Positions 1 through 64,000 are shown, counted from the stretch's first letter. The stretch is DNA of 64,000 nt from Halorussus salilacus (GCF_024138125.1 NZ_CP099993.1:868001-932000), one strand, 5' to 3'. Notes: generated by a model not told the origin, from the letters alone. Numbers and translations are program-made.

Positions 1-158
1 ACCGGCGGGTCGACCGCCACGACGTTGAAGAAGCTGTAGGGCGCGAGGTTGTCCACGCCGTCGGGGCCGGTCGTGCTGACCCACGCGATGGGTCGGGGGA
101 CGACCGCGCCCGCGAGGGTCCGGTACAGCGAGGGCACCTCGTCGGGGTCGAGTTCCAT
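1..158 (-). CDS. Flavin reductase family protein (partial, cut by window edge)
   Basis: Reading the reverse strand from the ATG at 158 gives about 52 residues before the left edge. They include PRPIAWVSTTGPDG and APYSFFNVVAVDPP, which are typical of the N-terminal FMN-binding split barrel of flavin reductase (FlaRed/DIM6-type) proteins. These enzymes bind FMN and reduce free flavin or donate electrons to partner enzymes in the cytoplasm. The C-terminal part lies outside the window, so length and subfamily cannot be judged. A 29-base repeat array lies about 115 bases upstream of the start. Confidence 0.75.
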   Translation of the reverse strand, partial: MELDPDEVPSLYRTLAGAVVPRPIAWVSTTGPDGVDNLAPYSFFNVVAVDPP

Positions 159-274
159 GGGAGCGGTACGGGCCGCGGCGACGAAGGGGTTGTGGTCGCG
201 GAGGGCCCGGGAGCCAGCAGGCCGAAGGCCGCTACCGATCAGCAGTTCGTACTCGTCACGAACGACAACCACGC

Positions 275-361
275 CAGTACAGTCCAGTATAATTCAGTAC
301 TATCAGTATATTCTAGTACAATTCAGTACTGCCAGTACAGTCCAGTACAATTCAGTACACC
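275..361. repeat. Three 29-base tandem repeats made of phased CAGTAC units
   Basis: Three consecutive 29-base units start at 275, 304 and 333. Each unit breaks into 10+10+9-base subunits that begin with CAGTAC or a close variant (CAGTAT, TAGTAC), so GTAC cores recur about once per DNA turn. The block is AT-rich against a very GC-rich background. It lies between the stop of the rhodanese/MBL gene and the start of the flavin reductase, upstream of the latter. It may be a binding array or a minisatellite; the sequence does not decide. Confidence 0.85.
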
Positions 362-386
362 ACCGAGAAGTGACGGTGCGGTCGGC

Positions 387-1553
387 TCAGTCGTCGGCCG
401 CCACCGCGCAGTTGTTCGGCCCGAGTTCGAGTTCGAACGCCTCGTCGTCGTCGACCTCTTCCGTCCCGAGGTTCGCCGGAATTATCTCCTCGTAGTTGGC
501 GGGCCGGGGCGGGAGCGAGTCGAGCACCCGCGAGACGAACGCCCCGCGGTCGTCGGGCAGGGAGATGCGCTCGCGGACGGTCCCGAGGGGCGCGACGAAG
601 GTCCCGTCCTCGCGCGGCGTCGCGGCGGGTTCGCGGTGTCCGGGCGCGACCAGCGTCACGTCGGGGAGCGCGAGCAGGCGGTCGCCGAGGGTGTCGTAGA
701 GGGTCTCGGCGAGGGCGGCCGCGCCGCCCTCGCCGCGTTCGAGGTCCGGTCTGCCGTAGCCGTCGAGGAACAGCGCGTCACCAGAGAACAGCACCTCTCC
801 AAGGACGAGCGCGGTGAGTTCAGTGGTGTGGCCCGGCGCGTGGAGCGCGGTCAGGGTCACCGACCCGACTTCGAGGTCGTCGCCGTCTCCGAGCAGGCGG
901 GCGTCGAAGTCGAGCCCTCGGTCGCGCGCGCCCTCGGGCACGACCGCCTGCGCGTCGGTCTCCGCAGCGAGTCGCCGGACGCCCGAGAAGTGGTCGGCGT
1001 GGACGTGGGTGTCGACGGCGTACGCGAGGTCGGCACCCCGGGACTCGGCGTCGGCGACGTACCGGTCGGCGAACGCCCGCAGGGGGTCGACGACGGCGGC
1101 CTGCCCCTCCGAGACCACGAGGTACGACAGACACCCGCTCGCGGGTCGGTCGTACTGGACGACGGTCGCGGTCGCGCCCGAGGGCGCGACCGCGAGTTCG
1201 CTGGCGACGTAGACCCGCGCCCAGCCGCCCATTCCGCCAGCGAGATTTCGCGCGTCGACGCCCTCCTCGCGCAACGACTCGGCCACGGTGGCGCTGACCT
1301 CGCCGCGGGGGCAGACCGCGACGACCGGTCCCGAGAGGTCGAGGTCGGCCGCCAGTTCGCCGAGGTCTCCGCGCGCCTTCGCGGCCGCGAACTCGGCGTA
1401 CGGGACCTGCGTCGCCTCTGCGCCCTCGATGCGCCACGCCTCGAACTCCTCGCGGTTTCGCACGTCGAGCAGGCGCACGCGCTCGCCGCGTGCGAGTCGC
1501 TCGTGGAGGTCCTCGGGCGACACCGAAGGGGCATCGGCGTTCTCGTCGGTCAT
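387..1553 (-). CDS. Rhodanese-metallo-beta-lactamase fusion (persulfide dioxygenase-like)
   Basis: This 388-residue cytoplasmic protein joins two domains. Residues about 12-115 form a rhodanese domain with LLDVRNREEFEAW and an active-site cysteine at 81 in CPRGEVSA. Residues about 128-350 form a metallo-beta-lactamase fold with the metal motif THVHADH (182-188), plus APGHT and a later FSGDALF. In related families (ETHE1/Blh-type) the beta-lactamase part oxidises persulfides and the rhodanese moves sulfane sulfur. The usual order is MBL first, so here the rhodanese is N-terminal. The exact substrate is inferred, not shown. Start ATG at 1553. Confidence 0.85.
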   Translation of the reverse strand: MTDENADAPSVSPEDLHERLARGERVRLLDVRNREEFEAWRIEGAEATQVPYAEFAAAKARGDLGELAADLDLSGPVVAVCPRGEVSATVAESLREEGVDARNLAGGMGGWARVYVASELAVAPSGATATVVQYDRPASGCLSYLVVSEGQAAVVDPLRAFADRYVADAESRGADLAYAVDTHVHADHFSGVRRLAAETDAQAVVPEGARDRGLDFDARLLGDGDDLEVGSVTLTALHAPGHTTELTALVLGEVLFSGDALFLDGYGRPDLERGEGGAAALAETLYDTLGDRLLALPDVTLVAPGHREPAATPREDGTFVAPLGTVRERISLPDDRGAFVSRVLDSLPPRPANYEEIIPANLGTEEVDDDEAFELELGPNNCAVAADD

Positions 1554-1656
1554 GGCCGGGAGTACGTTCCGCGAGGGGAAAACGGTGTGGCAGAAGCGTC
1601 GCGCATTCCCGACAGACCGCTAGGGGCGGGGATTTCGAGGACGAAATGACTCCGGT

Positions 1657-1680
1657 GGACGTTCTCCCCTTCGAACGTCC
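1657..1680. promoter_or_regulatory. Inverted repeat before the ferritin-like gene promoter
   Basis: GGACGTTC (1657-1664) and GAACGTCC (1673-1680) form a perfect inverted repeat with an 8-base spacer. It ends about 10 bases before the AT-richer stretch AACTTTCAAG (1691-1700), which could be the TATA element of the gene starting at 1725. The spacing would suit a dimeric regulator. No regulator is identified. Confidence 0.4.
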
Positions 1681-1724
1681 TCCCTCCGCGAACTTTCAAG
1701 CGCCTCAACGACCTACCTGAAGCC

Positions 1725-2363
1725 ATGGACGCCGACAGTTTCGTAACCGAGGTAGAGGAGGCGAAGGCGACCGAACTCGACAGACTCGGCTCCCAGCAGT
1801 CGCTCGTGGCGCTCACCGATGCCGACCTCGACGCCGAGTCGGTCCTCCGGGCGGCCGCCCGGAGCGAGCGCGTCGCTCGCGAGACGTTCGCCGAGTGGGC
1901 CGAGACCGAGGCGAACGCCGACGCCAGCGAGGCGTTCGCCGGGCTCGCCCGCCAAGAGACCGACCACTACGAGCGCGTGGTCGCCGAACTGGGCGACGAA
2001 GCCGAGGACTTCGGCCCCGAGGGCCCCGACCCGATGCACGAGTACCTCCGCGGGCTCGATTCGACCGTCGAGCGCGCGGCGGGCCTCGTCGGCCGGTCGC
2101 TCGCGAGCGAACGCACCCAGTTACAGGTCGTCAATTTCTTCGTCAACGACGCCGACGAGCGCCGGGCCGACTGCTTCCGGGAGTTGCGAGCCGAGACACA
2201 GGACGGAATCTCGGCGGGCGCGGAGTTGCTGGAGGAGACTTGCGACGGGGAAGACGACTGGGAGCGCGCAAGGAAAACCGCCGAGGAGACGGTACGGGTG
2301 GCCTACGACGACTACGCCGAGACGCTGGAGGGGATGGGGTTGGACCCGCGGCCGATCTGTTGA
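1725..2363 (+). CDS. Ferritin-like/rubrerythrin family protein
   Basis: The 212-residue acidic, mostly helical protein has a ferritin-like layout: helices with repeated Glu and His, including RETFAEWAETEAN and LARQETDHYERVVAELG (about residues 45-90), then ASERTQLQVVNFFVNDADERR (first 20 or so residues of helix three). Such proteins bind a di-iron site and act in peroxide or iron handling in the cytoplasm. Haloarchaeal members usually lack the C-terminal rubredoxin domain, and none is seen here. The inverted repeat upstream suggests regulation. Substrate unknown. Start ATG at 1725, about 25-35 bases after the likely TATA element. Confidence 0.7.
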   Translation: MDADSFVTEVEEAKATELDRLGSQQSLVALTDADLDAESVLRAAARSERVARETFAEWAETEANADASEAFAGLARQETDHYERVVAELGDEAEDFGPEGPDPMHEYLRGLDSTVERAAGLVGRSLASERTQLQVVNFFVNDADERRADCFRELRAETQDGISAGAELLEETCDGEDDWERARKTAEETVRVAYDDYAETLEGMGLDPRPIC

Positions 2364-2491
2364 CCGGGCGGTCCCGGCGACCTCGTCTTGGCACCCGCCG
2401 AGATCGGTGACGGCGAACGCCGAGCGAACGCTAGGCAGTCTTTCGAGAATTGCACCAGACTACCTTTCATGGGCGGGTCCCAAGCGAGCGT

Positions 2492-3157
2492 ATGGACCGC
2501 CGTGAGTATCTACGGACCGCGACTGCTGTCGGGTTCGCGGGGAGCGTCGCTGGCTGTGCGGGCCTCCTCGACTCGAACCCGAACGTCACGCTCGACGAAC
2601 CCGACCGGGAGTTCGACAGCGAAGACCTGCCGTACCCCGCGTGGGGCGAACAGGTCCCCGACGTCTCACTGGCCGACCCGCTGACGGGGGAGACGTTTCA
2701 CGTTCGGGACGCCGACGACCCGAGCGTGTTGACCTTCTTCTACAGCCACTGCAATTCGGTGTGCCCGGTTCTCATCTCGACGGTACGGGACGTGCACACC
2801 CACGCGCTGAACGAGGGATACGCCGACGAGGTGGTCTTCCTCCCGGTGACGTTCGACCCCGAGCGCGACGACGAGGAGAGACTCCGGGCGTACGCCGACG
2901 AGATGAACGTCGACGCCGACGCCGACAACTGGCACTTCCTCCGACCCGACTCCGAAGCTGAGGCCGAGCAAGTCGTCGAGGAACAGTTCGGCGTGATGTT
3001 CGAACGGACCGAACCCGAAGACATGGACATGTACATGTTCAATCACGCGTCCCTGACGTTCCTCGTGAATGCCGACGGATACGTCGAGCGGGCATACCGG
3101 ACCGAATCGCCAGACGAGACCGAGATAATCTCGGACCTCGAAACTGTACGCGAATGA
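2492..3157 (+). CDS. SCO1/SenC family lipoprotein
   Basis: I chose the ATG at 2492 because it gives a Tat-type start (MDRREYLRTA) followed by a lipobox with Cys22 (SVAGC). An upstream in-frame ATG at 2450 would bury this signal. The 221-residue protein has the SCO metal motif CNSVC (Cys87, Cys91) in FFYSHCNSVCPVL and a downstream conserved histidine in FNHASLTFLV. SCO proteins bind copper and help build the CuA site of cytochrome oxidase, or act as membrane-anchored thiol reductases. The stop overlaps the ATG of the TlpA-like gene (ATGA), so it is the first gene of an operon with tlpA and ccdA. Confidence 0.88.
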   Translation: MDRREYLRTATAVGFAGSVAGCAGLLDSNPNVTLDEPDREFDSEDLPYPAWGEQVPDVSLADPLTGETFHVRDADDPSVLTFFYSHCNSVCPVLISTVRDVHTHALNEGYADEVVFLPVTFDPERDDEERLRAYADEMNVDADADNWHFLRPDSEAEAEQVVEEQFGVMFERTEPEDMDMYMFNHASLTFLVNADGYVERAYRTESPDETEIISDLETVRE

Positions 3158-3675
3158 ACCGCCGCCGCTTACTGCTCGCGGCCGGTGGGATCGGCCTGAC
3201 CGGCGCGAGCGCGTGGACGCTCCGGAACGACTTCGACGACGACGGGCTCCCGATGCAGGTCGAGGCGCTCGACGCGCCCGGTTCGGCGGCGGGGGAGGTC
3301 CGGGTCCCCGCGGCGGACACGGTGACCGTCGTGGACCTCTTCGCGACGTGGTGTGCCCCCTGCAAGAGACAGATGGACGAACTCGCCACCGTTCACCAGC
3401 GATACGGCGAGGACGTGGCGATGATCTCGGTCACCAACGAGCGCATCGGCGGGTCGCTCTCGCGGGACGACGTCCGCGAGTGGTGGCGACGACACGACGG
3501 CGCGTGGACCGTCGGCCTCGACCAAGACAGCGACCTGATGGCCGCGCTCGGCGCGTCCGAACTGCCGTTCCTCGCGGTCGTCGAGGCCGACGGCGAGGTC
3601 CGCTGGAAGGACGGCAACGTCACCGATGCGGCGAGGCTCGAACGGGAGATCGACCGGGCTCTCGGAGGGACATGA
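3154..3675 (+). CDS. TlpA-like thioredoxin-fold protein
   Basis: The 173-residue protein starts with MNRRRLLLAAGGIGLTGASA, a short signal or anchor. The thioredoxin-fold domain carries the redox motif CAPC (Cys67, Cys70) in DLFATWCAPCKRQMDEL. The cis-proline region SELPFLAVV lies near residue 130. TlpA/ResA-type proteins reduce disulfides outside the membrane, often for cytochrome or copper-protein maturation. It overlaps the SCO1 gene by four bases and the next ccdA by four bases. That arrangement supports a pathway in which CcdA feeds electrons to TlpA and TlpA to SCO1. Confidence 0.87.
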   Translation: MNRRRLLLAAGGIGLTGASAWTLRNDFDDDGLPMQVEALDAPGSAAGEVRVPAADTVTVVDLFATWCAPCKRQMDELATVHQRYGEDVAMISVTNERIGGSLSRDDVREWWRRHDGAWTVGLDQDSDLMAALGASELPFLAVVEADGEVRWKDGNVTDAARLEREIDRALGGT

Positions 3676-4328
3676 CCGCCTCGGGGTTCGTCGGCGCGCT
3701 CGCGTTCGCGGCCAGTACGGGCGTGGCGACGTTCTTCGCGCCGTGTGCGTTTCCGCTCCTCCCCGGGTACGTGGGGTACTACGTCACGGGAGCCGACCGG
3801 ACCACCGGCGTCACGGCCGCGGCCGCGGCCGCCACCGGTGCACTGGTCGCGCTCGGGGCAGTCGCGGGTCTCGTGTTCGCGCTGGGCCGAACCGTCACGT
3901 CGATACTGCCGCTGTTCGAACCGCTCGTCGGCGTCGGACTGGTCGCCTTCGGCGTCCTCGTTCTGACCGGACGGGCCCCCGACGTGCGGGTGGCGCTCCC
4001 CGAGCGTCCGGAGTCGCTACTCGGCTTCGGCGCGTTCGGCGCGGTGTACGCCGTCGCGGCCGCCGGATGCGTCGCACCGCTGTTTCTCGGCGTCGTGACC
4101 CAGGCGCTCGCGTTCCCGCCCGGTCGCGGGGCCGCCGTGCTCGGGGTGTACGCAGGTGCGGTCTCCGCACCGCTGGTCGGGGTCACGCTACTGGCGAATG
4201 CGGGCGTCTACGTCTGGCGCGGCCTCGGGCGACACGCCGGACGACTGGAGCAGGCGGCCGCCGTCGTGATGATACTCGCCGGGCTGGGGCAACTGTATCT
4301 CTCGGTCGTAGTCCTCGACGTGGTATGA
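3672..4328 (+). CDS. ccdA: Cytochrome c biogenesis protein CcdA/DsbD-type membrane protein
   Basis: The 218-residue protein has six predicted membrane segments and the two membrane cysteines expected of CcdA: one in FFAPCAFPLLPGY near the N terminus and one in AAAGCVAPLFLG in the middle. CcdA carries reducing power from cytoplasmic thioredoxin across the membrane. The ATG at 3672 overlaps the stop of the TlpA-like gene. A longer upstream reading frame exists but is the shadow of that gene. The three-gene order SCO1-TlpA-CcdA is compact and complete. Confidence 0.87.
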   Translation: MTASGFVGALAFAASTGVATFFAPCAFPLLPGYVGYYVTGADRTTGVTAAAAAATGALVALGAVAGLVFALGRTVTSILPLFEPLVGVGLVAFGVLVLTGRAPDVRVALPERPESLLGFGAFGAVYAVAAAGCVAPLFLGVVTQALAFPPGRGAAVLGVYAGAVSAPLVGVTLLANAGVYVWRGLGRHAGRLEQAAAVVMILAGLGQLYLSVVVLDVV

Positions 4329-4405
4329 CCGCTCGCGTCGACGGCGGGGGTGTCGGTCCGGCCGCTTCCCGCAAACATAACCGTCCTCGGTTCCTACACC
4401 CAATC

Positions 4406-4948
4406 ATGACCGAAACCGAACGCGCCACCCTCGCTGGCGGGTGCTTCTGGTGTACCGAAGCGGCGTTCAAGGAACTCGACGGCGTGGTCGAGGTCACCTC
4501 GGGCTACGCGGGCGGCCACGTCGAGGACCCGACCTACGAGGCGGTCTGCACCGGCGAGACGGGCCACGCGGAGGTCGTGCAGGTCGAGTACGACCCCGCG
4601 AAGCTGAGCTACGAGGACCTCCTGCAGGTGTTCTTCACGGTCCACGACCCGACCCAACTCAATCGTCAGGGACCCGACGTGGGCACTCAGTACCGGTCGG
4701 CGGTGTTCTACCACGACGACGACCAGAAAGAGACGGTCGAGCGGTTCGTCGCGGAACTGGAGGCCGAGGGCGCGTACGACGAGGGCGACATCGTCACCGA
4801 GATCGAGCCCCTCGAAGCGTTCTACGAGGCCGAGGAATATCATCAGGACTACTACGAGAAGAACCCCAACGACCAGTACTGCTCGATACAGGCCGAACCC
4901 AAGGTCAAGAAGGTCCGAGAGAAGTTCGGCGAGAAGGTCGCACAGTAG
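4406..4948 (+). CDS. msrA: Peptide-methionine (S)-S-oxide reductase MsrA
   Basis: The 180-residue protein begins MTETERATLAGGCFWC and contains the MsrA signature GCFWC with catalytic Cys13. GYAGGHVEDPTYEAVCTGETGHAE, read in two parts (GYAGG...PTYEAVC and TGETGHAE), and the H-Q-Y segment YHQDYYEKNP are all MsrA hallmarks. The enzyme reduces methionine-S-sulfoxide in oxidised proteins with thioredoxin. It follows the redox operon by about 77 bases with its own likely promoter. The window does not show msrB. Confidence 0.95.
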   Translation: MTETERATLAGGCFWCTEAAFKELDGVVEVTSGYAGGHVEDPTYEAVCTGETGHAEVVQVEYDPAKLSYEDLLQVFFTVHDPTQLNRQGPDVGTQYRSAVFYHDDDQKETVERFVAELEAEGAYDEGDIVTEIEPLEAFYEAEEYHQDYYEKNPNDQYCSIQAEPKVKKVREKFGEKVAQ

Positions 4949-5134
4949 TCAATTTCTTTCCCCTCGCGGTCCGCACCTTCAAGTACGAGAACGCGACCAA
5001 TCCGTTCTATGACCTGACGGGCTACCGCGGGGCGGCGAGCGAAACGGTGGTGTGACCGCCTCGCGAGGGACAGCGCTACCCGTTAGCCACGACGGAAGGA
5101 ACGCCGGGACCGGAGGAGGCGTCGCCCGTTGAAG

Positions 5135-6376
5135 CTACGCCTCGTCGAACAGTTCCTCGCCCGCCACCATCTTGTCTTCGACCACGTCCATATCGAGCGT
5201 CACGCCCAGCCCCGGCTCCTCGGGAATCTCGATGTAGCCGTCCTCGATGACGTCCTCCTCGACGAGGTCTTCCCACCAGCCGAGCTGGTAGCTGTGGTAC
5301 TCGACCGCCAGCGAGTTCGGGATGGCGGTGCCGACGTGGGCGGAGGCCATCGTCGCCACGGGCGAGGAGACGTTGTGCATGGCGACCGGAACGTAGTACT
5401 GGTTCGCCACGTCGGCTATCTTCCGGGTCTCGCGCATCCCGCCGACCTTGGGCATGTCGGGCGCGACGATGTCGACCGCCTGGTTCTCGATGAGCCGACG
5501 GAGTTCGGTGACTCGATAGCGGTTCTCGCCGACCGTGATGGGGGTGAGCGTGGACTTCGTGACCTCCTCCTGCACGTCGAGGTTCTCCGGCGGGACGGGG
5601 TCTTCGAGCCACCAGACGTCGTAGTCCTCCAGCGCGCTGGCGAGTCGCTTCGCGCTCCCGCCCGAGAAGGTCCAGTGGCAGTCGAAGGCGACGTCGGCGC
5701 GGTCCTTGACGCGCTCGGTGACGGCCTCGACGATGTCGGTCTTGTGACGGACCTCGCCCGGCCGGAGGTGGCGGTTCGCGCGGTCCTTCTCGTGACCGGA
5801 GGGCACGTCGAGGTCGAACTTGAGCGCGTCGTAGCCCAGTTCCTCGACCACGCGCTCGGCCTCGTCTGCGCAGGCCTCGGGGTCGGCCTCGTCGGCGGTG
5901 TGACAGTCGCAGTACACCCGGACCTCGTCGCGGTACTTCCCGCCGAGGAGTTGGTAGGCGGGCACGTCCAGCACCTTGCCCGCGAGGTCGTGGAGCGCGA
6001 TTTCGATGCCCGAGATGGCGGTGACGGTGACGCCCTCGACGGAGCCTTCGCCCGACATCTTCTGGACGAGGTGCTCGTAGAGCCTGTCGATGTCGAGGGG
6101 GTTCTCGCCCACGAGGAAGGGTTTCATCCGCTGGACGAGTTCGGGGACGCCCGCGCCCCAGTAGGCCTCGCCGGTGCCGACGACTCCGGCGTCGGTGTAC
6201 ACCCGGACGAGCGTCCACGGGAAGTTGCCGTCGACCATCGTGGTCTGGACGTCGGTGATTTCGAGGTCCCGCGGTCCCGGACCGCGCTCGCGGTCGAGCC
6301 CCATCGACTCCGAGGAGAGGTCTCGCATCGTGTACTCGGCGTTCGGGTCGTGGAGCTCGGCGTAGTTCCGTACCAT
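5135..6376 (-). CDS. gad: Enolase-superfamily sugar-acid dehydratase, likely D-gluconate dehydratase
   Basis: The 413-residue protein has the mandelate racemase/muconate lactonizing fold. An N-terminal capping domain leads to a barrel with metal ligands Asp232 (FDCHW), Glu258 (WLEDPVPP) and Glu284 (GENRYR). Lys186 (LKFDLD) and His334 (AMHNVSSP) sit at the usual acid/base positions. Haloarchaeal homologues turn D-gluconate, or in some paralogues pentonates such as xylonate, into 2-keto-3-deoxy acids. An aldolase lies next door and glucose dehydrogenase and gfcR lie 5 kb away, which favours gluconate. A palindrome shared with the gdh promoter lies 9 bases before the start. Substrate by inference. 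Confidence 0.82.
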   Translation of the reverse strand: MVRNYAELHDPNAEYTMRDLSSESMGLDRERGPGPRDLEITDVQTTMVDGNFPWTLVRVYTDAGVVGTGEAYWGAGVPELVQRMKPFLVGENPLDIDRLYEHLVQKMSGEGSVEGVTVTAISGIEIALHDLAGKVLDVPAYQLLGGKYRDEVRVYCDCHTADEADPEACADEAERVVEELGYDALKFDLDVPSGHEKDRANRHLRPGEVRHKTDIVEAVTERVKDRADVAFDCHWTFSGGSAKRLASALEDYDVWWLEDPVPPENLDVQEEVTKSTLTPITVGENRYRVTELRRLIENQAVDIVAPDMPKVGGMRETRKIADVANQYYVPVAMHNVSSPVATMASAHVGTAIPNSLAVEYHSYQLGWWEDLVEEDVIEDGYIEIPEEPGLGVTLDMDVVEDKMVAGEELFDEA

Positions 6377-6378
6377 GT

Positions 6379-6588
6379 TCAGGAATTACTCCGGCGGGAG
6401 TAAAAGTTTAGAGGGTGTCGGAGCGCCGGAACGCACCCGTCGGTCGCCGCGAGGAGGTACACACCCACCGAAGCCATCAGGAGAGCGAACGCGGCGCTTT
6501 CGGACGATAGCGCGCTCAGTACGCCGATGGTCAGAAACTGACTCCCCAGAATCGTGCGCTTGGTGACGCGGTATGTGAGTGGGGTCAT
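6379..6588 (-). CDS. Small membrane protein, unknown function
   Basis: This possible 69-residue protein begins MTPLTYRVTKRTILGSQFLT and has two hydrophobic stretches (GVLSALSS...FALLMASVGVYLLAA). It ends two bases before the gad start codon, and its 3' end overlaps the gad palindrome and TATA region. Codon use is GC-rich in third position, like real genes here, but the overlap with a promoter is a warning. An upstream in-frame ATG at 6642 is also possible. I do not recognise the family. Confidence 0.4.
   Translation of the reverse strand: MTPLTYRVTKRTILGSQFLTIGVLSALSSESAAFALLMASVGVYLLAATDGCVPALRHPLNFYSRRSNS
6386..6403. promoter_or_regulatory. Palindrome TTACTC-N6-GAGTAA at the gad promoter (candidate GfcR site)
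   Basis: TTACTC (6386-6391), a 6-base spacer and GAGTAA (6398-6403) form a perfect palindrome 9 bases upstream of the gad ATG. The AT-rich CTTTTAC on the gad strand overlaps its far end and could be the TATA box of a leaderless transcript. The same half-sites with the same 6-base spacer occur before glucose dehydrogenase and in the kdgA/MoaD-like gap. That supports a common regulator, most simply GfcR, which is encoded at 12437. Confidence 0.65.
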
Positions 6589-6721
6589 GGCTCTTTGTGT
6601 GGCCGACCAGCGCGGGGTCGACACCGTCGTCCACCCCTTCATTGCTAGTTAATGTCTCCCATGGCAATAAATGTTCCGACAGTTTCGAATCGTTTGAACC
6701 GGTTATGCGTCGGGAATTACC

Positions 6722-7639
6722 TCACAGCAGGTCGAGTTCCGACAGGTCGGCCCGAAGAGCCGCCCGGTCGTCGTCGTCCATCTTCCGGAGCGGGCTCCGG
6801 AGCGGTCCGGGGTCGAATCCGACCTCCCGGAGGTCGAGAGCGGTCTTGACCCCGGCCATGTAGGGCCCGCGCTTGAGGGCGTCCCGGACCTCGTAGACGT
6901 CGCTCTGGAGTCGCCGGGCGCGCTCCTCGTCGCCGTCGTCGTAGGCCTCGTAGAGGTCGACGACCAGTTCGGGGAAGGCGTTGGCGACCGCGCTGACCAT
7001 CCCCGCACAGCCGAGGTCGAGGCCGGGGACCAGCAGGGAGTCCGACCCCGCGAGGAAGGTCAGTTCGGGGTGGGCGTCGATGGCCTGCCCGAGCCACGGC
7101 ACGTCCTTGCTCGAATCCTTGAGACCGACGAGGTTGTCGATGTCGGCGAGCGAATCCAGCGTGTCGAGCGACAGCGAGTTGCCGGTCTTGCTCGGGATGT
7201 GGTAGACGTACACCGGGAGGTCGACCGCCGCCGCGACCCGGCGGTAGTGGTCGAGCGCGCCCTCGTGGTCCAGCGGGTAGTAGTACGGCGTCACGACGAC
7301 CACGCCGTCGGCACCGACCATCTCGGCGCGCTCGGCGTGGGCGACGGTCTGGCGGGTGCTGGGCGCGCCGACGCCCGCGATGACCGGCGCGTCGTCGCCG
7401 ACCGTCTCGACGACCGCCTCGACCACGTCGTCGCGCTCCTCGGGCGCGAGCAACGGGAACTCGCCGTTGGTGCCCAGCGGGAAGACCCCGTGTGCCCCGC
7501 GGTCCACGACGAACCGCGCGTGGGCCGCGGTCGCCTCGTAGTCGACCGATTCGTCCTCGTCGAACGCCGTTATGGTCGGCGGGACGACCCCGTGGATGTC
7601 GAGGGGGTCGCCCGAGCCGGGTGCTGGTGCGTTTCCCAT
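6722..7639 (-). CDS. kdgA: 2-keto-3-deoxy-(6-phospho)gluconate aldolase (DapA family)
   Basis: The 305-residue protein is a class I aldolase of the DHDPS/NAL family. It has the Schiff-base lysine at 174 (VGLKDSSKDV), the conserved tyrosine at 146 (VYVYHIPSKTGN), and PLGTNGEFPLL in place of the DHDPS GSTGES loop. In haloarchaea such enzymes cleave KDPG or KDG to pyruvate and glyceraldehyde(-3-phosphate). It lies downstream of gad's 5' end in the same direction but with a gap of about 130 bases holding a small ORF. A true dapA sits at 57346, so this paralogue is the sugar-acid one. GGAGG lies about 20 bases before the ATG. Confidence 0.85.
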   Translation of the reverse strand: MGNAPAPGSGDPLDIHGVVPPTITAFDEDESVDYEATAAHARFVVDRGAHGVFPLGTNGEFPLLAPEERDDVVEAVVETVGDDAPVIAGVGAPSTRQTVAHAERAEMVGADGVVVVTPYYYPLDHEGALDHYRRVAAAVDLPVYVYHIPSKTGNSLSLDTLDSLADIDNLVGLKDSSKDVPWLGQAIDAHPELTFLAGSDSLLVPGLDLGCAGMVSAVANAFPELVVDLYEAYDDGDEERARRLQSDVYEVRDALKRGPYMAGVKTALDLREVGFDPGPLRSPLRKMDDDDRAALRADLSELDLL

Positions 7640-7688
7640 ACCCGTCGGGTCGGTGGCCGCCTCCTAAGTGGTTGCGTCTTCCGAGTAC

Positions 7689-7706
7689 TTTTTCGATATT
7701 GAGTAA
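7689..7706. promoter_or_regulatory. Candidate GfcR site between kdgA and the MoaD-like gene
   Basis: On the plus strand TTTTTC-GATATT-GAGTAA matches the gdh-promoter site, with the same 6-base spacer and one perfect half-site. It lies 49 bases before the kdgA start and 32 bases before the MoaD-like start. The 27 bases from 7689 match the gdh promoter segment from 11321 at 22 positions, including CTTTTGT just downstream. It could serve both divergent genes. Confidence 0.6.
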
Positions 7707-7738
7707 ACCTTTTGTTGCAGGACGCTAGAGAGGGCAGT

Positions 7739-8011
7739 ATGAACGTGACAGTCAAGCTGACGGGAACGCTGGTCGCCCGCACCGGCACCCGCGAGGCCCG
7801 CGTGGCGGTCGAGGAGGACGCGACGCTCGGCGACGTGGTCGAGGAACTCGCCGACTCGTACGGCCCGCAGGTCCGCGCGGGCGTGCTCGACGGCGAGCGC
7901 CTGCGCTCGGACACCGTCGTCGTTCGCGAGTCGGTCGACTCGACCGAGACGCTCTCGACCGCGAGCCCGCTGGAGAACGGCGACACGGTGCGATTCCGGC
8001 TGAACGTCTGA
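7739..8011 (+). CDS. MoaD/ThiS-like ubiquitin-fold protein lacking terminal Gly-Gly
   Basis: I chose the ATG at 7739 (MNVTVKLTGTLVARTG), which fits a TATA element 25-30 bases before it. The 90 residues form a beta-grasp protein similar to MoaD and the small archaeal modifiers (SAMPs), with SPLENGDTVRFRLNV at the end. Family members that carry sulfur or conjugate to proteins end in Gly-Gly; this one ends in Asn-Val. It therefore cannot be activated at the C terminus in the usual way. The gene is divergent from kdgA and its promoter closely resembles that of gdh, so it may belong to the sugar-acid regulon. Role unknown. Confidence 0.75.
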   Translation: MNVTVKLTGTLVARTGTREARVAVEEDATLGDVVEELADSYGPQVRAGVLDGERLRSDTVVVRESVDSTETLSTASPLENGDTVRFRLNV

Positions 8012-8415
8012 GACCGCGTTTCCGGACCTCTTTCTCGGTGTTTCTCGTTTCTGCCCGCGTTCGGACTCGCGCTTCTCCCGCGTTCGGACTCGCGCTCGCG
8101 GCGCTCGCGCTCGGGCTCCCCAGGCCTCGGACGACGGCCGTTCCGTTCGTTTCCGGCGCGCGCTGGCGTCATCGCGCCGACGGCGCGATTGCTCGGAAGA
8201 CGCGGTTTGTCTTCCGGCGCGGCCTCGCGGAGGCCGCGCCGACCGCGCGAGGGAGTCGGCCGGGCTTCGCGGTCGGTGCGGTCGACGAAGCGCGGTCGAC
8301 GAGGCTGGGGAGGCGTGAGGCCCGCGGTGGGTCGCCGTGCGGAACTCCTCGGCCCGGCCGGTAGCTACGGACCGGACCGATTACTCGCCGAGATGGGAGA
8401 CCGGGAGCGAGACGC
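8012..8415. other. Gene-free gap with tandem repeat and two hairpins
   Basis: This lies between two converging genes. It holds a 20-base direct repeat with 23-base period (8054-8096), a hairpin at 8171-8189 (ATCGCGCCG/CGGCGCGAT) and another at 8215-8241 (CGGCGCGGCCTC/GAGGCCGCGCCG, 3-base loop). The hairpins may act in termination from either side. The possible reading frames have no protein-like features. Confidence 0.6.
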
Positions 8416-9693
8416 TCAATCGAGCGTCGCCAGCCGATTCAGCGCGTAGATGGTCCGCAACACGTCCCCGGCCTTTCCGCGGTCGAAGACGAGTTCGTCG
8501 GTCCGGATGACGTGGTCCAGCACGTCCCGGGAGGCGTGTTCGGGCGCGGCCGCGATTCCGGCGTCCTCGTCTGCGACCCACTCCATCACCCGGAGGTCGC
8601 TCTTGCTGTCGCCCAGCACCGCCGCGAACGGGTCGTCGATGCCCAGCACCTCGAAGGCGGCCTCGACGCCGACGACCTTGTTGAGTTCGAGGCTCCCGAT
8701 TTCGGCGGCGTCGGCCTCGTAGTAGGCGACGTCGATGCGCTCGAACGCCTCCCGAATCCCCTCGGGCACGTCGTCGGGCGCGAGGTCGACGGTCTCGCCC
8801 TCGCGTTCGAGGACGCCGCGGATTTCGGGGTCCTGATCGGCGTAGTAGGCGCTGGCCCAGTCGCCGGGGTCGGCGCTCGCGTCCTCGGCGTCGGCTCCCT
8901 CCGCGTCTCCCGCCCCGACGCGCTCGGCCACCGCGTCGCCGAGCAGGCCGAGTTCGTAGACCAGCGCGCGGTCGATGACCTCGCGGGCCCGGTCGCTCCC
9001 GGTCTCGAAGTTGGGCTTGAGCGTGACGTTGAACTCGTTTCCCTGAAGGTGACACCCCCGCCGGAGTTCGTCGGGCGCGTCCGAGAGAATCCGCGAGCGG
9101 ACCGCGTCGAAGACCGCCCGGATGTCCTCGCCGAGGTCCTCGTAGAGCAGTCGCTTGGTGTCTGCGCCGTGGCCGGGCGTGAACACGCCGGTCCCGGCCT
9201 CGTAGACCACGCTCACGTCGCCCGAGTGGACGAGTTCGTTGCCGAGCCCCTGGATGAGAAAGCCCTTGACGTTCTCCAGCGTCTGGCCGGTGCAGACCAC
9301 GATGGGCGTCCCCTCCTCGTGGAACTCGGTCAGCAGGTGGAGCGTCTCGCGGGGAATCTCGTTGTCGGTCCCGCCCGCCGAGCGCAGGGTCTCGTCCACG
9401 TCGAGGACGAGGACGTTCACCCCCCGGCCGTACTTGGCGTGGAGGTCGAGCGCGGCGAACGCCTGGTCCCGGGTCGCGCGCGCGGCGAGCTCGCAGAACG
9501 TCTCGCCGGTCTCGGAGAACGCCGACCGGACCTCGTCCTTGCGCGCGGCGAGTTCGTCGCTGGCGTCCTGCCAGTGTTCGAGCGCGACCCGCGAGTCCAC
9601 CGGCGGGAACACGTCCACGAAGTCCTGGTAGGCGCGGAGGGTCGCGGCGTCGAACTCCTCGTAGAGGCGATAGAGTTGGTCGTAGCGCTCCAT
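8416..9693 (-). CDS. HAD-superfamily hydrolase
   Basis: The 425-residue protein has a helical N-terminal region (about 1-90) and then a HAD phosphatase core. Motif I is VLVLDVDETLRSAGG, motif II is VVCTGQTLENV, and the C-terminal acidic motif is FAAVLGDSKSDLRVMEW. The two Asp of motif I and the GDSKSD element would bind Mg and the phosphate. The cap region between them (about 190-330) suggests a C2-type (Cof/sucrose-phosphatase-like) enzyme with a sugar phosphate or similar substrate. The acidic insert around DAEGADAEDASADPGD is low-complexity. Substrate unknown. Confidence 0.8.
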   Translation of the reverse strand: MERYDQLYRLYEEFDAATLRAYQDFVDVFPPVDSRVALEHWQDASDELAARKDEVRSAFSETGETFCELAARATRDQAFAALDLHAKYGRGVNVLVLDVDETLRSAGGTDNEIPRETLHLLTEFHEEGTPIVVCTGQTLENVKGFLIQGLGNELVHSGDVSVVYEAGTGVFTPGHGADTKRLLYEDLGEDIRAVFDAVRSRILSDAPDELRRGCHLQGNEFNVTLKPNFETGSDRAREVIDRALVYELGLLGDAVAERVGAGDAEGADAEDASADPGDWASAYYADQDPEIRGVLEREGETVDLAPDDVPEGIREAFERIDVAYYEADAAEIGSLELNKVVGVEAAFEVLGIDDPFAAVLGDSKSDLRVMEWVADEDAGIAAAPEHASRDVLDHVIRTDELVFDRGKAGDVLRTIYALNRLATLD

Positions 9694-10027
9694 GCCGGGA
9701 GTGGGTCGCTTTCGGGGATAAAGGTCGGGGTGGTTCTAGGTGATTCTGGTCCGGTTCGAGGTGGCGGAGCTGGCGGTTCTAGTTCGTTGATTTTCGTTGC
9801 GTGACAATTCGGGCAGAAGCTAGCTACTCCCGGTACCTATGAGACCGCACCGCCACCGCAGGCCACATTCCTCCCCAACCGACTGCGTTTCTCGGGCGCT
9901 CACTTCGTTCGCGCCCTGCGATACTCATCCCTCGCGCGCTTGGCGCGGCCCAAACCACGGGCCGCGCCAGCACGCGCCGGGTGGATTAGTCTACCGAACG
10001 AGAGCAGGAGGAACGACTATATCCGAG
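9694..10027. other. Gene-free gap with a GC hairpin
   Basis: No convincing gene is seen here. Two short repeats of GGTTCTAG occur near 9730-9785. A hairpin with 10-base arms (GGCGCGGCCC/GGGCCGCGCC, 9942-9968) lies about 60 bases past the stop of the zinc-ribbon gene on the reverse strand and may be its terminator. Confidence 0.5.
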
Positions 10028-10168
10028 TCACCGAACGCGGTCGAACACGGTGCAGTCGCAGTTCCCGCACGTCCGGCGGTTGAACCGATACGTCTTCCCG
10101 CAGTCGTGACATTGCCACGTCGGCCGAATCACGTCCAGTTTCGACTTGAGCGACTCGTAGAGTTTCAT
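10028..10168 (-). CDS. Small zinc-ribbon protein
   Basis: The 46-residue protein MKLYESLKSKLDVIRPTW... has two CxxC knuckles, CHDCGK and CGNCDC, about 15 residues apart, so it should bind one zinc ion. Start at 10168; a longer frame upstream (to 10240) has no protein-like composition. Such small zinc proteins are frequent in haloarchaea and their roles are mostly unknown. It is divergent from the AIR-synthase-like gene. Confidence 0.72.
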   Translation of the reverse strand: MKLYESLKSKLDVIRPTWQCHDCGKTYRFNRRTCGNCDCTVFDRVR

Positions 10169-10248
10169 ACCGGCCCTACGGACCGGACCCAAAAGACCGT
10201 GACGCCCGCTCCGCGGAAACTTAGGTGCTGGACCGTCCACGGGCTACC

Positions 10249-11211
10249 ATGGTCGGCAAACTCGACTCCGACGATCTGGCGAACTTCGTCCTCTCGCGGA
10301 CCGGCGCGCCCGACGAGGACGTGCTGATGGGACCGAAGTACGGGGAGGACGCCGCGGCGATCCGGTTCGGCGACCGCATCCTGATCGCCAGTTCCGACCC
10401 CCTCTCGCTGGCGCGTGAGCGACTCGGCACCCTCGCGGTCCACGTCGCGTGCAACGACGTCGCGGCCTGCGGCGGCGACCCCCGGTGGCTGACGAACGTC
10501 GTCTTCCTGCCGAACGACGACCCCGAGACGCTCGACGTGCTGACGGGCCAGATAGACGCCGAGGCCGACTCGCTGGGGGTCGCCATCGTCGGCGGCCACT
10601 CCGAGTACGCCCCCGCACTGGAGCGCCCGATGGTGTCGATGACCGCGCTCGGGGTCGCCGACGAGTACGTCCCCACCGCCGGTGCCGACCCCGGCGACCG
10701 CGTCCTGCTGACCAAGGGCGCGGGCGTCGAGGGGACCGCGATTCTGGCGACCGACTTCCGCGAGGACCTCGACCTCCCGGCCGCCGCGCTCGAACGCGCC
10801 GAGGGCTTCTTCGGCGATATCAGCGTCGTCCCCGAGTCGGCCGTCCTCCGCGAGCGCGCCACCGCGATGCACGACCCCACGGAGGGCGGCGTCCTCAACG
10901 GCCTCGTGGAGCTGGCGGTCGCCTCCGGGGTCCGAATCGACGTGGAGCGGTCGTCGGTCCCCGTCCGCGAGGAGACCGCCGCGGCCTGCGAGGCGATGGG
11001 CGTCGACCCGCTGCGCATCTTCGGGTCCGGGGCGCTCCTCGCCGCGGTCCCGGGGGGAGAAATCGACGACGCGCTCGGCGACCTCCGCGACGCGGGAATC
11101 GAAGCGAGCGAGATAGGCGTCGTGACCGAGACCGACGACCCTGGAGTCGACCTCGACGGCGAGGTCGTTCGAGAGGGCGTCCGGGACGACCTCTACGCGC
11201 TGTGGGAGTGA
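10249..11211 (+). CDS. AIR synthase/HypE-like ATP-binding protein
   Basis: The 320-residue protein from the ATG at 10249 has the PurM-like two-domain layout. Its N-terminal ATP/Mg loop is GPKYGEDAAAIRFGD, followed by HVACNDVAACGGDPRWL and GGHSEYAPALERP, and the C-terminal half carries AMHDPTEGGVLNGL and GSGALLAAVP. These match the HypE/ThiL/SelD group. HypE modifies carbamoyl groups for NiFe hydrogenases, but no hydrogenase genes are present here. Haloarchaeal homologues are annotated only as AIR-synthase related. The true reaction is unknown. Confidence 0.75.
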   Translation: MVGKLDSDDLANFVLSRTGAPDEDVLMGPKYGEDAAAIRFGDRILIASSDPLSLARERLGTLAVHVACNDVAACGGDPRWLTNVVFLPNDDPETLDVLTGQIDAEADSLGVAIVGGHSEYAPALERPMVSMTALGVADEYVPTAGADPGDRVLLTKGAGVEGTAILATDFREDLDLPAAALERAEGFFGDISVVPESAVLRERATAMHDPTEGGVLNGLVELAVASGVRIDVERSSVPVREETAAACEAMGVDPLRIFGSGALLAAVPGGEIDDALGDLRDAGIEASEIGVVTETDDPGVDLDGEVVREGVRDDLYALWE

Positions 11212-11261
11212 GTCGGTCGACCGGTGAAGCAGGCTCTGACGACTGCTCGTACCGAGGGTGG

Positions 11262-11300
11262 AGACCGCGAGACCGCCGCGACGCGGCGGTCTCGCGGTCT
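11262..11300. terminator. Perfect 19-base-arm hairpin, likely terminator
   Basis: Arms at 11262-11280 and 11282-11300 (AGACCGCGAGACCGCCGCG and its exact complement) are separated by one base. It lies about 50 bases after the stop of the AIR-synthase-like gene and just before the gdh promoter. It could insulate the two units. Confidence 0.55.
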
Positions 11301-11320
11301 TCCATTCGACGAACCGGCGT

Positions 11321-11338
11321 TTACTCGATATAGAATAA
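11321..11338. promoter_or_regulatory. Candidate GfcR site at the glucose dehydrogenase promoter
   Basis: TTACTC (11321-11326), GATATA and GAATAA (11333-11338) form a near-perfect palindrome that differs from the gad site by one base in the second half. It ends 31 bases before the gdh ATG and directly precedes AAATCTTTT, a plausible TATA region for a leaderless transcript. Confidence 0.65.
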
Positions 11339-11369
11339 ATCTTTTGTGTCCCGGGCCGAAAGGTCGACC

Positions 11370-12440
11370 ATGGAAGCAGTCGTCATCCGTCGCGGCGCGT
11401 CCTCGCCCGCGGTCGAAGAGCTACCCCGCCCGGACCCGGACGCGGGGGAGGTACTGGTCCGGACCCTCCGGGTCGGCGTCGACGGCACCGACCACGAGGT
11501 CATCGAGGGGTCCCACGGCGGGTACCCCGAGGGCGACGACTACCTCGTCCTCGGTCACGAGGCCGTCGGCGTCGTCGCCGACGCGAACGGGACCGCCTTC
11601 GAGGCGGGCGACGTGGTCGCACCGACCGTGCGCCGACCGCCCGCCGACGGCCCGAACGAGTACTTCGAGCGCGGCGAACCCGACATGGCCCCGCCGGAGG
11701 CCTGCGTCGAGCGCGGCATCGACGGCGCGCACGGCTTCATGGCCGAGTACTTCACGAGTCCCGCCGAGTACCTCGTCCATGTGCCCGAGGAACTCGCCGA
11801 GTGGGGCTTTCTGGTCGAACCCGCCAGCATCACCGAGAAGGCCCTCGAACACGCCGCGGCCTCGCGGTCGGCGTTCGACTGGACGCCCGAGTCGGCCCTC
11901 GTCCTCGGCAACGGGAGCCTCGGCCTGCTCACGCTCGCGATGCTCGTCGCGCGAGGGTACGACCGCACCTACTGTCTGGGTCGGCGCGACCGACCGGACC
12001 CGACCATCGACGTTATCGAGAAGTTAGGCGCGACCTATATCGATTCGCGCGTGACGCCCGTGCCCGAGGTCCCCGCGGCCCACGAACCGATGGACCTCGT
12101 CTACGAGGCGACCGGATACGCCAGACACGCCTTCGAGTCCATCGAGGCGCTCGCGCCCGGCGGGGTCGCCGCCCTCCTCGGCGTGCCCGACCCGTGGCGG
12201 TTCGAGGTCGACGGCGGCCGCCTCCACGAGGAGCTGGTGATGACGAACAAGGCGCTCGTCGGGAGCGTCAACTCCAACACCTCGCACTTCGCGGCCGCGG
12301 TCGAGACGCTGGCCGACCTCCCGGCGTGGTTCCTCGACGACCTCGTGACGGGCGTCCACGGACTCGACGACTGCGAGGCGGCGTTTGCTGACGGCGACGA
12401 AACGACAATAAAGACCGCAGTCCAATTTGCCCAGATATGA
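11370..12440 (+). CDS. gdh: Glucose 1-dehydrogenase
   Basis: The 356-residue zinc-dependent medium-chain dehydrogenase starts at the ATG at 11370, not the in-frame GTG at 11346. The catalytic domain contains GVDGTDHEVIEG and LVLGHEAVGVV, with the Asp, His and Glu expected as zinc ligands in haloarchaeal glucose dehydrogenase. The Rossmann domain begins LVLGNGSLGLLTLA near residue 175. It oxidises D-glucose to gluconolactone with NAD(P), the first step of the semi-phosphorylative Entner-Doudoroff route. The stop overlaps the gfcR start by four bases, so enzyme and regulator are co-transcribed. Confidence 0.92.
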   Translation: MEAVVIRRGASSPAVEELPRPDPDAGEVLVRTLRVGVDGTDHEVIEGSHGGYPEGDDYLVLGHEAVGVVADANGTAFEAGDVVAPTVRRPPADGPNEYFERGEPDMAPPEACVERGIDGAHGFMAEYFTSPAEYLVHVPEELAEWGFLVEPASITEKALEHAAASRSAFDWTPESALVLGNGSLGLLTLAMLVARGYDRTYCLGRRDRPDPTIDVIEKLGATYIDSRVTPVPEVPAAHEPMDLVYEATGYARHAFESIEALAPGGVAALLGVPDPWRFEVDGGRLHEELVMTNKALVGSVNSNTSHFAAAVETLADLPAWFLDDLVTGVHGLDDCEAAFADGDETTIKTAVQFAQI

Positions 12441-13087
12441 AGAACGTAGACGACCTCATCGAAAGCGCAGCCGAGTTGGCGAACCAGGGCCTCTCGAAGG
12501 GCGAGATAGCCGACGAACTCAACGTCTCCCGGGAGACCGCGAGCTGGCTGGTCGAGCGAAGCGGGAGCGGCACCGACGCCGCCGCGACCCCCGACCCCGA
12601 GCCGTCGGGCGACGGCGGCCCTCACGACATCCACGTCGACTGGTCGGCGCTGGGCCGCGACAGCGCCCGCCTCTACCACGCCGGGGCCGCGATGGCCGAC
12701 CTCCTCGAAAAGCAGGGCGAGGAGGTCGACCTGACCATCGGCATCGAGAAGGCGGGCGTGCCCCTCGCGACCTCGGTCGCGCGCGAACTCGACACCGACC
12801 TCGGTGCCTACGCGCCAGCCAAACACCAGTGGGAGGAGGGTGACATCGAGGAACTCGGCGGCACCTTCTCGCGCAACTTCGCTCAGATTCGAGGTCGGGA
12901 GTGCTACGTGGTCGACGACACCATCACCAGCGGGACCACCATGACCGAGACCGTCAAGGCCATCCGCAACGAGGGCGGCAAGCCGGTCGCCTGCTGTGTC
13001 CTCGTGGACAAGCAGGGCGTCGAGGCGGTCGAGGGCGTGCCGGTCCACTCGCTCATCAACGTCGTGCGGGTGGGCGACGAGGAGTAG
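12437..13087 (+). CDS. gfcR: GfcR, PyrE-like transcriptional regulator of sugar degradation
   Basis: The 216-residue protein has an N-terminal helix-turn-helix (GLSKGEIADELNVSRETASW, residues about 19-38) and a C-terminal phosphoribosyltransferase domain with the PRPP loop YVVDDTITSGTT. Despite the orotate phosphoribosyltransferase look, this architecture matches GfcR, described in Haloferax volcanii as a regulator of glucose and fructose degradation genes and located next to gdh there too. It overlaps gdh by four bases. Palindromic sites at the gdh, gad and kdgA promoters are its likely targets (inference). Confidence 0.9.
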   Translation: MKNVDDLIESAAELANQGLSKGEIADELNVSRETASWLVERSGSGTDAAATPDPEPSGDGGPHDIHVDWSALGRDSARLYHAGAAMADLLEKQGEEVDLTIGIEKAGVPLATSVARELDTDLGAYAPAKHQWEEGDIEELGGTFSRNFAQIRGRECYVVDDTITSGTTMTETVKAIRNEGGKPVACCVLVDKQGVEAVEGVPVHSLINVVRVGDEE

Positions 13088-13158
13088 CTCGCGAGTCCGA
13101 TGCGATTCCTGCGCGGAACGTCGGAACTTCTTTGCGCGCGGGGTGTGTATCGTGCGGT

Positions 13159-13500
13159 ATGACGTTCCAACCCGAGAGCGACCTGACCGAGGCGGAGGTC
13201 CGCGAGCGCGTGGACGCCGCCATCGAGGACAACGACGTGGTCCTGTTCATGAAGGGCAACGAGCTGATGCCCCAGTGCGGGTACTCCCAGAAGGCGCTCG
13301 AACTCATCGGTCGACACCGCGAGGACTACGAGACGGTGGACGTGCTGGAGGCCCTCCCCGAGTACCGGGCGGCGCTCGAATCCCACAGCGGGTGGGAGAC
13401 CATCCCCCAGACGTTCGTCGACGGCGAGTTCGTGGGCGGGAGCGACGTGCTGGCCGAACTCGACGAGCGAGGCGAACTCGGTGAGACGCTATCGGCCTGA
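13159..13500 (+). CDS. Monothiol glutaredoxin (Grx4/GrxD type)
   Basis: The 113-residue protein starts at the ATG at 13159. It has VVLFMKGNELMPQCGYSQKAL with the monothiol motif CGYS (family consensus CGFS) and ETIPQTFVDGEFVGGSDVL, the GSH-binding TIPQ and GG-D elements. Such proteins bind and transfer [2Fe-2S] clusters. Haloarchaea use gamma-glutamylcysteine rather than glutathione, so the thiol cofactor may differ. It follows gfcR by 71 bases. Confidence 0.9.
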   Translation: MTFQPESDLTEAEVRERVDAAIEDNDVVLFMKGNELMPQCGYSQKALELIGRHREDYETVDVLEALPEYRAALESHSGWETIPQTFVDGEFVGGSDVLAELDERGELGETLSA

Positions 13501-13611
13501 AGTGTTTTTTCGGTATCCGTAACCGGGACCAAAAGAGTAGCTCATATATGTTCGGACCGCCTACATCACCGTGTACCGCGTTGCCAGCCGGGAACCTTCA
13601 GTAGATTACAA

Positions 13612-14190
13612 ATGACGGGGCAAGTATATCGACTTCACTCGACGCTCGAACTGCCGCTGGAAACCGTATACGACTACTTCGAAGACGACCCCGACCTGCC
13701 GCCCGAGATCGCCAGCGTCGACATCACCCGGCGCAAGAACACGCTCATCATCAGTGCCGTCGCCGACGACGAGACCATCAGCAAGTACACGCCGACCGCG
13801 CAACTGAAAGCGAGCATCTCGGAGACCCGCGTCTACACCGAAGAGGAACAGGAACGACGCAACGGGCCGCGATGGGGGGAGGAACCCGAAGAGGAGGAAG
13901 ACGAGGAACCGCTGGGCGAACTCATCGAGGTCGCGGCGTTCAAGGGCGACCGCGAGACCGTCCTCCAGAACACCGCGGTCCAGTACCCGATGTTCCTCGT
14001 CCTGTGTGACCTCGCGCGAGAGGCCGAGAAGGGGACGCTGACCGCCATCACCGAGAAGGACGGCGAACTCCAGGCCACGCGCATCGTGGACGGCGAGGAC
14101 CGACCCGCGTCCATCGAGGTCGTCGAGGGTCCCAACGCGAACTCGTCGGGCGACAGCGGGGTCAACTGGCGGGACAACGAGTTCATATAG
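13612..14190 (+). CDS. Conserved haloarchaeal protein of unknown function
   Basis: The 192-residue acidic protein MTGQVYRLHSTLELPLETVYDYFEDD... has a low-complexity acidic linker (EEPEEEEDEE, about residues 87-100). After it comes a segment with GDRETVLQNTAVQYPMFLVLCDLAREAEKGTLTAI. No signal peptide, membrane helix or catalytic motif is visible. A TATA-like CATATATG lies about 65 bases upstream. A strong hairpin follows the stop. I do not recognise a function. Confidence 0.75.
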   Translation: MTGQVYRLHSTLELPLETVYDYFEDDPDLPPEIASVDITRRKNTLIISAVADDETISKYTPTAQLKASISETRVYTEEEQERRNGPRWGEEPEEEEDEEPLGELIEVAAFKGDRETVLQNTAVQYPMFLVLCDLAREAEKGTLTAITEKDGELQATRIVDGEDRPASIEVVEGPNANSSGDSGVNWRDNEFI

Positions 14191-14205
14191 GCGACCGTTC
14201 TGTTG

Positions 14206-14242
14206 CGAGCGAGGAGGTCGCCGTCGGCGACCTCCTCGCTCG
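14206..14242. terminator. 17-base-arm hairpin, likely terminator
   Basis: CGAGCGAGGAGGTCGCC (14206-14222) and its exact complement (14226-14242) are separated by GTC and followed by ATAAAA. It starts 16 bases after the stop of the preceding gene, as expected for a terminator. Confidence 0.6.
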
Positions 14243-14266
14243 ATAAAACGCTCGACCGAAAAGCCA

Positions 14267-14313
14267 GCGTCACCCCCTCCATCGCAGGGCGGTGCGCTCT
14301 GCGCACCGCCCGC
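14267..14313 (+). repeat. 47-base repeat, copy 1 (hairpin-bearing)
   Basis: This 47-base block matches 15662-15708 with one mismatch. It holds a hairpin GGGCGGTGCGC-TCT-GCGCACCGCCC (14287-14311). Similarity continues more weakly for about 60 bases (CGCTCGCTTCGCT-type text), and copy 1 also has a 28-base internal duplication just downstream (about 14312-14367). The two copies bracket the PAPS-reductase-like gene in the same orientation. Confidence 0.8.
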
Positions 14314-14623
14314 GCGGTCGGGAGTTACTCGGCCCGCCCGCGCGGTCGGGGGTTCCTCGGCCCGCTCGCTTCGCTTGCGGTGGGTACGCGAGTTCGCCAC
14401 CGCACCGCACGGCCACAACGTTGCACAGCGACCGCACTGGGACTGCACCGCCATCGCAGAGCGCGCTTCGGCGAGTCGCGTGGGATGGTCTCCCGTGATA
14501 CCTACCCTCAACACCGACTGCCTGAATCCCCAGTAAACGCCACCTGCGCGCAGGATTGGGCCGCCTGAAATCGTGAAGAGCCGAAAGGCACTTTACGGAG
14601 GTAATGAGATATAATTACGAACG
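14314..14623. other. Gene-free stretch before the PAPS-reductase-like gene
   Basis: It contains the 28-base duplication (GCGGTCGGGRGTT..CTCGGCCCGC) at about 14312-14367 and GC-rich text without a convincing reading frame. The last 25 bases hold the AT-rich GAGATATAATTACG (about 14608-14621), the probable promoter for the gene at 14624. Confidence 0.5.
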
Positions 14624-15595
14624 ATGCCCGAAGACTTCCCTGACTACGTCGACGTCGACTACACCGACGGCGAAGGCGAGAGCCCCGACGACTACGCCTC
14701 GATGGAGCACAAGATCGAGAAGGCAATCGAGGTGACCCGGCAGGGTCTCGAAGAGTACGAGAACCCCGCGGTGATGTGGACCGGCGGGAAGGACTCGACC
14801 CTGACGCTGTACTTCATCAAGGAGGTCGCCGAGAAGTACGGCTACGAGAACCCGACCGCGGTCTTCATCGACCACTTCCAGCACTTCGACGAGATCCACG
14901 ACTTCGTCGAGAAGTGGGCCGACGAGTGGGACCTCGACGTGGTCTACGCCCGCAACGAGGACGTGGGCGAGTACGTCGAGGAGAACGACCTCACGCCCGG
15001 CGACGACATCGACATCTCGGAGCTCAGCGACCACAACCAACACCACGTCCGCGAGATTCTGGAGTACGAGGACGAGACCTTCCCGTTCCTGCTCGACACC
15101 TACGTGGGCAACCACCTGCTCAAGACCGTCGCGCTCAACGACGCCATCGAGGACCTCGACATCGACGGCATCATCTCGGGCGTCCGGTGGGACGAACAGG
15201 AGGCCCGCGCCGACGAGACGTTCTTCAGCCCGCGCCACGACCCCGACATCTACCCGCCCCACGACCGCGTCCAGCCCATCCTCCACTTCGACGAGCGCGC
15301 GGTCTGGGACACCTTCTGGCACTACGTCGTCCCGGACACCGTCGAGGAGTTCCCGGACGACGGCCACGTCCCCCAGAGCGACGACGACCTGCCCAACGGC
15401 CTCACGCAGGACGACATCCCGGTCAGCCCGAAGTACTTCGCCGGGTTCCGGTCGCTCGGGAGCGAGGTCAGCACCGAGAAGTCCGACGAGGAGCCCGCGT
15501 GGTTGCAGGACCTCGAAGACACGACCGAGCGCGCTGGCCGCGCCCAGGACAAGGAGGACCTGATGGAGCGCCTGCGCGATCTGGGCTACATGTGA
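14624..15595 (+). CDS. Phosphoadenosine phosphosulfate reductase-like PP-loop protein
   Basis: The 323-residue protein has the PP-loop VMWTGGKDSTLTLYF (about residues 48-62) and the adenine-nucleotide alpha-hydrolase fold of PAPS/APS reductases and CysD. GIISGVRWDEQEARADETFFSPRHD matches the R-xxE-xxR region of this family (read as GIISGVRWDEQEARAD and FFSPRHD). It may reduce APS/PAPS or act in sulfur transfer or sulfate activation. No cysH/cysN neighbours are present, so the reaction is not settled. It is flanked by two copies of a 47-base repeat. Confidence 0.8.
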   Translation: MPEDFPDYVDVDYTDGEGESPDDYASMEHKIEKAIEVTRQGLEEYENPAVMWTGGKDSTLTLYFIKEVAEKYGYENPTAVFIDHFQHFDEIHDFVEKWADEWDLDVVYARNEDVGEYVEENDLTPGDDIDISELSDHNQHHVREILEYEDETFPFLLDTYVGNHLLKTVALNDAIEDLDIDGIISGVRWDEQEARADETFFSPRHDPDIYPPHDRVQPILHFDERAVWDTFWHYVVPDTVEEFPDDGHVPQSDDDLPNGLTQDDIPVSPKYFAGFRSLGSEVSTEKSDEEPAWLQDLEDTTERAGRAQDKEDLMERLRDLGYM

Positions 15596-15598
15596 AAC

Positions 15599-15644
15599 TT
15601 TTGCCGCGGTCGAGCGCGCCGTAGGCGCGCTCTCCCTGGCAAAA
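15599..15644. terminator. Nested hairpin after the PAPS-reductase-like gene
   Basis: An inner stem GAGCGCGCC/GGCGCGCTC (15612-15620, 15624-15632) lies inside an outer pair TTTTGCC/GGCAAAA (15599-15605, 15638-15644), starting four bases after the stop. This is probably a terminator. Confidence 0.55.
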
Positions 15645-15661
15645 CTTTCATGAAAAACACG

Positions 15662-15708
15662 GCGTCACCCCCTCCGTCGCAGGGCGGTGCGCTCTGCGCA
15701 CCGCCCGC
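15662..15708 (+). repeat. 47-base repeat, copy 2 (hairpin-bearing)
   Basis: Second copy of the block at 14267-14313, one mismatch, with the same 11-base-arm hairpin at 15682-15706. It is followed by TCCGCTCGCTTCGCTCGCGGT, matching text downstream of copy 1 (only part is identical). Confidence 0.8.
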
Positions 15709-15851
15709 TCCGTCGAGGGTTGCTTGGTCCGCTCGCTTCGCTCGCGGTAGAATAACTGGTGCGCGACCGCAACCGCGACAGCACCGCGGCCGCGCGTGGA
15801 AGGCGGCGGACCGCGATTTTCGGTTATACCAGTCGGTTCGAGAAGCGACGC

Positions 15852-16049
15852 CTATCGAGTCCGCGTCGCCCGGTACTCGCCGTGCTTGACGCCGAGGAAC
15901 AGCGCGATGGCACCGAACACCAGCATCGAGGGGGTCACCATCATCAGCACGGTGCTGGTCGCCATCGCGCCCATGCCGATGAGCGCGGCGGTACCGAGCG
16001 CGACGAGCGCGAGCAGTGCACCGACCGTCACCGTCGTGTCGAACTCCAT
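15852..16049 (-). CDS. Small two-helix membrane protein
   Basis: The 65-residue protein MEFDTTVTVGALLALVALGT... has two long hydrophobic stretches (about 7-28 and 31-53), then a short charged tail GVKHGEYRATRTR. Haloarchaea encode many such proteins without known function. The composition and start fit a real gene. It lies 60 bases from the next gene on the same strand and could be co-transcribed with it. Confidence 0.7.
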   Translation of the reverse strand: MEFDTTVTVGALLALVALGTAALIGMGAMATSTVLMMVTPSMLVFGAIALFLGVKHGEYRATRTR

Positions 16050-16112
16050 ACGAGAGTCTGAGGACGAGAGGACGAAAATAGTTGCGCTACGAGCGGGCCG
16101 CGCTCGCGCGAC

Positions 16113-16853
16113 TCACTCGCGCTTGGGCCGGACCACGTCGGCCAGCGTGACCAGCAGGCCCAGCAACCACCCCGCGGGGACCGAGAGCGCGAACCACATC
16201 GCGACGTAGTTGAACCCTTCGAGGGTCCACCGGTCGCGGATGATGGTGTTGACGTCCCCCACGTAGAGGAGGTTGTCGAGAATCCAGACCGCGAGCGCGT
16301 AGCTGTTCGGGAACACGACCTCCGAGAGGGTGGGCGAGTAGAACGCCGCGACAACGGGCGGCAGGAATACCGCAGTCATCGCGAACGGGTAGGCGAACAG
16401 GACGGTGCTGGCGCGCCCGCCCCGCGTCCCGAAGAGGTACGCCAGCGCGGCCGAGACGGTGGCGACCCCGCCCGCGGCCCCGACCGCGAGGAAGCCCGTG
16501 GTCGAGAACCGAAGCCGGGCGAGCGCGGTCAGCCCGCCCCACGCCAGAAGCGAGAGGAGAACGACCCCGACCACCCCGAGCCGGGTCGCGGTCCCGTCTA
16601 TCTTCCGGGTGTAGTACCGGGCCGCGAACCCGAACAGTGCGAGCGGATAGAGGACCCCGACCACGGGCGCGCCGACCGCGCTCCACGCCCGGTAGGCCAC
16701 CTTGCCCGTCGTGGACGAGGGCGTCCACTTGCCGAGGACCGTGTTCTCGGCCCCGCGCTGGCGCGGGAAGAACAGTTCCATCCAACTCTCGTGCAGTCGC
16801 TTGAGGTCGTACTGTATCGCCCCCACGAAGCCGGTGCTGGTTCCGCCGTGCAT
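16113..16853 (-). CDS. Multi-pass membrane protein, unknown function
   Basis: The 246-residue protein has an amphipathic N-terminal part with QYDLKRLHESWMELFFPRQR (about 12-31) and then five to six hydrophobic segments. I chose the ATG at 16853; a GTG two codons upstream (16859) is possible. The N-terminal LHESWMELFFPR is conserved-looking, but no enzymatic motif is seen. A haloarchaeal protein of unknown role. Confidence 0.72.
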   Translation of the reverse strand: MHGGTSTGFVGAIQYDLKRLHESWMELFFPRQRGAENTVLGKWTPSSTTGKVAYRAWSAVGAPVVGVLYPLALFGFAARYYTRKIDGTATRLGVVGVVLLSLLAWGGLTALARLRFSTTGFLAVGAAGGVATVSAALAYLFGTRGGRASTVLFAYPFAMTAVFLPPVVAAFYSPTLSEVVFPNSYALAVWILDNLLYVGDVNTIIRDRWTLEGFNYVAMWFALSVPAGWLLGLLVTLADVVRPKRE

Positions 16854-16935
16854 CTTCACTTTTTCATACGTTACGGCGGATATGAAGTTTCGGGGTCGAC
16901 GGCGCGAGCGCGCGAGAGAAGATGTATGCGGGCTT

Positions 16936-17766
16936 TCAGCTCCACGGCGCGAAGTCGGGGTCGACCTCCCGATTGCGCTCGTCGATACCGTCTATCTTCG
17001 CCACGTCCTCGTCGTCGAGTTCCACGTCGAGCGCGCCGTAGTTGTCTCGGATGTGATCGCCACCGGTCGCCTTCGGAATCGCGGCGACGCCGTCGCGCTG
17101 GAACAGCCACGCCAGACTCACTTGCGCGGGGCTGGCGTCGTGCTTCTCGGCGACCTCCCGAATCTCGGGCACGTCGAACACCGCGCCGCGGGCCAGCGGC
17201 GAGTACGCGACGAGGTCGACGTCGTGGTCGCGGCCGTACGCGACCAGTTCGTCCTGCGGGAGCAGGGGGTGGCACTCGACCTGATTGGCGACGATGGGCG
17301 AATCGAGTATCTCGCGGGCCTCGTCGAGGTGTTCGGGTTCGAAGTTCGAGACGCCCACGTTCCGGACCAGCCCCCGCTCGCGGAGTTCGTCGAACGCGGG
17401 GAGGGTGTCCTCGGGGTCGTACTCCCGGGCGGGCCAGTGGACGTACAGCAGGTCGACGTAGTCGACGCCCAGCCGGTCGAGGCTCTCCTCGGCGGTCGAG
17501 AGCACGTCGTCGCCCGAGAGGTTCGAGAGCCAGATTTTGGTGGCGAGGAACACGTCCTCGCGGTCCACGTCGCTGCGGGCGATGCCCTCGCCGACGTGCT
17601 CCTCGTTGTCGTACGCCTGCGCGGTGTCGATGTGCCGATAGCCGGTTTCGAGGGCGGTCCGGACGCTCTCGGCGCACTCGTCGGGGTCGGTGTTCTGCCA
17701 CGTACCGAGACCGAGCCGGGGGATACCGTTCGGTGTCGCCTCGTCGTCGTGTTCCGTCGTAGTCAT
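16936..17766 (-). CDS. Aldo/keto reductase
   Basis: The 276-residue protein is a typical AKR barrel: GYRHIDTAQAYDNEEHVGEGI (read as GYRHIDTAQAYDNEEH) gives the catalytic Asp and Tyr. FLATKIWLSNL contains the Lys and DLLYVHWP the His. GVSNFEPEHLDEA and NQVECHPLLPQDELV are further signatures, and IPKATGGDHIRDN is the NADP phosphate site. It reduces aldehydes or ketones with NADPH in the cytoplasm. 2,5-diketo-gluconate-reductase-type members are close in sequence. Its natural substrate is unknown. Confidence 0.9.
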   Translation of the reverse strand: MTTTEHDDEATPNGIPRLGLGTWQNTDPDECAESVRTALETGYRHIDTAQAYDNEEHVGEGIARSDVDREDVFLATKIWLSNLSGDDVLSTAEESLDRLGVDYVDLLYVHWPAREYDPEDTLPAFDELRERGLVRNVGVSNFEPEHLDEAREILDSPIVANQVECHPLLPQDELVAYGRDHDVDLVAYSPLARGAVFDVPEIREVAEKHDASPAQVSLAWLFQRDGVAAIPKATGGDHIRDNYGALDVELDDEDVAKIDGIDERNREVDPDFAPWS

Positions 17767-17911
17767 AGCGTCCGAACGTTGGGCGAGACGCCGGAAAGCC
17801 GTTACGCTGACGGAAAGCCGGACCGCGACCCCGACCCGCAGTATTCGCGGGAACCGAAGGAAATCCTTTTATCCTGCCTCCCGTATGGGGTCCAATAGCA
17901 AGGTCAGAGCG

Positions 17912-18613
17912 ATGATAGACATCACGATGGACATGGAGCAGTACGACTGTCCCTTCATCGCCACCACCGACGACCACGGGGTCGAGTTCTCGGCCATCCA
18001 GTGGGACTTCGACCGGGTCAACGACCAGCTGGAGACCCGGATGGTCGTGGAGGCCGACGACCGCGAGACGCTCACCTCGGGGCTCTCGATGCTGCGCGGG
18101 CACGAGAACATGCACGACTACGGCCTGCTCACGCGCCGGGACAACGTCGCCCACATCCGGACCGTCATCGCCGAGACCGAGGCGATGGCGACCATCCGCG
18201 ACAACGGCGGGTACATCACCGGACCGTTCCACATCGAGGGCGGCAGCGAGGTCTGGCACGTCGGCTTCGACGGCATCGAGGAGGCAGACACCACCCTGTC
18301 GGAGTTAGAGCGGGGCAACGAGTACGACGTGCTCGACCGCGAGAACACCGAACTCCCCGAGATGCAGGACTTCGTCCAGAACGCGGGCGCGGCGATGACC
18401 CTCATCGAGGGGTGTCGGGACCTCTCGGAGGTCGAACGGCAGACCCTCGAAACCGCGGTGTCGGACGGCTACTTCGAGAGCCCCCGCGGGGCCACGCTGG
18501 GCCACCTCGCCGACGAGTTCGACGTCTCGAAGCCCGCGGTGTCGAAGAACCTCCGGCGGGGCCAGCAGAAGATGATCCAGCGCGTCATCGAGGCGCTGGA
18601 CGAACTGGAGTAG
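17912..18613 (+). CDS. Bat-type helix-turn-helix transcriptional regulator
   Basis: The protein from ATG 17912 (MIDITMDMEQYDCPFIATT) has 233 residues. An N-terminal sensor-like domain precedes a C-terminal HTH (SPRGATLGHLADEFDVSKPA, about 190-209) of the bacterio-opsin-activator C-terminal type found widely in haloarchaea. An ATG at 17885 would add nine residues; the chosen start matches the usual haloarchaeal beginning. The AT-rich CTTTTATCC lies 38-46 bases upstream. Targets unknown. Confidence 0.82.
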   Translation: MIDITMDMEQYDCPFIATTDDHGVEFSAIQWDFDRVNDQLETRMVVEADDRETLTSGLSMLRGHENMHDYGLLTRRDNVAHIRTVIAETEAMATIRDNGGYITGPFHIEGGSEVWHVGFDGIEEADTTLSELERGNEYDVLDRENTELPEMQDFVQNAGAAMTLIEGCRDLSEVERQTLETAVSDGYFESPRGATLGHLADEFDVSKPAVSKNLRRGQQKMIQRVIEALDELE

Positions 18614-18642
18614 CCGCGCCGATGCGGAGCGCATCGGCGCGG
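18614..18642. terminator. 13-base-arm hairpin after the HTH gene
   Basis: CCGCGCCGATGCG (18614-18626) and its exact complement (18630-18642) flank the loop GAG, directly after the stop codon. It sits between convergent genes and may terminate both. Confidence 0.6.
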
Positions 18643-18683
18643 CCGGTCGCGGCGGGTCACGTCGGCGCGGCCGGACGTGGCGG

Positions 18684-19526
18684 CTACTCGTAGGTCAGGG
18701 TCATCCCGTCGTCGAACCGCAGGTCTCCGCCGTTGAGGTGGTCGGCGTGCTTCGAGAAGCCGAACGCGAAGAGGTTCGCGACCTCGGTTGGCGTCATCAT
18801 CTCGGTAGTCCGGGACTGACCGAGCATCACGTCCTCGACGACCTCCCGCACGGAGATGCCCCGCTGTTCGGCGGTGTCCGGAATCTGGTCGGTCACGAGC
18901 GGCGTCTTCACGTAGCCCGTGCTGACCGAGAAGGCCCGCACCTCCCCCTCACCCTCGGCGGCGATGGACTGGGTGAGCCCGCGCAGGCCGAACTTCGCGA
19001 CGTTGTACGCCACCTTGTCGCTGGTGACGTAGTGGCCGTGGACCGACGCCATGTTGGCGACGCATCCGAATCCCGTCTCGCGCATGTGCGGGAGGCAGTG
19101 CTTCGAGAGTTCGACCGGCGCGCGCACCATCACCTCCTGCATCCGGTCGTAGGCCGCCATCGGGAAGTCCTCGATGGAGTCGATGTGCTGCATCCCCGCG
19201 ATGTTCGCGAGGTACGCGATGTCGCCGTACTCGGCGGCCTCCTCGACGATGTCGGGCACGTCCTCGCGGAGGTCGCCGACGACCGTCTCGACGCTCCCCT
19301 CGACGCCGAGTTCCGCGGCGGTCTCGGCGGTCTCGTCGAGGCCCTCCTCGTCCACGTCGGTGCCGACGACTGTCAGGCCGTTGTCGGCCATGACGAGCGC
19401 GGTCGCTCGTCCGATGCCCGACGCCGCGCCCGTGACCAGACAGACGCGTTCGGGCGCGAATCGGTCGTCGTCGACGACGAGGAAGTCGTCAGTGGTCGGT
19501 TCCGGCGGGGAAATCTGGTCGGACAT
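18684..19526 (-). CDS. Short-chain dehydrogenase, 3-hydroxybutyrate dehydrogenase-like
   Basis: The 280-residue protein from ATG 19526 has the SDR NAD site VCLVTGAASGIGRATAL (about 28-44), the NAG-equivalent LANIAGMQH, and the catalytic Ser/Tyr/Lys set in NMASVHGHYVTSDKVAYNVAKFG (Ser and YxxxK visible as MASVHG and AYNVAK). The QHIDSIEDFP segment and length resemble D-3-hydroxybutyrate dehydrogenases, which oxidise 3-hydroxybutyrate to acetoacetate. It is divergent from the ABC transporter below. Both promoters carry the same 15-base site, which suggests shared control. Confidence 0.75.
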   Translation of the reverse strand: MSDQISPPEPTTDDFLVVDDDRFAPERVCLVTGAASGIGRATALVMADNGLTVVGTDVDEEGLDETAETAAELGVEGSVETVVGDLREDVPDIVEEAAEYGDIAYLANIAGMQHIDSIEDFPMAAYDRMQEVMVRAPVELSKHCLPHMRETGFGCVANMASVHGHYVTSDKVAYNVAKFGLRGLTQSIAAEGEGEVRAFSVSTGYVKTPLVTDQIPDTAEQRGISVREVVEDVMLGQSRTTEMMTPTEVANLFAFGFSKHADHLNGGDLRFDDGMTLTYE

Positions 19527-19561
19527 ACCTCCCGATGGCGCCGGGACCCGTGAAAAACCGG

Positions 19562-19576
19562 GGGTTAACGTGTGAA
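19562..19576 (-). promoter_or_regulatory. Operator-like site upstream of the SDR TATA box
   Basis: Read on the SDR strand, TTCACACGTTAACCC lies four to five bases before CGGTTTTTCACG, the likely TATA region, and 35 bases before the SDR start. It matches the site at 19632-19646 at 14 of 15 positions, in the same orientation and distance relative to its own gene. Confidence 0.6.
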
Positions 19577-19631
19577 GGTGGGCCGTAGCGTCTGAAGGGA
19601 AACCGTGACGTGGGTCCGGGCGAGAGGACTG

Positions 19632-19646
19632 TTCACATGTTAACCC
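19632..19646 (+). promoter_or_regulatory. Operator-like site upstream of the ABC-transporter promoter
   Basis: TTCACATGTTAACCC lies a few bases before GCAGTATTTGCC, a plausible TATA region, and 40 bases before the solute-binding protein start. Together with 19562-19576 it forms an inverted pair 70 bases apart, one site per divergent promoter. The placement just upstream of TATA would suit an activator. Confidence 0.6.
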
Positions 19647-19686
19647 TGCAGTATTTGCCGGATAGGAGACATCACTTCGACCTGTT

Positions 19687-21120
19687 ATGGTGGACGAGAA
19701 CGTTTCGCGACGTCGATGGCTCAGCGCGCTCGGCGCGACCGGCGCGGTGGGACTCGCCGGGTGCATGGGCGGCGACGGCGGCGACCAAGAGACGACCGCG
19801 ACGGAAACGACCGAAGGCGACACGACCGAAGAGACCGAAATGACGGACACGACGACCGAGCAGTCGAACACGTCGGGAACGGTGAAGATAGGCGTGATGC
19901 AACCGACCTCGGGCGACCTCGCGTACTACGGCGAGCAGGCGCTCTGGGGGTTCTACTCCGGGCTGGCGTACAAGGGCGACACCGACCCGCTCACCGACGC
20001 CACGTCGGGGACCCACACCGTGACGGTCGGCGACGTCGACTACGAGCTCGTGGTCCGGGACACCCAGTTCTCGGCCGACACGGCCCAGTCGATAGCGACC
20101 GACCTCGTCCAGAGCGAGGACGTGGACATGCTGTTCGGCTGTGCGTCGTCGGGCGCGGCCGACCGCGTGGTCCAGACGGTCGCCAATCAGGCCGACGTCC
20201 CGTACATGGTCGGCCCCGCGGCCTCGGCCAACACCACCGCCAGCAGTGAGACCTGCTCTCCGAACGTGTTCCGCGCGAGCGAGAACACCGCGATGGACGC
20301 CCGGTCTGGCGGCAAGTACGTCGCCGACGAGACCGACGTGAACTCCGTGTTCCTGTTCGGTGCGGACTACTCGTTCGGCGAGGCGGTCGTGAACAACTAT
20401 CGGCGGGTCCTCGAAGACGAGGGCGTCGAGATCGTCGGCGAGCGGTTCGTCCCGCAGGGCCACGACGAGTGGGAGGGCCTGCTCGACAACGCCGCCGAGG
20501 AGGGCGCGGAGGGCATCGTCGGCGGATTCACGGTCGCGACGCTCCCGAACCTGTTCACGACCTTCCTCAACGGCGACTACGACTTCCGGGTGTTCGGCGG
20601 ACTCGCGACCCAGATCACCAACGACGTCGTGGGTCAGACCCTCCAGAACGCGCTCGGCGAGGACATGACCGCCGAGGACATCCGGGACACCAAGCTCGGA
20701 CCGTTCACGACCCGGTACCACTGGAACCAGTACGACAACGACATCAACAGCGAGTTCGTCGAGATGTACACCGACGCCTACGGCGTCGTGCCCGACCTGT
20801 TCACGTCGGGGTCGTTCACCAGCGCCTCCGCCATCGTGCAGGCGGTCGAGTCGAGCGGGTCGACCGAGGGCGCAGACATCGCCGAGGCGCTGCGCGGGAT
20901 GACCGTCGCCGACACGCCGAAGGGCGAGGACGGCTACACCTTCCAGGAGTACAACAATCAGGCCCGGTCGGCGATGACGGTCGCCGACGTCGTTCCGACC
21001 AGCGACGAGTGGGCCGACAACTGGGACGCCGCCATCATGCCCGGCGAACCGCTGTCGACCATCTCCGGCGACCAGACCACGATTCCGGAGGACAGCGACC
21101 AGATGGGTTGCTCGCTGTAG
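19687..21120 (+). CDS. ABC transporter solute-binding lipoprotein (LivK/amide-urea type)
   Basis: The 477-residue protein begins MVDENVSRRRWLSALGATGA with a Tat motif (SRRRW) and lipobox GLAGC (Cys about 25). A Thr/Glu-rich linker follows, then a periplasmic-binding-protein type I fold (VKIGVMQPTSGDLAYYGEQA, GPAASANTTAS, VFLFGADYSFGEAVVNNY). This is the extracellular capture subunit of a LIV-family importer whose ATPases and permeases follow directly. The ligand is not determined. Branched-chain amino acids are the default guess, but amides, urea and short acids are also bound by this group. Confidence 0.88.
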   Translation: MVDENVSRRRWLSALGATGAVGLAGCMGGDGGDQETTATETTEGDTTEETEMTDTTTEQSNTSGTVKIGVMQPTSGDLAYYGEQALWGFYSGLAYKGDTDPLTDATSGTHTVTVGDVDYELVVRDTQFSADTAQSIATDLVQSEDVDMLFGCASSGAADRVVQTVANQADVPYMVGPAASANTTASSETCSPNVFRASENTAMDARSGGKYVADETDVNSVFLFGADYSFGEAVVNNYRRVLEDEGVEIVGERFVPQGHDEWEGLLDNAAEEGAEGIVGGFTVATLPNLFTTFLNGDYDFRVFGGLATQITNDVVGQTLQNALGEDMTAEDIRDTKLGPFTTRYHWNQYDNDINSEFVEMYTDAYGVVPDLFTSGSFTSASAIVQAVESSGSTEGADIAEALRGMTVADTPKGEDGYTFQEYNNQARSAMTVADVVPTSDEWADNWDAAIMPGEPLSTISGDQTTIPEDSDQMGCSL

Positions 21121-21122
21121 GC

Positions 21123-21953
21123 ATGCTCCGGACCGCTGGATTGACGAAGGAGTTCGGCGGCCTCACCGCCGTCGACAGCGTCGACTTCGCGCTCGAAGAG
21201 AACGAACTCTGCTCGCTCATCGGACCGAACGGCGCGGGCAAGACCACGTTCTTCGACCTGCTGACCGGAGTACTGGAACCGACCCGGGGGACCGTGGAGG
21301 TCCGCGACGGGGACGGGTGGCGCGACGTGACCGGTGCCACCCCCTACGAGACCGCCGACATCGGTCTCCACCGGTCGTACCAGATCACGAATATCTTCCC
21401 GACGAACACGGTGCTGGAGAACGTCCGCATCGCCGCGCAGGCCGCGAGTAGCGACGGCACCACGTTCTGGCGCAACGTCGGCGCGTTCGACGAGCACTTC
21501 GAGGAGGCCCGCGCCATCCTCGACCGCGTCGGACTCGCCGAGCAGGCCGACGTGGTCGCCGAGAACCTCAGCCACGGCGCGAAGCGCCAGCTGGAGGTCG
21601 CCATCGCGCTCGCTGGCGACCCGGACGTCCTCCTGCTGGACGAACCCAACGCCGGGGTCTCCTCAGAGAGCGTCGGCCGCATTATCGACCTCATCGAGGA
21701 CGTGGCGACCGACCACGCCGTCCTGCTGGTCGAGCACAACATGGACATCGTGATGAACGTCTCGGACCGCATCGTGGTCCTGAATCAGGGGTCGGTCATC
21801 GCCGACGGCACGCCCGAGGACGTTCGGGGCGACCCCGCAGTGCAGGAGGCGTACCTCGGCGGGTACGAACCCGGAAGTCTCGGGGGCGATACAGACGCCG
21901 AATCCGACGCCTCGAACGCCGAGGCGTCGGATTCGGAGGAGGGCGCGGCGTGA
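21123..21953 (+). CDS. LIV-type ABC transporter ATP-binding protein (LivG-like)
   Basis: The 276-residue ATPase has Walker A GPNGAGKTT (about 36-44), a Q-loop region, the signature LSHGAKRQLEVA and Walker B VLLLDEPNAG, then the H-loop LLVEHNMDIVM. The signature reads LSHGA instead of LSGGQ, a variant common in LivG proteins. An acidic tail (SDASNAEASDSEEGAA) is extra. The gene starts two bases after the binding-protein stop. A 379-base gene-free gap then separates it from the second ATPase. Confidence 0.9.
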   Translation: MLRTAGLTKEFGGLTAVDSVDFALEENELCSLIGPNGAGKTTFFDLLTGVLEPTRGTVEVRDGDGWRDVTGATPYETADIGLHRSYQITNIFPTNTVLENVRIAAQAASSDGTTFWRNVGAFDEHFEEARAILDRVGLAEQADVVAENLSHGAKRQLEVAIALAGDPDVLLLDEPNAGVSSESVGRIIDLIEDVATDHAVLLVEHNMDIVMNVSDRIVVLNQGSVIADGTPEDVRGDPAVQEAYLGGYEPGSLGGDTDAESDASNAEASDSEEGAA

Positions 21954-22105
21954 CCGCCGCGACCCGCCACCGACCGCGCTCGACGACGCAAACCGCCGAG
22001 TCTCGGCCGGTGATACAATCCACCGGGAAGCGCCCCGTAGAACCGTCCACCGTGGGTGGGACTGGAAGGGGCCGCCCGGTCGCGGGCCGCAGGCCCGTGG
22101 TCGTC

Positions 22106-22170
22106 TCTGCGGGCCACTATTTCCGCGCCGGTGCTGTGCGTTGCGGGGAGGCGCGGAAATATCCCGCAGA
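22106..22170. promoter_or_regulatory. Long inverted repeat, possible structured RNA element
   Basis: Two 8+11-base arm segments pair with small internal mismatches around a 20-base loop. In the mRNA this would be a stable hairpin between the two ATPase genes. Confidence 0.5.
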
Positions 22171-22180
22171 GCGACCGCGA

Positions 22181-22205
22181 GCGGGCGGGGGCTTCCGAGG
22201 CCTTC
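22181..22205 (+). repeat. 25-base intergenic motif, copy 1
   Basis: The motif GGGCGGGGGCTTCCGAGGCC and flanks match 25491-25515 at 23 of 25 positions. Both copies follow a hairpin-prone segment in gaps of the same operon. Confidence 0.65.
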
Positions 22206-22332
22206 ACCGCTCCGACCGCGCTCGCGGTTCCGATGCAGAGCGAGTTGGTGAGAGCTTCCGAGACCCGAGTCACCCCCGCGATTCCGCTCGTCCTCCCTCC
22301 ACGGTTCACAAATTCTCTCCAAAGGTGATGAA

Positions 22333-23031
22333 ATGACACTCTTAGAAGTCGAAGACGCCCACACGTACTACGGCGAGAGCCACATCCTCGAAGGCGTCTC
22401 GCTCGACGTCGAGGAGGGCGAGGTGGTCGCGCTCGTCGGCCGCAACGGCGTCGGCAAGACCACCACCCTCCGGACCATCCTCCAGTTGACCCCGCCCCGG
22501 AGCGGGACCGTCCGGTACCGCGGCGACGAGGTGACCGGGCTGGAGACCCACGAGGTCGCCGACCTCGGGGTCGGCTGGATTCCCGAGGAACGGCGCATCT
22601 TCTCGCAGCTCTCGGTCGAGGAGAACGTCCGGGTCGCGGTGCCCGACGGCGAAGACGTAGCGGCGGCGGTCGCGACCGCCTTCGAGACGTTCCCCGACCT
22701 CGAACGGTTCGCCGACAAGGACGCCGGAGACCTCTCGGGCGGCCAGCAACAGATGCTCGCGCTGGCCCGGGGACTGGTCGGCGACAACGACCTCCTGCTG
22801 GTCGACGAACCCAGCGAGGGACTCGCGCCCCAGATCGTCGCGCGGGTCGCCGAGGCGCTCGCCGAGGCCGCCGAGGACACGACGTTGCTGGTGGTCGAGC
22901 AGAACCTGCCGCTGGCGCTCGACCTCGCCGACCGCTTCTACGTCCTCGACAACGGGCGGGTGGTCGAGGAGGGCGACGCCGACGAGACCTCCGCCGACGA
23001 CGAGCGACTCAGGAGGTATCTCAGCGCATGA
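22333..23031 (+). CDS. livF: LIV-type ABC transporter ATP-binding protein (LivF-like)
   Basis: The 232-residue ATPase has Walker A VGRNGVGKTTTL, signature LSGGQQQMLALAR and Walker B LLLVDEPSEGLAP, followed by LVVEQNLPLAL. The GWIPEERRIFSQLSVEEN segment is typical of LivF. It works as a pair with the LivG-like subunit. Its stop overlaps the permease start by four bases. Start ATG at 22333; GGTGATG-rich text precedes it. Confidence 0.92.
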   Translation: MTLLEVEDAHTYYGESHILEGVSLDVEEGEVVALVGRNGVGKTTTLRTILQLTPPRSGTVRYRGDEVTGLETHEVADLGVGWIPEERRIFSQLSVEENVRVAVPDGEDVAAAVATAFETFPDLERFADKDAGDLSGGQQQMLALARGLVGDNDLLLVDEPSEGLAPQIVARVAEALAEAAEDTTLLVVEQNLPLALDLADRFYVLDNGRVVEEGDADETSADDERLRRYLSA

Positions 23032-24059
23032 CGGGACTCGAAGCGCTCGCCGGGGACCTCGTCGTCCTCGCGTTCGTCGACGCGCTCGGGGAGTTCCTCC
23101 GGCCCGAGACCCTCGTCGGCGTCCTCGTCGACGGCCTCTCGAAGGCCGCGCTGTACGTGATGATAGCGGGCGGGCTCACGCTCATCTTCGGACTGATGGG
23201 CGTGCTCAACTTCGCCCACGGCTCGATGACGATGATCGGCGCGTATCTGGGCGGCCTGCTGATGGTGCTCGCGGTCGGCGAGGCCACCGGCGCGGGGATG
23301 CGGCTGGTCGCGTTCTTCGTCGCGATGGCGGCGGCGTTCGCGGTGCTGGCCGGACTGGGCGGCGCGATAGAGGTCGGGCTCATCAGGCGACTCTACGACC
23401 GGCCGCCCATCTACCAGATACTGCTGACGTTCGGGGTGACGCTCGTCCTCGACGAACTGGCGCGCATCGTGGTGCTGTTCTACGGGATACAGCCCAGCAG
23501 CGAGTGGCAGGCCGCGTTCGGGACGAAGCCGTACTTCCTCGACCAGCAGGTCGACCTCGGCATCATCTCGGTGCCGGGTCTCGACCTGTTCGAGATCGGA
23601 TTCGGCGTCCTCACGGTCGCCGGACTCTGGGCGTTCCTCACCCGGACCCGGTACGGACTGATCGTCCGGGCCGGGAGCGAGGACTCCGAGATGACCGAGG
23701 CGCTGGGCATCGACGTTCGCCGGGTGTTCACCGTCGTGTTCGCGCTCGGCGCGGGGGTCGCGGGCGCGGCCGGGACCCTGCTGATGTGGGACGCCTCGTG
23801 GGGCGCGAGCGTCCCGCTCGCGGCCGACACCCTGCTCCCGGCGTTCGTGGTCGTCATCATCGGCGGCCTCGGCACCTTCCGGGGCACCGTGGTCGCGGCG
23901 GTCATCGTCGGGATGGCCGACGCCGTCACGACGTGGTGGTTCGTCAACGAGATCGAGTTCGCTAGCCTGCCCGAGATGACCGTCTTCCTCATCCTCGTGG
24001 TGATGCTGATACTCAAGCCACAGGGACTGTTCGGCGTCGAGGAGGTGGGCGGCCATTAG
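23028..24059 (+). CDS. livH: LIV-type ABC transporter permease (LivH-like)
   Basis: The 343-residue protein has eight to nine membrane segments and the LivH features GLTLIFGLMGVLNFAHGSM and EDSEMTEALGIDVRRVF (the cytoplasmic coupling loop). It forms the membrane channel with LivM. A somewhat long N-terminal region precedes the first conserved helix. Its TAG stop overlaps the likely ATT start of livM. Confidence 0.92.
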   Translation: MTGLEALAGDLVVLAFVDALGEFLRPETLVGVLVDGLSKAALYVMIAGGLTLIFGLMGVLNFAHGSMTMIGAYLGGLLMVLAVGEATGAGMRLVAFFVAMAAAFAVLAGLGGAIEVGLIRRLYDRPPIYQILLTFGVTLVLDELARIVVLFYGIQPSSEWQAAFGTKPYFLDQQVDLGIISVPGLDLFEIGFGVLTVAGLWAFLTRTRYGLIVRAGSEDSEMTEALGIDVRRVFTVVFALGAGVAGAAGTLLMWDASWGASVPLAADTLLPAFVVVIIGGLGTFRGTVVAAVIVGMADAVTTWWFVNEIEFASLPEMTVFLILVVMLILKPQGLFGVEEVGGH

Positions 24060-25389
24060 CACCGAAACCGCCGACGCCGCGGCCCCCGACGCAGAGGGAC
24101 CCGACGAGGGGACCGACGCCGAGGCCGCGGCCGACGAGACGGCGGCGTCGTGGCCGGTCCGGTACGCCCGCGAACACGTCGCCCACCTCGCGGTGATACT
24201 CCTGCTCGCGGCCTACCCCGGCGTCTACTCGGTCCTGCTGAACTCGCCGCTCGGGACGGAGTTCCAGACCGTCCTCCCGCGGGTCGAGACCATGGTGGTC
24301 GTGCTCTACTTCGGGCTGTTCGCCATGTCGTTCGACTTCATCAGCGGCTACACGGGCTATCTCTCGTTCGGTCACGCCGCCTTCTACGGCACGGGGGCGT
24401 ACTTCGTCATCATGGCGGCCAACGGGAAGATTCCCCTGCTCGGGCCCGACACGCCGTTCGTCTACCTGCTGGCGCTCGCGGGCCTGTTCGCGGCCGTGCT
24501 CGCGGTCCTCATCGGCGCGGTGTCGTTCCGGCTGACCGGCGTCTACTTCGCGATGATAACGCTGGGCTTCGCGCAGGTGATGTACGTCTTCATCCGCGGG
24601 TGGGACTACGCAGCCAACAACCCCCGCGACGGTCCGGCGGTGCTCGAACGCACCGAACCGTTCAACGTCGGGGTCCCGGGCGTCGACTCGCTCACCCTCG
24701 CCATCGGAGAGTTGGGCGGCGACACCGTCGAGGGCCTGCTCGGCGTTATCGACCTCGGCACCGCGGAGGTGTCCTACTACATGGTCGGGCTGGTCGTGCT
24801 GGTCTCGTATTTCGCGATGCAACGCATCATCCACTCGCCGTTCGGCCGGGTGATGATCGCCATCCGCGAGAACGAGGAGCGCGCGAAGGCCATCGGGTAC
24901 AACACCTTCTGGTACAAGCTCGGAGCGTTCGCCATCAGCGGCTTCTTCGCCGCGGTGGCTGGCGGCCTGCTCGCGGGCTTCAAGCGGTCTGTGTCGCCCG
25001 ACAACACCTTCTACTTCCTCGTGACCGGCGACGCCCTGCTGGCGTCCATCATCGGCGGATTCGGCACGCTGGCCGGACCGCTGTACGGCTGGCTGTTCGA
25101 CGAGGGGGTCACCGAGTTCCTCTCGAAGCGCGGGGAGGGCGGCGGTCTGCTCCCGTACCTCCGGGAGAACCTCGGCGAGGGCCTGCTCTCGACCGAGGTG
25201 TTCAACGGCCTCACGGTTCAGGAGGGCATCGACACGTTCCTGAACGGTCACGCCGAACTCTACATCGGCGTGCTGTTCGTCCTCTTCGTCCTCTTCGTAC
25301 CGAACGGCCTGCTCGGGACGGTCCGGGACCGAATCGGCGGCCCGGTCGCGGAGGTCGTCGCCGAGCGACTCCGGGGTGACGAGCGGTGA
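24055..25389 (+). CDS. livM: LIV-type ABC transporter permease (LivM-like), ATT start
   Basis: The permease core includes GYLSFGHAAFYGTGAY and RENEERAKAIGYNTFWYK, the LivM hallmarks. The open frame runs back to 24010, but no ATG, GTG or TTG occurs before the GTG at 24193, which would cut into the first membrane segment (HLAVILLLAAYPGVYS). At 24055 an ATT follows GGAGG by nine bases and would give M-S-T-E-T-A-D, a usual haloarchaeal N terminus. It overlaps the livH stop as ATTAG. I therefore propose ATT as the start (444 residues); a GTG start at 24193 is the alternative. Confidence 0.75.
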   Translation: MSTETADAAAPDAEGPDEGTDAEAAADETAASWPVRYAREHVAHLAVILLLAAYPGVYSVLLNSPLGTEFQTVLPRVETMVVVLYFGLFAMSFDFISGYTGYLSFGHAAFYGTGAYFVIMAANGKIPLLGPDTPFVYLLALAGLFAAVLAVLIGAVSFRLTGVYFAMITLGFAQVMYVFIRGWDYAANNPRDGPAVLERTEPFNVGVPGVDSLTLAIGELGGDTVEGLLGVIDLGTAEVSYYMVGLVVLVSYFAMQRIIHSPFGRVMIAIRENEERAKAIGYNTFWYKLGAFAISGFFAAVAGGLLAGFKRSVSPDNTFYFLVTGDALLASIIGGFGTLAGPLYGWLFDEGVTEFLSKRGEGGGLLPYLRENLGEGLLSTEVFNGLTVQEGIDTFLNGHAELYIGVLFVLFVLFVPNGLLGTVRDRIGGPVAEVVAERLRGDER

Positions 25390-25490
25390 GCGACCGCGTG
25401 CGAACCGACCGAGGCGACGCTCGGCCGGGTTCGGAGACGCGACGCCCGGGGATACGGACCACCGCGAAGCGACGGGGCGAGCGGTCCACA

Positions 25491-25515
25491 TCGGGCGGGG
25501 GCTTTCGAGGCCTTC
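25491..25515 (+). repeat. 25-base intergenic motif, copy 2
   Basis: This matches 22181-22205 at 23 of 25 positions, with the core GGGCGGGGGCTTTCGAGGCC. It lies in the 208-base gap between livM and the FabH-like gene. A short inverted repeat (GGACC..CCGC/GCGGTCC, about 25457-25487) precedes it. Confidence 0.65.
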
Positions 25516-25597
25516 GCGGAACTGCTCACCAACCCACATTCTCGAAGACGCCGAACCGCCGAAACCCGCAACTGCGTTCCGAACGGAGGGCTCGGCG

Positions 25598-26626
25598 ATG
25601 ACCGACACCGACGAAATCTCGGTCGGCCTCACCGGCTACGGGGTCTACACTCCCGACCAAATCGTCACCGGCGAGGAGATCGCCGAAGAGAGCGGGATTC
25701 CCGAGGAGGTCGTGGTCGAGAAGATGGGCGTCCGCGAGAAGCGGGTCTGTCCTCCCGACGCCGACCACGTCACCGACATGTGCGTGAAGGCCGCCGACGA
25801 GGCGCTCGCCGACGCCGACCGCGACCCCGAGGACGTGGATGCGGTGCTCTACCACGGCTCGGAGTACAAGGACTTCGTGGTCTGGAGCGCCGCGGCGAAC
25901 GTCGCCGAGCGCATCGGCGCGAGCGAGGCCTTCGCGGTCGAAAGCTACGCGCTCTGTGCGGGCGCGCCGCTGGCGCTGCGGCAGGCCCGCTCGCAGTTGC
26001 TCGCCGACGCGCCCGAGACGGTCCTGCTCGTGGCCGCGAGCCGCGAGGAGGACCTCGTCGACTACTCGAATCAGGACTCGTCGTTCATGTTCAACTTCGG
26101 GAGCGGGGCCTGTGCGGCGGTGTTGGAGGCCGACCCCGCCGACGGTCGCGCTCGCGCGACCGTCGGCGAGAGCGCCGCGATGACCGACGGCAGTTTCTCG
26201 GAGGACGTGGTGATGCCCGCGGGCGGGTCGCGCAACCCCCCGAGTCGCGCCACGGTCGAGGCGGGTCTGCACACCCTCGGCGTTCCCGACCCCGACGGGA
26301 TGAAAGAGCGACTCGCCGACGTGAGCCTCCCGAACTTCCTCGACGTGGCCGACGACGCGCTGGAGCGGTCGGGCTACGACCGCGACGACCTGGACTTCGT
26401 GGCGCTGACCCACATGAAGCGGTCGTTCCACGACATCCTGACCGACGAACTCGGTGCGGCGAACTACTACCTCGACGAGTACGGCCACGTCCAGAGCGTC
26501 GACCAACTGCTCGCGCTCGACGAGGGTCTCGACCGCGGGCTGGTCGAGTCGGGCGACGTGGTGCTGTTCCTCGCGGCGGGGACCGGCTATACGTGGGCCG
26601 CGACGGTGCTGGAGTGGCACGGATAG
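25598..26626 (+). CDS. 3-oxoacyl-ACP synthase III (FabH)-like protein
   Basis: The 342-residue protein has the thiolase fold of KAS III/HMG-CoA synthase. It opens VGLTGYGVYTPDQIVTGEEI, has the active-site cysteine in ESYALCAGAPLALR (about residue 127) and a histidine in VALTHMKRSFHDIL. The third catalytic position, usually Asn in FabH (GNTSAAS), reads GHVQSVDQ here, so activity may differ. GGAGGG lies 8 bases before the ATG. It follows livM in the same direction and may act on the acyl compound imported by the transporter (inference). Confidence 0.8.
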   Translation: MTDTDEISVGLTGYGVYTPDQIVTGEEIAEESGIPEEVVVEKMGVREKRVCPPDADHVTDMCVKAADEALADADRDPEDVDAVLYHGSEYKDFVVWSAAANVAERIGASEAFAVESYALCAGAPLALRQARSQLLADAPETVLLVAASREEDLVDYSNQDSSFMFNFGSGACAAVLEADPADGRARATVGESAAMTDGSFSEDVVMPAGGSRNPPSRATVEAGLHTLGVPDPDGMKERLADVSLPNFLDVADDALERSGYDRDDLDFVALTHMKRSFHDILTDELGAANYYLDEYGHVQSVDQLLALDEGLDRGLVESGDVVLFLAAGTGYTWAATVLEWHG

Positions 26627-26721
26627 GCCGCCCGCGACCGCGCCGGAGTGACACGGGGTAGGTCGCCCGCGCGGTCGTCCGGTTCCGAAACGGCTTTTTT
26701 GTCGCCGGAACCCCTTTCGGT

Positions 26722-27963
26722 GTGAACGAAGAGAGATTTCAGTTCTACGCGCTGTATCTCACGCGGTTCGCCAGCGGCTTCGGGTTCATCACGCTCGTGA
26801 CCCTGTTGCCGACCTACGTCAATCTCTTCGAGGCGTCGGACTTCATGGTCGGACTGTTCACCACCGCGTTCACGCTCGCCCAGACCGCGGCGGTCGTCCC
26901 GCTGGCCTGGGCTGGCGACCGCGGAGACAAACGGCTCGTGCTGGCGGTCTGTCTCGCCCTCGGCGTCGGAGTCTACGTCGCGTTCACGCTGGTCGGGTCG
27001 AGTCTCCAGTTCGTGTTGGTCCGCGGGATTCAGGGGGTTGTGGTCGCCGGGACCAGCCTGCTGTCGCTCGCGCTGGTCGGCGAACTCGCGCCCGACGACG
27101 CCCGGGCGAACTACATCGGGAAGGCAAACGCCGCCCGGTTCGCGGCGGGCGTCCTCGGGAGCCTGGGCGCGGGGAGCCTCTACGAACTCTACGGGTTCGA
27201 GGCGGTGTACACCGTCCTGATCGGTCTCCTCCTGCCCGCGCTGGTGGGGGTGTGGTGGTTCGTGGACGCCGACGAGGTCCGCGTCCGGGGCAACCCCTTC
27301 TCGGGACTCGCGTTCAACCGTCGGCTCCTCACGCTCACCAGCTTTCGCGCCCAGTACGCGGTTGCGGTCACGCTGGTCCGGACGTGGGTCCCGATATACG
27401 CGGGCATCACCGCCGCCAGAGGGGGACTGGCGTACGCGCCGTTCGTCGTGAGCCTCCTCATCACCGCCGAGAAGCTCACGAACATGCTGTGTCAACCGTA
27501 CACCGGCACCCTCTCGGACCGCGCCGGGCGCTCGCTGTTCGTGTTCGTCGGCGGCGGGTGTTACGGTCTCGTGGCGCTCGCAGTGCCGTTCACGCCCGAT
27601 ATCGGCCGCCTCGTCGGCGCGCCCGCGACGTTCCCCGTGGTGGGCACGCTCTCGGCCGCCTTCCTGCCGCTTCTGGCGTGCAACGCCTTGCTCGGGGTCG
27701 CCGACAGCCTCCGCGAACCCGCGAGCATGGCGCTGTTCGCCGACGAGGGGACCGACGACGGGAGCGTCGCCTCCAGTTTCGGCATCCGCGAACTCGTCTG
27801 GAAGCCCGGGGCCGTCCTCGCGCCGATGCTCGGGGGCGCGCTCATGGGAATCGGCATGGAGTGGGTGTTCTTCGTCGGCGCGGCCGCCGCGTTCGGCGGC
27901 GTCCTCACGTTCCTCGGCATCCTCGCGAACGACCACGGGGCTCGCGCGCTCACACAGTGGTGA
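26722..27963 (+). CDS. Major facilitator superfamily transporter
   Basis: The 413-residue protein has about 12 membrane segments. The cytoplasmic loop 2-3 motif appears as AWAGDRGDKRLVLAV and its repeat in the second half as TGTLSDRAGRSLFVF. The start is GTG at 26722 (MNEERFQFYALYLTRFASGF), 25-30 bases after GGCTTTTTTGTCG, the likely TATA region. Substrate cannot be told; drug or sugar/osmolyte efflux are both possible. The neighbours give no hint. Confidence 0.87.
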   Translation: MNEERFQFYALYLTRFASGFGFITLVTLLPTYVNLFEASDFMVGLFTTAFTLAQTAAVVPLAWAGDRGDKRLVLAVCLALGVGVYVAFTLVGSSLQFVLVRGIQGVVVAGTSLLSLALVGELAPDDARANYIGKANAARFAAGVLGSLGAGSLYELYGFEAVYTVLIGLLLPALVGVWWFVDADEVRVRGNPFSGLAFNRRLLTLTSFRAQYAVAVTLVRTWVPIYAGITAARGGLAYAPFVVSLLITAEKLTNMLCQPYTGTLSDRAGRSLFVFVGGGCYGLVALAVPFTPDIGRLVGAPATFPVVGTLSAAFLPLLACNALLGVADSLREPASMALFADEGTDDGSVASSFGIRELVWKPGAVLAPMLGGALMGIGMEWVFFVGAAAAFGGVLTFLGILANDHGARALTQW

Positions 27964-28077
27964 GCATCGTGGCGTCGATATTAGCGTACCCGAGAATCTA
28001 AGGTTCATTATTCGTGGTTAGTTCATCCTTAATGATTCAGGGGTAGGCTCTTAACCCGGAGCGACGACGCCCCGGAC

Positions 28078-31000
28078 ATGAGCCAGCAACGACGCGGAAC
28101 CGACACCGGAGACCGGCGACTCCTCGCCGACCCCGACGACCACCGCGCGAACTGCGGCGTGGGGGTCGTCGCCGACCTCGGCGGCGACGGGAGCCACGAC
28201 GTACTCGCCGACGGACTCGAACTGCTCGAAAACCTCGAACACCGCGGCACGACCGGCGCGGAGGAGAACACGGGCGACGGCGCGGGCGTCCTCCTCGCCA
28301 AACCCCACGACTTCTTCGCCACCGAGGTTCCCGACCTCCCCGCCCGCGAGGAGTACGCCGTCGGGAGCGTCTTCCTGCCGACCGACGCCGACGCCCGAAC
28401 AGACCTCCAGGAGTTCGCCGACGAGGTACTCGCCGACGCCGACCTCGACCTGTTTCACGCCCGGGAGGTGCCGACCGGCGACGCCGACCTCGGGACGACC
28501 GCGCTCGACTCCGAACCCGCGGTCGAGCAGTGGTTCGTCCGGCCCGCCGACAGCGGGGACGAAGGCGAGCGCGAAGGCGAAGGCGAGCGCGAGCTATCGG
28601 CGGAGGCCTTCGACCGCAGGCTCTACGTCGCCCGGCGCGAACTGGAGCGGGCCGTGGCCGAGCGGTTCCCGGACGCCGACCGGTTCTACGTCTGCTCGCT
28701 CGACCGCCGAACCCTCGTCTACAAGGGCCTGCTGACGGGCGACCAGCTCGGCGACTACTACCCCGACCTGACCGACGACCGAGTCGAAACGACGTTCGCG
28801 ATGGTCCACGCCCGCTTCTCGACCAACACGCTCGGGGCGTGGCACCTCGCTCACCCCTACCGGCGGGTGGTCCACAACGGCGAGTTCAACACCATCCGGG
28901 GGAACGTCAACTGGATGCGCGCCCGCGAGACCGACCTCAGTACGGAGAGATTCGACGCCGACCGGGTGACGCCGGTCGTCGCCGACCCCGAGGGGAGCGA
29001 CACCGCCGCGGTCGACGACACGCTCGACCTCCTCTTGCAGGCCGGTCGGGACCTTCCCCACGCGCTCCGGATGCTCGTCCCCGAGGCGTGGCGCAAGGAC
29101 GACCTGCCCGACGACCGCCGGGCCTTCTACGACTTCCACGCCTCCCTGCTCGAACCGTGGGACGGCCCGGCGCTCGTCGCCGCGACCGACGGCGAGCGCG
29201 TCGGGGCGGTGCTCGACCGCAACGGTTTGCGACCCTGCCGGTACGACGTGACCGCCGACGACCGCCTCGTGATGGCGAGCGAGGCCGGAGCGCTCGACAC
29301 GCCCGAGTCCGACATCGTCGAGCGCGGCCGCCTCGAACCCGGCCAGCTCTTCCTCGCCGACGTCGAGGAGGGCCGAATCGTCCCCGACGCCGAGGTGTTC
29401 GACGACCTCGCCGACGAGAAGTACGGCGAGTGGGTCGAGCGCGAGCAGGTCGAACTCGACGCGCCCGAGGACCCGACGCCCCGCCGGACCGGCGGGGCGT
29501 CGGGTCCGGAGGGGGAGGCAGAGAAAAACGGTGAGGCGGAGGGGAACGAGGAGACCTCGCTCCGGGCGCGCCAGACCGCGTTCGGCTACACCCACGACGA
29601 ACTCGACCAGTTGCTCGCACCGATGGCCGAGGCGGGCAAGGACCCGGTGGGGTCGATGGGCGACGACACGCCCCTGTCGGTCCTCTCGGGGTTCAACCGC
29701 CCGCTGTTCTCGTACTTCAAGCAACTGTTCGCGCAGGTGTCGAACCCGCCAATCGACTACCTCCGGGAGGACTGCGTGACCAGTCTGGAGTGTCGTCTCG
29801 GCCGCCAGCGCAACCTCCTCGGCGAGTCGCCCGACCACGCCCGCCAGCTGGTGCTCGACTCGCCCGTGGTGACCGACGCCGAGCTGGCCGCGGTCCGCGA
29901 GCAGGACGAGCTCCCGAGCGCCACCGTCGACGCCACCTATCCCGCCGACAGCGAGCTCGAAGCCGCGGTCGAGCGGCTTCGGCGCGACGCCCGCGAGGCG
30001 GTCGAGGCCGGTGCCGAGATCGTGATCCTCTCGGACCGCGAGGTGGGTCCGAGTCGGCTCGCGATTCCGAGCCTGCTCGCGACCGGGGCGGTCCACCACC
30101 ACCTCGTCCGGGCGGGCCTGCGTACCCACGCCGGACTCGTCGTGGAGTCGGGCGACCCCCGGACGGTCCACCACCTCGCGTGTCTCGTGGGGTACGGTGC
30201 GGGCGCGGTCGACCCCACCCTCGCGTTCGAGTCGGTCGCCGACCTCGTGGCCGGACCCGACGGCGCGGACGCCGAGGAGGCGATAGCGTCCTACGTGGGT
30301 GCGCTCGAAGACGGCCTGCGCAAGACGATGTCGAAGATGGGCATCTCGACGGTCGAAAGCTACCGCGGTGCCCAGATATTCGAGGCCGTGGGGCTCGACT
30401 CGGACTTCGTGGCCGAGTACTTCGAGGGCACCGAGAACCGGACCGAGGGAATCGGCATCGCGGAAATCGAGGCCGACTGCCGCGAACGCCACGAGTCGGC
30501 GTTCGGGGCCGACGCCGACCCCGAACTCGACCGACAGGGCGAGTTCGAGAACCGTTCGGGCGGCCGCCACCACCAGTGGAACCCCGAGACGGTCGGGGCG
30601 CTCCAGCGGGCGGTCCGGGCCGACGACCCCGAGGAGTACCGGGCGTTCGCGGCCCGGATAAACGACCAGAACGAGCGACTCCAGACCCTCCGGGGCCTGC
30701 TCGACTTCGACGCGGCGGGCCGCGAGTCGATTCCCGTCGAGGAAGTCGAACCCGTCTCGGACATCGTGACGCGGTTCTCGACCGCGGCGATGAGCCTCGG
30801 GTCGCTGAGCCCCGAGGCCCACGAGAACAACGCCGTCGCGATGAACCGCATCGGCGCGAAGGCCAACACCGGCGAGGGCGGCGAACCGCCCGAGCGGTTC
30901 GACACCGAACGGGAGTGTTCGGTCAAGCAGGTCGCCTCCGGCCGGTTCGGCGTCACGAGCGCCTACCTCGCCAGCGCCGACGAGATACAGATCAAGATGG

Positions 31001-32703
31001 CTCAGGGCTCCAAGCCCGGCGAGGGCGGCCACCTCCCGGGGCGGAAGGTCAACGAGATGATAGCCCGCGTGCGGTACGCCACGCCGGGCGTGGGCCTCAT
31101 CTCGCCGCCGCCCCAGCACGACATCTACTCCATCGAGGACCTCAAACAGCTCGTCTACGACCTCAAGGCGGCCAACGAGGACGCCGACATCAACGTCAAG
31201 CTGGTCTCGGAGGCCGGAATCGGCACCATCGCCGCCGGGGTCGCGAAGGCCAACGCCGACGTTGTCCACGTCTCGGGCCACTCGGGCGGGACCGGCGCGA
31301 GCCCCCGGACCTCCATCAAGCACGCGGGCCTGCCGTGGGAGCTCGGACTCGCGGAGGCGAATCAGATGCTCCGGGAGACCGGCCTGCGCTCGCGCATCCG
31401 CGTGAGCGTCGACGGCGGGCTCAAGACCGGCCGCGACGTGGCCATCGCGGCACTGCTCGGCGCGGAGGAGTTCTCGTTCGGCACCGCGAGCCTCGTCACC
31501 TCGGGCTGTGTGATGGCCCGCCAGTGCCACGAGAACACCTGTCCCGTCGGCGTCGCCACCCAGCGCGAGGACCTCCGAGCGCGGTTCCCCGGCGAACCCG
31601 ACCACGTCGTCAACTACATGAGCTTCATCGCCGCGGAACTCCGCGAGCTCATGGCCGAGTTGGGATTCCGGACCGTCGAGGAGATGGTCGGCCGCGTCGA
31701 GTGTCTCGAACAGCGCGACACCGACCATCCGAAGGCCCGCGGGCTCGACCTCGCTTCGGTCCTCGCGGAGCCGACCGACCACGACCCCGCGGCCCCCCAG
31801 GCGACCAAGACCCGCGAGCAGACCCACGAGCTCGACGACCACCTCGACCGCGACCTGCTCGCGGCGGCCGAACCCGCGATTCGAGAGGGCGCGCGCGTCG
31901 AACTCGACGCCCCCATCACCAACCGCGACCGCGCGGTCGGCGCGATGCTGTCGGGGCGGGTCTCGGAGGAACACGGCGAGGCCGGGCTTCCGGAAGGCAC
32001 CCTCGCCTGCTCGTTTCGGGGGACCGCGGGCCAGAGCTTCGGTGCCTTCCTCCAGTCGGGCGTGGACTTCCGCCTCACTGGGGCCGCCAACGACTACCTC
32101 GGCAAGGGGCTGTCGGGCGGCCGCATCGCGGTCGCTACCCCGAACTCGGCGGGGTACGACCCCGCCGAGAACGTCGTGGTCGGCAACGTCGCGCTCTACG
32201 GCGCGACCGGCGGCGAGGCCTACGTCAACGGCGTCGCTGGCGAGCGGTTCGCGGTCCGCAACTCCGGCGCGACCGCGGTCGTGGAGGGACTGGGCGACCA
32301 CGGCTGTGAGTACATGACCGGCGGCATCGTCGCGGTGCTGGGCGGGACCGGCAAGAACTTCGCCGCGGGGATGTCGGGCGGCGTGGCCTACGTCCTCGAC
32401 GAGAGCGGGGAGTTCGACGAGCAGGTCAACACCGGGATGGTGCGTCTCGAATCGTCGCTCTCGGAGCGCGACGAGGTGGTCCTCCGGCGGCTGGTCGAGA
32501 ACCACGCGGTCTACACCGACAGCGAGCGCGCCGCGGAACTGCTGGCGAACTGGGAGAAGTCGCTGGCCGGGTTCGTGAAGGTGATGCCCGAAGCCTACGA
32601 GCGCGCCGTGACCGAGGAGGGTCGCGAGGACGTGCGCAACTCCCCGCCGCCGAAGGCGAGCGCCCCCGGGGAGACCCCGCCGGTTCGGGGGAGCGCCGAC
32701 TGA
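28078..32703 (+). CDS. gltB: Glutamate synthase large subunit (GOGAT)
   Basis: The 1541-residue protein contains the class II amidotransferase domain with the nucleophile cysteine at position 26 (ANCGVGVVAD), so a propeptide of 25 residues would be removed. The central domain, the FMN domain (SVKQVASGRFGVTSAYLA, GSKPGEGGHLPGRKV) and the [3Fe-4S] cysteines CVMARQCHENTCPVG (around residue 1144) follow, then the GXGXG C-terminal helix (GGTGKNFAAGMSGGVAYV). It makes two glutamates from glutamine and 2-oxoglutarate. No small subunit gltD is nearby, which fits a ferredoxin-dependent enzyme. An acidic insert at about 455-495 is low-complexity. Confidence 0.97.
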   Translation: MSQQRRGTDTGDRRLLADPDDHRANCGVGVVADLGGDGSHDVLADGLELLENLEHRGTTGAEENTGDGAGVLLAKPHDFFATEVPDLPAREEYAVGSVFLPTDADARTDLQEFADEVLADADLDLFHAREVPTGDADLGTTALDSEPAVEQWFVRPADSGDEGEREGEGERELSAEAFDRRLYVARRELERAVAERFPDADRFYVCSLDRRTLVYKGLLTGDQLGDYYPDLTDDRVETTFAMVHARFSTNTLGAWHLAHPYRRVVHNGEFNTIRGNVNWMRARETDLSTERFDADRVTPVVADPEGSDTAAVDDTLDLLLQAGRDLPHALRMLVPEAWRKDDLPDDRRAFYDFHASLLEPWDGPALVAATDGERVGAVLDRNGLRPCRYDVTADDRLVMASEAGALDTPESDIVERGRLEPGQLFLADVEEGRIVPDAEVFDDLADEKYGEWVEREQVELDAPEDPTPRRTGGASGPEGEAEKNGEAEGNEETSLRARQTAFGYTHDELDQLLAPMAEAGKDPVGSMGDDTPLSVLSGFNRPLFSYFKQLFAQVSNPPIDYLREDCVTSLECRLGRQRNLLGESPDHARQLVLDSPVVTDAELAAVREQDELPSATVDATYPADSELEAAVERLRRDAREAVEAGAEIVILSDREVGPSRLAIPSLLATGAVHHHLVRAGLRTHAGLVVESGDPRTVHHLACLVGYGAGAVDPTLAFESVADLVAGPDGADAEEAIASYVGALEDGLRKTMSKMGISTVESYRGAQIFEAVGLDSDFVAEYFEGTENRTEGIGIAEIEADCRERHESAFGADADPELDRQGEFENRSGGRHHQWNPETVGALQRAVRADDPEEYRAFAARINDQNERLQTLRGLLDFDAAGRESIPVEEVEPVSDIVTRFSTAAMSLGSLSPEAHENNAVAMNRIGAKANTGEGGEPPERFDTERECSVKQVASGRFGVTSAYLASADEIQIKMAQGSKPGEGGHLPGRKVNEMIARVRYATPGVGLISPPPQHDIYSIEDLKQLVYDLKAANEDADINVKLVSEAGIGTIAAGVAKANADVVHVSGHSGGTGASPRTSIKHAGLPWELGLAEANQMLRETGLRSRIRVSVDGGLKTGRDVAIAALLGAEEFSFGTASLVTSGCVMARQCHENTCPVGVATQREDLRARFPGEPDHVVNYMSFIAAELRELMAELGFRTVEEMVGRVECLEQRDTDHPKARGLDLASVLAEPTDHDPAAPQATKTREQTHELDDHLDRDLLAAAEPAIREGARVELDAPITNRDRAVGAMLSGRVSEEHGEAGLPEGTLACSFRGTAGQSFGAFLQSGVDFRLTGAANDYLGKGLSGGRIAVATPNSAGYDPAENVVVGNVALYGATGGEAYVNGVAGERFAVRNSGATAVVEGLGDHGCEYMTGGIVAVLGGTGKNFAAGMSGGVAYVLDESGEFDEQVNTGMVRLESSLSERDEVVLRRLVENHAVYTDSERAAELLANWEKSLAGFVKVMPEAYERAVTEEGREDVRNSPPPKASAPGETPPVRGSAD

Positions 32704-32704
32704 C

Positions 32705-33478
32705 TCACAGGTACGCCGCGTCCCACCTGACCGGCTTCTTCTGGTTGCCACACGCGTTGCACTCCAGTCGCTCCATCGAGTCCATCGCGTTGTCGAAGCT
32801 ACCGCAGTTCGCGCAGAACCAGCCGAACAGGTCCTCGCCCGCCTCGTCGCTGTAGGCGGCGTAGAAGGGGGCCTCCGACCCGCGCTCGCTCTCGGCCCAG
32901 TTGACGTGGAGGGTCCGACCCTCGAACTCGCGGTTCTCGAACTGCATTCCGCCCTGCTGGACGTAGAGGTTCTCGACGAAGGTCTCGCCGCCGATGTCGC
33001 GCTCGCGGTCGCTGGCCTTCTCGAAGCCGTTTTCCTCGTAGAAGCTGCATCCGCGCTCGTTGTCGGCGAGGACCTCCGCGGCCATGCGCTCGACGCCGCG
33101 CTCCGAGAGGGTCGCCTGCGTGTGGTTCAAGAGGGTCGTCCCCACGCCCTGGTCGCGGCTGTCGGGATGGACGTGGAGCCAGAGGATGGTGCCGGTCTCG
33201 TCGTCGGCGAGGAGGCTCTGTGAGAAGCCGACCACCTCGTCGCCCGCGACCGCGAGGAGGTAGACCATTCCGTCCTCTTCGAGTTCGGCCGCCAGCGCGT
33301 CGTCGCCGTACCACTCGTCGGCGGCGCGGTCGATGACCCCCTCGTCGAGGATGTCGTCGTAGGAGGCGTGCAACGACTGGCGCGCGACGCTCCGGATGCC
33401 CTCCGCGTCGCTCGATTCGGCTTCGCGGATTTCGATACCGGTATCCTCGCCGTCGGAGTCGGCCTCTCTCTGTCCCAT
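32705..33478 (-). CDS. GNAT acetyltransferase fused to a C-terminal zinc-binding domain
   Basis: The 257-residue protein has a GNAT domain (about 15-165) with the acetyl-CoA loop SRDQGVGTTLL and a C-terminal domain (about 170-257). The latter begins QFENREFEGRTLHVNWAESE and carries CANCGS and CNACGN, two knuckles for one zinc, resembling a haloarchaeal domain known as DUF5816. The fusion suggests the zinc domain recruits the substrate. Substrate unknown. It converges with gltB with one base between stops. Confidence 0.82.
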   Translation of the reverse strand: MGQREADSDGEDTGIEIREAESSDAEGIRSVARQSLHASYDDILDEGVIDRAADEWYGDDALAAELEEDGMVYLLAVAGDEVVGFSQSLLADDETGTILWLHVHPDSRDQGVGTTLLNHTQATLSERGVERMAAEVLADNERGCSFYEENGFEKASDRERDIGGETFVENLYVQQGGMQFENREFEGRTLHVNWAESERGSEAPFYAAYSDEAGEDLFGWFCANCGSFDNAMDSMERLECNACGNQKKPVRWDAAYL

Positions 33479-33608
33479 GAGTTTCCTTCGACGTTGTGAG
33501 TGATAAGCGTTGTACCCGGGGGACCCGACGGCGCGGAGATGGCGACGCGGAGGCGACGACGCCGACGTGGCGACGCGCGAGCGTCCTCGAACGAAGTCGT
33601 CCCGCGGG

Positions 33609-34802
33609 CTACTCGGTGGTCGGGTGCGCCTCGCTGGCGTCGCCGTGGTTCGCCAGATGGTCGGCGACCGCCCTCCCGATTTGCTCGGCGAGTTTCACCG
33701 GAACGGCGTCGCCGACCATCTGCTGGCGGTCGCTGATTCGGCTCGCCACGAACCGGTAGTCGTCGGGGAACGACTGCAACCGGGCGGCTTCCCGAATCGA
33801 GAGCAGGCGGTCCTGTGTCGGATGGACCATCATCGACTTCCGGAAGTTCGCCACGGTGAGCGCGGGTTCGTCCTCTTCGAGTCGGTAGTAGATGTGGCCG
33901 TGGGTCCGCGACCGGTCGGTGTAGTCGTCCATCAGTTCGGCCGGGATGTCCTCCCAGTTGCCGCCCTGTGGGATGTGCTCGAACCGCTTTCGCGTCTTCT
34001 CGCGGTTGACCGTGGTCTTGTGGTTGTAGAGGGTGTCGTCGCGCACGTCGGCCCGCATCTCGGCCGCGTAGTCGCTGTGGGGGTCGGCGTCGTACTCCAT
34101 CACCGGGTCTCCGCCGCCGCCCGCGGGGAGTTCGGGCAGGTCGAGCAACGCCTCTCCCACGGTCACGACGGGGTCGAGGTCGTCGGCCGAGTTCGTCAGC
34201 GTCTTCTGTCGGCCCCCTTCCGCGTGGGTCGGGGCCGGGAACGGCGGCGTCCCCTCTTTCACCCCGACGAAGAAGACTCGACTCCGGGCCTGCGGGACGC
34301 CGTACCGTTCGGCGTGCAGAATCCTGTGCTGGACCGTGTAGCCGAACTCGCGGAGTTCGGATTGAACGATGTCCTTGACATCTCCGTCCTCGCGGCCCAT
34401 CGAGAGCAGTCCGGGGACGTTCTCCATGACCACGACCGCCGGGTCGAGGTCACGGACCACCCGGAGGAAGTGCATGAAGAGGTCGTTCTTGGGGTTGTCG
34501 GGCGACCGCGTCTGCATGTTCGCCATCGAGAACCCCTTGCACGGCGGCCCGCCAGCGACGACGTCCACCGCGTCGGGGTCCCCGCCCCCGTCTGCGACGT
34601 GGTCGCGTATCGCCGCGGCGTCGAGCTCCCGGATGTCGGCGTGAAGCGGGTCGTGGTCGTGGTTGTGGTCGTACGTCTCCACGGCTGGCTCGCTGTAATC
34701 GACCGCCCCGACGATGGTGTGGCCAGCGTTGGCGAACCCGGTGCTCAGTCCGCCCGGTCCGCTGAACAGGTCGACCACGGTCGGTGAACGCTCCTGACTC
34801 AT
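33609..34802 (-). CDS. DNA (cytosine-5) methyltransferase, solitary
   Basis: The 397-residue protein has the ordered m5C motifs: I (VVDLFSGPGGLSTGF), IV (GGPPCKGFS, catalytic Cys88), VI (VVMENVPGLLS), VIII (GVPQARSRVFFVG), IX (LLSIREAARLQSFPDDY) and X (QMVGDAVPVKLAEQIG). A target-recognition region lies between VIII and IX. No restriction endonuclease, Vsr or specificity gene is adjacent, so it is likely an orphan methylase for epigenetic marking or protection. Target sequence unknown. Confidence 0.93.
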   Translation of the reverse strand: MSQERSPTVVDLFSGPGGLSTGFANAGHTIVGAVDYSEPAVETYDHNHDHDPLHADIRELDAAAIRDHVADGGGDPDAVDVVAGGPPCKGFSMANMQTRSPDNPKNDLFMHFLRVVRDLDPAVVVMENVPGLLSMGREDGDVKDIVQSELREFGYTVQHRILHAERYGVPQARSRVFFVGVKEGTPPFPAPTHAEGGRQKTLTNSADDLDPVVTVGEALLDLPELPAGGGGDPVMEYDADPHSDYAAEMRADVRDDTLYNHKTTVNREKTRKRFEHIPQGGNWEDIPAELMDDYTDRSRTHGHIYYRLEEDEPALTVANFRKSMMVHPTQDRLLSIREAARLQSFPDDYRFVASRISDRQQMVGDAVPVKLAEQIGRAVADHLANHGDASEAHPTTE

Positions 34803-34913
34803 CGTCGCTCAGTCGAATCGGTGTTGCGAAGCCATCCTATTTAGTAGCTCGTGATTCGCCCGGCAAAGTTCGTCTTCCGGTACTGATTTCAACGCGTGAG
34901 GGGACGTTCTGGT

Positions 34914-35903
34914 ATGGACACCGCGCTCGTCATCGGCGGCACCCGGTTCATCGGCCGCCACCTCGTCTCGGAACTGCTCGACCACGGCTACGACGTGACA
35001 ACCTTCAATCGAGGGAACCACGACGACCCCTTCGCCGAGGACGATTCGGTCGCCCGCGTCGAGGGCGACCGGACCAACGACTCGGCGCTGGAGGCCGCGA
35101 GGGCGGAGGTCGACCCCGACGCGGTCTTCGACTGCGTGGCGTACGAGCCCCGCGAGGTCCGGGCCGCGACCGAGATATTCTCGGACGCCGACGCCTACGT
35201 CTACATCTCCAGCGGCGACGCCTACGGCTCCGAGGAGATTCCCAAGCGCGAGGGCGAGACCGACCTCCGACCCTGCACCCGCGAGCAGGCCACCGACGAC
35301 TCGGGCGAGACCTACGGCAACCGGAAGGCCGAGGGCGACCGCGCGATATTCGAGGCCGCCGAGCGCGGCGTGAGCGCCTACAGCGTCCGGCCCTGCATCG
35401 TCTACGGTCCCCACGACTACACCGAGCGACTCGACTACTGGATAGACAGGGTGAACGAGTACGACCGAATCGTCGTGCCGGGCGACGGCGACAACCTCTG
35501 GCACCGCGCGTACGTCGAGGATGTGGCGGCCGCGCTCCGGGTCGTCGCCGAGGAGGGGACGCCCGGCGAGTCGTACAACGTCGGCGACCGTCGGCTCGTC
35601 ACCATCGACGAGATGCTCGAACTGATTGCGGGCGCGCTCGACACCGATATCGAACTCGTCCACGCGGGCGAGCGCGAACTCGCCGCGGCAGACCTCGACT
35701 ACGACGATTTCGTCCTCTACCGCGAGTACCCCCACGTCCTCGACACCGACAAGCTCGCAGACCTCGGGTGGGAGTCGACCCCGCTGGAGGAGGCGATGAC
35801 GAGGACCGTCGAGGAACACCTCGACAGCGACCGCGACGGGAGCGAGTACGACCCCGGTAGAGACGCCGAGGAGCGCGTGCTTGGCGTTCTCGACACGCTC
35901 TGA
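34914..35903 (+). CDS. NAD-dependent epimerase/dehydratase
   Basis: The 329-residue protein from ATG 34914 is an extended SDR: NAD loop VIGGTRFIGRHLV (about 6-18), YISSGDAYGS with the catalytic Ser, and the YxxxK set in ETYGNRKAEGD. SVRPCIVYGPHDYTERLDYW follows. Many relatives act on nucleotide sugars, while the GGTRFIG-type start also occurs in chloroplast-stem-loop-binding-like proteins. The natural substrate is unknown. GAGGGG precedes the start. Confidence 0.88.
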   Translation: MDTALVIGGTRFIGRHLVSELLDHGYDVTTFNRGNHDDPFAEDDSVARVEGDRTNDSALEAARAEVDPDAVFDCVAYEPREVRAATEIFSDADAYVYISSGDAYGSEEIPKREGETDLRPCTREQATDDSGETYGNRKAEGDRAIFEAAERGVSAYSVRPCIVYGPHDYTERLDYWIDRVNEYDRIVVPGDGDNLWHRAYVEDVAAALRVVAEEGTPGESYNVGDRRLVTIDEMLELIAGALDTDIELVHAGERELAAADLDYDDFVLYREYPHVLDTDKLADLGWESTPLEEAMTRTVEEHLDSDRDGSEYDPGRDAEERVLGVLDTL

Positions 35904-36071
35904 GGGTCGTTGATTTCTCGCCGATTAGTAACACACCGATTACCGCTCTCTCGTTCTGAGGCCACGAGAGCACTCGAAACGTCGTTAATCACCACTTTCG
36001 ACCGTTCGAAGGACCGCGCTATCCGCTTCAGGAGGCTGATAACAAACACCCTCCGCGTCCATCCCGGAGGT

Positions 36072-36122
36072 ATGCCACCGCAGCGCAGTCGTCGGACGAC
36101 CCCGAACCGGAGCCGACGATGA
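36072..36122 (+). CDS. Possible 16-codon leader ORF
   Basis: An ATG at 36072 opens MPPQRSRRTTPNRSRR, a short Arg-rich peptide whose TGA overlaps the ATG of the membrane protein gene as ATGA. GGAGG sits directly before the ATG, but only one base away, which is tight for a ribosome site. It could couple translation, or be chance. Confidence 0.25.
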   Translation: MPPQRSRRTTPNRSRR

Positions 36123-36790
36123 TACGCTACGCGCTCCGGGCGGCCGTGAGGGGCGTCGGCGTCGTCGGCCTGACCGCGGTCGAGGCCACCGCGCTGTCGG
36201 TCTGGCTGGGGTTGGCCCTCGACGCGCCGTCGGTCTCGGTCGCGGCCGGAATCGGCGTCGCCGCGCTGGTCGCGGGTCTCCTCGTGGAGGGGCTACTCCG
36301 CCACCTCACGGTCAACGGCTGGCGACACGAGATTCCCGCCCCGTCGGTCGCGGGGGTCGCGCTGGTCGAGACCGGACTGTGGCTCGGGTGGTTCTCGACC
36401 GTGCGGGGGACCGACGACCCCGCCAGCGCCGCGGTCGTCGGACTCGCGCTCGCGGTCGGTCTGGTGCCCGTCCACGCCGCGACCGACGACCTCCTCCAAG
36501 GTCGCAACCCCGTGGCGTCGCTGGTCGGGCGCACCCCCGTCGGCCTCGCGGTCCTCGAAGCCGCGGGTGCGACCGCGTGGTTCCTGCTGGTCACCGGGTC
36601 GGTGGCGGTCCCCGAGTGGGTCGGGGCGCTCCCGTTCGAAGGGTTCACGCCGGGCGCGGCGGTCGGCGGCGCGGTGCTGGTCGCGGCGCTGTTCGTCCAG
36701 CACGTCCTCGCGATTCGGTACGCCCTGCGGGCGACTCGGGCGACCGCGACTCCCGCGTGGCGGTCGTCGCGGGGCGTCGGGCCCGAGTGA
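36119..36790 (+). CDS. Multi-pass membrane protein, unknown function
   Basis: The 223-residue protein has six hydrophobic segments, rich in Ala, Val and Gly, with short charged loops (LRHLTVNGWRHEIP, HAATDDLLQGRNP). No transporter signature is recognised. The last codons and stop lie inside a perfect 36-base palindrome. Confidence 0.72.
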   Translation: MIRYALRAAVRGVGVVGLTAVEATALSVWLGLALDAPSVSVAAGIGVAALVAGLLVEGLLRHLTVNGWRHEIPAPSVAGVALVETGLWLGWFSTVRGTDDPASAAVVGLALAVGLVPVHAATDDLLQGRNPVASLVGRTPVGLAVLEAAGATAWFLLVTGSVAVPEWVGALPFEGFTPGAAVGGAVLVAALFVQHVLAIRYALRATRATATPAWRSSRGVGPE

Positions 36791-36815
36791 GGCGGCGCGC
36801 CGCCTCACTCGGGCC
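36780..36815. terminator. Perfect 36-base palindrome across a stop codon
   Basis: The 18-base half GGCCCGAGTGAGGCGGCG (36780-36797) is followed at once by its exact complement (36798-36815). It includes the TGA of the preceding gene, and egsA begins 46 bases later. It could act as a terminator or as a DNA cruciform. Confidence 0.6.
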
Positions 36816-36861
36816 GCGCGAGAGGGCAAACGGTTTCCCCGCCCGCGAGAGAGTAGCCACC

Positions 36862-37911
36862 ATGTTCGAGAAGTCGACGTGGATTCGGCTCCCCCGGAAC
36901 GTGGTGGTCGGCCACGGCGTCCTCGACCGGACGGTCGAGGCCGTCTCGGAGCTCCACCTCCACGGGCGTCCGCTCGTCGTGACGAGCCCGACCCCCCGGG
37001 AGGTCGCGGCCGAGCGCATCGTGGCCGACTTCGCCGACGCGGGCGACGACCCCGCGGTGGTCGAGGTCGAGGAGGCCAGCTTCGACGCGGTCCAGCGGGT
37101 CATCTCGGTCGCCCGCGACGCCGAGGCGGGCTACCTCGTCGGCGTCGGCGGCGGCAAGGCCATCGACATCGCGAAGATGGCCAGCGACGACATCGGCACC
37201 GGCTTCGTCTCGGTGCCGACCGCCGCGAGCCACGACGGCATCGTCTCCGGACGCGGGTCGGTCCCCGAGGGCGACACCCGCCACAGCGTCGCCGCCGCGC
37301 CGCCGCTGGCGGTGGTCGCCGACACCGAGATACTCGCCGACGCGCCGTGGGAGCTCACCACCGCGGGGTGTGCCGACATCATCAGCAACTACACCGCGGT
37401 CAAGGACTGGCGGCTGGCCAACCGGCTCCAGAACGTCGAATACTCCCACTACTCGGCGGCGCTCGCCGAGATGACCGCCGAGATGCTGGTCGGCAACGCC
37501 GACACCATCAAGGAGGGACTGGAGGAGTCGGCGTGGGCGGTCGTGAAGGCGCTGGTCTCGTCGGGCGTGGCGATGTCCATCGCCGACTCCTCGCGGCCCG
37601 CCAGCGGGTCCGAACACCTGTTCAGCCACCAGCTCGACCGGATGGTGCCCGACGCCGCGCTCCACGGCCATCAGGTCGGGGTCGGGACCGTCGTCGCCGA
37701 GTACCTCCACGGCGGCGACTGGCGGGGCGTCCGGGACGCGCTGGCGACCATCGGCGCGCCCACGACCGCCGCGGAACTCGGCATCGACGACGAGACGGTG
37801 GTCGAGGCGCTCACCTCGGCCCACGAGATACGCGACCGCTACACCATCCTCGGCAACGGCATGAGCGAGGCGGCCGCCTACGAGGCGGTCGAGACGACTG
37901 GCGTCATCTGA
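36862..37911 (+). CDS. egsA: sn-glycerol-1-phosphate dehydrogenase
   Basis: The 349-residue protein matches archaeal EgsA, which reduces dihydroxyacetone phosphate to sn-glycerol-1-phosphate for archaeal membrane lipids. Visible features are the NAD loop VGVGGGKAIDIAKMAS (about 93-108), PTAASHDGIVSGRGSV, and metal-ligand regions TTAGCADIISNYTAVKDW, GSEHLFSHQLDRM and HGHQVGVGTVVAEY. It is an essential archaeal hallmark enzyme. Start ATG at 36862. Confidence 0.96.
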   Translation: MFEKSTWIRLPRNVVVGHGVLDRTVEAVSELHLHGRPLVVTSPTPREVAAERIVADFADAGDDPAVVEVEEASFDAVQRVISVARDAEAGYLVGVGGGKAIDIAKMASDDIGTGFVSVPTAASHDGIVSGRGSVPEGDTRHSVAAAPPLAVVADTEILADAPWELTTAGCADIISNYTAVKDWRLANRLQNVEYSHYSAALAEMTAEMLVGNADTIKEGLEESAWAVVKALVSSGVAMSIADSSRPASGSEHLFSHQLDRMVPDAALHGHQVGVGTVVAEYLHGGDWRGVRDALATIGAPTTAAELGIDDETVVEALTSAHEIRDRYTILGNGMSEAAAYEAVETTGVI

Positions 37912-37922
37912 GATTCCGAACC

Positions 37923-38414
37923 TCAGTTCGTCTTCCGGTCGTCGTGGGCCACCCGGAGGAACGCCAGCGTCCCGCCGAGCAGGGCGGCGTTCTTCAGGAA
38001 GTGGACCAGCTGCTGTTCCTTCTCGTCTTCGTCCTCGACGTTCCAGAAGTCGTGCATGAGCGGCGTGACGCTCACGAGGAAGCCCGCGGCCGCCACCGCC
38101 GCGAGTCGGGGGAGCTTCCACGTCGCGATTCCCAGACCGCCGAACAGCAGGCCGCCGCTGACGAGCGGCACCGTGGTCCCGGCCGCGGGAGCGCCCTTGC
38201 TCTCTGCGTACTCGACGTTCCCCTCGATGTCCCGGAGGTTGTCGAACGCCGTGAACGCCAGCACGCCACCGAACAGCGCGCGGGCGAACCGGAACGTGGT
38301 CGAGTGGGTCTTCGGCGGGACCGCCCCGGAGTCGGTGTCTCCGCCCGATTCGGTCTCCGGCCGCGGGTCGGTCGCCGCGGGCCGCTCTATCGAAACGCCG
38401 CCGAGTATCGACAT
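37923..38414 (-). CDS. DoxX family membrane protein
   Basis: The 163-residue protein has an unstructured N terminus (about 1-35) and four hydrophobic segments with FARALFGGVLAFTAFDNLRD and LLFGGLGIATWKLPRLAAV, then TPLMHDFWN. This is the usual DoxX/DUF pattern. Members are linked to quinone or thiosulfate oxidation in a few cases, but most are unassigned. It converges with egsA. Confidence 0.75.
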   Translation of the reverse strand: MSILGGVSIERPAATDPRPETESGGDTDSGAVPPKTHSTTFRFARALFGGVLAFTAFDNLRDIEGNVEYAESKGAPAAGTTVPLVSGGLLFGGLGIATWKLPRLAAVAAAGFLVSVTPLMHDFWNVEDEDEKEQQLVHFLKNAALLGGTLAFLRVAHDDRKTN

Positions 38415-38471
38415 GGACGCAGGTACGCCGGTGAGCGACGTACGTCCGTTCGCCGTCGGGACGCCGACCGT

Positions 38472-38894
38472 TCAATCCCACACGATGGGAACGTCGCTGT
38501 CGGCGATCACGCCGTCTTTGGTCAAGATAGCGTCCGTCCCGCGGCGCTCGTGACTGGCGACGATCATCGCGTCGTGAATCGAGAACTCGTCCATCCTCCC
38601 GGCGAGACGCCGGAGTTCCCCGTAGTCGGTCCGGACGAGTTCGATTGGCGATTCGCGTTCGATGGCGTCGAGGACCGAGCGAACGTCCTCCGGTTCGGCG
38701 ACTTCCTCGACGCTTATTCCCCGTATCTCCTCGCGCTTGCGGAGGATGTAGCTCGTTTCGGCGAGGACGATGGACGGGAGTTCGAGGTTCGCATCCCCGG
38801 ACTCGGCGTCTTCGACCGCCGCCCGTGCCCGTTCGGGGAGGATGTCGAGCAGGTAGTGGATGAGTGCGACCGAATCGACCGTGTAGGACTTCAT
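38472..38894 (-). CDS. vapC: PIN-domain ribonuclease toxin (VapC-like)
   Basis: The 140-residue protein has the PIN pattern of acidic residues: Asp7 in YTVDSVALIHYLLD, a Glu in LPSIVLAETSYILRKRE (about 46), Asp in FSIHDAMIVASHE (about 108) and a further acid in ILTKDGVI. PIN toxins cut tRNA or other RNA. The ATG overlaps the stop of the upstream AbrB-type gene by four bases (ATGA), a normal toxin-antitoxin layout with the antitoxin first. Confidence 0.87.
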   Translation of the reverse strand: MKSYTVDSVALIHYLLDILPERARAAVEDAESGDANLELPSIVLAETSYILRKREEIRGISVEEVAEPEDVRSVLDAIERESPIELVRTDYGELRRLAGRMDEFSIHDAMIVASHERRGTDAILTKDGVIADSDVPIVWD

Positions 38895-39148
38895 TCGACG
38901 CTCCAGTCGTCCTCGCGTTTCGCTCGAATTTCGTCCCCGAGTTCCGCCGCGAGTCCCTCGCGTTCGTCCTCACTCATGTCGCCAGCGAGAAGGCCGCGAG
39001 CGCCGGTCCGTTCCTCCTTGCGGACGACGATGCCGTCGTCCGTCTCCTCCCAGACGACGGTGTCTCCCGGTTCGAGGCCGTGCTTCTCGCGAAGCTCCTG
39101 TGGAATCGTCGTCTGGCCCTTCCTCGTGATTCGGGTCGTCTCGCTCAT
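38891..39148 (-). CDS. vapB: AbrB/SpoVT-family antitoxin (VapB-like)
   Basis: The 85-residue protein MSETTRITRKGQTTIPQELR has the swapped-hairpin DNA-binding domain (about 4-45) and an acidic helical C terminus (EDEREGLAAELGDEIRAKRE) that would cover the toxin. I chose the ATG at 39148. A direct repeat GTAGTAC (39154-39160, 39166-39172) just upstream is a likely autoregulatory site. Confidence 0.87.
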   Translation of the reverse strand: MSETTRITRKGQTTIPQELREKHGLEPGDTVVWEETDDGIVVRKEERTGARGLLAGDMSEDEREGLAAELGDEIRAKREDDWSVE

Positions 39149-39153
39149 ATCGG

Positions 39154-39172
39154 GTAGTACTTCTCGTAGTAC
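39154..39172 (-). promoter_or_regulatory. Direct repeat before vapB, possible autoregulatory operator
   Basis: GTAGTAC occurs at 39154-39160 and 39166-39172, 12 bases apart, ending six bases before the vapB start. Toxin-antitoxin genes are normally repressed by their antitoxin at such sites. Confidence 0.4.
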
Positions 39173-39187
39173 CAAAAAGCCTCGCCA

Positions 39188-39724
39188 CTACTCCGCGGCC
39201 GGAATCGGGAACGCCGCCAGTTCCTCGTACAGCAGGTCGTCGGGGCGTTCGTCCCACCACCGGGCCTCGGCGATCTCGCCCTCCCGCGGGCGGACCTCGC
39301 CCGAAACGTACTCGCCGTCGAAGACGACGATGAGGCGGGCGAGCGCCGGGCGCTCGCCCGCCTCCGCGCGCATCTCGACTCGGTGGACCTGCCGAATGTC
39401 GCGGAGTTCGACCTCGACGCCGGTCTCCTCGCGGGTCTCGCGCCGGGCGGTGGCTTCGAGCGACTCGTCGGGTTCCTGCTTGCCGCCGGGGTCCGACCAC
39501 GCGGTCTCGCCCTCGTGGCGGACCAGCAGGACCCGGCCGTCGGCGTCGGTGGTCCAGACGCCCGCACCGCCGAGCGTGCCGGACTCGAACCGCTCGACCA
39601 CGTCCTCGTGGTCCTCGGGCGGGAGCGTCCAGGTCTTCTCGACCGTCTCGAACGCGCCCCAGTCGGCTTCGAGGCGGTCGAGGGCGGCGTCGGCGCGTCT
39701 GCGCGAGCGCTCGGTGAGGGTCAT
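39188..39724 (-). CDS. Nudix hydrolase
   Basis: The 178-residue protein from ATG 39724 has the Nudix box as GGKQEPDESLEATARRETRE followed by ETGVEV (about 95-120), with the REXXEE metal residues. It should cleave a nucleoside diphosphate linked to another group. DSG or housekeeping substrates cannot be distinguished. An in-frame TTG/ATG region upstream could add residues. It lies 40 bases from vapB, opposite to the IS-like element. Confidence 0.85.
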   Translation of the reverse strand: MTLTERSRRRADAALDRLEADWGAFETVEKTWTLPPEDHEDVVERFESGTLGGAGVWTTDADGRVLLVRHEGETAWSDPGGKQEPDESLEATARRETREETGVEVELRDIRQVHRVEMRAEAGERPALARLIVVFDGEYVSGEVRPREGEIAEARWWDERPDDLLYEELAAFPIPAAE

Positions 39725-39849
39725 GTCGTGAATTCGCACACGAGCCGACAAAAGCAACCCGAATCCCGCACGCTCGACTCCGTCGCCGAGAGGGGACGAC
39801 AGGCCGAACTTAATCCGGGAGCCCGAACCGAAAGGAGTCGTTACGGTAA

Positions 39850-40461
<612 letters not shown>

Positions 40462-40486
40462 GGCGATAGGCCGCACCCGACTCGGC

Positions 40487-42292
40487 TCAGACGTGCTCGT
40501 CGAGGAAGTCGGCGACGGTGGTGTAGGCCTCGATGCGATTTTCCAGCTTGCTGAAGCCGTGGCCCTCGTCGTCGAAGATGAGCTTCTCGACCGGGACGCC
40601 CTGTTCGGCCGCCTCGTCGGCGATCTGCTCGGCCTCGCCGACCGGCACGCGGGGGTCGTTCGCGCCGTGGAGGACGAGCAGGGGCGCTCGGATGTTCTCG
40701 ACGTTGTTGATGGGGCTGATGGATTCGAGGAACTCGCGGTCGTCGTCGAGCGACCCGTACTCGGCCTCGCGGTGTTCGCGCCGCCAGTCGCCGGTGTTTT
40801 CGAGGAACGTCACGAAGTTGGCGATGCCCACGACGTCGACGCCCGCGGCCCAGAGGTCCGGATACTCGGTGAGCGCGGCCAGCACCATGAAGCCGCCGTA
40901 CGACCCGCCCATGGCGACGATGCGGTCGGGGTCGACCGCCGGGTGGTCGCCGAGCCACTCCACCCCGGCCTCGATGTCGGCCACCGAGTCCATCCGCTTT
41001 CTCACGTCGTCGAGGTGGGTGTAGGCCTTTCCGTAGCCCGACGACCCCCGGACGTTCGGCTCGAAGTAGGCGTATCCGCGATTCAGGAAGTACTGCTTGA
41101 CCGGGTTGAACGACGGCCTGCGCTGGCTCTCGGGGCCGCCGTGGATGCTCACGATGACGGGGGTCTCGCCCTCCGTCGCGTCCTCGGGAACCGAGAAGAA
41201 CGCGGGAATCTCCCGTTCGTCGAAGGACTCGTACCGGACGAGGTCCGGGCTGACGAACGACTCCTTCGGGAGGCCCGCGGTCGCGGCGTCGGTCCAGCGC
41301 TCGGCCTCGCCGGTCTCGGCGTCGACGACGTGGACGTTGGTGTTCTCGTCGCTCCCGGCGACCGGGACCGCGAACCGCCCGGCGTCGTCGTCGAACGCCG
41401 CGCCCCCGGTGACCCCGCGCGGGAGGTCCGGCGTCGAGAGCTCCCGGTAGGCGGTCTCGCCGGTGAGTTCGGCGACGGTGAGTTCGGTGTAGCCGTCGAC
41501 GTTCCGGCCGAAGACGAACCGGCCGGTGTCCTCGTCGAGCGAGACGTTCTCGACGTTCCAGTCGCCCCCCTCCTCGACGACCGCGAGGTCGCGGTCGTCG
41601 AGGTCGAGGCGCGCGAGGTACCGGGTGTCGGCGTCCCGGTCGGTGCTGAGGTAGAGGGCCTCGCCGTCCGGGCTCCAGTTGACGTCGTGGTACCGCGCCT
41701 CCCCCTCGTGGGGCGTGACGTGGTCGAAGTCCCGGGTTTCGAGGTCGAGGACGTACACGTCCTGATCGAAGCTGGAGCGGGACTCGACCACCGCGAGCCG
41801 GGAGTCGTCGGGGCTCCACCCCGCGACCGAGAGCCAGCCGTCGCCCTCGTGGACCAGCTCGGCGTCGTCGCCACGCTCGTCGCGGCCCTGGACGTACACG
41901 TCGAACACCGACTCGTCGCGGCGGTTCGCGGCGAACGCGAACGCCGACCCGTCGGAGTTCCACCCGCCCCAGTAGTGGATGGCCTCGGGGGTGTCGGTCA
42001 GGGGCGTGACGGTTTCGCCGTCCCCATCGAGCAGGAACAGCTGGGTCCGCTCGTTCCCGCCGTGGTCCATCCCGAAGGCGAGTTCGTCGCGCTCGGGCGA
42101 CCACGACGCGAAGGTGATTCGCTCGTCCTCGAAGGTGAGCTGCCGGGGCCACGCGCCGGGTTCGTCGAGTCGCCACACCTGCGGGACGCCGGTCGTGTCC
42201 ATCAGGAACGAGAGCCGGTCTCCCGCCGGTCCGAACGACGGTGCGGTCGCGTTCCGAACGTTGAGATACCGCTGGAAGTCGTACGTAGTCAC
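40487..42292 (-). CDS. S9 family serine peptidase (prolyl oligopeptidase/acylaminoacyl-peptidase type)
   Basis: The 601-residue protein from GTG 42292 (V/MTTYDFQRYLNVRNATAP) has a seven-bladed propeller (about 1-340) with repeats such as WSPDDSRLAVVESR and WSPDGEALYLSTDR. An alpha/beta hydrolase follows (about 350-601): nucleophile GGSYGGF (about residue 463), acid in LHGANDPRVPVGE and His in DDEGHGFSK. An upstream extension would run through the tandem repeat DNA and is rejected. It cleaves short peptides. No signal peptide, so intracellular. Confidence 0.9.
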   Translation of the reverse strand: MTTYDFQRYLNVRNATAPSFGPAGDRLSFLMDTTGVPQVWRLDEPGAWPRQLTFEDERITFASWSPERDELAFGMDHGGNERTQLFLLDGDGETVTPLTDTPEAIHYWGGWNSDGSAFAFAANRRDESVFDVYVQGRDERGDDAELVHEGDGWLSVAGWSPDDSRLAVVESRSSFDQDVYVLDLETRDFDHVTPHEGEARYHDVNWSPDGEALYLSTDRDADTRYLARLDLDDRDLAVVEEGGDWNVENVSLDEDTGRFVFGRNVDGYTELTVAELTGETAYRELSTPDLPRGVTGGAAFDDDAGRFAVPVAGSDENTNVHVVDAETGEAERWTDAATAGLPKESFVSPDLVRYESFDEREIPAFFSVPEDATEGETPVIVSIHGGPESQRRPSFNPVKQYFLNRGYAYFEPNVRGSSGYGKAYTHLDDVRKRMDSVADIEAGVEWLGDHPAVDPDRIVAMGGSYGGFMVLAALTEYPDLWAAGVDVVGIANFVTFLENTGDWRREHREAEYGSLDDDREFLESISPINNVENIRAPLLVLHGANDPRVPVGEAEQIADEAAEQGVPVEKLIFDDEGHGFSKLENRIEAYTTVADFLDEHV

Positions 42293-42332
42293 GGGACGTG
42301 TTTCCGAGTCGACCGATAAAGCGCTTTGGACT

Positions 42333-42432
42333 GCGGAAGTCGGGACCTTCGGCCGCGGAAGTCGGGACCTTCGGCCGCGGAAGTCGGGACCTTCGGCCGC
42401 GGAAGTCGGGACCGCGCGGTCCCGACTTCCGC
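42333..42432. repeat. 22-base tandem repeats ending in a 34-base palindrome
   Basis: Units of GCGGAAGTCGGGACCTTCGG plus CC start at 42333, 42355 and 42377, and a fourth begins at 42399. Instead of continuing, the fourth turns into a perfect palindrome, GCGGAAGTCGGGACCG-CG- and its complement (42399-42432). The array lies upstream of the peptidase gene in a 494-base gap. Confidence 0.85.
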
Positions 42433-42786
42433 GGAGACGACCCGGGAACGGCGGGTAATCCGACGCGAGACGCTGGCTCGCCCGAGAAACCGACGATGGA
42501 ACTCGGGTAACAGTCGGTTCCGCTTGCCGCCGGACTCGGCGGCCGAGCAGACCGGTCAGCCGGTCGCGCCGCGGGGGCGACGGCGAATCGGCGGGGCGAC
42601 GAGACGTGTTTCTTCGCGCGGTTCCGGCCGCGAATCGATGCCGAAGCGGGCGAGCCGGAAGCGGCTGTTTCCACCCACCCGACACGACGCAATTGGCTGT
42701 TGAGAAATTGAACGGTCGGCACGGTCCGTAAACGTTCGAACCGGTTTATCACCGCCTCTATTGTCCGTTTCCTTCGAGTACGAATT
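42433..42786. other. Gene-free gap upstream of the wHTH membrane protein
   Basis: No protein-like frame is seen. The last 60 bases are AT-richer (GGTTTATCACCGCCTCTATTG), which marks the promoter of the gene at 42787. Confidence 0.5.
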
Positions 42787-43389
42787 ATGGCCTCCGAAAC
42801 CGGACACCCGTCTCAGAACCCGAGAGCGTCACAGAACGTCACCCGTCCCTCACGCGCCGAGGTCTTCGACGCGGTGAAGAACCTCCGTCGTCGCTACGTG
42901 CTCTACTACCTCCAGCGACACGACGGGCCGGTCGAACTCGGCGAGCTCGCCGAGCAGGTCGCGGCGTGGGAGAACGACGCCACGGTCGCGGAGGTGTCGC
43001 CCAGCGAGCGCAAGTCGGTCTACAGCGCGCTCCACCAGACCCACCTCCCGAAGCTGCAGGCCGCCGGGGTAGTCGAGTACGACGCCGACCGGAGTCTGGT
43101 CGCGACCTCCGATCAGGCCACGAGACTCGACCTCCGGTTGGCGAGCGACCCACACACGTCGGTCCCGTGGCACCGGCTCTACCTCTCGCTCGCGGGGGTG
43201 AGCCTCGTCGTCCTAGTGTCGCTCTGGCAGGGAGTCCACCCGTTCGCGCTCATCTCGGGCGTCGAGTTCGCCCTGCTGGTCATCGCCTCGTTCGGTCTGG
43301 CAGCGCTCGGACACACCTACGACCTGCGGCGGTGGCGGCGACGCGCCGAACACGCCGCCCCCGACTTCATCCTCGAACTCGACGACTGA
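42787..43389 (+). CDS. Winged-helix protein with two membrane segments (DUF7344-like)
   Basis: The 200-residue protein has a winged-helix-type domain (about 20-115; FDAVKNLRRRYVLYYLQRHD and the SERKSVYSALHQTHLPKLQ helix pair) and two C-terminal hydrophobic segments (about 125-180). The order of a DNA-binding-like head with a membrane tail is common in haloarchaea and resembles the DUF7344 family. It might be a membrane-tethered regulator. Near the stop CGAACTCGACGACTGAC is duplicated 21 bases later (43374-43411). Confidence 0.78.
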   Translation: MASETGHPSQNPRASQNVTRPSRAEVFDAVKNLRRRYVLYYLQRHDGPVELGELAEQVAAWENDATVAEVSPSERKSVYSALHQTHLPKLQAAGVVEYDADRSLVATSDQATRLDLRLASDPHTSVPWHRLYLSLAGVSLVVLVSLWQGVHPFALISGVEFALLVIASFGLAALGHTYDLRRWRRRAEHAAPDFILELDD

Positions 43390-43488
43390 CTCCCCGAACT
43401 CGACGGCTGACGCCGACGCCGCCGGAGTTCGGAGGCCCGGCGAGCCGGAAAGGCTGGGTTTTTAGTGGGCCGCTCCGTGGCGGTTCGT

Positions 43489-44628
43489 ATGCGCGTCGCG
43501 TTCGTCTCGGAGACGGTGGCCCAACACCGGGAGACGGGGGCCACGGAACGCACTCGACGCACCGCCGAGGCGCTCGCCGGGCGCGGTCACGACGCGGTCG
43601 TCTGTTGCGCCCAGTGGTGGGACGGCGACCACGAGACCTTCGAGCAGGGGGGCGTGACCTACCGCGCGGTCACCGACGAGTCGCCCGGCGACGCCCGCGG
43701 ATTCGCGCTGGGACTCGCGGGCGCGCTCCGGGCCGCCGACCCGGACGTGATTCAGGTCTCGCCCGCGACGCCCTCCCACGTCGTCGCCGCGAAACTCGCC
43801 AGCATCGCGCTTCGCGCGCCCCTCGTCGTCGACTGGTACGACGCGCCCGAACCGGGCGACGCCGACGACCCGCGGTGGCGGCTCGCCGCCGCCGCACCCG
43901 AACTCGTCCTGACGCCCTCCGAGACGGTCAGGACCCGGGTCCGGGAACTCGGACCCGACGCCGACGCGGTTCGGGTGGTCCCGAACGCAATCGATATCGA
44001 CGCGATTCGGGCGGCCCAGCCCCGCGAGGTCGCCGACGTCGTCTACTCGCGGCGGCTCGACGAGGACGCCAACCTCGAAAGCCTCCTGCTCGCGCTCGCG
44101 GAGCTCCGGGACCGCGACTGGTCGGCGCTCGTCATCGGCGACGGCCCCGAACGCGACGTCTACGAGCGACAGGTCCGCGACCTCCGCATCGAGGACCGGG
44201 TGTCGTTCGCGGGCCACCAGCCCCTCGAAAACCGGCTCGCGGCGTTCAAGGGCGCGCACGTCTACGCCCAGACCGCCCGCCGAGAGTCGTTCCCGACCGA
44301 CCTCCTCCGGGCGCTGGCGTGTGGCTGTGCGGGCGTGGTCGAGTACCACGTCGATTCGAGCGCCCACGAACTGGTCGAGCAGGAGGACCGGGCGTTCCGC
44401 ACGACCAGCGAGCAGGAACTGACCGACGCGCTCGTCGCGGCCTCGGAGATGGAGCGGCTGGACTTCGACGAGAACTTCGCGGAGTACGACGACGAGGCGG
44501 TGCTGGACCGATATCTCACCGCGTACGACGAGGCCGAAGAACGGCTGAGCTGGGTGGAACCGGCGGCTGTGGCGGGCGGGGTGCTGGCGGTCGTGGCGCT
44601 CGCGGTGCTGTTGGTCGCGTTCCTCTGA
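43489..44628 (+). CDS. Glycosyltransferase family 4 protein with a C-terminal membrane anchor
   Basis: The 379-residue protein from ATG 43489 has the GT4 N-terminal fold (RVAFVSETVAQHRETGATER), the GT-B donor site in VVYSRRLDEDANLESLLLAL and IGDGPERDVYERQ, and E-x7-E-like HELVEQEDRAF. A single hydrophobic helix at the C terminus (AVAGGVLAVVALAVLLVAFL) should anchor it to the membrane. It may glycosylate lipids or exopolysaccharide. Acceptor unknown. TCGGTTTCGTCGGCGT is duplicated just after the stop (44631-44668, 21-base period). Confidence 0.87.
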   Translation: MRVAFVSETVAQHRETGATERTRRTAEALAGRGHDAVVCCAQWWDGDHETFEQGGVTYRAVTDESPGDARGFALGLAGALRAADPDVIQVSPATPSHVVAAKLASIALRAPLVVDWYDAPEPGDADDPRWRLAAAAPELVLTPSETVRTRVRELGPDADAVRVVPNAIDIDAIRAAQPREVADVVYSRRLDEDANLESLLLALAELRDRDWSALVIGDGPERDVYERQVRDLRIEDRVSFAGHQPLENRLAAFKGAHVYAQTARRESFPTDLLRALACGCAGVVEYHVDSSAHELVEQEDRAFRTTSEQELTDALVAASEMERLDFDENFAEYDDEAVLDRYLTAYDEAEERLSWVEPAAVAGGVLAVVALAVLLVAFL

Positions 44629-44675
44629 ACTCGGTTTCGTCGGCGTGAGAATCGGTTTCGTCGGCGTCGAGGGCT

Positions 44676-47120
44676 CTACTCCTCGAACCACTCCGGGTCG
44701 TCGGCCGCCTCGACCGCCCGGACCGCCGCGGCGTTCTCGGCCACGTCGTGGACCCTCACGATGTCGGCCCCGCGCTCGGCGGCGATGGTCGTCCCCGCGA
44801 CCGTCGCCGCGGTCCGGTCGCCGTCCTCGCCGATGAGTCCGAACATCGACTTGTGGGAGTGGCCCACGAGGACCGGACACTCCAGCGCGTGGAACTCGTC
44901 GGTCCGGCCGAGGAGTTCGAAGCTCTCGGCGCTCGACTTGCCGAAGCCGAGTCCGGGGTCGACGATGATTTGCTCGCGGTCGAGGCCCGCCTTCTCGGCG
45001 AGCAGGACCGTCTCCTCCAGCTGGTCGATGGCGTCCTCGACCACGTCGTCGTAGCGGACCTCCCTGCCGGGCACCACCGGCGCGTCGATGCTGTGCATCA
45101 CCACGATGGGGGCGTCGTACTCGGCGGCGACGAACCGCATCTCGGGGTCCTCCAGCCCCGACACGTCGTTGAGGAGGTCGGCCCCGGCGTCGAGGGCGGC
45201 CCGCGCGACCTCGGCCTTCCGGGTGTCGACGGATATCATGGCGTCGAGGTCGGCGACGCGCTCGATTACGGGCACCACCCGGTCGATCTCCTCCTCGACC
45301 GGAGTCTCGTCGGCTCCGGGCCGGGTGGACTCGCCGCCCACGTCGACGATGTCAGCGCCCGCCTCGACCATCTCCTCGGCGCGCGCGACCGCGTCCTCGA
45401 TTCGCTCGTACTCCCCGCCGTCGTGGAAGCTGTCGGGCGTGACGTTCAGGACGCCCATCACGGCGGTCCGGTCCTCCCACGGGTAGCCCCGCCGGTCGGG
45501 GCTGGTGCGGATGCCCAGCGCCTCCCGGAGTTCGTCGGCGAACACCGACAGGCCGTAGGGCTGGCCGTCGAGCTTCCCGGCGAGGCGCTTGAACTGCGCC
45601 AGCGTCCCCATCAACACCACGTCGACGTTCTCGTCGTCCTGCTCGTTGACTCCCGAGAGCGCACACTCCCCGCCGAGGCTCAGCATCTCCTCCTTGAGGT
45701 AGCGCGCCTGCCGGGTCCGAACTCGGCTCTTGAGGACGCGGTGGACAGCCTTGCCGCGCATCCGCCACACGCCGGGGTCGGTGACGTGGCTATCTTCGAG
45801 CGCCTCGCGGGCGTCGTCGAGGTTCCGGATGCGCTTGGGTATCTCGGCGCGGGTCCACCGCGAGCGGGCCTCCGCGACGCCGTACAGCGACCCGGTCACG
45901 AGCACGAAGTCGTCGGCGTTCGCGGCGTTCAGGGCGTTCTCCAGCGCGCCCTCGACCGAGTTCCGGGTGAGGACCTCGCCCGCGCCCGACTCCTCGAACA
46001 CCCGGGCCAGCACCGCCTCGTCCTCCGCGCGGTCGATGTCGGGCTGGCACGCCACCACCCTGTCGGGGGTCGGGAGGGCCTCGGCCATCCCGCGGAGGTC
46101 CTTGTCGTGCATCGCGCCGACCACGAGGTGGAGGTCGTCGTAGTCGCCGTCGAACTCCCCGACGGTCGCCGCGAGCGCCGCGCACGCGCCGGGGTTGTGT
46201 GCGCCGTCGAGGACCACGAAGGGCGACTCGCCCATCACCTCGAACCGGCCGGGCCAGTCGGCCTTCCGGAGGCCGCGGGCGAGTTCGTCCTCGCTCACGT
46301 CGGCGACCTGCCGGGCGAGCGCCGCGGCGACCCCGGCGTTGCGGGCCTGATACTCACCCAGCAGGGGAATCCGGGTCTCGACCGACCAGTCGGGACCGGT
46401 CAGCGAAATCGCGGCCTCGGTGTGGTTGGTCCGGCCGCCGTACTCGACCCGAACGTCGGCCTCGACGTCTTCGCCCACCCGAACGACCTCCCCCGCCTGC
46501 TCCCCGACCGCGGCGAGCGCGTCGCCGGTCGTCGCGGTCACCAGCGGCGCGTCGGCGGGCGCGACGTGGGCCTTGTCGCGGGCGATCTCCTCGACGGTCT
46601 CGCCGATGATGCCGGTGTGTTCGAGCGTGACGCTCGTGACCGCGCTCGCGACCGGGTCCACCACGCTGGTGGCGTCGTACTTGCCGCCGATGCCGACCTC
46701 CAGAATTGCCACGTCCACTCCCTCGCGCCCGAAGTGCCAGATCGCGAGACCGGTCATCACCTCGAAGAAGGTCGGGGCGTCGCCGTCGGCGGCGCGGTCG
46801 TTGACGTACTCCCGGACCGACTCGACGTACTCGACGACCGCGGCCTCGGGAATCTTGCGGCCGTCCACCCGGACGCGCTCGCGCACGTCGTCGAAGTGCG
46901 GGGAGGTGTACAGTCCGACTTCGAGGCCCGCCTCCCGGAGAGCGCGCTCGGTCATCCGGGCGGTCGAGCCCTTCCCGTTCGACCCCGCGACCTGCACGAA
47001 ATCGACCGCCTCGTGGGGGTCGCCGAGGTGGGCCAGCAGGTCGGCCGTCGACTCCGTCCCCGGCTTGGGCCGGAAGCGACGCAGGTCGAACAGGAAGTTC
47101 GCCGCCTCGTGGTAGTCCAT
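44676..47120 (-). CDS. folCP: Folylpolyglutamate synthase-dihydropteroate synthase fusion
   Basis: The 814-residue protein has FolC at the N terminus (P-loop QVAGSNGKGSTARM, about 44-57; LDGAHNPGACAAL) and FolP at the C terminus from about 545 (VLNVTPDSFHDGG, VDVGGESTRPGADE, IVDPGLGFGKSSAE, GHSHKSMFG). A linker region of about 100 residues joins them. This fusion is known in haloarchaea, where one gene makes dihydropteroate and adds glutamates. Start ATG at 47120. Confidence 0.95.
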   Translation of the reverse strand: MDYHEAANFLFDLRRFRPKPGTESTADLLAHLGDPHEAVDFVQVAGSNGKGSTARMTERALREAGLEVGLYTSPHFDDVRERVRVDGRKIPEAAVVEYVESVREYVNDRAADGDAPTFFEVMTGLAIWHFGREGVDVAILEVGIGGKYDATSVVDPVASAVTSVTLEHTGIIGETVEEIARDKAHVAPADAPLVTATTGDALAAVGEQAGEVVRVGEDVEADVRVEYGGRTNHTEAAISLTGPDWSVETRIPLLGEYQARNAGVAAALARQVADVSEDELARGLRKADWPGRFEVMGESPFVVLDGAHNPGACAALAATVGEFDGDYDDLHLVVGAMHDKDLRGMAEALPTPDRVVACQPDIDRAEDEAVLARVFEESGAGEVLTRNSVEGALENALNAANADDFVLVTGSLYGVAEARSRWTRAEIPKRIRNLDDAREALEDSHVTDPGVWRMRGKAVHRVLKSRVRTRQARYLKEEMLSLGGECALSGVNEQDDENVDVVLMGTLAQFKRLAGKLDGQPYGLSVFADELREALGIRTSPDRRGYPWEDRTAVMGVLNVTPDSFHDGGEYERIEDAVARAEEMVEAGADIVDVGGESTRPGADETPVEEEIDRVVPVIERVADLDAMISVDTRKAEVARAALDAGADLLNDVSGLEDPEMRFVAAEYDAPIVVMHSIDAPVVPGREVRYDDVVEDAIDQLEETVLLAEKAGLDREQIIVDPGLGFGKSSAESFELLGRTDEFHALECPVLVGHSHKSMFGLIGEDGDRTAATVAGTTIAAERGADIVRVHDVAENAAAVRAVEAADDPEWFEE

Positions 47121-47159
47121 GTCTGGCTGAACAGACGCGGCCCGCTTTAGCGTGTCGGA

Positions 47160-47255
47160 ACCGACCGTTTCCCCTACCCGGGACCGACCGTTTCCCCTAC
47201 CCGGAACCGACAGTTTCCCGCGCCCGGGACCGCGCCGTCGGCGCGGTCCCGGGCG
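47160..47255. repeat. Three 23-base tandem repeats ending in a 16-base-arm hairpin
   Basis: Units ACCGACCGTTTCCCCTACCC plus GGG begin at 47160, 47183 and 47206 (the third diverged). The third runs into a hairpin CGCCCGGGACCGCGCC-GTC-complement (47221-47255). The layout matches the array at 42333. It lies between folCP and a SHOCT-type gene. Confidence 0.85.
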
Positions 47256-47309
47256 GTCGCGCTCGAATCGACGTGGCGAACGCCCGACCCGGCCCGAGCG
47301 AGCGCCCGG

Positions 47310-47885
47310 TCATCGCTCGAACTCGCGGTCGAAGTTCCGCGACTCGCGGCCGCGTTTCCGCGACTCGCGGCCGCGTTTCGGCGACGAGCGCCTCCGGCGC
47401 TCGTCGCCGACGCCTCGCTCGTCGGGGTCGCCCTCCTCGACCAACAGCGTCTCCAGTCGGCGCTCGTACTCCCACTCGGTCATCTCGCCCTCGACGTACG
47501 CCCGCTTGAGGTCGGCGAGTCGCTCCTTGTGGGTGGGTTCGAACCGCTCGGCGAGGCCGAACTCCCGGGCGTCCTCGGAAACGCGCTCGACCAGTCGGGC
47601 GACTCGGGCGAGTCGCTGGCTCCGGGGCATCGACGCCCGGCGAACCGCCGCGACGGTCGTCGCGACGAACAGCGCGACCGAGAGGACGCCGACGAGCATC
47701 AGGCCCGCGACGAACGGCGCGGCGGCCTCGACGGCGACGAACAGCGGGGACGCCCCGCTGGCCGCGCTCGCGAGCGCGGCCGCCACCGCGAGGAGGCCGA
47801 ACGCCGTGAGTCCGACGATGACGACGAGCGAGGTCAGGAATCCCGCGAGGAGGAGCGTGACCGTCCGGTCGCGTAGCGGTCCCAT
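47310..47885 (-). CDS. Membrane protein with a SHOCT-like C-terminal domain
   Basis: The 191-residue protein has two hydrophobic segments (about 10-35 and 50-78) and a charged helix pair ending DLKRAYVEGEMTEWEYERRL, the SHOCT pattern. The C terminus consists of imperfect heptads (RESRKRG, RESRKRG, RESRNFD) coded by a 21-base repeat at about 47322-47379. Function unknown. The same kind of 21-23-base repeat occurs at several gene ends here. Confidence 0.78.
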   Translation of the reverse strand: MGPLRDRTVTLLLAGFLTSLVVIVGLTAFGLLAVAAALASAASGASPLFVAVEAAAPFVAGLMLVGVLSVALFVATTVAAVRRASMPRSQRLARVARLVERVSEDAREFGLAERFEPTHKERLADLKRAYVEGEMTEWEYERRLETLLVEEGDPDERGVGDERRRRSSPKRGRESRKRGRESRNFDREFER

Positions 47886-47998
47886 CGACCGATAGTAGGG
47901 CCCGACCGTACTTGATTCGTTCTCCCCTCGGCGCGCTGTCGTGTCCGGTCGTCGGGGCCCGTGGCGTCTTCCGAGCTTCAGCCACTCCTTCGCTTCGC

Positions 47999-49615
47999 TC
48001 AGTCGTGCCGGAAGCACCGCGTTCCGGTGAACACCATCGCCATGTCGCGTTCGTTCGCGGCCTCGATGACGTCGTCGTCGTTGACCGACCCGCCGGGCTG
48101 GACGACGGCCTCGATGCCCGCCTCGGCGGCGGCCTCGATGGCGTCGGGGAAGGGGAAGAACGCGTCGCTGGCCATCACCGCTCCCTCGGCGGTCTTGCCC
48201 TCGGCGTCCTTCTCGGCCTTCATCTTCGCGATTTCGACGGCGTCGACCCTGGAGACCTGCCCCGCGCCCACGCCGACCGTCTCGGTCCCCGTCGCGAAGA
48301 GGATGGCGTTGGACTTGACGTGCTTGATGGTTTGCCACGCGAACAGCAGGCTCTCGTACTGGTCGTCGGTCGGCTCGCGGTCGGTGACGACTTCGAGGTC
48401 CTCGCGGGTCGGAGCCTGCAGGTCGCGCTCCTGCACGAGAGTCCCGCCCACGAGGTCCTTCTCGGTGGTCGCCTCGGTCCGGTCGTCCAGCGCGCCGGTT
48501 TCGAGGACTCGAAGATTGTCCTTCTCGAACAGCGCGTCGAGCGCCTCGTCGGTGTAGCCGGGCGCGACCACGACCTCCTTGAACGAGTCGATTATCTGCT
48601 CGGCGGTCGCGCGGTCGCACTCCCGATTCAGGGCGACGATGCCGCCGAACGCGCTCTTGGCATCGGTCGCGAGCGCGCGGTCGTAGGCATCCGCGAGCGT
48701 CTCGGCGGTCGCGCACCCCGCGGGGTTGGTGTGCTTGATGACCGCCGCGGCGGGCCGGTCGAACTCCTTGACCAGATTCAGCGCGGCGTCGGCGTCGTTG
48801 TAGTTGTTGTACCCCATCCCCTTCGCGCCGTCGTTGCGTTGGGGCGCGTCGACCACGCTGGCCTCCTCGCACGTCGCGTCGGCGTACAGCGCGGCGTCCT
48901 GATGGGGATTCTCGCCGTACCGCAGGTCGGCCGCGCGGTCTCCGGTCTCGACCCGCCGGACGGGGAAGGTCCCGTCCTCGTCGCCCTCGATTCGGACCGC
49001 TCCGGCGTCGAGGTCGACCTCGGCGCGACCCTCGGCGAACCACTTGACAGCGCGGGGGTAGGCTTTGAACTCGCCCTCGTAGAGCACCCGCTGTTTGAGC
49101 GAGTCGCGGTCGTCGCCCTCGTAGACCGGCACGGGCTCTTGGGTGACGACGGGGCCCGCGTCGACCTCCGACTCGACCACCTCGCCCGCGTCGTCGGTGG
49201 CGTCGGTGACGACGTGGACCGTGCAGCCGGTGACCGAGACCCCGGCGTCCAGCGCGTCGCCCCACGCGTCGGTCCCGGGGAACGACGGGAGGAGCGAGGG
49301 GTGGACGTTGAGCGTCGTCGGAGCCGAATCGAGGAAGGCGTCCGAGAGGATGCGCATGTAGCCGTCGAGGCAGACGAGGTCGAAGTCGTAGTCGTCGAGC
49401 GCGTCGAGGACCCGGCGCTCGTGGTCGGCGCGGTTCTCGTCGCCGCCCAGTTCCACGACCTCGGTCGGAATCCCGCGCTCTTCGGCCGCGTCGAGCGCGG
49501 GCGCGTCGGCGTCGGTGGTCAACACCACAGCGAGTTCGGCACCGCCGGGCGCGAGGTCGGCGATGTGCAGGAGGTTCCGGCCGCGGTTGCCAGCCAGTCC
49601 GGCGATTCGAGTCAT
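47999..49615 (-). CDS. purNH: PurN-PurH(AICAR transformylase) fusion
   Basis: The 538-residue protein from ATG 49615 joins a GAR-transformylase-like domain (about 1-190; Asn103 and His105 in TLNVHPSLLPSFPGTD, Asp141/Asp142 in HVVTDATDDAGEVV) to an AICAR transformylase domain. The latter starts about 220 (RYGENPHQDAALY) and has KHTNPAGCATAET with Lys-His. The IMP cyclohydrolase (MGS) domain that normally fronts AICAR transformylase is absent, and PurN stands in its place. It catalyses formyl transfer at two steps of purine synthesis. IMP closure must be done by another enzyme (PurO in archaea). Confidence 0.92.
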   Translation of the reverse strand: MTRIAGLAGNRGRNLLHIADLAPGGAELAVVLTTDADAPALDAAEERGIPTEVVELGGDENRADHERRVLDALDDYDFDLVCLDGYMRILSDAFLDSAPTTLNVHPSLLPSFPGTDAWGDALDAGVSVTGCTVHVVTDATDDAGEVVESEVDAGPVVTQEPVPVYEGDDRDSLKQRVLYEGEFKAYPRAVKWFAEGRAEVDLDAGAVRIEGDEDGTFPVRRVETGDRAADLRYGENPHQDAALYADATCEEASVVDAPQRNDGAKGMGYNNYNDADAALNLVKEFDRPAAAVIKHTNPAGCATAETLADAYDRALATDAKSAFGGIVALNRECDRATAEQIIDSFKEVVVAPGYTDEALDALFEKDNLRVLETGALDDRTEATTEKDLVGGTLVQERDLQAPTREDLEVVTDREPTDDQYESLLFAWQTIKHVKSNAILFATGTETVGVGAGQVSRVDAVEIAKMKAEKDAEGKTAEGAVMASDAFFPFPDAIEAAAEAGIEAVVQPGGSVNDDDVIEAANERDMAMVFTGTRCFRHD

Positions 49616-49674
49616 ACTTCGACGAGCGCCCGCGCCGACAAAAGTCCTTGCGATTGCGAACCGAGATATATCCA

Positions 49675-49702
49675 CGTACTTGCATAGCATCGGGGAAGTA
49701 CG
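49675..49702. promoter_or_regulatory. Inverted repeat in the purNH/purB divergent promoter region
   Basis: CGTACTT (49675-49681) and AAGTACG (49696-49702) are exact complements with a 14-base spacer. They lie between two AT-rich patches (GAGATATATCC and CTATATGC). The spacing from each start is similar, so a single purine regulator could control both genes. Confidence 0.45.
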
Positions 49703-49783
49703 GCGGTCAGAGGGCGGGCTATATGCACGGGTGTGCGTCTTCCGACCGACACGCTTTTGCCCCGCGGCCGGGCACTCACACGC

Positions 49784-51178
49784 ATGAACCCCCTCTACGC
49801 TGTCTCGCCGCTCGACGGCCGGTACGCCGGACGGACCGAACCCCTCCGCGAGTTCGCCAGCGAGGCCGCGCTCGTGCGCGCTCGCGTGCGAGTCGAAGTC
49901 GAGTACCTGATCGCGCTGGCCGACCTCGACGCCACGCCGCTCGAAATCGGCGAGCGAAACCGCGAGTACCTCCGGACGCTCTACGAGGAGTTCGACGAGG
50001 ACGACGCCGAACTCGTCAAGCAGATCGAGACCGAGGGCTACGGCGACTACTCGGCGACCAACCACGACGTGAAGGCGGTCGAGTACTTCGTCCGCGAGCG
50101 CATCGCCGACCCGAAACTGTCACACGCCGTCCCGTGGATTCACTTCGCGCTCACCAGCGAGGACGTGAACAACCTCGCCTACCGCCTGCTCGTTCGGGGC
50201 GCGGTCGAGGAGGTCCTCCTACCCGAACTCCGCGAGGTCGGCGAGTTCCTCGCCGACCTCGCGCGCGAGCACCGCGACGTCCCGATGCTCGCGCGCACCC
50301 ACGGCCAGCCCGCGACCCCCACCACCTTCGGCAAGGAGATGGCCGTCTTCGCCTCCCGGCTCGGTCGGGCCATCGGCCGCGTGAAGTCGGCCCGCGACGG
50401 CCTTCAGGGCAAGCTCGCCGGGGCGTCGGGCACCTACGCCGCCCACGTCGCGGCCTACCCCGACGTGGACTGGCCGGAGTTCGCCCGCGAGTTCGTCGAG
50501 GGGCTGGGCTTCGAGCAGGCCCCGGTCACCACGCAGGTCAACCCCTGCGACGACCTCGCGGAGCTGTTCGACGCCCTGCGGGGCGCGAACAACGTCCTGC
50601 TCGATTTGGACCGCGACGCGTGGCGCTACGTCAGCGACCGCTACCTCGGTCAGGAGGCCGCCGCGGGCGAGACCGGCTCCTCGACGATGCCCCACAAGGT
50701 CAACCCCATCGACTTCGAGAACTCCGAGGGGAACCTCTCGAAGGCCAACGCCGACCTCGTGTTCCTGGGCGACTACGTCACCTCCTCGCGGCTCCAGCGC
50801 GACCTCTCGGACTCGACCGTGAAGCGCAACATCGGGGCCGCCTTCGCCTACTGCCTGCTCGGCTACGCGAAACTGCAGGACGGCCTCGGCAAAGTCGCCC
50901 CCAACGAGCAGGTCATGCGCGAGGACCTCGATTCGACCCCCGAGGTCATCGGCGAGGCGGTCCAGACCATCCTCCGACGCGAGGGCCACGACGACGCCTA
51001 CGAGCGCGTCAAGGACCTGACTCGGGGCCAGCGCGTGACCTTGGCCGACTTCCGGGACCTGTTCGCGGAGTTGGACGTGGACGAGGACACCCGCGAGGAA
51101 CTGATGGCGCTGACGCCCGCGGGGTACACGGGCGTGGCGGCCGGGATGATAGATTCGGTCGCCGAAAGAGATATGTGA
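49784..51178 (+). CDS. purB: Adenylosuccinate lyase
   Basis: The 464-residue protein has the fumarase/aspartase superfamily signature GSSTMPHKVNPIDFENSEGN (first 20 residues shown) around 285-305, the TSEDVNN motif (about 125) and ARTHGQPATPTTFGKE (about 170). It releases fumarate from SAICAR and from adenylosuccinate. Start ATG at 49784. It is divergent from purNH, so two purine genes share a control region. Confidence 0.95.
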   Translation: MNPLYAVSPLDGRYAGRTEPLREFASEAALVRARVRVEVEYLIALADLDATPLEIGERNREYLRTLYEEFDEDDAELVKQIETEGYGDYSATNHDVKAVEYFVRERIADPKLSHAVPWIHFALTSEDVNNLAYRLLVRGAVEEVLLPELREVGEFLADLAREHRDVPMLARTHGQPATPTTFGKEMAVFASRLGRAIGRVKSARDGLQGKLAGASGTYAAHVAAYPDVDWPEFAREFVEGLGFEQAPVTTQVNPCDDLAELFDALRGANNVLLDLDRDAWRYVSDRYLGQEAAAGETGSSTMPHKVNPIDFENSEGNLSKANADLVFLGDYVTSSRLQRDLSDSTVKRNIGAAFAYCLLGYAKLQDGLGKVAPNEQVMREDLDSTPEVIGEAVQTILRREGHDDAYERVKDLTRGQRVTLADFRDLFAELDVDEDTREELMALTPAGYTGVAAGMIDSVAERDM

Positions 51179-51199
51179 ACTCGAAATCACGTCGAACGT

Positions 51200-51688
51200 A
51201 TGGACGAGTTGGGCCACCTGGCGCTGTTTCTCGTCGGATTCCTCCTGATCGTCGGCGGCTTCGTGGTCGGCATCGGCGCGTTCGAGTACGAGGTGGTCGC
51301 GCTCGAAGAGGTCGAGGGGTCGCCCGACGGCATCCGGTTCGTCGAGAACGAGTCTCACACCTTCTCGGCGACCGACACCACCATCGTCCGCGTGGAGTAC
51401 GAATCGCTCTCCGAGCGCGACCGGGAGATGCTCGACCGAGTCCTCGCGGGCGAGCGCGTCGTCCTGCGGACGCGCGGGCAACTCCCCGGCAAGTACGGAA
51501 CGAAGGGGCGGTTCGCGGTCGAGCGCGACGGGACGACCCACCTCGTCGACCGGCGGCTGTTCTTCAACTGGCGGACCCCGTTCGGGGCGGCGTCACTCGC
51601 GATGGGTGCGGTCGGCCTCGCGGCGATGTCCGAGGCCATCCGGCGCAGACACTTCCCCCATCGGTCGGTGTTCTGGACCCGCCGGTGA
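51200..51688 (+). CDS. Two-helix membrane protein, unknown function (paralogue 1)
   Basis: The 162-residue protein has hydrophobic segments near the N (about 5-25) and C termini (about 128-146), with an outside-facing middle domain containing GAFEYEVVALEEVEG and FAVERDGTTHLVDRRLFFNW. It is clearly related to the next gene (same GAFEYEV start and ..RRxFFN.RT.FG.ASLAM end), a tandem duplicate. Function unknown. It starts 21 bases after purB. Confidence 0.72.
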   Translation: MDELGHLALFLVGFLLIVGGFVVGIGAFEYEVVALEEVEGSPDGIRFVENESHTFSATDTTIVRVEYESLSERDREMLDRVLAGERVVLRTRGQLPGKYGTKGRFAVERDGTTHLVDRRLFFNWRTPFGAASLAMGAVGLAAMSEAIRRRHFPHRSVFWTRR

Positions 51689-51740
51689 CCCCCGCCGACC
51701 CGGAGAAAGACTTACCTAAACGAGACGATAACTCCGGAGC

Positions 51741-52181
51741 GTGACCGAGACTGCGAACTACCTGCTGTTCTTCGCGGGCGTCTTCCTGCTGACCGCCGCC
51801 ACCGTGGTCGGCGTCGGCGCGTTCGAGTACGAGGTGACCTCGCTGGGCGTCGTCGAGGAGATTCCCGACGACACCGAGACCCTCGTGGCGTACGACCGCC
51901 TCCCCGAGCGCGACAGGGCCGTCGTCTCGCGGGCCATCGACGGCGAGCGATTGGTCTTCCGGGACCCGAGCGCCCTGCCGGGCGAACCCGAGCGCAGGGG
52001 AAAGCTCGCGGTCACCCGCGACGGCGAGACCCACCTCCTGACGCGGCGGGTCTTCTTCAATCCCAGAACCTCGTTCGGAACCGCGTCGCTCGCGATGGCG
52101 GCCGCCGGACTCGCGGCGCTGTCGGAGTCGGTCCGCCGCCAGCACTTCCCCCACCGCACGGCGTACTGGGCGCGTCGCTGA
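51741..52181 (+). CDS. Two-helix membrane protein, unknown function (paralogue 2)
   Basis: The 146-residue GTG-started protein (51741) has the same layout as paralogue 1: TM helix, GAFEYEVTSLGVVEE, middle domain, RRVFFNPRTSFGTASLAM, second TM. It is shorter in the middle. The two genes are only 52 bases apart, so the duplication is recent enough to keep most of the pattern. Confidence 0.7.
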   Translation: MTETANYLLFFAGVFLLTAATVVGVGAFEYEVTSLGVVEEIPDDTETLVAYDRLPERDRAVVSRAIDGERLVFRDPSALPGEPERRGKLAVTRDGETHLLTRRVFFNPRTSFGTASLAMAAAGLAALSESVRRQHFPHRTAYWARR

Positions 52182-52211
52182 GCCGGTCGGTTCGGCGTCC
52201 CGCGCTCGGCG

Positions 52212-52397
52212 TCAGTGCCCCCAGAAGCCGACCAGAAAGAGCGCCGCGACGAGTCCGGAGATGCCGAGGAGGTACGGCCCGACGGTCGACAGCGTCCCGA
52301 CCGTCGCGGCCCCGACGAACGCCGCCGCGACGAGGAGCGCGGCGGCGGCGAAACCGGCCGTCGGAGCGCGCGTCCCCGGGGCCGCGTCCGGCGTCAT
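52212..52397 (-). CDS. Small two-helix membrane protein
   Basis: The 61-residue protein MTPDAAPGTRAPTAGFAAAA... has two hydrophobic segments (about 15-33, 41-58) and few charges, ending FLVGFWGH. Unknown function. It is convergent with the paralogue pair. Confidence 0.62.
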   Translation of the reverse strand: MTPDAAPGTRAPTAGFAAAALLVAAAFVGAATVGTLSTVGPYLLGISGLVAALFLVGFWGH

Positions 52398-52437
52398 GTC
52401 CGGAGAGTGAAGCCCACGGGTGATAAATCCGCCCGTT

Positions 52438-52478
52438 CGCGTTCGGCCCCCGGGCGAGAGCGCCCGGGGCCGAACGCG
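52438..52478. terminator. Strong hairpin past the dapE stop
   Basis: Arms 52438-52456 and 52461-52478 pair perfectly except for one extra C; loop AGAG. On the reverse strand it begins one base after the dapE stop, as expected of a terminator for the lysine operon. Confidence 0.6.
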
Positions 52479-52479
52479 C

Positions 52480-53580
52480 TCACCCCAGCAGGGCGTCCAG
52501 CGCGGCCTCGACCGCCTCGGCCGCCCGCTCGACCGCCGAAATCCGGACGTACTCGCGGGGCGCGTGGGCGACCGCGCCCTCGTCGTCGGCCAGCCCGCCC
52601 GGCCCGAACACGACCGTCGGCGCGACCGCCGCGAAGTAGGCGGCCTCGGTCGCCGCGGTGAACGGCCGGACCGCGCCCCCGCTGGCGTCGGCGAGCGCCC
52701 GGACGACCTCGGCGTCGGCGGGCGTCTCCCACGCCTCCAGGAACGGCGTGTCGCGCTCGGCGAGCGAGACCGAGACGCCCGCGTCCTCGGGCGCGCGACC
52801 CCGGAGGTGGGCTTCGAGCGACGACCGGAACCCCTTGGCGGTCTCTGGCGGGACGCTCCGGCGGTCGACGACGACCGAGCACGTCGCTGGCACCTGGTTC
52901 GTCGCGTCGCCGCCCGCGACGGTCGTCGGGGTCAGCGTCGGTGCCCCCAGCGCGTCGTGGACGCCCGGGGAATCGTCGCGGTCGTCAAATGTGTCGAACG
53001 CCGCGAGCAGGTCGCCCGCCGCGCGAATCGCGTTGACGCCCTCGTGGGGTTCGGCGGCGTGGGCGTTCTCGCCCTCGACCGTGACGGTCGCCTGGAACCG
53101 ACCCTTCGCGGCGTTGCAGACGTCGAGTTCGGTGGGTTCGCCCACGACGACGGCGTCGGGCACCGGGTCGAACGAGAGCGCGTGGGCCCCGGTCGACCCG
53201 GTCTCCTCGTCGGGCGTTACCGCCAGCGAGACACGCCCGCGCTCGACGGCGGCCCCGAAGAAGGCCGCGAGGAGGGCCGCGAGCGGGCCCTTGGCGTCGC
53301 AGGCCCCGCGACCGCGAATCACGTCCCCGTCGCGCGAGAAGGGGACGTGGGGCGGCACGGTGTCGATGTGGGTGTTGAGGACGACGTGGGGGCCCTCGCG
53401 GCCCGAGTCCCGGACCGCGAGGGTGTTCCCGGCCTCGTCGACGCGGGCCTCAATGCCCCGGGATTCGAGGGTCTCGACCAGCAACTCGCGCATCTCGGCG
53501 GGGTCCTCGTGGGAGGGTGTCGCCACCGCGGCTTCGAGGAAGGTGACGGGGTCGAAGCGCTCGCTCGCGGTCACGCTCAC
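52480..53580 (-). CDS. dapE: Succinyl-diaminopimelate desuccinylase-like peptidase (DapE/M20)
   Basis: The 366-residue M20 protein has metal residues in LNTHIDTVPPHVP (His, Asp), GRGACDAKGPLAALL (Asp), TPDEETGSTGAH (Glu pair) and VVGEPTELDV, with the last His near the C terminus in VAHAPREYVR. It removes succinate from N-succinyl-LL-DAP. I take GTG 53580, which overlaps the dapF stop as GTGA; GTG 53574 is also possible. It is the last gene of the lysine operon. Other M20 substrates cannot be fully excluded, but the context is strong. Confidence 0.87.
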   Translation of the reverse strand: MSVTASERFDPVTFLEAAVATPSHEDPAEMRELLVETLESRGIEARVDEAGNTLAVRDSGREGPHVVLNTHIDTVPPHVPFSRDGDVIRGRGACDAKGPLAALLAAFFGAAVERGRVSLAVTPDEETGSTGAHALSFDPVPDAVVVGEPTELDVCNAAKGRFQATVTVEGENAHAAEPHEGVNAIRAAGDLLAAFDTFDDRDDSPGVHDALGAPTLTPTTVAGGDATNQVPATCSVVVDRRSVPPETAKGFRSSLEAHLRGRAPEDAGVSVSLAERDTPFLEAWETPADAEVVRALADASGGAVRPFTAATEAAYFAAVAPTVVFGPGGLADDEGAVAHAPREYVRISAVERAAEAVEAALDALLG

Positions 53581-54440
53581 GCCTCCCCGACCCGGCGCGG
53601 CTCCGGGGTCGAGGCCACCTCGCCCTCGAACTCCCGGACGGTCGGGCCGGTCAGGGTCGCTCGGCCGTTCCGAAACGCCACGTCGAGACGGCCGCCCGGC
53701 GGGTGGACCGCGACCGAGCTCCCCCGGAGTCTGCCGAGTCGGCGTGCGACCGCCGCGATGGCGACCGCGCCGGTGCCACACGAGCGCGTCTCGCCCTCCA
53801 CCCCGCGCTCGTAGGTCCGCTGGTCGAACCCGCCGTCGGGCCGGGGCGCGGCGAGATTGACGTTCGCGCCCTCGGGGAAGACCTCGGCGTGGCGAATCGC
53901 GGGCGCGACCGATTCGAGGTCGACCGCGTCCACGTCCTCGACGAAGGCGACGGCGTGGGGGACGCCGGTGTTCACCGCCGTCACTTCGAGGCCCCCGACC
54001 GCCTCGGAGACGAGGGGGGCGTCGCCGACGCCCCCCTCGTCGGCGGCGACCGGAATTGCTCGGGGCGCGAAGGTCGGTTCGCCCATCTCGATGGTGACTC
54101 GCTCGCCGTCGACCTCGGCCCGGCGGGTGCCCGCCTGCGTGTCGAGCATTATCTCGTTCGCGCCGGTCCGCTCGGCGGCCCACCGCGCCGCGCACCGCGC
54201 GCCGTTGCCGCACATCGCGGCCGTCGAGCCGTCGGGCTGGACCAGCGTCATCACCGCCCGCGGGGGCGAGAACTGGGGTTCGAGCGCGAGGAAGAGGACG
54301 CCGTCTGCGCCCACCCCCTCGCTCGCGCGGGGGTCGCAGACCGCCCGCGCGAACGCGCTCCTGTCGGGGACGTACTCGTCTGCGTCTACGATTACGAAGT
54401 CGTTGCTGGTGCCGTGGTACTTCTGGTACGCGATGCTCAT
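53577..54440 (-). CDS. dapF: Diaminopimelate epimerase
   Basis: The 287-residue protein has the two catalytic cysteines of DapF: one in AAMCGNGARCAARW (about 76) and one in TRSCGTGAVAIAAV (about 227). It also carries the N-terminal YQKYHGTSNDFVIVDA. It converts LL- to meso-diaminopimelate. It overlaps lysA by four bases and dapE by four bases. Confidence 0.95.
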   Translation of the reverse strand: MSIAYQKYHGTSNDFVIVDADEYVPDRSAFARAVCDPRASEGVGADGVLFLALEPQFSPPRAVMTLVQPDGSTAAMCGNGARCAARWAAERTGANEIMLDTQAGTRRAEVDGERVTIEMGEPTFAPRAIPVAADEGGVGDAPLVSEAVGGLEVTAVNTGVPHAVAFVEDVDAVDLESVAPAIRHAEVFPEGANVNLAAPRPDGGFDQRTYERGVEGETRSCGTGAVAIAAVARRLGRLRGSSVAVHPPGGRLDVAFRNGRATLTGPTVREFEGEVASTPEPRRVGEA

Positions 54441-55681
54441 TCTGAATCCTCCACTGCCGTCACGTCAGCCATCGTCTCGCGCCGCCGCGCCACGCGCGCC
54501 GAGTCGCCGTCGAGGACGACCGACGCCGGGCGGGGACGGGAGTTGTACTGGCTCGCCATCTCGTAGCCGTAGGCCCCGGCGTTGCCGACCGCGAGTAAGT
54601 CGGCGCGCTCGGGAGCCGAGAGCCGGTGTTCGCCGAAGGTGTCGGAGGACTCGCAGACGGGTCCCGCGACCGTCACCTCCCGACTCGGGCGGCCCTCGCG
54701 TTCGCCGGTGAGGTTGCGAATCTCGTGGTGGGCGTCGTAGATGGCGGGTCGCGCGAGGTCGGTCATCCCCGCGCCGACCCCGACGACCGTCGCGCCGGGG
54801 GCCTCCTTGACCGTGTTGACCCGGGTCAGCAGGACCCCCGCGTCGGCCACGAGGTACCGGCCGGGTTCGACGAAGAGGGTCGCGTCGACCTCCCCCAGCG
54901 CCTCGCGGGTCGCCGCCGCGACCGCGTCGAGGTCGAGGGGGTCCTCGTCGGGGCGGTAGGGGACGCCGAAGCCGCCGCCGATGTCCACGAATTCGAGGTC
55001 TACGGCGCGGGAACCGAGGTCGCGCGCGAGGTCGCCCATCCGCGAGACCAGCTCGCGGTGGGCCGAGAGGTCCTCGCCCGAGATGCCGCTTCCGGCGTGG
55101 GCGTGGATTCCGACGACCTCGAAGTCCTCGCGGGCGGATTCGACGAGGGAGGCCGCGTCGTCGTACGGGACCCCGAACTTCGCGTCGGCACCGGTCGCGA
55201 CCTTCTCGTGGTGGCCCGCGCCGACGCCCGGATTGACTCGGACGCACAGGCGGCCGTCGTAGCCGCGCTCGCGGAGGCGCTCGACGGTGTCGGCCGCGCC
55301 CGCCGTAACCGTGACGCGAGGGTGGTCGCCCGCGACCTCGACCGCGCGGTCGAGGTCGCGGGCGGGCGGATTCACCGCGGTGTACTGGACGCGCTCGCCC
55401 GGCACTCCGGCGTCGATAGCTCGCCGGAGTTCGCCCGCCGAGGCGCACTCGACGCCCGCGCCCTCGTCGGCGAGGGCGCGGAGGACGGGCCGGGCGGTGT
55501 TGGCCTTCGCGGCGTAGTGGACCTCGGCGTCGGGGAACGCCCGGGCCATCCGGCGGTAGTTCTCGCGGGCGCGGTCGAGGTCGAGGACGTACAGCGGCGT
55601 GTCGTGGTCGTCGGCGAGGTCTGCGAGTCGGTCGGCCGACCAGTCTCCGAGCCGCCGAATCGATGGATTGTCCCCGGTCAT
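54437..55681 (-). CDS. lysA: Diaminopimelate decarboxylase
   Basis: The 414-residue fold III PLP enzyme begins MTGDNPSIRRLGDWSADRLA and has the PLP lysine in HYAAKANTARPVL (about 59), the glycine-rich DIGGGFGVPY, the dimer-site ECASAGELR and the C-terminal CESSDTFGE. It makes lysine from meso-DAP. The start lies two bases after the dapD stop. A longer upstream frame is the shadow of dapD. Confidence 0.95.
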   Translation of the reverse strand: MTGDNPSIRRLGDWSADRLADLADDHDTPLYVLDLDRARENYRRMARAFPDAEVHYAAKANTARPVLRALADEGAGVECASAGELRRAIDAGVPGERVQYTAVNPPARDLDRAVEVAGDHPRVTVTAGAADTVERLRERGYDGRLCVRVNPGVGAGHHEKVATGADAKFGVPYDDAASLVESAREDFEVVGIHAHAGSGISGEDLSAHRELVSRMGDLARDLGSRAVDLEFVDIGGGFGVPYRPDEDPLDLDAVAAATREALGEVDATLFVEPGRYLVADAGVLLTRVNTVKEAPGATVVGVGAGMTDLARPAIYDAHHEIRNLTGEREGRPSREVTVAGPVCESSDTFGEHRLSAPERADLLAVGNAGAYGYEMASQYNSRPRPASVVLDGDSARVARRRETMADVTAVEDSE

Positions 55682-55683
55682 GC

Positions 55684-56517
55684 TCACTCCCGGAGGGCGT
55701 CTTCGCGCTCGACGCCCTCCATCGTGGTCGCTTCGAGGTCCAGTGCGACGACCGCGGGCTTGAACGCACCGCCGTCGAAGAGGTCGTGGTCGCCGACCGA
55801 CGACTCGACGAACCGGGCGAACGCCCGGCGCTCGGGCGGCAGGCGGCCGTAGACGACCTCGTCCTCCACGAGGTCGTAGACCGGAATCCGGGGCGTGAGC
55901 AGGGTGTTCTCCGCGACCACGGAGTTCTCGCCCACGACGAACCCGGAGGTCACGCGACACCCCGCGCCGAGCGAGACGCCGTCCTCGACCACGACCGGGG
56001 CGCTCTCGACGGGTTCGAGCACGCCGCCGATGAGGGTGTTGCCGCCGAGCTTCACGTCGGCACCGATCTGGGCGCACGAGCCGACCGTGTCGCAGGAGTC
56101 CACGAGCGTCCCGTCGCCGACGTGCGCGCCGATATTCACGAAGCTCGGGCTCATCACGATGCAGTCCTCGCCGAGGTACGACCCCCGGCGGAGGACGGTG
56201 CCGTCGGGGGTGTTGCGAGTGGCCCGTTCCGCGAGGTCGTCGGTCCGGCGGAGCGGGAGGACGTCGTTGTAGGTCACGCCGCCGTACTCGCGGCCCGCGG
56301 TCTCGCGCAGGCCGAAGTTGAGCAGGATTCCCCGCTTGACCCACTCGTTTGCCTCCCACTCGCCGTCGCGCTTCTCGGCGGCCCGGACCGCGCCGGATTC
56401 GAGCGCGTCGAGGAAGGCGTCGAGAGCGTCGTACTCCTCGCTACTCGCGGTGGTCGCGGTCAGGTCGCCGTCGTCGTATCGTCGCCAGAGGTCCTCGATG
56501 TCGGTTTGCAGACTCAT
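55684..56517 (-). CDS. dapD: Tetrahydrodipicolinate N-succinyltransferase
   Basis: The 277-residue protein has a left-handed beta-helix of hexapeptide repeats (about 95-200, for example GDGTLVDSCDTVGSCAQIGA) and an N-terminal helical domain. It transfers succinyl from succinyl-CoA to tetrahydrodipicolinate. Its presence with dapE defines the succinylase branch rather than the aminotransferase (DapL) or acetylase branch. It overlaps dapB by four bases. Confidence 0.93.
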   Translation of the reverse strand: MSLQTDIEDLWRRYDDGDLTATTASSEEYDALDAFLDALESGAVRAAEKRDGEWEANEWVKRGILLNFGLRETAGREYGGVTYNDVLPLRRTDDLAERATRNTPDGTVLRRGSYLGEDCIVMSPSFVNIGAHVGDGTLVDSCDTVGSCAQIGADVKLGGNTLIGGVLEPVESAPVVVEDGVSLGAGCRVTSGFVVGENSVVAENTLLTPRIPVYDLVEDEVVYGRLPPERRAFARFVESSVGDHDLFDGGAFKPAVVALDLEATTMEGVEREDALRE

Positions 56518-57349
56518 GCTTCGTCCTCCACTACGTCGGCGAACTCGTATCGGCCCGGTCCCCGCCCGGCCACCCAGACCGCGGCGTCGAGCGCGCCCTC
56601 GGCGAACACTCGCCGGTCCCCCGCCCGGTGGGTGAGCCGAACTTCCTCGCCGTTGCCGGCGAGCAGGACCTCGTGTTCGCCCGTGACGGTCCCCGCGCGC
56701 CGGGCGTGGACGCCGATTTCGCCGGGGTCGCGTGGCGCGTCGCCCTCGCGGCCGTGGACGCGCCGGGCGTTCGCGTCGCCCGGGTCCGGCCCGTCCTCGG
56801 CGCGAGCGGCGTCGCGCGGCGACGCCGCTCGCGCGCCCTCTATTCGCTCCAGAATCGTGTTCGCGGTCCCGCTCGGCGCGTCGCGCTTGCGGTTGTGGTG
56901 GGTCTCGGTCACCTCCACGTCGTAGCCCGGCACCGCCGAGACCGCGGCTTCGACCGCCGCGAGCAGGGCCTGCACCCCCGGCCGAAGTTGGCGGCCCGCA
57001 GGACGGGCGCGCGCTCGGCGGCCTCGCCGAGCGCGCGCTCGCCCGCCTCGTCGAATCCCGTGGTACCGACCACGCTGGCGACGCCCGCCTCGGCGGCCGC
57101 CGAGACGTATTCCGGACTGCTCTCCGGGGCGGTGAAGTCCACGAGCGCGTCGGGTTCGCGCTCGTCGAGCAGTCGGTCGAGGTCGTCGGCGGGCGCGACC
57201 GGCGCGCCCGCGCCGGTCGCGCCCGCGGCCTCGTCGGGAGTTCGAGAGACCGCGAAGGCGACCGCCACGTCCTCGCGGGCGCTCGCGGCGTCGAGGACCG
57301 CCCGGCCCATCCGGCCGGTCGCGCCCGTGACGGCGACTGCGACAGTCAT
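56514..57349 (-). pseudogene. dapB: dapB, 4-hydroxy-tetrahydrodipicolinate reductase, with a one-base frameshift
   Basis: The first half reads in frame from ATG 57349 (VAVTGATGRMGRAV, VDFTAPESS, VVGTTGF, VLRAANFGRG). The rest (VQALLAAVEAAV, TETHHNRKRDAPSGTA, the E(L/V)xHxxxKxDAPSGTA hallmark) is in another frame. The switch falls in a run of five C at 56975-56979 on the plus strand. One more base there gives NFGRGVQALLAAVE, the normal sequence, about 278 residues. Either a sequencing homopolymer error or a real break. As all neighbours are intact, an error or functional slippage is likely. Confidence 0.85.
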
Positions 57350-58254
57350 TGTCGTCCCTCACTCGTCCCATCCGATAACTCTCCGAGGATACCCGCAAGT
57401 TCTGCCCGATGTTCGGGCGAGAGTCGGGTCAGCGGCGACCGCAGGTTCGCGGGGCCGTAACCCCGTATCTCCATCGCCTCCTTGACCGGGATGGGGTTGG
57501 TCTCGGCGAACAGCGCGCGGAAGAGGGGCGCGAGTCGCTCGTGGAGCTCGCGGGCGCGCTCGAAGTCGCCCGACACCGCCGACTCGACCATCGCCGAGGT
57601 CCGCTCGGGTTCGACGTTGGCCGCGACGCTGATGGCCCCGGTCGCGCCCAGCGCGAGCATCGGGAGCGTGAGGAAGTCGTCGCCCGAGAGGACCGCGAAG
57701 TCCTCCTCGCGGGTGCGCTCTACGACCTCGCCGATGCGCGCGAGGTCGCCGCTCGCGGCCTTGTAGCCCGCGATATTCTCGTGGTCGGCCAGCGAGACCG
57801 CGGTCTCGACCTCGACGTTCCGGCCCGTTCGCGAGGGGACGTTGTAGAGAATCTGGGGCAGGTCGACCGCGTCGGCGACCGCCCGGTAGTGGTCCTCCAT
57901 CCCCTCGGGTTCGGGCTTGTTGTAGTACGGCGAGATGAGGAGCAGGGCGTCGGCCCCCGCCTCGGCGGAGCGGCGGGCCAGCTCGACGGCCTCGCGAGTG
58001 GAGTTGCTCCCCGCCCCCGCGACCACGGGCACGTCGGCGGTCTCGGCGACCGCCTCGACCACCGCGACGTGCTCGTCGTGGGTCAGGGTCGCGCTCTCGC
58101 CGGTCGAACCCACCGGGACGAGGCCGTCCACTCCGGCGTCTTCGAGACGCCGGGCGTCGGCTCTGAGCTGGTCGAAGTCGATGCTGTCGTCGGAGTCGAA
58201 GGGGGTCGTCATGGCGGGGTACACCCCGCCGAACGGGTCGTTGGGTCGTGTCAT
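57346..58254 (-). CDS. dapA: 4-hydroxy-tetrahydrodipicolinate synthase
   Basis: The 302-residue protein from ATG 58254 has VPVGSTGESATLTHDEH (about 40-56), YYNKPEPEGMEDHYRAV, Tyr in ILYNVPSRTGRN (about 132) and the Schiff-base Lys in IAGYKAASGD (about 160). It condenses pyruvate with aspartate semialdehyde. It is the first gene of the operon dapA-dapB-dapD-lysA-dapF-dapE, with overlaps at nearly every junction. It is a paralogue of the aldolase at 6722. A longer upstream frame is rejected. Confidence 0.95.
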   Translation of the reverse strand: MTRPNDPFGGVYPAMTTPFDSDDSIDFDQLRADARRLEDAGVDGLVPVGSTGESATLTHDEHVAVVEAVAETADVPVVAGAGSNSTREAVELARRSAEAGADALLLISPYYNKPEPEGMEDHYRAVADAVDLPQILYNVPSRTGRNVEVETAVSLADHENIAGYKAASGDLARIGEVVERTREEDFAVLSGDDFLTLPMLALGATGAISVAANVEPERTSAMVESAVSGDFERARELHERLAPLFRALFAETNPIPVKEAMEIRGYGPANLRSPLTRLSPEHRAELAGILGELSDGTSEGRQ

Positions 58255-58524
58255 GTGTCGTCGTCGGGAGCCGGTTTGCACGCGGTGCAGAACGAGGGAT
58301 GGCCCGCGACGGGTCGCCACGCCGCCGTGGACCGGTCAGTAACCGCGTTTTGTGGCTTTCAGCCCCGCGACGACGACGGCCCCACCGCTGGCTGGCGTAC
58401 CGCGGCCAACTGCAGTGGAGCCGAGCTTCATACGACATCGACCCTCGCGCGAGGACTTAGGTCTTGCGTCCTCCCCGGGACGGACGAGGGGGTTTTATCT
58501 TCCGGCCCGCCCAACCCGGTATCG

Positions 58525-59166
58525 ATGCTCGTTCTGGGAGACGCCCACGCCGACGACCCCGACAATCGGCGCGCGCTCTTTGCGGCCTACCGGGACGCCG
58601 ACGCCGACGTCGCGCTACAGCTCGGCGACCTCATCTACTACGACCTCCCGATTCCGACCTACTTCATCGCGGGCAACAACGAGGACTTCGACACCATCGA
58701 GGCCCTCCGGAACGGCCGCGTCGAGAGTTCGGGAGTGACAAACGCCTTCCTGCTCGCGGGCACCGCGGTCGAACTCGACGGGCTCCGAATCGCGGGGCTG
58801 TCGGGGAACTACGCCCCGACCCAGTACGACCGACCGCGGCCGAACCTCCAGGGCGACCGGCGCAGGCACTTCGTGCGCGACGACATCGCGCAGATCAAGC
58901 GACTGGAGGGCGTGGACGTGTTGCTCGTCCACGAGGCACCCCACGGCCTGCCCGTCGCCGAGGACTACGAGGTGGGGTGCGACCACATCGACGGAATCGT
59001 CGACGCGCTCGACCCCGACCTGTGTCTCGTCGGCCACCACCACCAGCACGCCGAGACGACGGTCGGCGACACCCGCGTCGTGGGGCTCGCGCCGGTCTGG
59101 GAGCGGTACTACACCCTCGACCCCGACACCCTCGAACTCACCGGCCACGACACGCCCTCGTCGTGA
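58525..59166 (+). CDS. Calcineurin-like metallophosphoesterase
   Basis: The 213-residue protein has the metallophosphoesterase metal motifs: GDAHADDPDN (near residue 5), QLGDLIYYD (GD), AGNNED, HEAPHG and GHHHQH. It may hydrolyse a phosphodiester or phosphomonoester such as a nucleotide. The start is the ATG at 58525. Upstream, GAGGGGGTTTTATCTTCC (about 58486-58503) is the likely TATA region. Confidence 0.88.
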   Translation: MLVLGDAHADDPDNRRALFAAYRDADADVALQLGDLIYYDLPIPTYFIAGNNEDFDTIEALRNGRVESSGVTNAFLLAGTAVELDGLRIAGLSGNYAPTQYDRPRPNLQGDRRRHFVRDDIAQIKRLEGVDVLLVHEAPHGLPVAEDYEVGCDHIDGIVDALDPDLCLVGHHHQHAETTVGDTRVVGLAPVWERYYTLDPDTLELTGHDTPSS

Positions 59167-59807
59167 GTGGGGGACGACCGGTCCGTCATCGGCGCGGATT
59201 CGGGCCTCGAATCGAGCGACTGGTCGGTATCGGAATTCAGTCTCGAAAATCGCACGTCTCGGGGTGACGCCGGGACTGCGTTCGCCGAGCCAGCGTCTCA
59301 CGGACCGTCCTGTGCCACCCCGAGCAGCGCCGAAATCCGCACGTACCAGAGTTACCGAGCGACTCCGTGCCAACCTCGAATCGGAGTCTCGTCGACGTCG
59401 GACCGCGACGACGGTAGCGGTGGACGAGGCGACCGTGACGTCGTCATCGCGGTCGATGAGTTCGGTTCGCGTGTGTCAGGCGTGTGGACGTCACCTCCGT
59501 AGGTACCACTCCGGACTGCCCACTACAAATCTTTTTCTTAGAATAACGTTGTATTCCGGTGATGTCCTAGTACTATATCCAGACCTCAATCGGATTCCAG
59601 CATGGTTGTCCAGAATATTCGGAGATAGGTGAGCATGCGACACTTCCGTAGTGCATCGATACGTCCCGAGAGACTCGGAGAGAGCCGTTCGCGGGACGAA
59701 ATCGTCGGCCGACTCGTCGAGGTGGTATCGGAACGTAGCAAGTGAGCGTCACGCGACGTCGGCGAGGGGTGCCAACTTCTTTAATCTCGGAGGTTCGAAC
59801 CAAACTC
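59167..59807. other. 641-base gap with no convincing gene
   Basis: This stretch is less GC-rich than its neighbours, especially 59515-59620 (CTTTTTCTTAGAATAACG and similar). Several reading frames of 70-120 codons overlap on both strands, but none has protein-like sequence. It may be a decayed insertion. The promoter of the next gene (CTTCTTTAATCTCGG, about 59777-59791) lies at its end. Confidence 0.5.
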
Positions 59808-60305
59808 ATGACGGAAATCCACCCGCACCAGCGGGTCGCAGTCCTCGCCGACGCCCAAAACCTCTATCACACGGCCCAGAGCGTCTACAGCCGCAACATC
59901 GACTACTCTGCGCTTCTCGAAAAGTCGGTGCAGGACCGGGAACTCACTCGCGCCATCGCCTACGTGATTCAGGCCGACAGCCCCGACGAAGAGCGGTTCT
60001 TCGAGGCGCTGGCCGACATCGGATTCGAGACCAAGATAAAGGAACTCAAGACGTTCGGCGACGGGTCGAAGAAGGCCGACTGGGACGTCGGGATGAGCCT
60101 CGACGCGGTGACGCTCGCCACCCACGTCGACACGGTCATCCTCTGTACGGGCGACGGCGACTTCTCGCGACTCTGCTCGCACCTCCGCCACGAGGGCGTC
60201 CGGACCGAGGTGACGAGCTTCGAGGAGTCGACCTCCGACGAACTCATCGAGGCCGCCGACGCGTTCGTCGACATGTCCGAGCGACCCGAGACGTTCCTGC
60301 TGTAG
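59808..60305 (+). CDS. NYN domain protein (LabA-like, PIN superfamily)
   Basis: The 165-residue protein has the acidic triad of NYN nucleases in VAVLADAQNLYHTAQ (Asp), KADWDVGMSLDAV and ILCTGDGDFSRL. The TGDGDF motif is typical of LabA/DUF88. It is a likely RNA-processing nuclease. The start ATG 59808 lies 22-30 bases from the TTTAAT element, so a leaderless transcript. An upstream in-frame ATG (59742) is rejected. Confidence 0.87.
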   Translation: MTEIHPHQRVAVLADAQNLYHTAQSVYSRNIDYSALLEKSVQDRELTRAIAYVIQADSPDEERFFEALADIGFETKIKELKTFGDGSKKADWDVGMSLDAVTLATHVDTVILCTGDGDFSRLCSHLRHEGVRTEVTSFEESTSDELIEAADAFVDMSERPETFLL

Positions 60306-60323
60306 ACCGAGCGACGGTCCCCG

Positions 60324-60494
60324 CTACACCGGGCGGCCTTCCTCGCCCGCGGTGCCGAGCAGGAGGGCACCCGCCGCGAGGGCGAGGACGCCGACCGCCG
60401 AGACGAGGTACGTGGTGAACGTCTGCTGGGCCGCGACCGCGAAGATGGCAAGTCCCGCCACGACCAGCAGGACGGCTCCGAGTTTCGATTTCAT
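60324..60494 (-). CDS. Small two-helix membrane protein
   Basis: The 56-residue protein MKSKLGAVLLVVAGLAIFAV... has two hydrophobic stretches and ends GTAGEEGRPV. The TATA-like GATTTATATCC on its strand (about 60519-60530) lies 25-35 bases upstream, which supports the start. Function unknown. Confidence 0.65.
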   Translation of the reverse strand: MKSKLGAVLLVVAGLAIFAVAAQQTFTTYLVSAVGVLALAAGALLLGTAGEEGRPV

Positions 60495-60591
60495 TGTATC
60501 CGCTCGTAGTCGCTCCAAGGATATAAATCGCACCGTAAGCCCCGGCTAAATTAATGATTAAACATTAAATTGTCCCGGGGTACCGTGTCTA

Positions 60592-61191
60592 GTGACAGCG
60601 AATACCAAGCCCGAGAACGAAGCCTTTTCGCCGGGCGACCCGAATCGGGAGCCGATGACCGCGAGCGAGACCGACGAGGGCGAGAGTCCGCCGGAGGGCG
60701 CGAGAGGGACGGGACCGCGGGCCGACGACGACCTCCCCGCGCTCCGGACGACCGCCGACTACCAGTTCGGGGCGGGCGCGGGGGGCGCGCTGTTCCCCGA
60801 GGGCGACGACCTGCGGGTCGAACGCTCCTCGTCGGGGCGACCACAGCAGGTCATCGCCGAGGACGGCCGCCTCGTCACCTACGGCACCGACGGCCGATTC
60901 ACCCTCGGTCTGGCGGGCGGGCGGCGACTCCTCGACGCCCTCGACGCGCCCGCTGGCCGGGTCGTGGTCGGCGACGAGAGCGAACCGTTCGTCCGCGAGG
61001 GCAAGAACGTCTTCGCCAAGTTCGTCGCCGCGGTCGGACCCGAGGTCCGACCCGGCGACGAACTCGCGGTGGTCCACGAGGACGGCCGCCTGCTGGCGGT
61101 CGGCCGGGCGGAGCTGTCGGCCGACGCCATGCGCGACTTCGACACCGGGATGGCCGTGATGGTCCGCGAGGGCGCGGGCGACGCCGAGTAG
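60592..61191 (+). CDS. PUA-domain protein (tRNA-modification-like)
   Basis: The 199-residue protein has a disordered N terminus (about 1-45) and a core starting [24 protein letters not shown] domain is at the C terminus (about 110-190; [38 protein letters not shown]). PUA domains bind RNA and occur in tRNA-guanine transglycosylase or pseudouridine synthase systems. I take GTG 60592, 25-30 bases past the AT-rich TTAATGATTAAACATT; ATG 60655 is an alternative that drops the low-complexity start. Confidence 0.75.
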
Positions 61192-61364
61192 GGTTTGCGC
61201 CGACTGAACAATCCACGGGAAACGGCAGACTGACTTTTCGTCACGGGCGGGGGCTTTCAAGAATTGATTCGCGGTATCGCGGTCGGTCGTTCACCCCGAG
61301 CAGACACACCGACTCCCCACGCTCGTCCAACACGCTTATCCGCTCTGGTTCCGACGCTTCGAGT

Positions 61365-61754
61365 ATGTTCGGAGGAGGCGGCGGGGGTCTCGACCCTCGT
61401 AAGATGAAGCAGATGATGAAGCAGATGGGCATCGACGTGGACGAACTCGACGCCGAGGAGGTCATCATCCGCAAGAGCGACGGCGAGGAACTGGTGTTCG
61501 ACGACCCCGACATCACCGTGATGGACGCCCGGGGCCAGGAGACCTATCAGGTCGTCGGCGAACCCGAGACCCGCGACTCGACCGCTGGCGCGGTCGAGTC
61601 GGGCGACGCCGAGGGCGGCGACGCCGGGGCCGACATCCCCGACTCGGACGTCGAGATCGTGGCGGGCCGGACCGGCGCGAGTGAGGACGAAGCCCGCGAG
61701 GCGCTCGAAGCGACCGACGGCGACCTCGCAGCCGCGGTCGAGCGTCTAGAGTGA
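61365..61754 (+). CDS. nac: Nascent polypeptide-associated complex protein
   Basis: The 129-residue protein begins [20 protein letters not shown] and has the NAC core (about 30-65; [20 protein letters not shown]) and a C-terminal UBA domain (about 95-129; [20 protein letters not shown]). An acidic linker separates them. Archaeal NAC binds nascent chains at the ribosome. Its stop overlaps the start of the methyltransferase gene (GTGA), a pairing often seen in archaea. Confidence 0.95.
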
Positions 61755-62473
61755 CGGTCCTGCTGGTCCACGGCGACCGGGAGTACCTGCGCGAACCCGG
61801 CGAGGAGCTCCAGACCGACCTCGGGGTGCTGGAGGTCCCCGAGGACGTGGAACCCGGGACCACGCTGGAGACCCATCTGGGCGAGCCGTTCGAGGTGCGC
61901 GCGCTCCGCGGGCCCGACCTGTTCAACCACTTCGAGCGCACCGGCGCGCCGATGATGCCCCGCGACGTGGGCCTCATCGCGGGCCACACCGGGGTCGCGG
62001 GCGGCGACCGAGTGCTCGACGCCGGGACCGGAACCGGCGTGCTGTCGGCGTACCTCGGTCGGATGGGCGCGGCGGTGACGACGTTCGAGCGCGACCCCGA
62101 GTTCGCCGAGGTGGCCCGCTCGAACATGGAACTGGCCGAGGTGGCCGACCGAGTCGACGTGCGAGTCGGCGACGTGACCGGGCAAGTGGACGACCTCGGC
62201 CGGTTCGACGTGGTGACCCTCGACACCGAGGACGCGCCCGAGGTCGTCGCGCGCGCCCCCGACCTGCTGGTCCGGGGCGGCTTCGTCGCGGTGTACTCGC
62301 CGTTCGTCGAGGCCACCCGCGAGGTGGTCGAGTCGGCCCGCGAGGCGGGGCTCGCCGGAATCGAGACGCTCGAAACCATCCAGCGCGAGATGGACTTCGA
62401 CGAGCGGGGGTCGCGGCCCTCGACCGCGGGCGTGGGTCACACCGGCTACCTGACCTTCGCGCGGCGGCCGTAG
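61751..62473 (+). CDS. trmI: tRNA (adenine-N1)-methyltransferase TrmI-like
   Basis: The 240-residue protein starts at GTG 61751. An N-terminal beta-domain (about 1-75; [15 protein letters not shown]) leads to an SAM-binding domain with [15 protein letters not shown] (about 88-102), [11 protein letters not shown] and [12 protein letters not shown]. Members methylate A57/A58 of tRNA. It overlaps nac. A hairpin spans its stop. Confidence 0.9.
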
Positions 62474-62536
62474 GACCGCCGCGCGAATCCCGGCCCGGTC
62501 CCGCGCTCAATCGTGGCCCGGTCCCGCGCTCAATCG
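62456..62536. repeat. Stop-codon hairpin followed by a 23-base tandem duplication
   Basis: TTCGCGCGGCGG (62456-62467) and CCGCCGCGCGAA (62476-62487) form a hairpin across the trmI stop. Directly after it GGCCCGGTCCCGCGCTCAAT plus CG occurs twice (62492-62536), with a period of 23. The hairpin is probably the terminator. The pattern resembles the arrays at 42333 and 47160. Confidence 0.7.
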
Positions 62537-62640
62537 CGGCTTGTTCTCGCGTAGGCATCGACCCACCCTCGCCGACCCGCCTCGCCCCCTGAATAAGCCG
62601 GACCATAACAAAGGGTCGCTCGCGCGTCCGAGCGACCACG

Positions 62641-63447
62641 ATGACGACGACACGAATGCGGGTCGCGCTACTGGTACGTGGGTCCGACGTTCCGGCGTGG
62701 CAGGCCCGGGCGGTCGAGCGGATGCTGGCCCGGACCGACGCGGAGGTGAGCCACGTCGTGATGAACGACGACGGGCGCGGTATCGGCCACCGTGGCGCGG
62801 ACGACTTCCTCGACCGGATTCGCGAGAACCCTCTCTGGACGCCCGTCGGCGCGGCCCTCCGGCTGGCGGGGCTCCCGGAGTACTTCCAGCCCCGACCGGT
62901 CGGGTCCATCGAGGGACTGGGCGACCCCGAGGTGGTCCGGTGTAGGCCCGAACCCGCCCCCGACTTCGGCAACGTCCTGCCCGAGGAGGGCGTGGCGGCG
63001 CTCGAAGCGGCCGACGTCGCGGTCCGGTTCGCGTTCGGCGTCCTCAAGGGCGAGGCCCTCGACGCGCCCGACCACGGCGTCCTCAGCTTCCACCACGGCG
63101 ACCTCCGGGAGTACCGCGGCCAGCCCTGCGGGTTCTGGGAGTTCCTCGACGGCGAGGACACCGCGGGCGTGACCCTCCAGCGCCTCTCGGAGACCCTCGA
63201 CGGCGGCGAGATCGTGGCCTACGAACCGGTGGACATCGCCGACGCCCGGACGTGGCCGACCGTCAGGCGGCGGCTGTTCGCCGCTTCGGAGGACCTGCTC
63301 GCGCGCGGAGTCGAGAACGTCGCCCGCGGGGTCGACCCCTGCTCGCCCGACGAACTCGGCGACCTCTACTCGATTCCGGAGGGCGAGGACGTGCTGAAGT
63401 ACGTCCTGAAGGAGGGGAAGGGGCGGGTGCGGAAGGTGGTGGGGTGA
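62641..63447 (+). CDS. Formyltransferase-family protein
   Basis: The 268-residue protein has the formyltransferase fold with DHGVLSFHHGDLREYRGQPCGFWEFLDGED (core: LSFHHGDLREYRGQP; Asn of the N-H-D triad is replaced by His-His-x-Asp context) and TAGVTLQRLSETLDGGEIV, where Asp aligns with the catalytic acid. It resembles methionyl-tRNA or sugar formyltransferases. Initiator formylation does not occur in archaea, so a sugar nucleotide or other amine is the likelier substrate. ATG 62641. Confidence 0.77.
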   Translation: MTTTRMRVALLVRGSDVPAWQARAVERMLARTDAEVSHVVMNDDGRGIGHRGADDFLDRIRENPLWTPVGAALRLAGLPEYFQPRPVGSIEGLGDPEVVRCRPEPAPDFGNVLPEEGVAALEAADVAVRFAFGVLKGEALDAPDHGVLSFHHGDLREYRGQPCGFWEFLDGEDTAGVTLQRLSETLDGGEIVAYEPVDIADARTWPTVRRRLFAASEDLLARGVENVARGVDPCSPDELGDLYSIPEGEDVLKYVLKEGKGRVRKVVG

Positions 63448-63520
63448 GCAGACGGTGTCGTTGGGTTGGGGTCGCGGTGCTGTGCTGATGCGGTCGCGCA
63501 CCAGCAATCGCTACGTGGCC

Positions 63521-63554
63521 GCGCCGCGAACTCGCGACTGCGAGTTCGCGGCGC
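63521..63554. terminator. 15-base-arm hairpin
   Basis: GCGCCGCGAACTCGC (63521-63535) and its exact complement (63540-63554) have a four-base loop. It lies about 75 bases after the formyltransferase stop, between convergent genes. Confidence 0.5.
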
Positions 63555-63611
63555 GAGCATCCCCTTTCTAGTCGGGGATTCTTTCGAACCGCACGTAGAG
63601 AGACTGCGCCA

Positions 63612-63642
63612 GCAGAGCAGACCGCTCCGCGGTCTGCTCTGC
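63612..63642. terminator. 14-base-arm hairpin after the TFS gene
   Basis: GCAGAGCAGACCGC (63612-63625) and its exact complement (63629-63642) flank TCC. It lies 30 bases beyond the TFS stop on the reverse strand, with a run of A/T nearby (GAAGAAAAAAGG). Confidence 0.55.
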
Positions 63643-63671
63643 GCGCACCCGAAGAAGAAAAAAGGTGGACC

Positions 63672-63986
63672 CTAGTTGTCGTCTTCGCGCCACTTGTGCT
63701 CGCACTCGGTACAGATGAAGAATCGCGTCTCGCTCTCGTCGGCCGCCCGAATCTGTTGCATGTACCACCGGGCGCGGTCGTTGCCACACTCCGGACAGCG
63801 AGCGTCGGTCGTCGGGAGCGCGCTGTTCTCCTCGTCGCCGGTCTCGATGACCTCGCTGACCTCCTGGTCTTCGGTCACGACGTAGTCGGCGTCGGGGTCC
63901 TTCGGGGTCTTGTGGCCGCAACTGCCACAGACCCAGAGTTCGTCCTCGGCTTTCATCATCGAACCGCACTCGTCACAGAACTCCAT
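63672..63986 (-). CDS. tfs: Transcription factor S
   Basis: The 104-residue protein from ATG 63986 has an N-terminal zinc ribbon (MEFCDECGSMM, CGSCG) and a C-terminal ribbon (CPECGNDRARWYMQQIRAAD, CTECEHKW) with the acidic DE tip (ADESET) that stimulates transcript cleavage. It is the archaeal homologue of TFIIS/Rpb9, which rescues backtracked RNA polymerase. A GTG at 63995 would add three residues. The 5' region beyond the window is unseen. Confidence 0.95.
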   Translation of the reverse strand: MEFCDECGSMMKAEDELWVCGSCGHKTPKDPDADYVVTEDQEVSEVIETGDEENSALPTTDARCPECGNDRARWYMQQIRAADESETRFFICTECEHKWREDDN

Positions 63987-64000
63987 CGTTGGCACGTCGT

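Follow-up and report, generated by a model that had tools for sequence, protein, structure and literature searches.

The window analysed here (the whole 64-kb stretch, positions 868001–932000 of the 3.6-Mb Halorussus salilacus genome) contains three promoter regions that serve sugar-acid genes: that of gad, that of kdgA, which faces a divergent gene for a SAMP1/MoaD-like small modifier across a common gap, and that of gdh (Table 1). The gene directly after gdh was said in a preliminary description to encode GfcR, and this is borne out by the family match; its start codon overlaps the gdh stop codon (ATGA) in all 18 Halorussus genomes.

Table 1. Genes, candidate operators and predicted promoter elements in the window
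Feature	Coordinates	Strand	Remarks
gad, gluconate/galactonate dehydratase-like, enolase superfamily	5135..6376	-	MR_MLE; best match NF040790, below cut-off
Candidate gad operator, TTACTC-N6-GAGTAA	6386..6403	-	18/18 genus genomes; 69/80 named haloarchaeal gad loci
gad TATA-like element, TAAACTTTTA	6401..6410	-	Conserved CCTCCAAAYTTTTACT block; assigned from ATG distance
kdgA-like, DHDPS-family sugar-acid aldolase	6722..7639	-	PF00701; KDG-aldolase model below cut-off
kdgA TATA-like element, CTTAGGA here, CTTAAGGA in relatives	7662..7668	-	Predicted
Site in the kdgA/SAMP divergent gap, TTACTCAATATCGAAAAA in the kdgA direction	7689..7706	-	GTTTACTCAnnnnCGAAAAAGT conserved 18/18
Divergent gene for a SAMP1/MoaD-like small modifier, site in common with kdgA	7739..8011	+	NF041918, E 4e-8, below cut-off
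Candidate gdh-gfcR operator, GTTTACTC-N6-GAATAA	11321..11338	+	18/18 in genus, 49/57 outside
gdh TATA-like element, AAATCTTTTG	11337..11346	+	Conserved AATAAATCTTTT; predicted
gdh, glucose dehydrogenase	11370..12440	+	PF16912 Glu_dehyd_C, E 3e-93
gfcR, PRT-domain sugar regulator	12437..13087	+	NF045507, 395 bits, cut-off 300

Three palindromic sites and their placement

All three promoters carry the palindrome TTACTC-N6-GAGTAA, as the preliminary description had claimed, and the spacer is six bases in each case. The gad copy (TTACTCCGGCGGGAGTAA) is perfect, the gdh copy (TTACTCGATATAGAATAA) has one mismatch, and the copy in the kdgA/SAMP gap (TTTTTCGATATTGAGTAA) has two, both in one half, the other half being perfect. 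At 69% GC, chance alone would give 0.0003 copies in 64 kb that are perfect, 0.015 with one mismatch and 0.36 with two, and the window has one, one and two, respectively; the gad and gdh sites are therefore far beyond chance. The kdgA-gap site is unconvincing from the sequence alone, and is secured by its conservation (see below). Three-mismatch copies are in modest excess (12 against 6.3), which is too weak a measure of significance, and composition, conservation and cross-trained models were used in its place.

The promoter elements at the three sites are predictions made from distances to the ATG. Because its left half lies over the TATA-like TAAACTTTTA and its right half between that box and the ATG, 9 nt away, the gad palindrome would be in a repressor position. 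The right half of the gdh site extends into the expected BRE and adjoins AAATCTTTT, about 31 nt before the ATG. For kdgA the third site is an upstream one, about 20 bp from the TATA-like element; it also adjoins the putative element of the SAMP1/MoaD-like gene. The placement relative to TATA thus differs between the promoters, as was first suggested, and is overlapping or downstream at gad; the gdh site, which had been described as upstream, is not simply so, its right half lying over the expected BRE.

Conservation in Halorussus and other haloarchaea

At each promoter the palindrome is the best-conserved block among the 18 Halorussus genomes (half-sites 95–100% conserved, spacers 66–81%, upstream flanks 57–73%), and promoter alignments made blind to the palindrome recover identical blocks. 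The gdh promoters, 18 of 18, have GTTTACTCrnnnnAGAATAAATCTTT 31–32 nt ahead of the ATG. Those of gad have CC-TCCAAAYTTTTACTC-N6-GAGTAA 8–9 nt ahead of it, with a degenerate copy in the fragmentary genome G015, and the gad alignment has no second conserved block besides the palindrome. In the kdgA gap, which carries GACTAAAAGTTTACTCAnnnnCGAAAAAGT in the genus, the half-sites are 99–100% conserved against 77% for the spacer. The sites are also kept in related species: outside the genus the gad site is found at 69 of the 80 named loci (≤3 mismatches, 7–20 nt before the start), those of Haloarcula salina and Halomicrobium being among the ones where it was not found, and the gdh site is found 30–35 nt before the ATG at 49 of 57 loci.

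Conservation largely refutes the reading of the three sites as chance palindromes or as TATA/BRE boxes that resemble TTTAC/GTAAA, which we consider hardly credible. One half of each site does overlap or adjoin an AT-rich box, and the three-mismatch excess is modest, but the TATA-distal half and the fixed six-base spacing are as strongly conserved as the box, the gapII (see below) and kdgA sites are separate from the TATA-like element, and the expected number of perfect copies is very small.

In the whole genome, matches to TTACTC-N6-GAGTAA with no more than two mismatches number 44, versus 20 for a reversed control, and TACTC-N6-GAGTA has 115 matches versus 13 when the 18 genomes are summed. 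One-mismatch sites precede gapII, a ROK glucokinase-like gene and a gene for a 27–35-aa microprotein in this genome, and two-mismatch sites precede trmB and the PEP carboxylase gene; this wider list consists of pattern matches, with the sequence read around the matches only. A site in front of pyk, CAACTCG-N4-CGAGTGA, has a gapII-like geometry. Some further matches lie within genes or at 3' ends and are probably due to chance, and two one-mismatch matches (L006 and L007) were rejected as operators, since they lie across start codons and appear fortuitous. The regulon of sugar genes first proposed, which a genome scan was to reveal, is thus retained in its common conserved elements at gad, kdgA and gdh and is widened to a larger carbon-metabolism set, some chance-like matches apart; the part of the proposal that finds no support is GfcR as the reader.

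TrmB and GfcR as candidate readers of the palindrome

The haloarchaeal glucose sensor TrmB has the motif TACT-N7-8-GAGTA in Halobacterium salinarum, where it acts as an activator from sites upstream of the promoter and as a repressor from downstream ones (PMC4158304, PMC3794607). The gad site fits this motif exactly, the gdh site with one change (GAATA) and the kdgA site with two changes in one half, and the Halorussus genome encodes an ortholog of the H. salinarum protein (VNG1451C), with matches to NF047392 (615.8 bits, cut-off 500) and PF11495 (E 1.6e-67). By ChIP-seq in Haloarcula hispanica the gdh promoter is a strong TrmB peak (rank 4) that contains the motif, and fbp, porA, gapII and ppsA are likewise bound, with peaks present only or mainly without glucose (PMC10817205). 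The motif overlaps the BRE in the TrmB-repressed genes of that species, and gdh is bound there yet not differentially expressed (PMC10817205).

The same palindrome is present at gapII, where the whole genus has TTACTCGG-N4-GAGTTA immediately 5' of CGAAACCATTATG, and in the promoter of trmB itself, in a gdh-like layout. The gluconeogenic gapII is the hallmark TrmB-activated gene, and we know of no report that either gapII or trmB is a GfcR target. No site was found at ppsA in the genus except weak ones in two genomes, and ppsA is not a defining TrmB target in every species. When 39 gapII/trmB sites from other genomes are used for training, the resulting model gives gdh (30.1), gad (24.3) and kdgA (19.5) as the top three scores in the window, kdgA only narrowly above the 19.4 that 60 randomised windows reach at most; this model is biased to the palindrome because its training sites were picked by best palindrome match. 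A second model does without that bias, its training set being 72 gad promoters from other genera cut at a fixed ATG distance; gdh and kdgA are its top-ranked places, and in almost every genome it picks out the gapII site.

The presence of TrmB, GfcR and GapII was scored with one concatenated query, whose matches were split by query coordinates. Among 33 gapII promoters outside the genus the site is present in 19 of 26 TrmB+ genomes, leaving seven without it, versus none of seven TrmB- genomes (Fisher p 0.0008); four of these seven retain GfcR, and among GfcR+ genomes the counts are 19/26 versus 0/4 (p 0.012), all p-values being optimistic because the lineages are not phylogenetically independent. 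The gapII site therefore follows TrmB and not GfcR. Every one of the 28 gdh+ genomes checked has a TrmB ortholog (just 45% identical in one case), and seven of eight gdh- genomes have none. We consider it probable, from these sequence comparisons, that the three sites are TrmB operators and not primarily GfcR operators.

The preliminary description had assigned the palindromes to GfcR, which in Haloferax reportedly activates gad, GAPDH and pyruvate kinase through direct binding. That GfcR alone binds them, switching on gad, gdh and kdgA in the presence of sugar intermediates, would agree with the strong GfcR family match, with the position of gfcR, which overlaps gdh throughout the genus and adjoins it at 42 of the 57 loci outside (where a gdh promoter has no site, gfcR is mostly not its neighbour), and with the motif at gad and pyk, both reported GfcR targets. 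The neighbourhood of gfcR and gdh is weak evidence, however, because trmB adjoins gdh in several other haloarchaeal lineages, taking the place of gfcR, and assignment of the sites by this neighbourhood was rejected. The palindrome is moreover the published TrmB motif and is not confined to reported GfcR targets, being found also at gapII, trmB and the microprotein gene; the gapII site is missing in the four genomes with GfcR and without TrmB; and an activator site within the gad TATA-to-start interval would be oddly placed. We regard binding by GfcR alone as quite improbable.

Because gad is a reported direct GfcR target, its promoter has no other conserved block, and pyk has a similar site, GfcR may read the gad palindrome, and the gapII-like geometry of the pyk site does not fit simple TrmB activation; GfcR is a possible co-reader at gad or pyk. 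In a shared operator TrmB (without sugar) and GfcR (with sugar) would compete for the same or overlapping palindromes at gad, pyk and perhaps gdh and kdgA. One genome does hold two sugar regulators with opposite signals, the gad and pyk sites are not distinguishable in sequence from gapII sites, and the gdh, gad and kdgA sites have longer arms (GTTTACTC...GAGTAAAC) than gapII (CTTACTCGG...GAGTTA). The DNA-binding folds of TrmB and GfcR are unrelated, though, and the arm difference may merely reflect TATA/BRE overlap, and such competition seems to us improbable.

Predicted regulation and relation to known systems

With TrmB as the reader, we infer binding at the three promoters, a direction of regulation at each, and a cascade from TrmB to GfcR. 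Without glucose, TrmB would sit on the gad, gdh-gfcR and kdgA-gap sites. At gad it would cover the TATA and start region and block transcription; at gdh-gfcR it would lie over the BRE/TATA edge and lower or tune an operon that also yields GfcR, a position over the expected BRE that is, by analogy, that of the TrmB-repressed Haloarcula genes. In the kdgA gap TrmB would stand about 20 bp upstream of the predicted kdgA TATA-like element, a geometry that appears to be that of TrmB-activated gapII, and would also touch the divergent SAMP-like promoter at its edge. Since gfcR overlaps gdh by ATGA in 18 of 18 genomes, the gdh site probably controls gfcR too, and one TrmB site ahead of the pair would therefore make a TrmB-to-GfcR cascade: with glucose present, TrmB would depart, gad and gdh-gfcR would rise, and GfcR would activate its own targets.

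H. salinarum TrmB resembles this arrangement in having sites at gapII and trmB and in a placement that varies with respect to the promoter. H. salinarum itself has no sugar breakdown, and its TrmB acts mainly over gluconeogenesis and biosynthesis, whereas the Halorussus sites stand at the sugar-breakdown genes gad, kdgA and gdh-gfcR. Likewise, the gapII site of Haloarcula hispanica is immediately 5' of BRE/TATA and its motif-bearing gdh promoter is bound, but in Halorussus gdh is in one operon with gfcR. Haloarcula hispanica has no TrmB peak at gad, kdgA or pyk (PMC10817205), which speaks against TrmB at these genes, although the only Haloarcula gad promoter examined here, that of Har. salina, is itself without a site. 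The GfcR regulon of Haloferax volcanii has in common with Halorussus a gfcR ortholog beside gdh and conserved sites at gad and pyk; its main target GAPDH-I, intended here as a GfcR control, is absent from all 18 Halorussus genomes, and the gapII motif follows TrmB. The Thermococcales regulators TrmBL1/Tgr are also sugar-sensing members of the TrmB family that activate from upstream and repress from downstream, but their glycolytic motif, TATCAC-N5-GTGATA, differs from the Halorussus palindrome in sequence and spacing.

New here are a likely gad operator, placed downstream of TATA, the candidate site in the kdgA gap, and the ATGA overlap that puts gdh and gfcR together behind what would be a single TrmB site. 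A conserved sugar-pathway operator is thereby probably reassigned from GfcR to TrmB, and the TrmB regulon would extend from gluconeogenesis to the first Entner-Doudoroff steps in saccharolytic haloarchaea. In the predicted hierarchy TrmB, by controlling the gdh-gfcR operon, would determine how much of the second sugar regulator is made, which gives concrete form to the question of whether TrmB and GfcR work serially or vie for a single site. It is conceivable, though in our judgement unlikely, that in most sugar-using haloarchaea the palindrome is an exchange point, held by TrmB without glucose and, with glucose, by GfcR made from the TrmB-controlled operon; if true, the two regulators would form a coherent feed-forward switch built on a common operator.

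GAPDH-I, gdh and trmB

GAPDH-I (TIGR01534) was not found in any of the 18 Halorussus genomes, so gapI, the reported GfcR target, is missing from this genus. The same 18 genomes do have gad, gdh and pyk, and an enzyme other than GAPDH-I must therefore be in use in Halorussus lower glycolysis.

The gdh gene adjoins trmB in several haloarchaea (contigs G065:C9, G051:C1, G058:C1, G094:C2 and G101:C1 of the comparison genomes), and in G101 gdh, gfcR and trmB are consecutive. The two genes are also lost jointly in the order-level comparison, where TrmB is absent from seven of the eight gdh-less genomes and present in all 28 gdh-containing genomes checked, in one at 45% identity.

Additional sites and small genes

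A near-perfect TrmB-type site lies upstream of a conserved microprotein gene, whose ATG in relatives is 15 nt downstream of the site; one example of the product is MNWEHPRNMTDVERKK.ETKAGT.SSFIAAMMLAA (35 aa). Two Haloarcula genes for proteins of <50 aa, HAH_0188 and HAH_2805, are strongly activated by TrmB (PMC10817205). Four relatives have TTTACTC-N6-GAGTAAAC, a perfect palindrome, upstream of the gene for a conserved membrane protein (~105 aa; pattern MMWQD.VFL.GSVFSLVVLVPTLRDSMANVPLG...). Next in the window behind the three main sites ranks a weaker pair, 38 bp apart, in the gap that separates a gene resembling those of NAD-dependent epimerases from one for a membrane protein.

Positions of the sites and genes discussed
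Feature	Coordinates	Stretches
SAMP1/MoaD-like gene	window 7739-8011	
Weaker pair	window 35914-35931, 35970-35987	
TrmB-type site, microprotein gene	G000:C1:469826-469843 (H. salilacus)	L002 ~1501-1518
Same, further stretches		L419-L424, L432
Palindrome, ~105-aa protein gene		L434-L437

The SAMP1/MoaD-like modifier gene

The kdgA site is common to the SAMP1/MoaD-like gene, whose promoter layout across the genus resembles that of gdh. Sugar state may possibly be linked to small-modifier expression.
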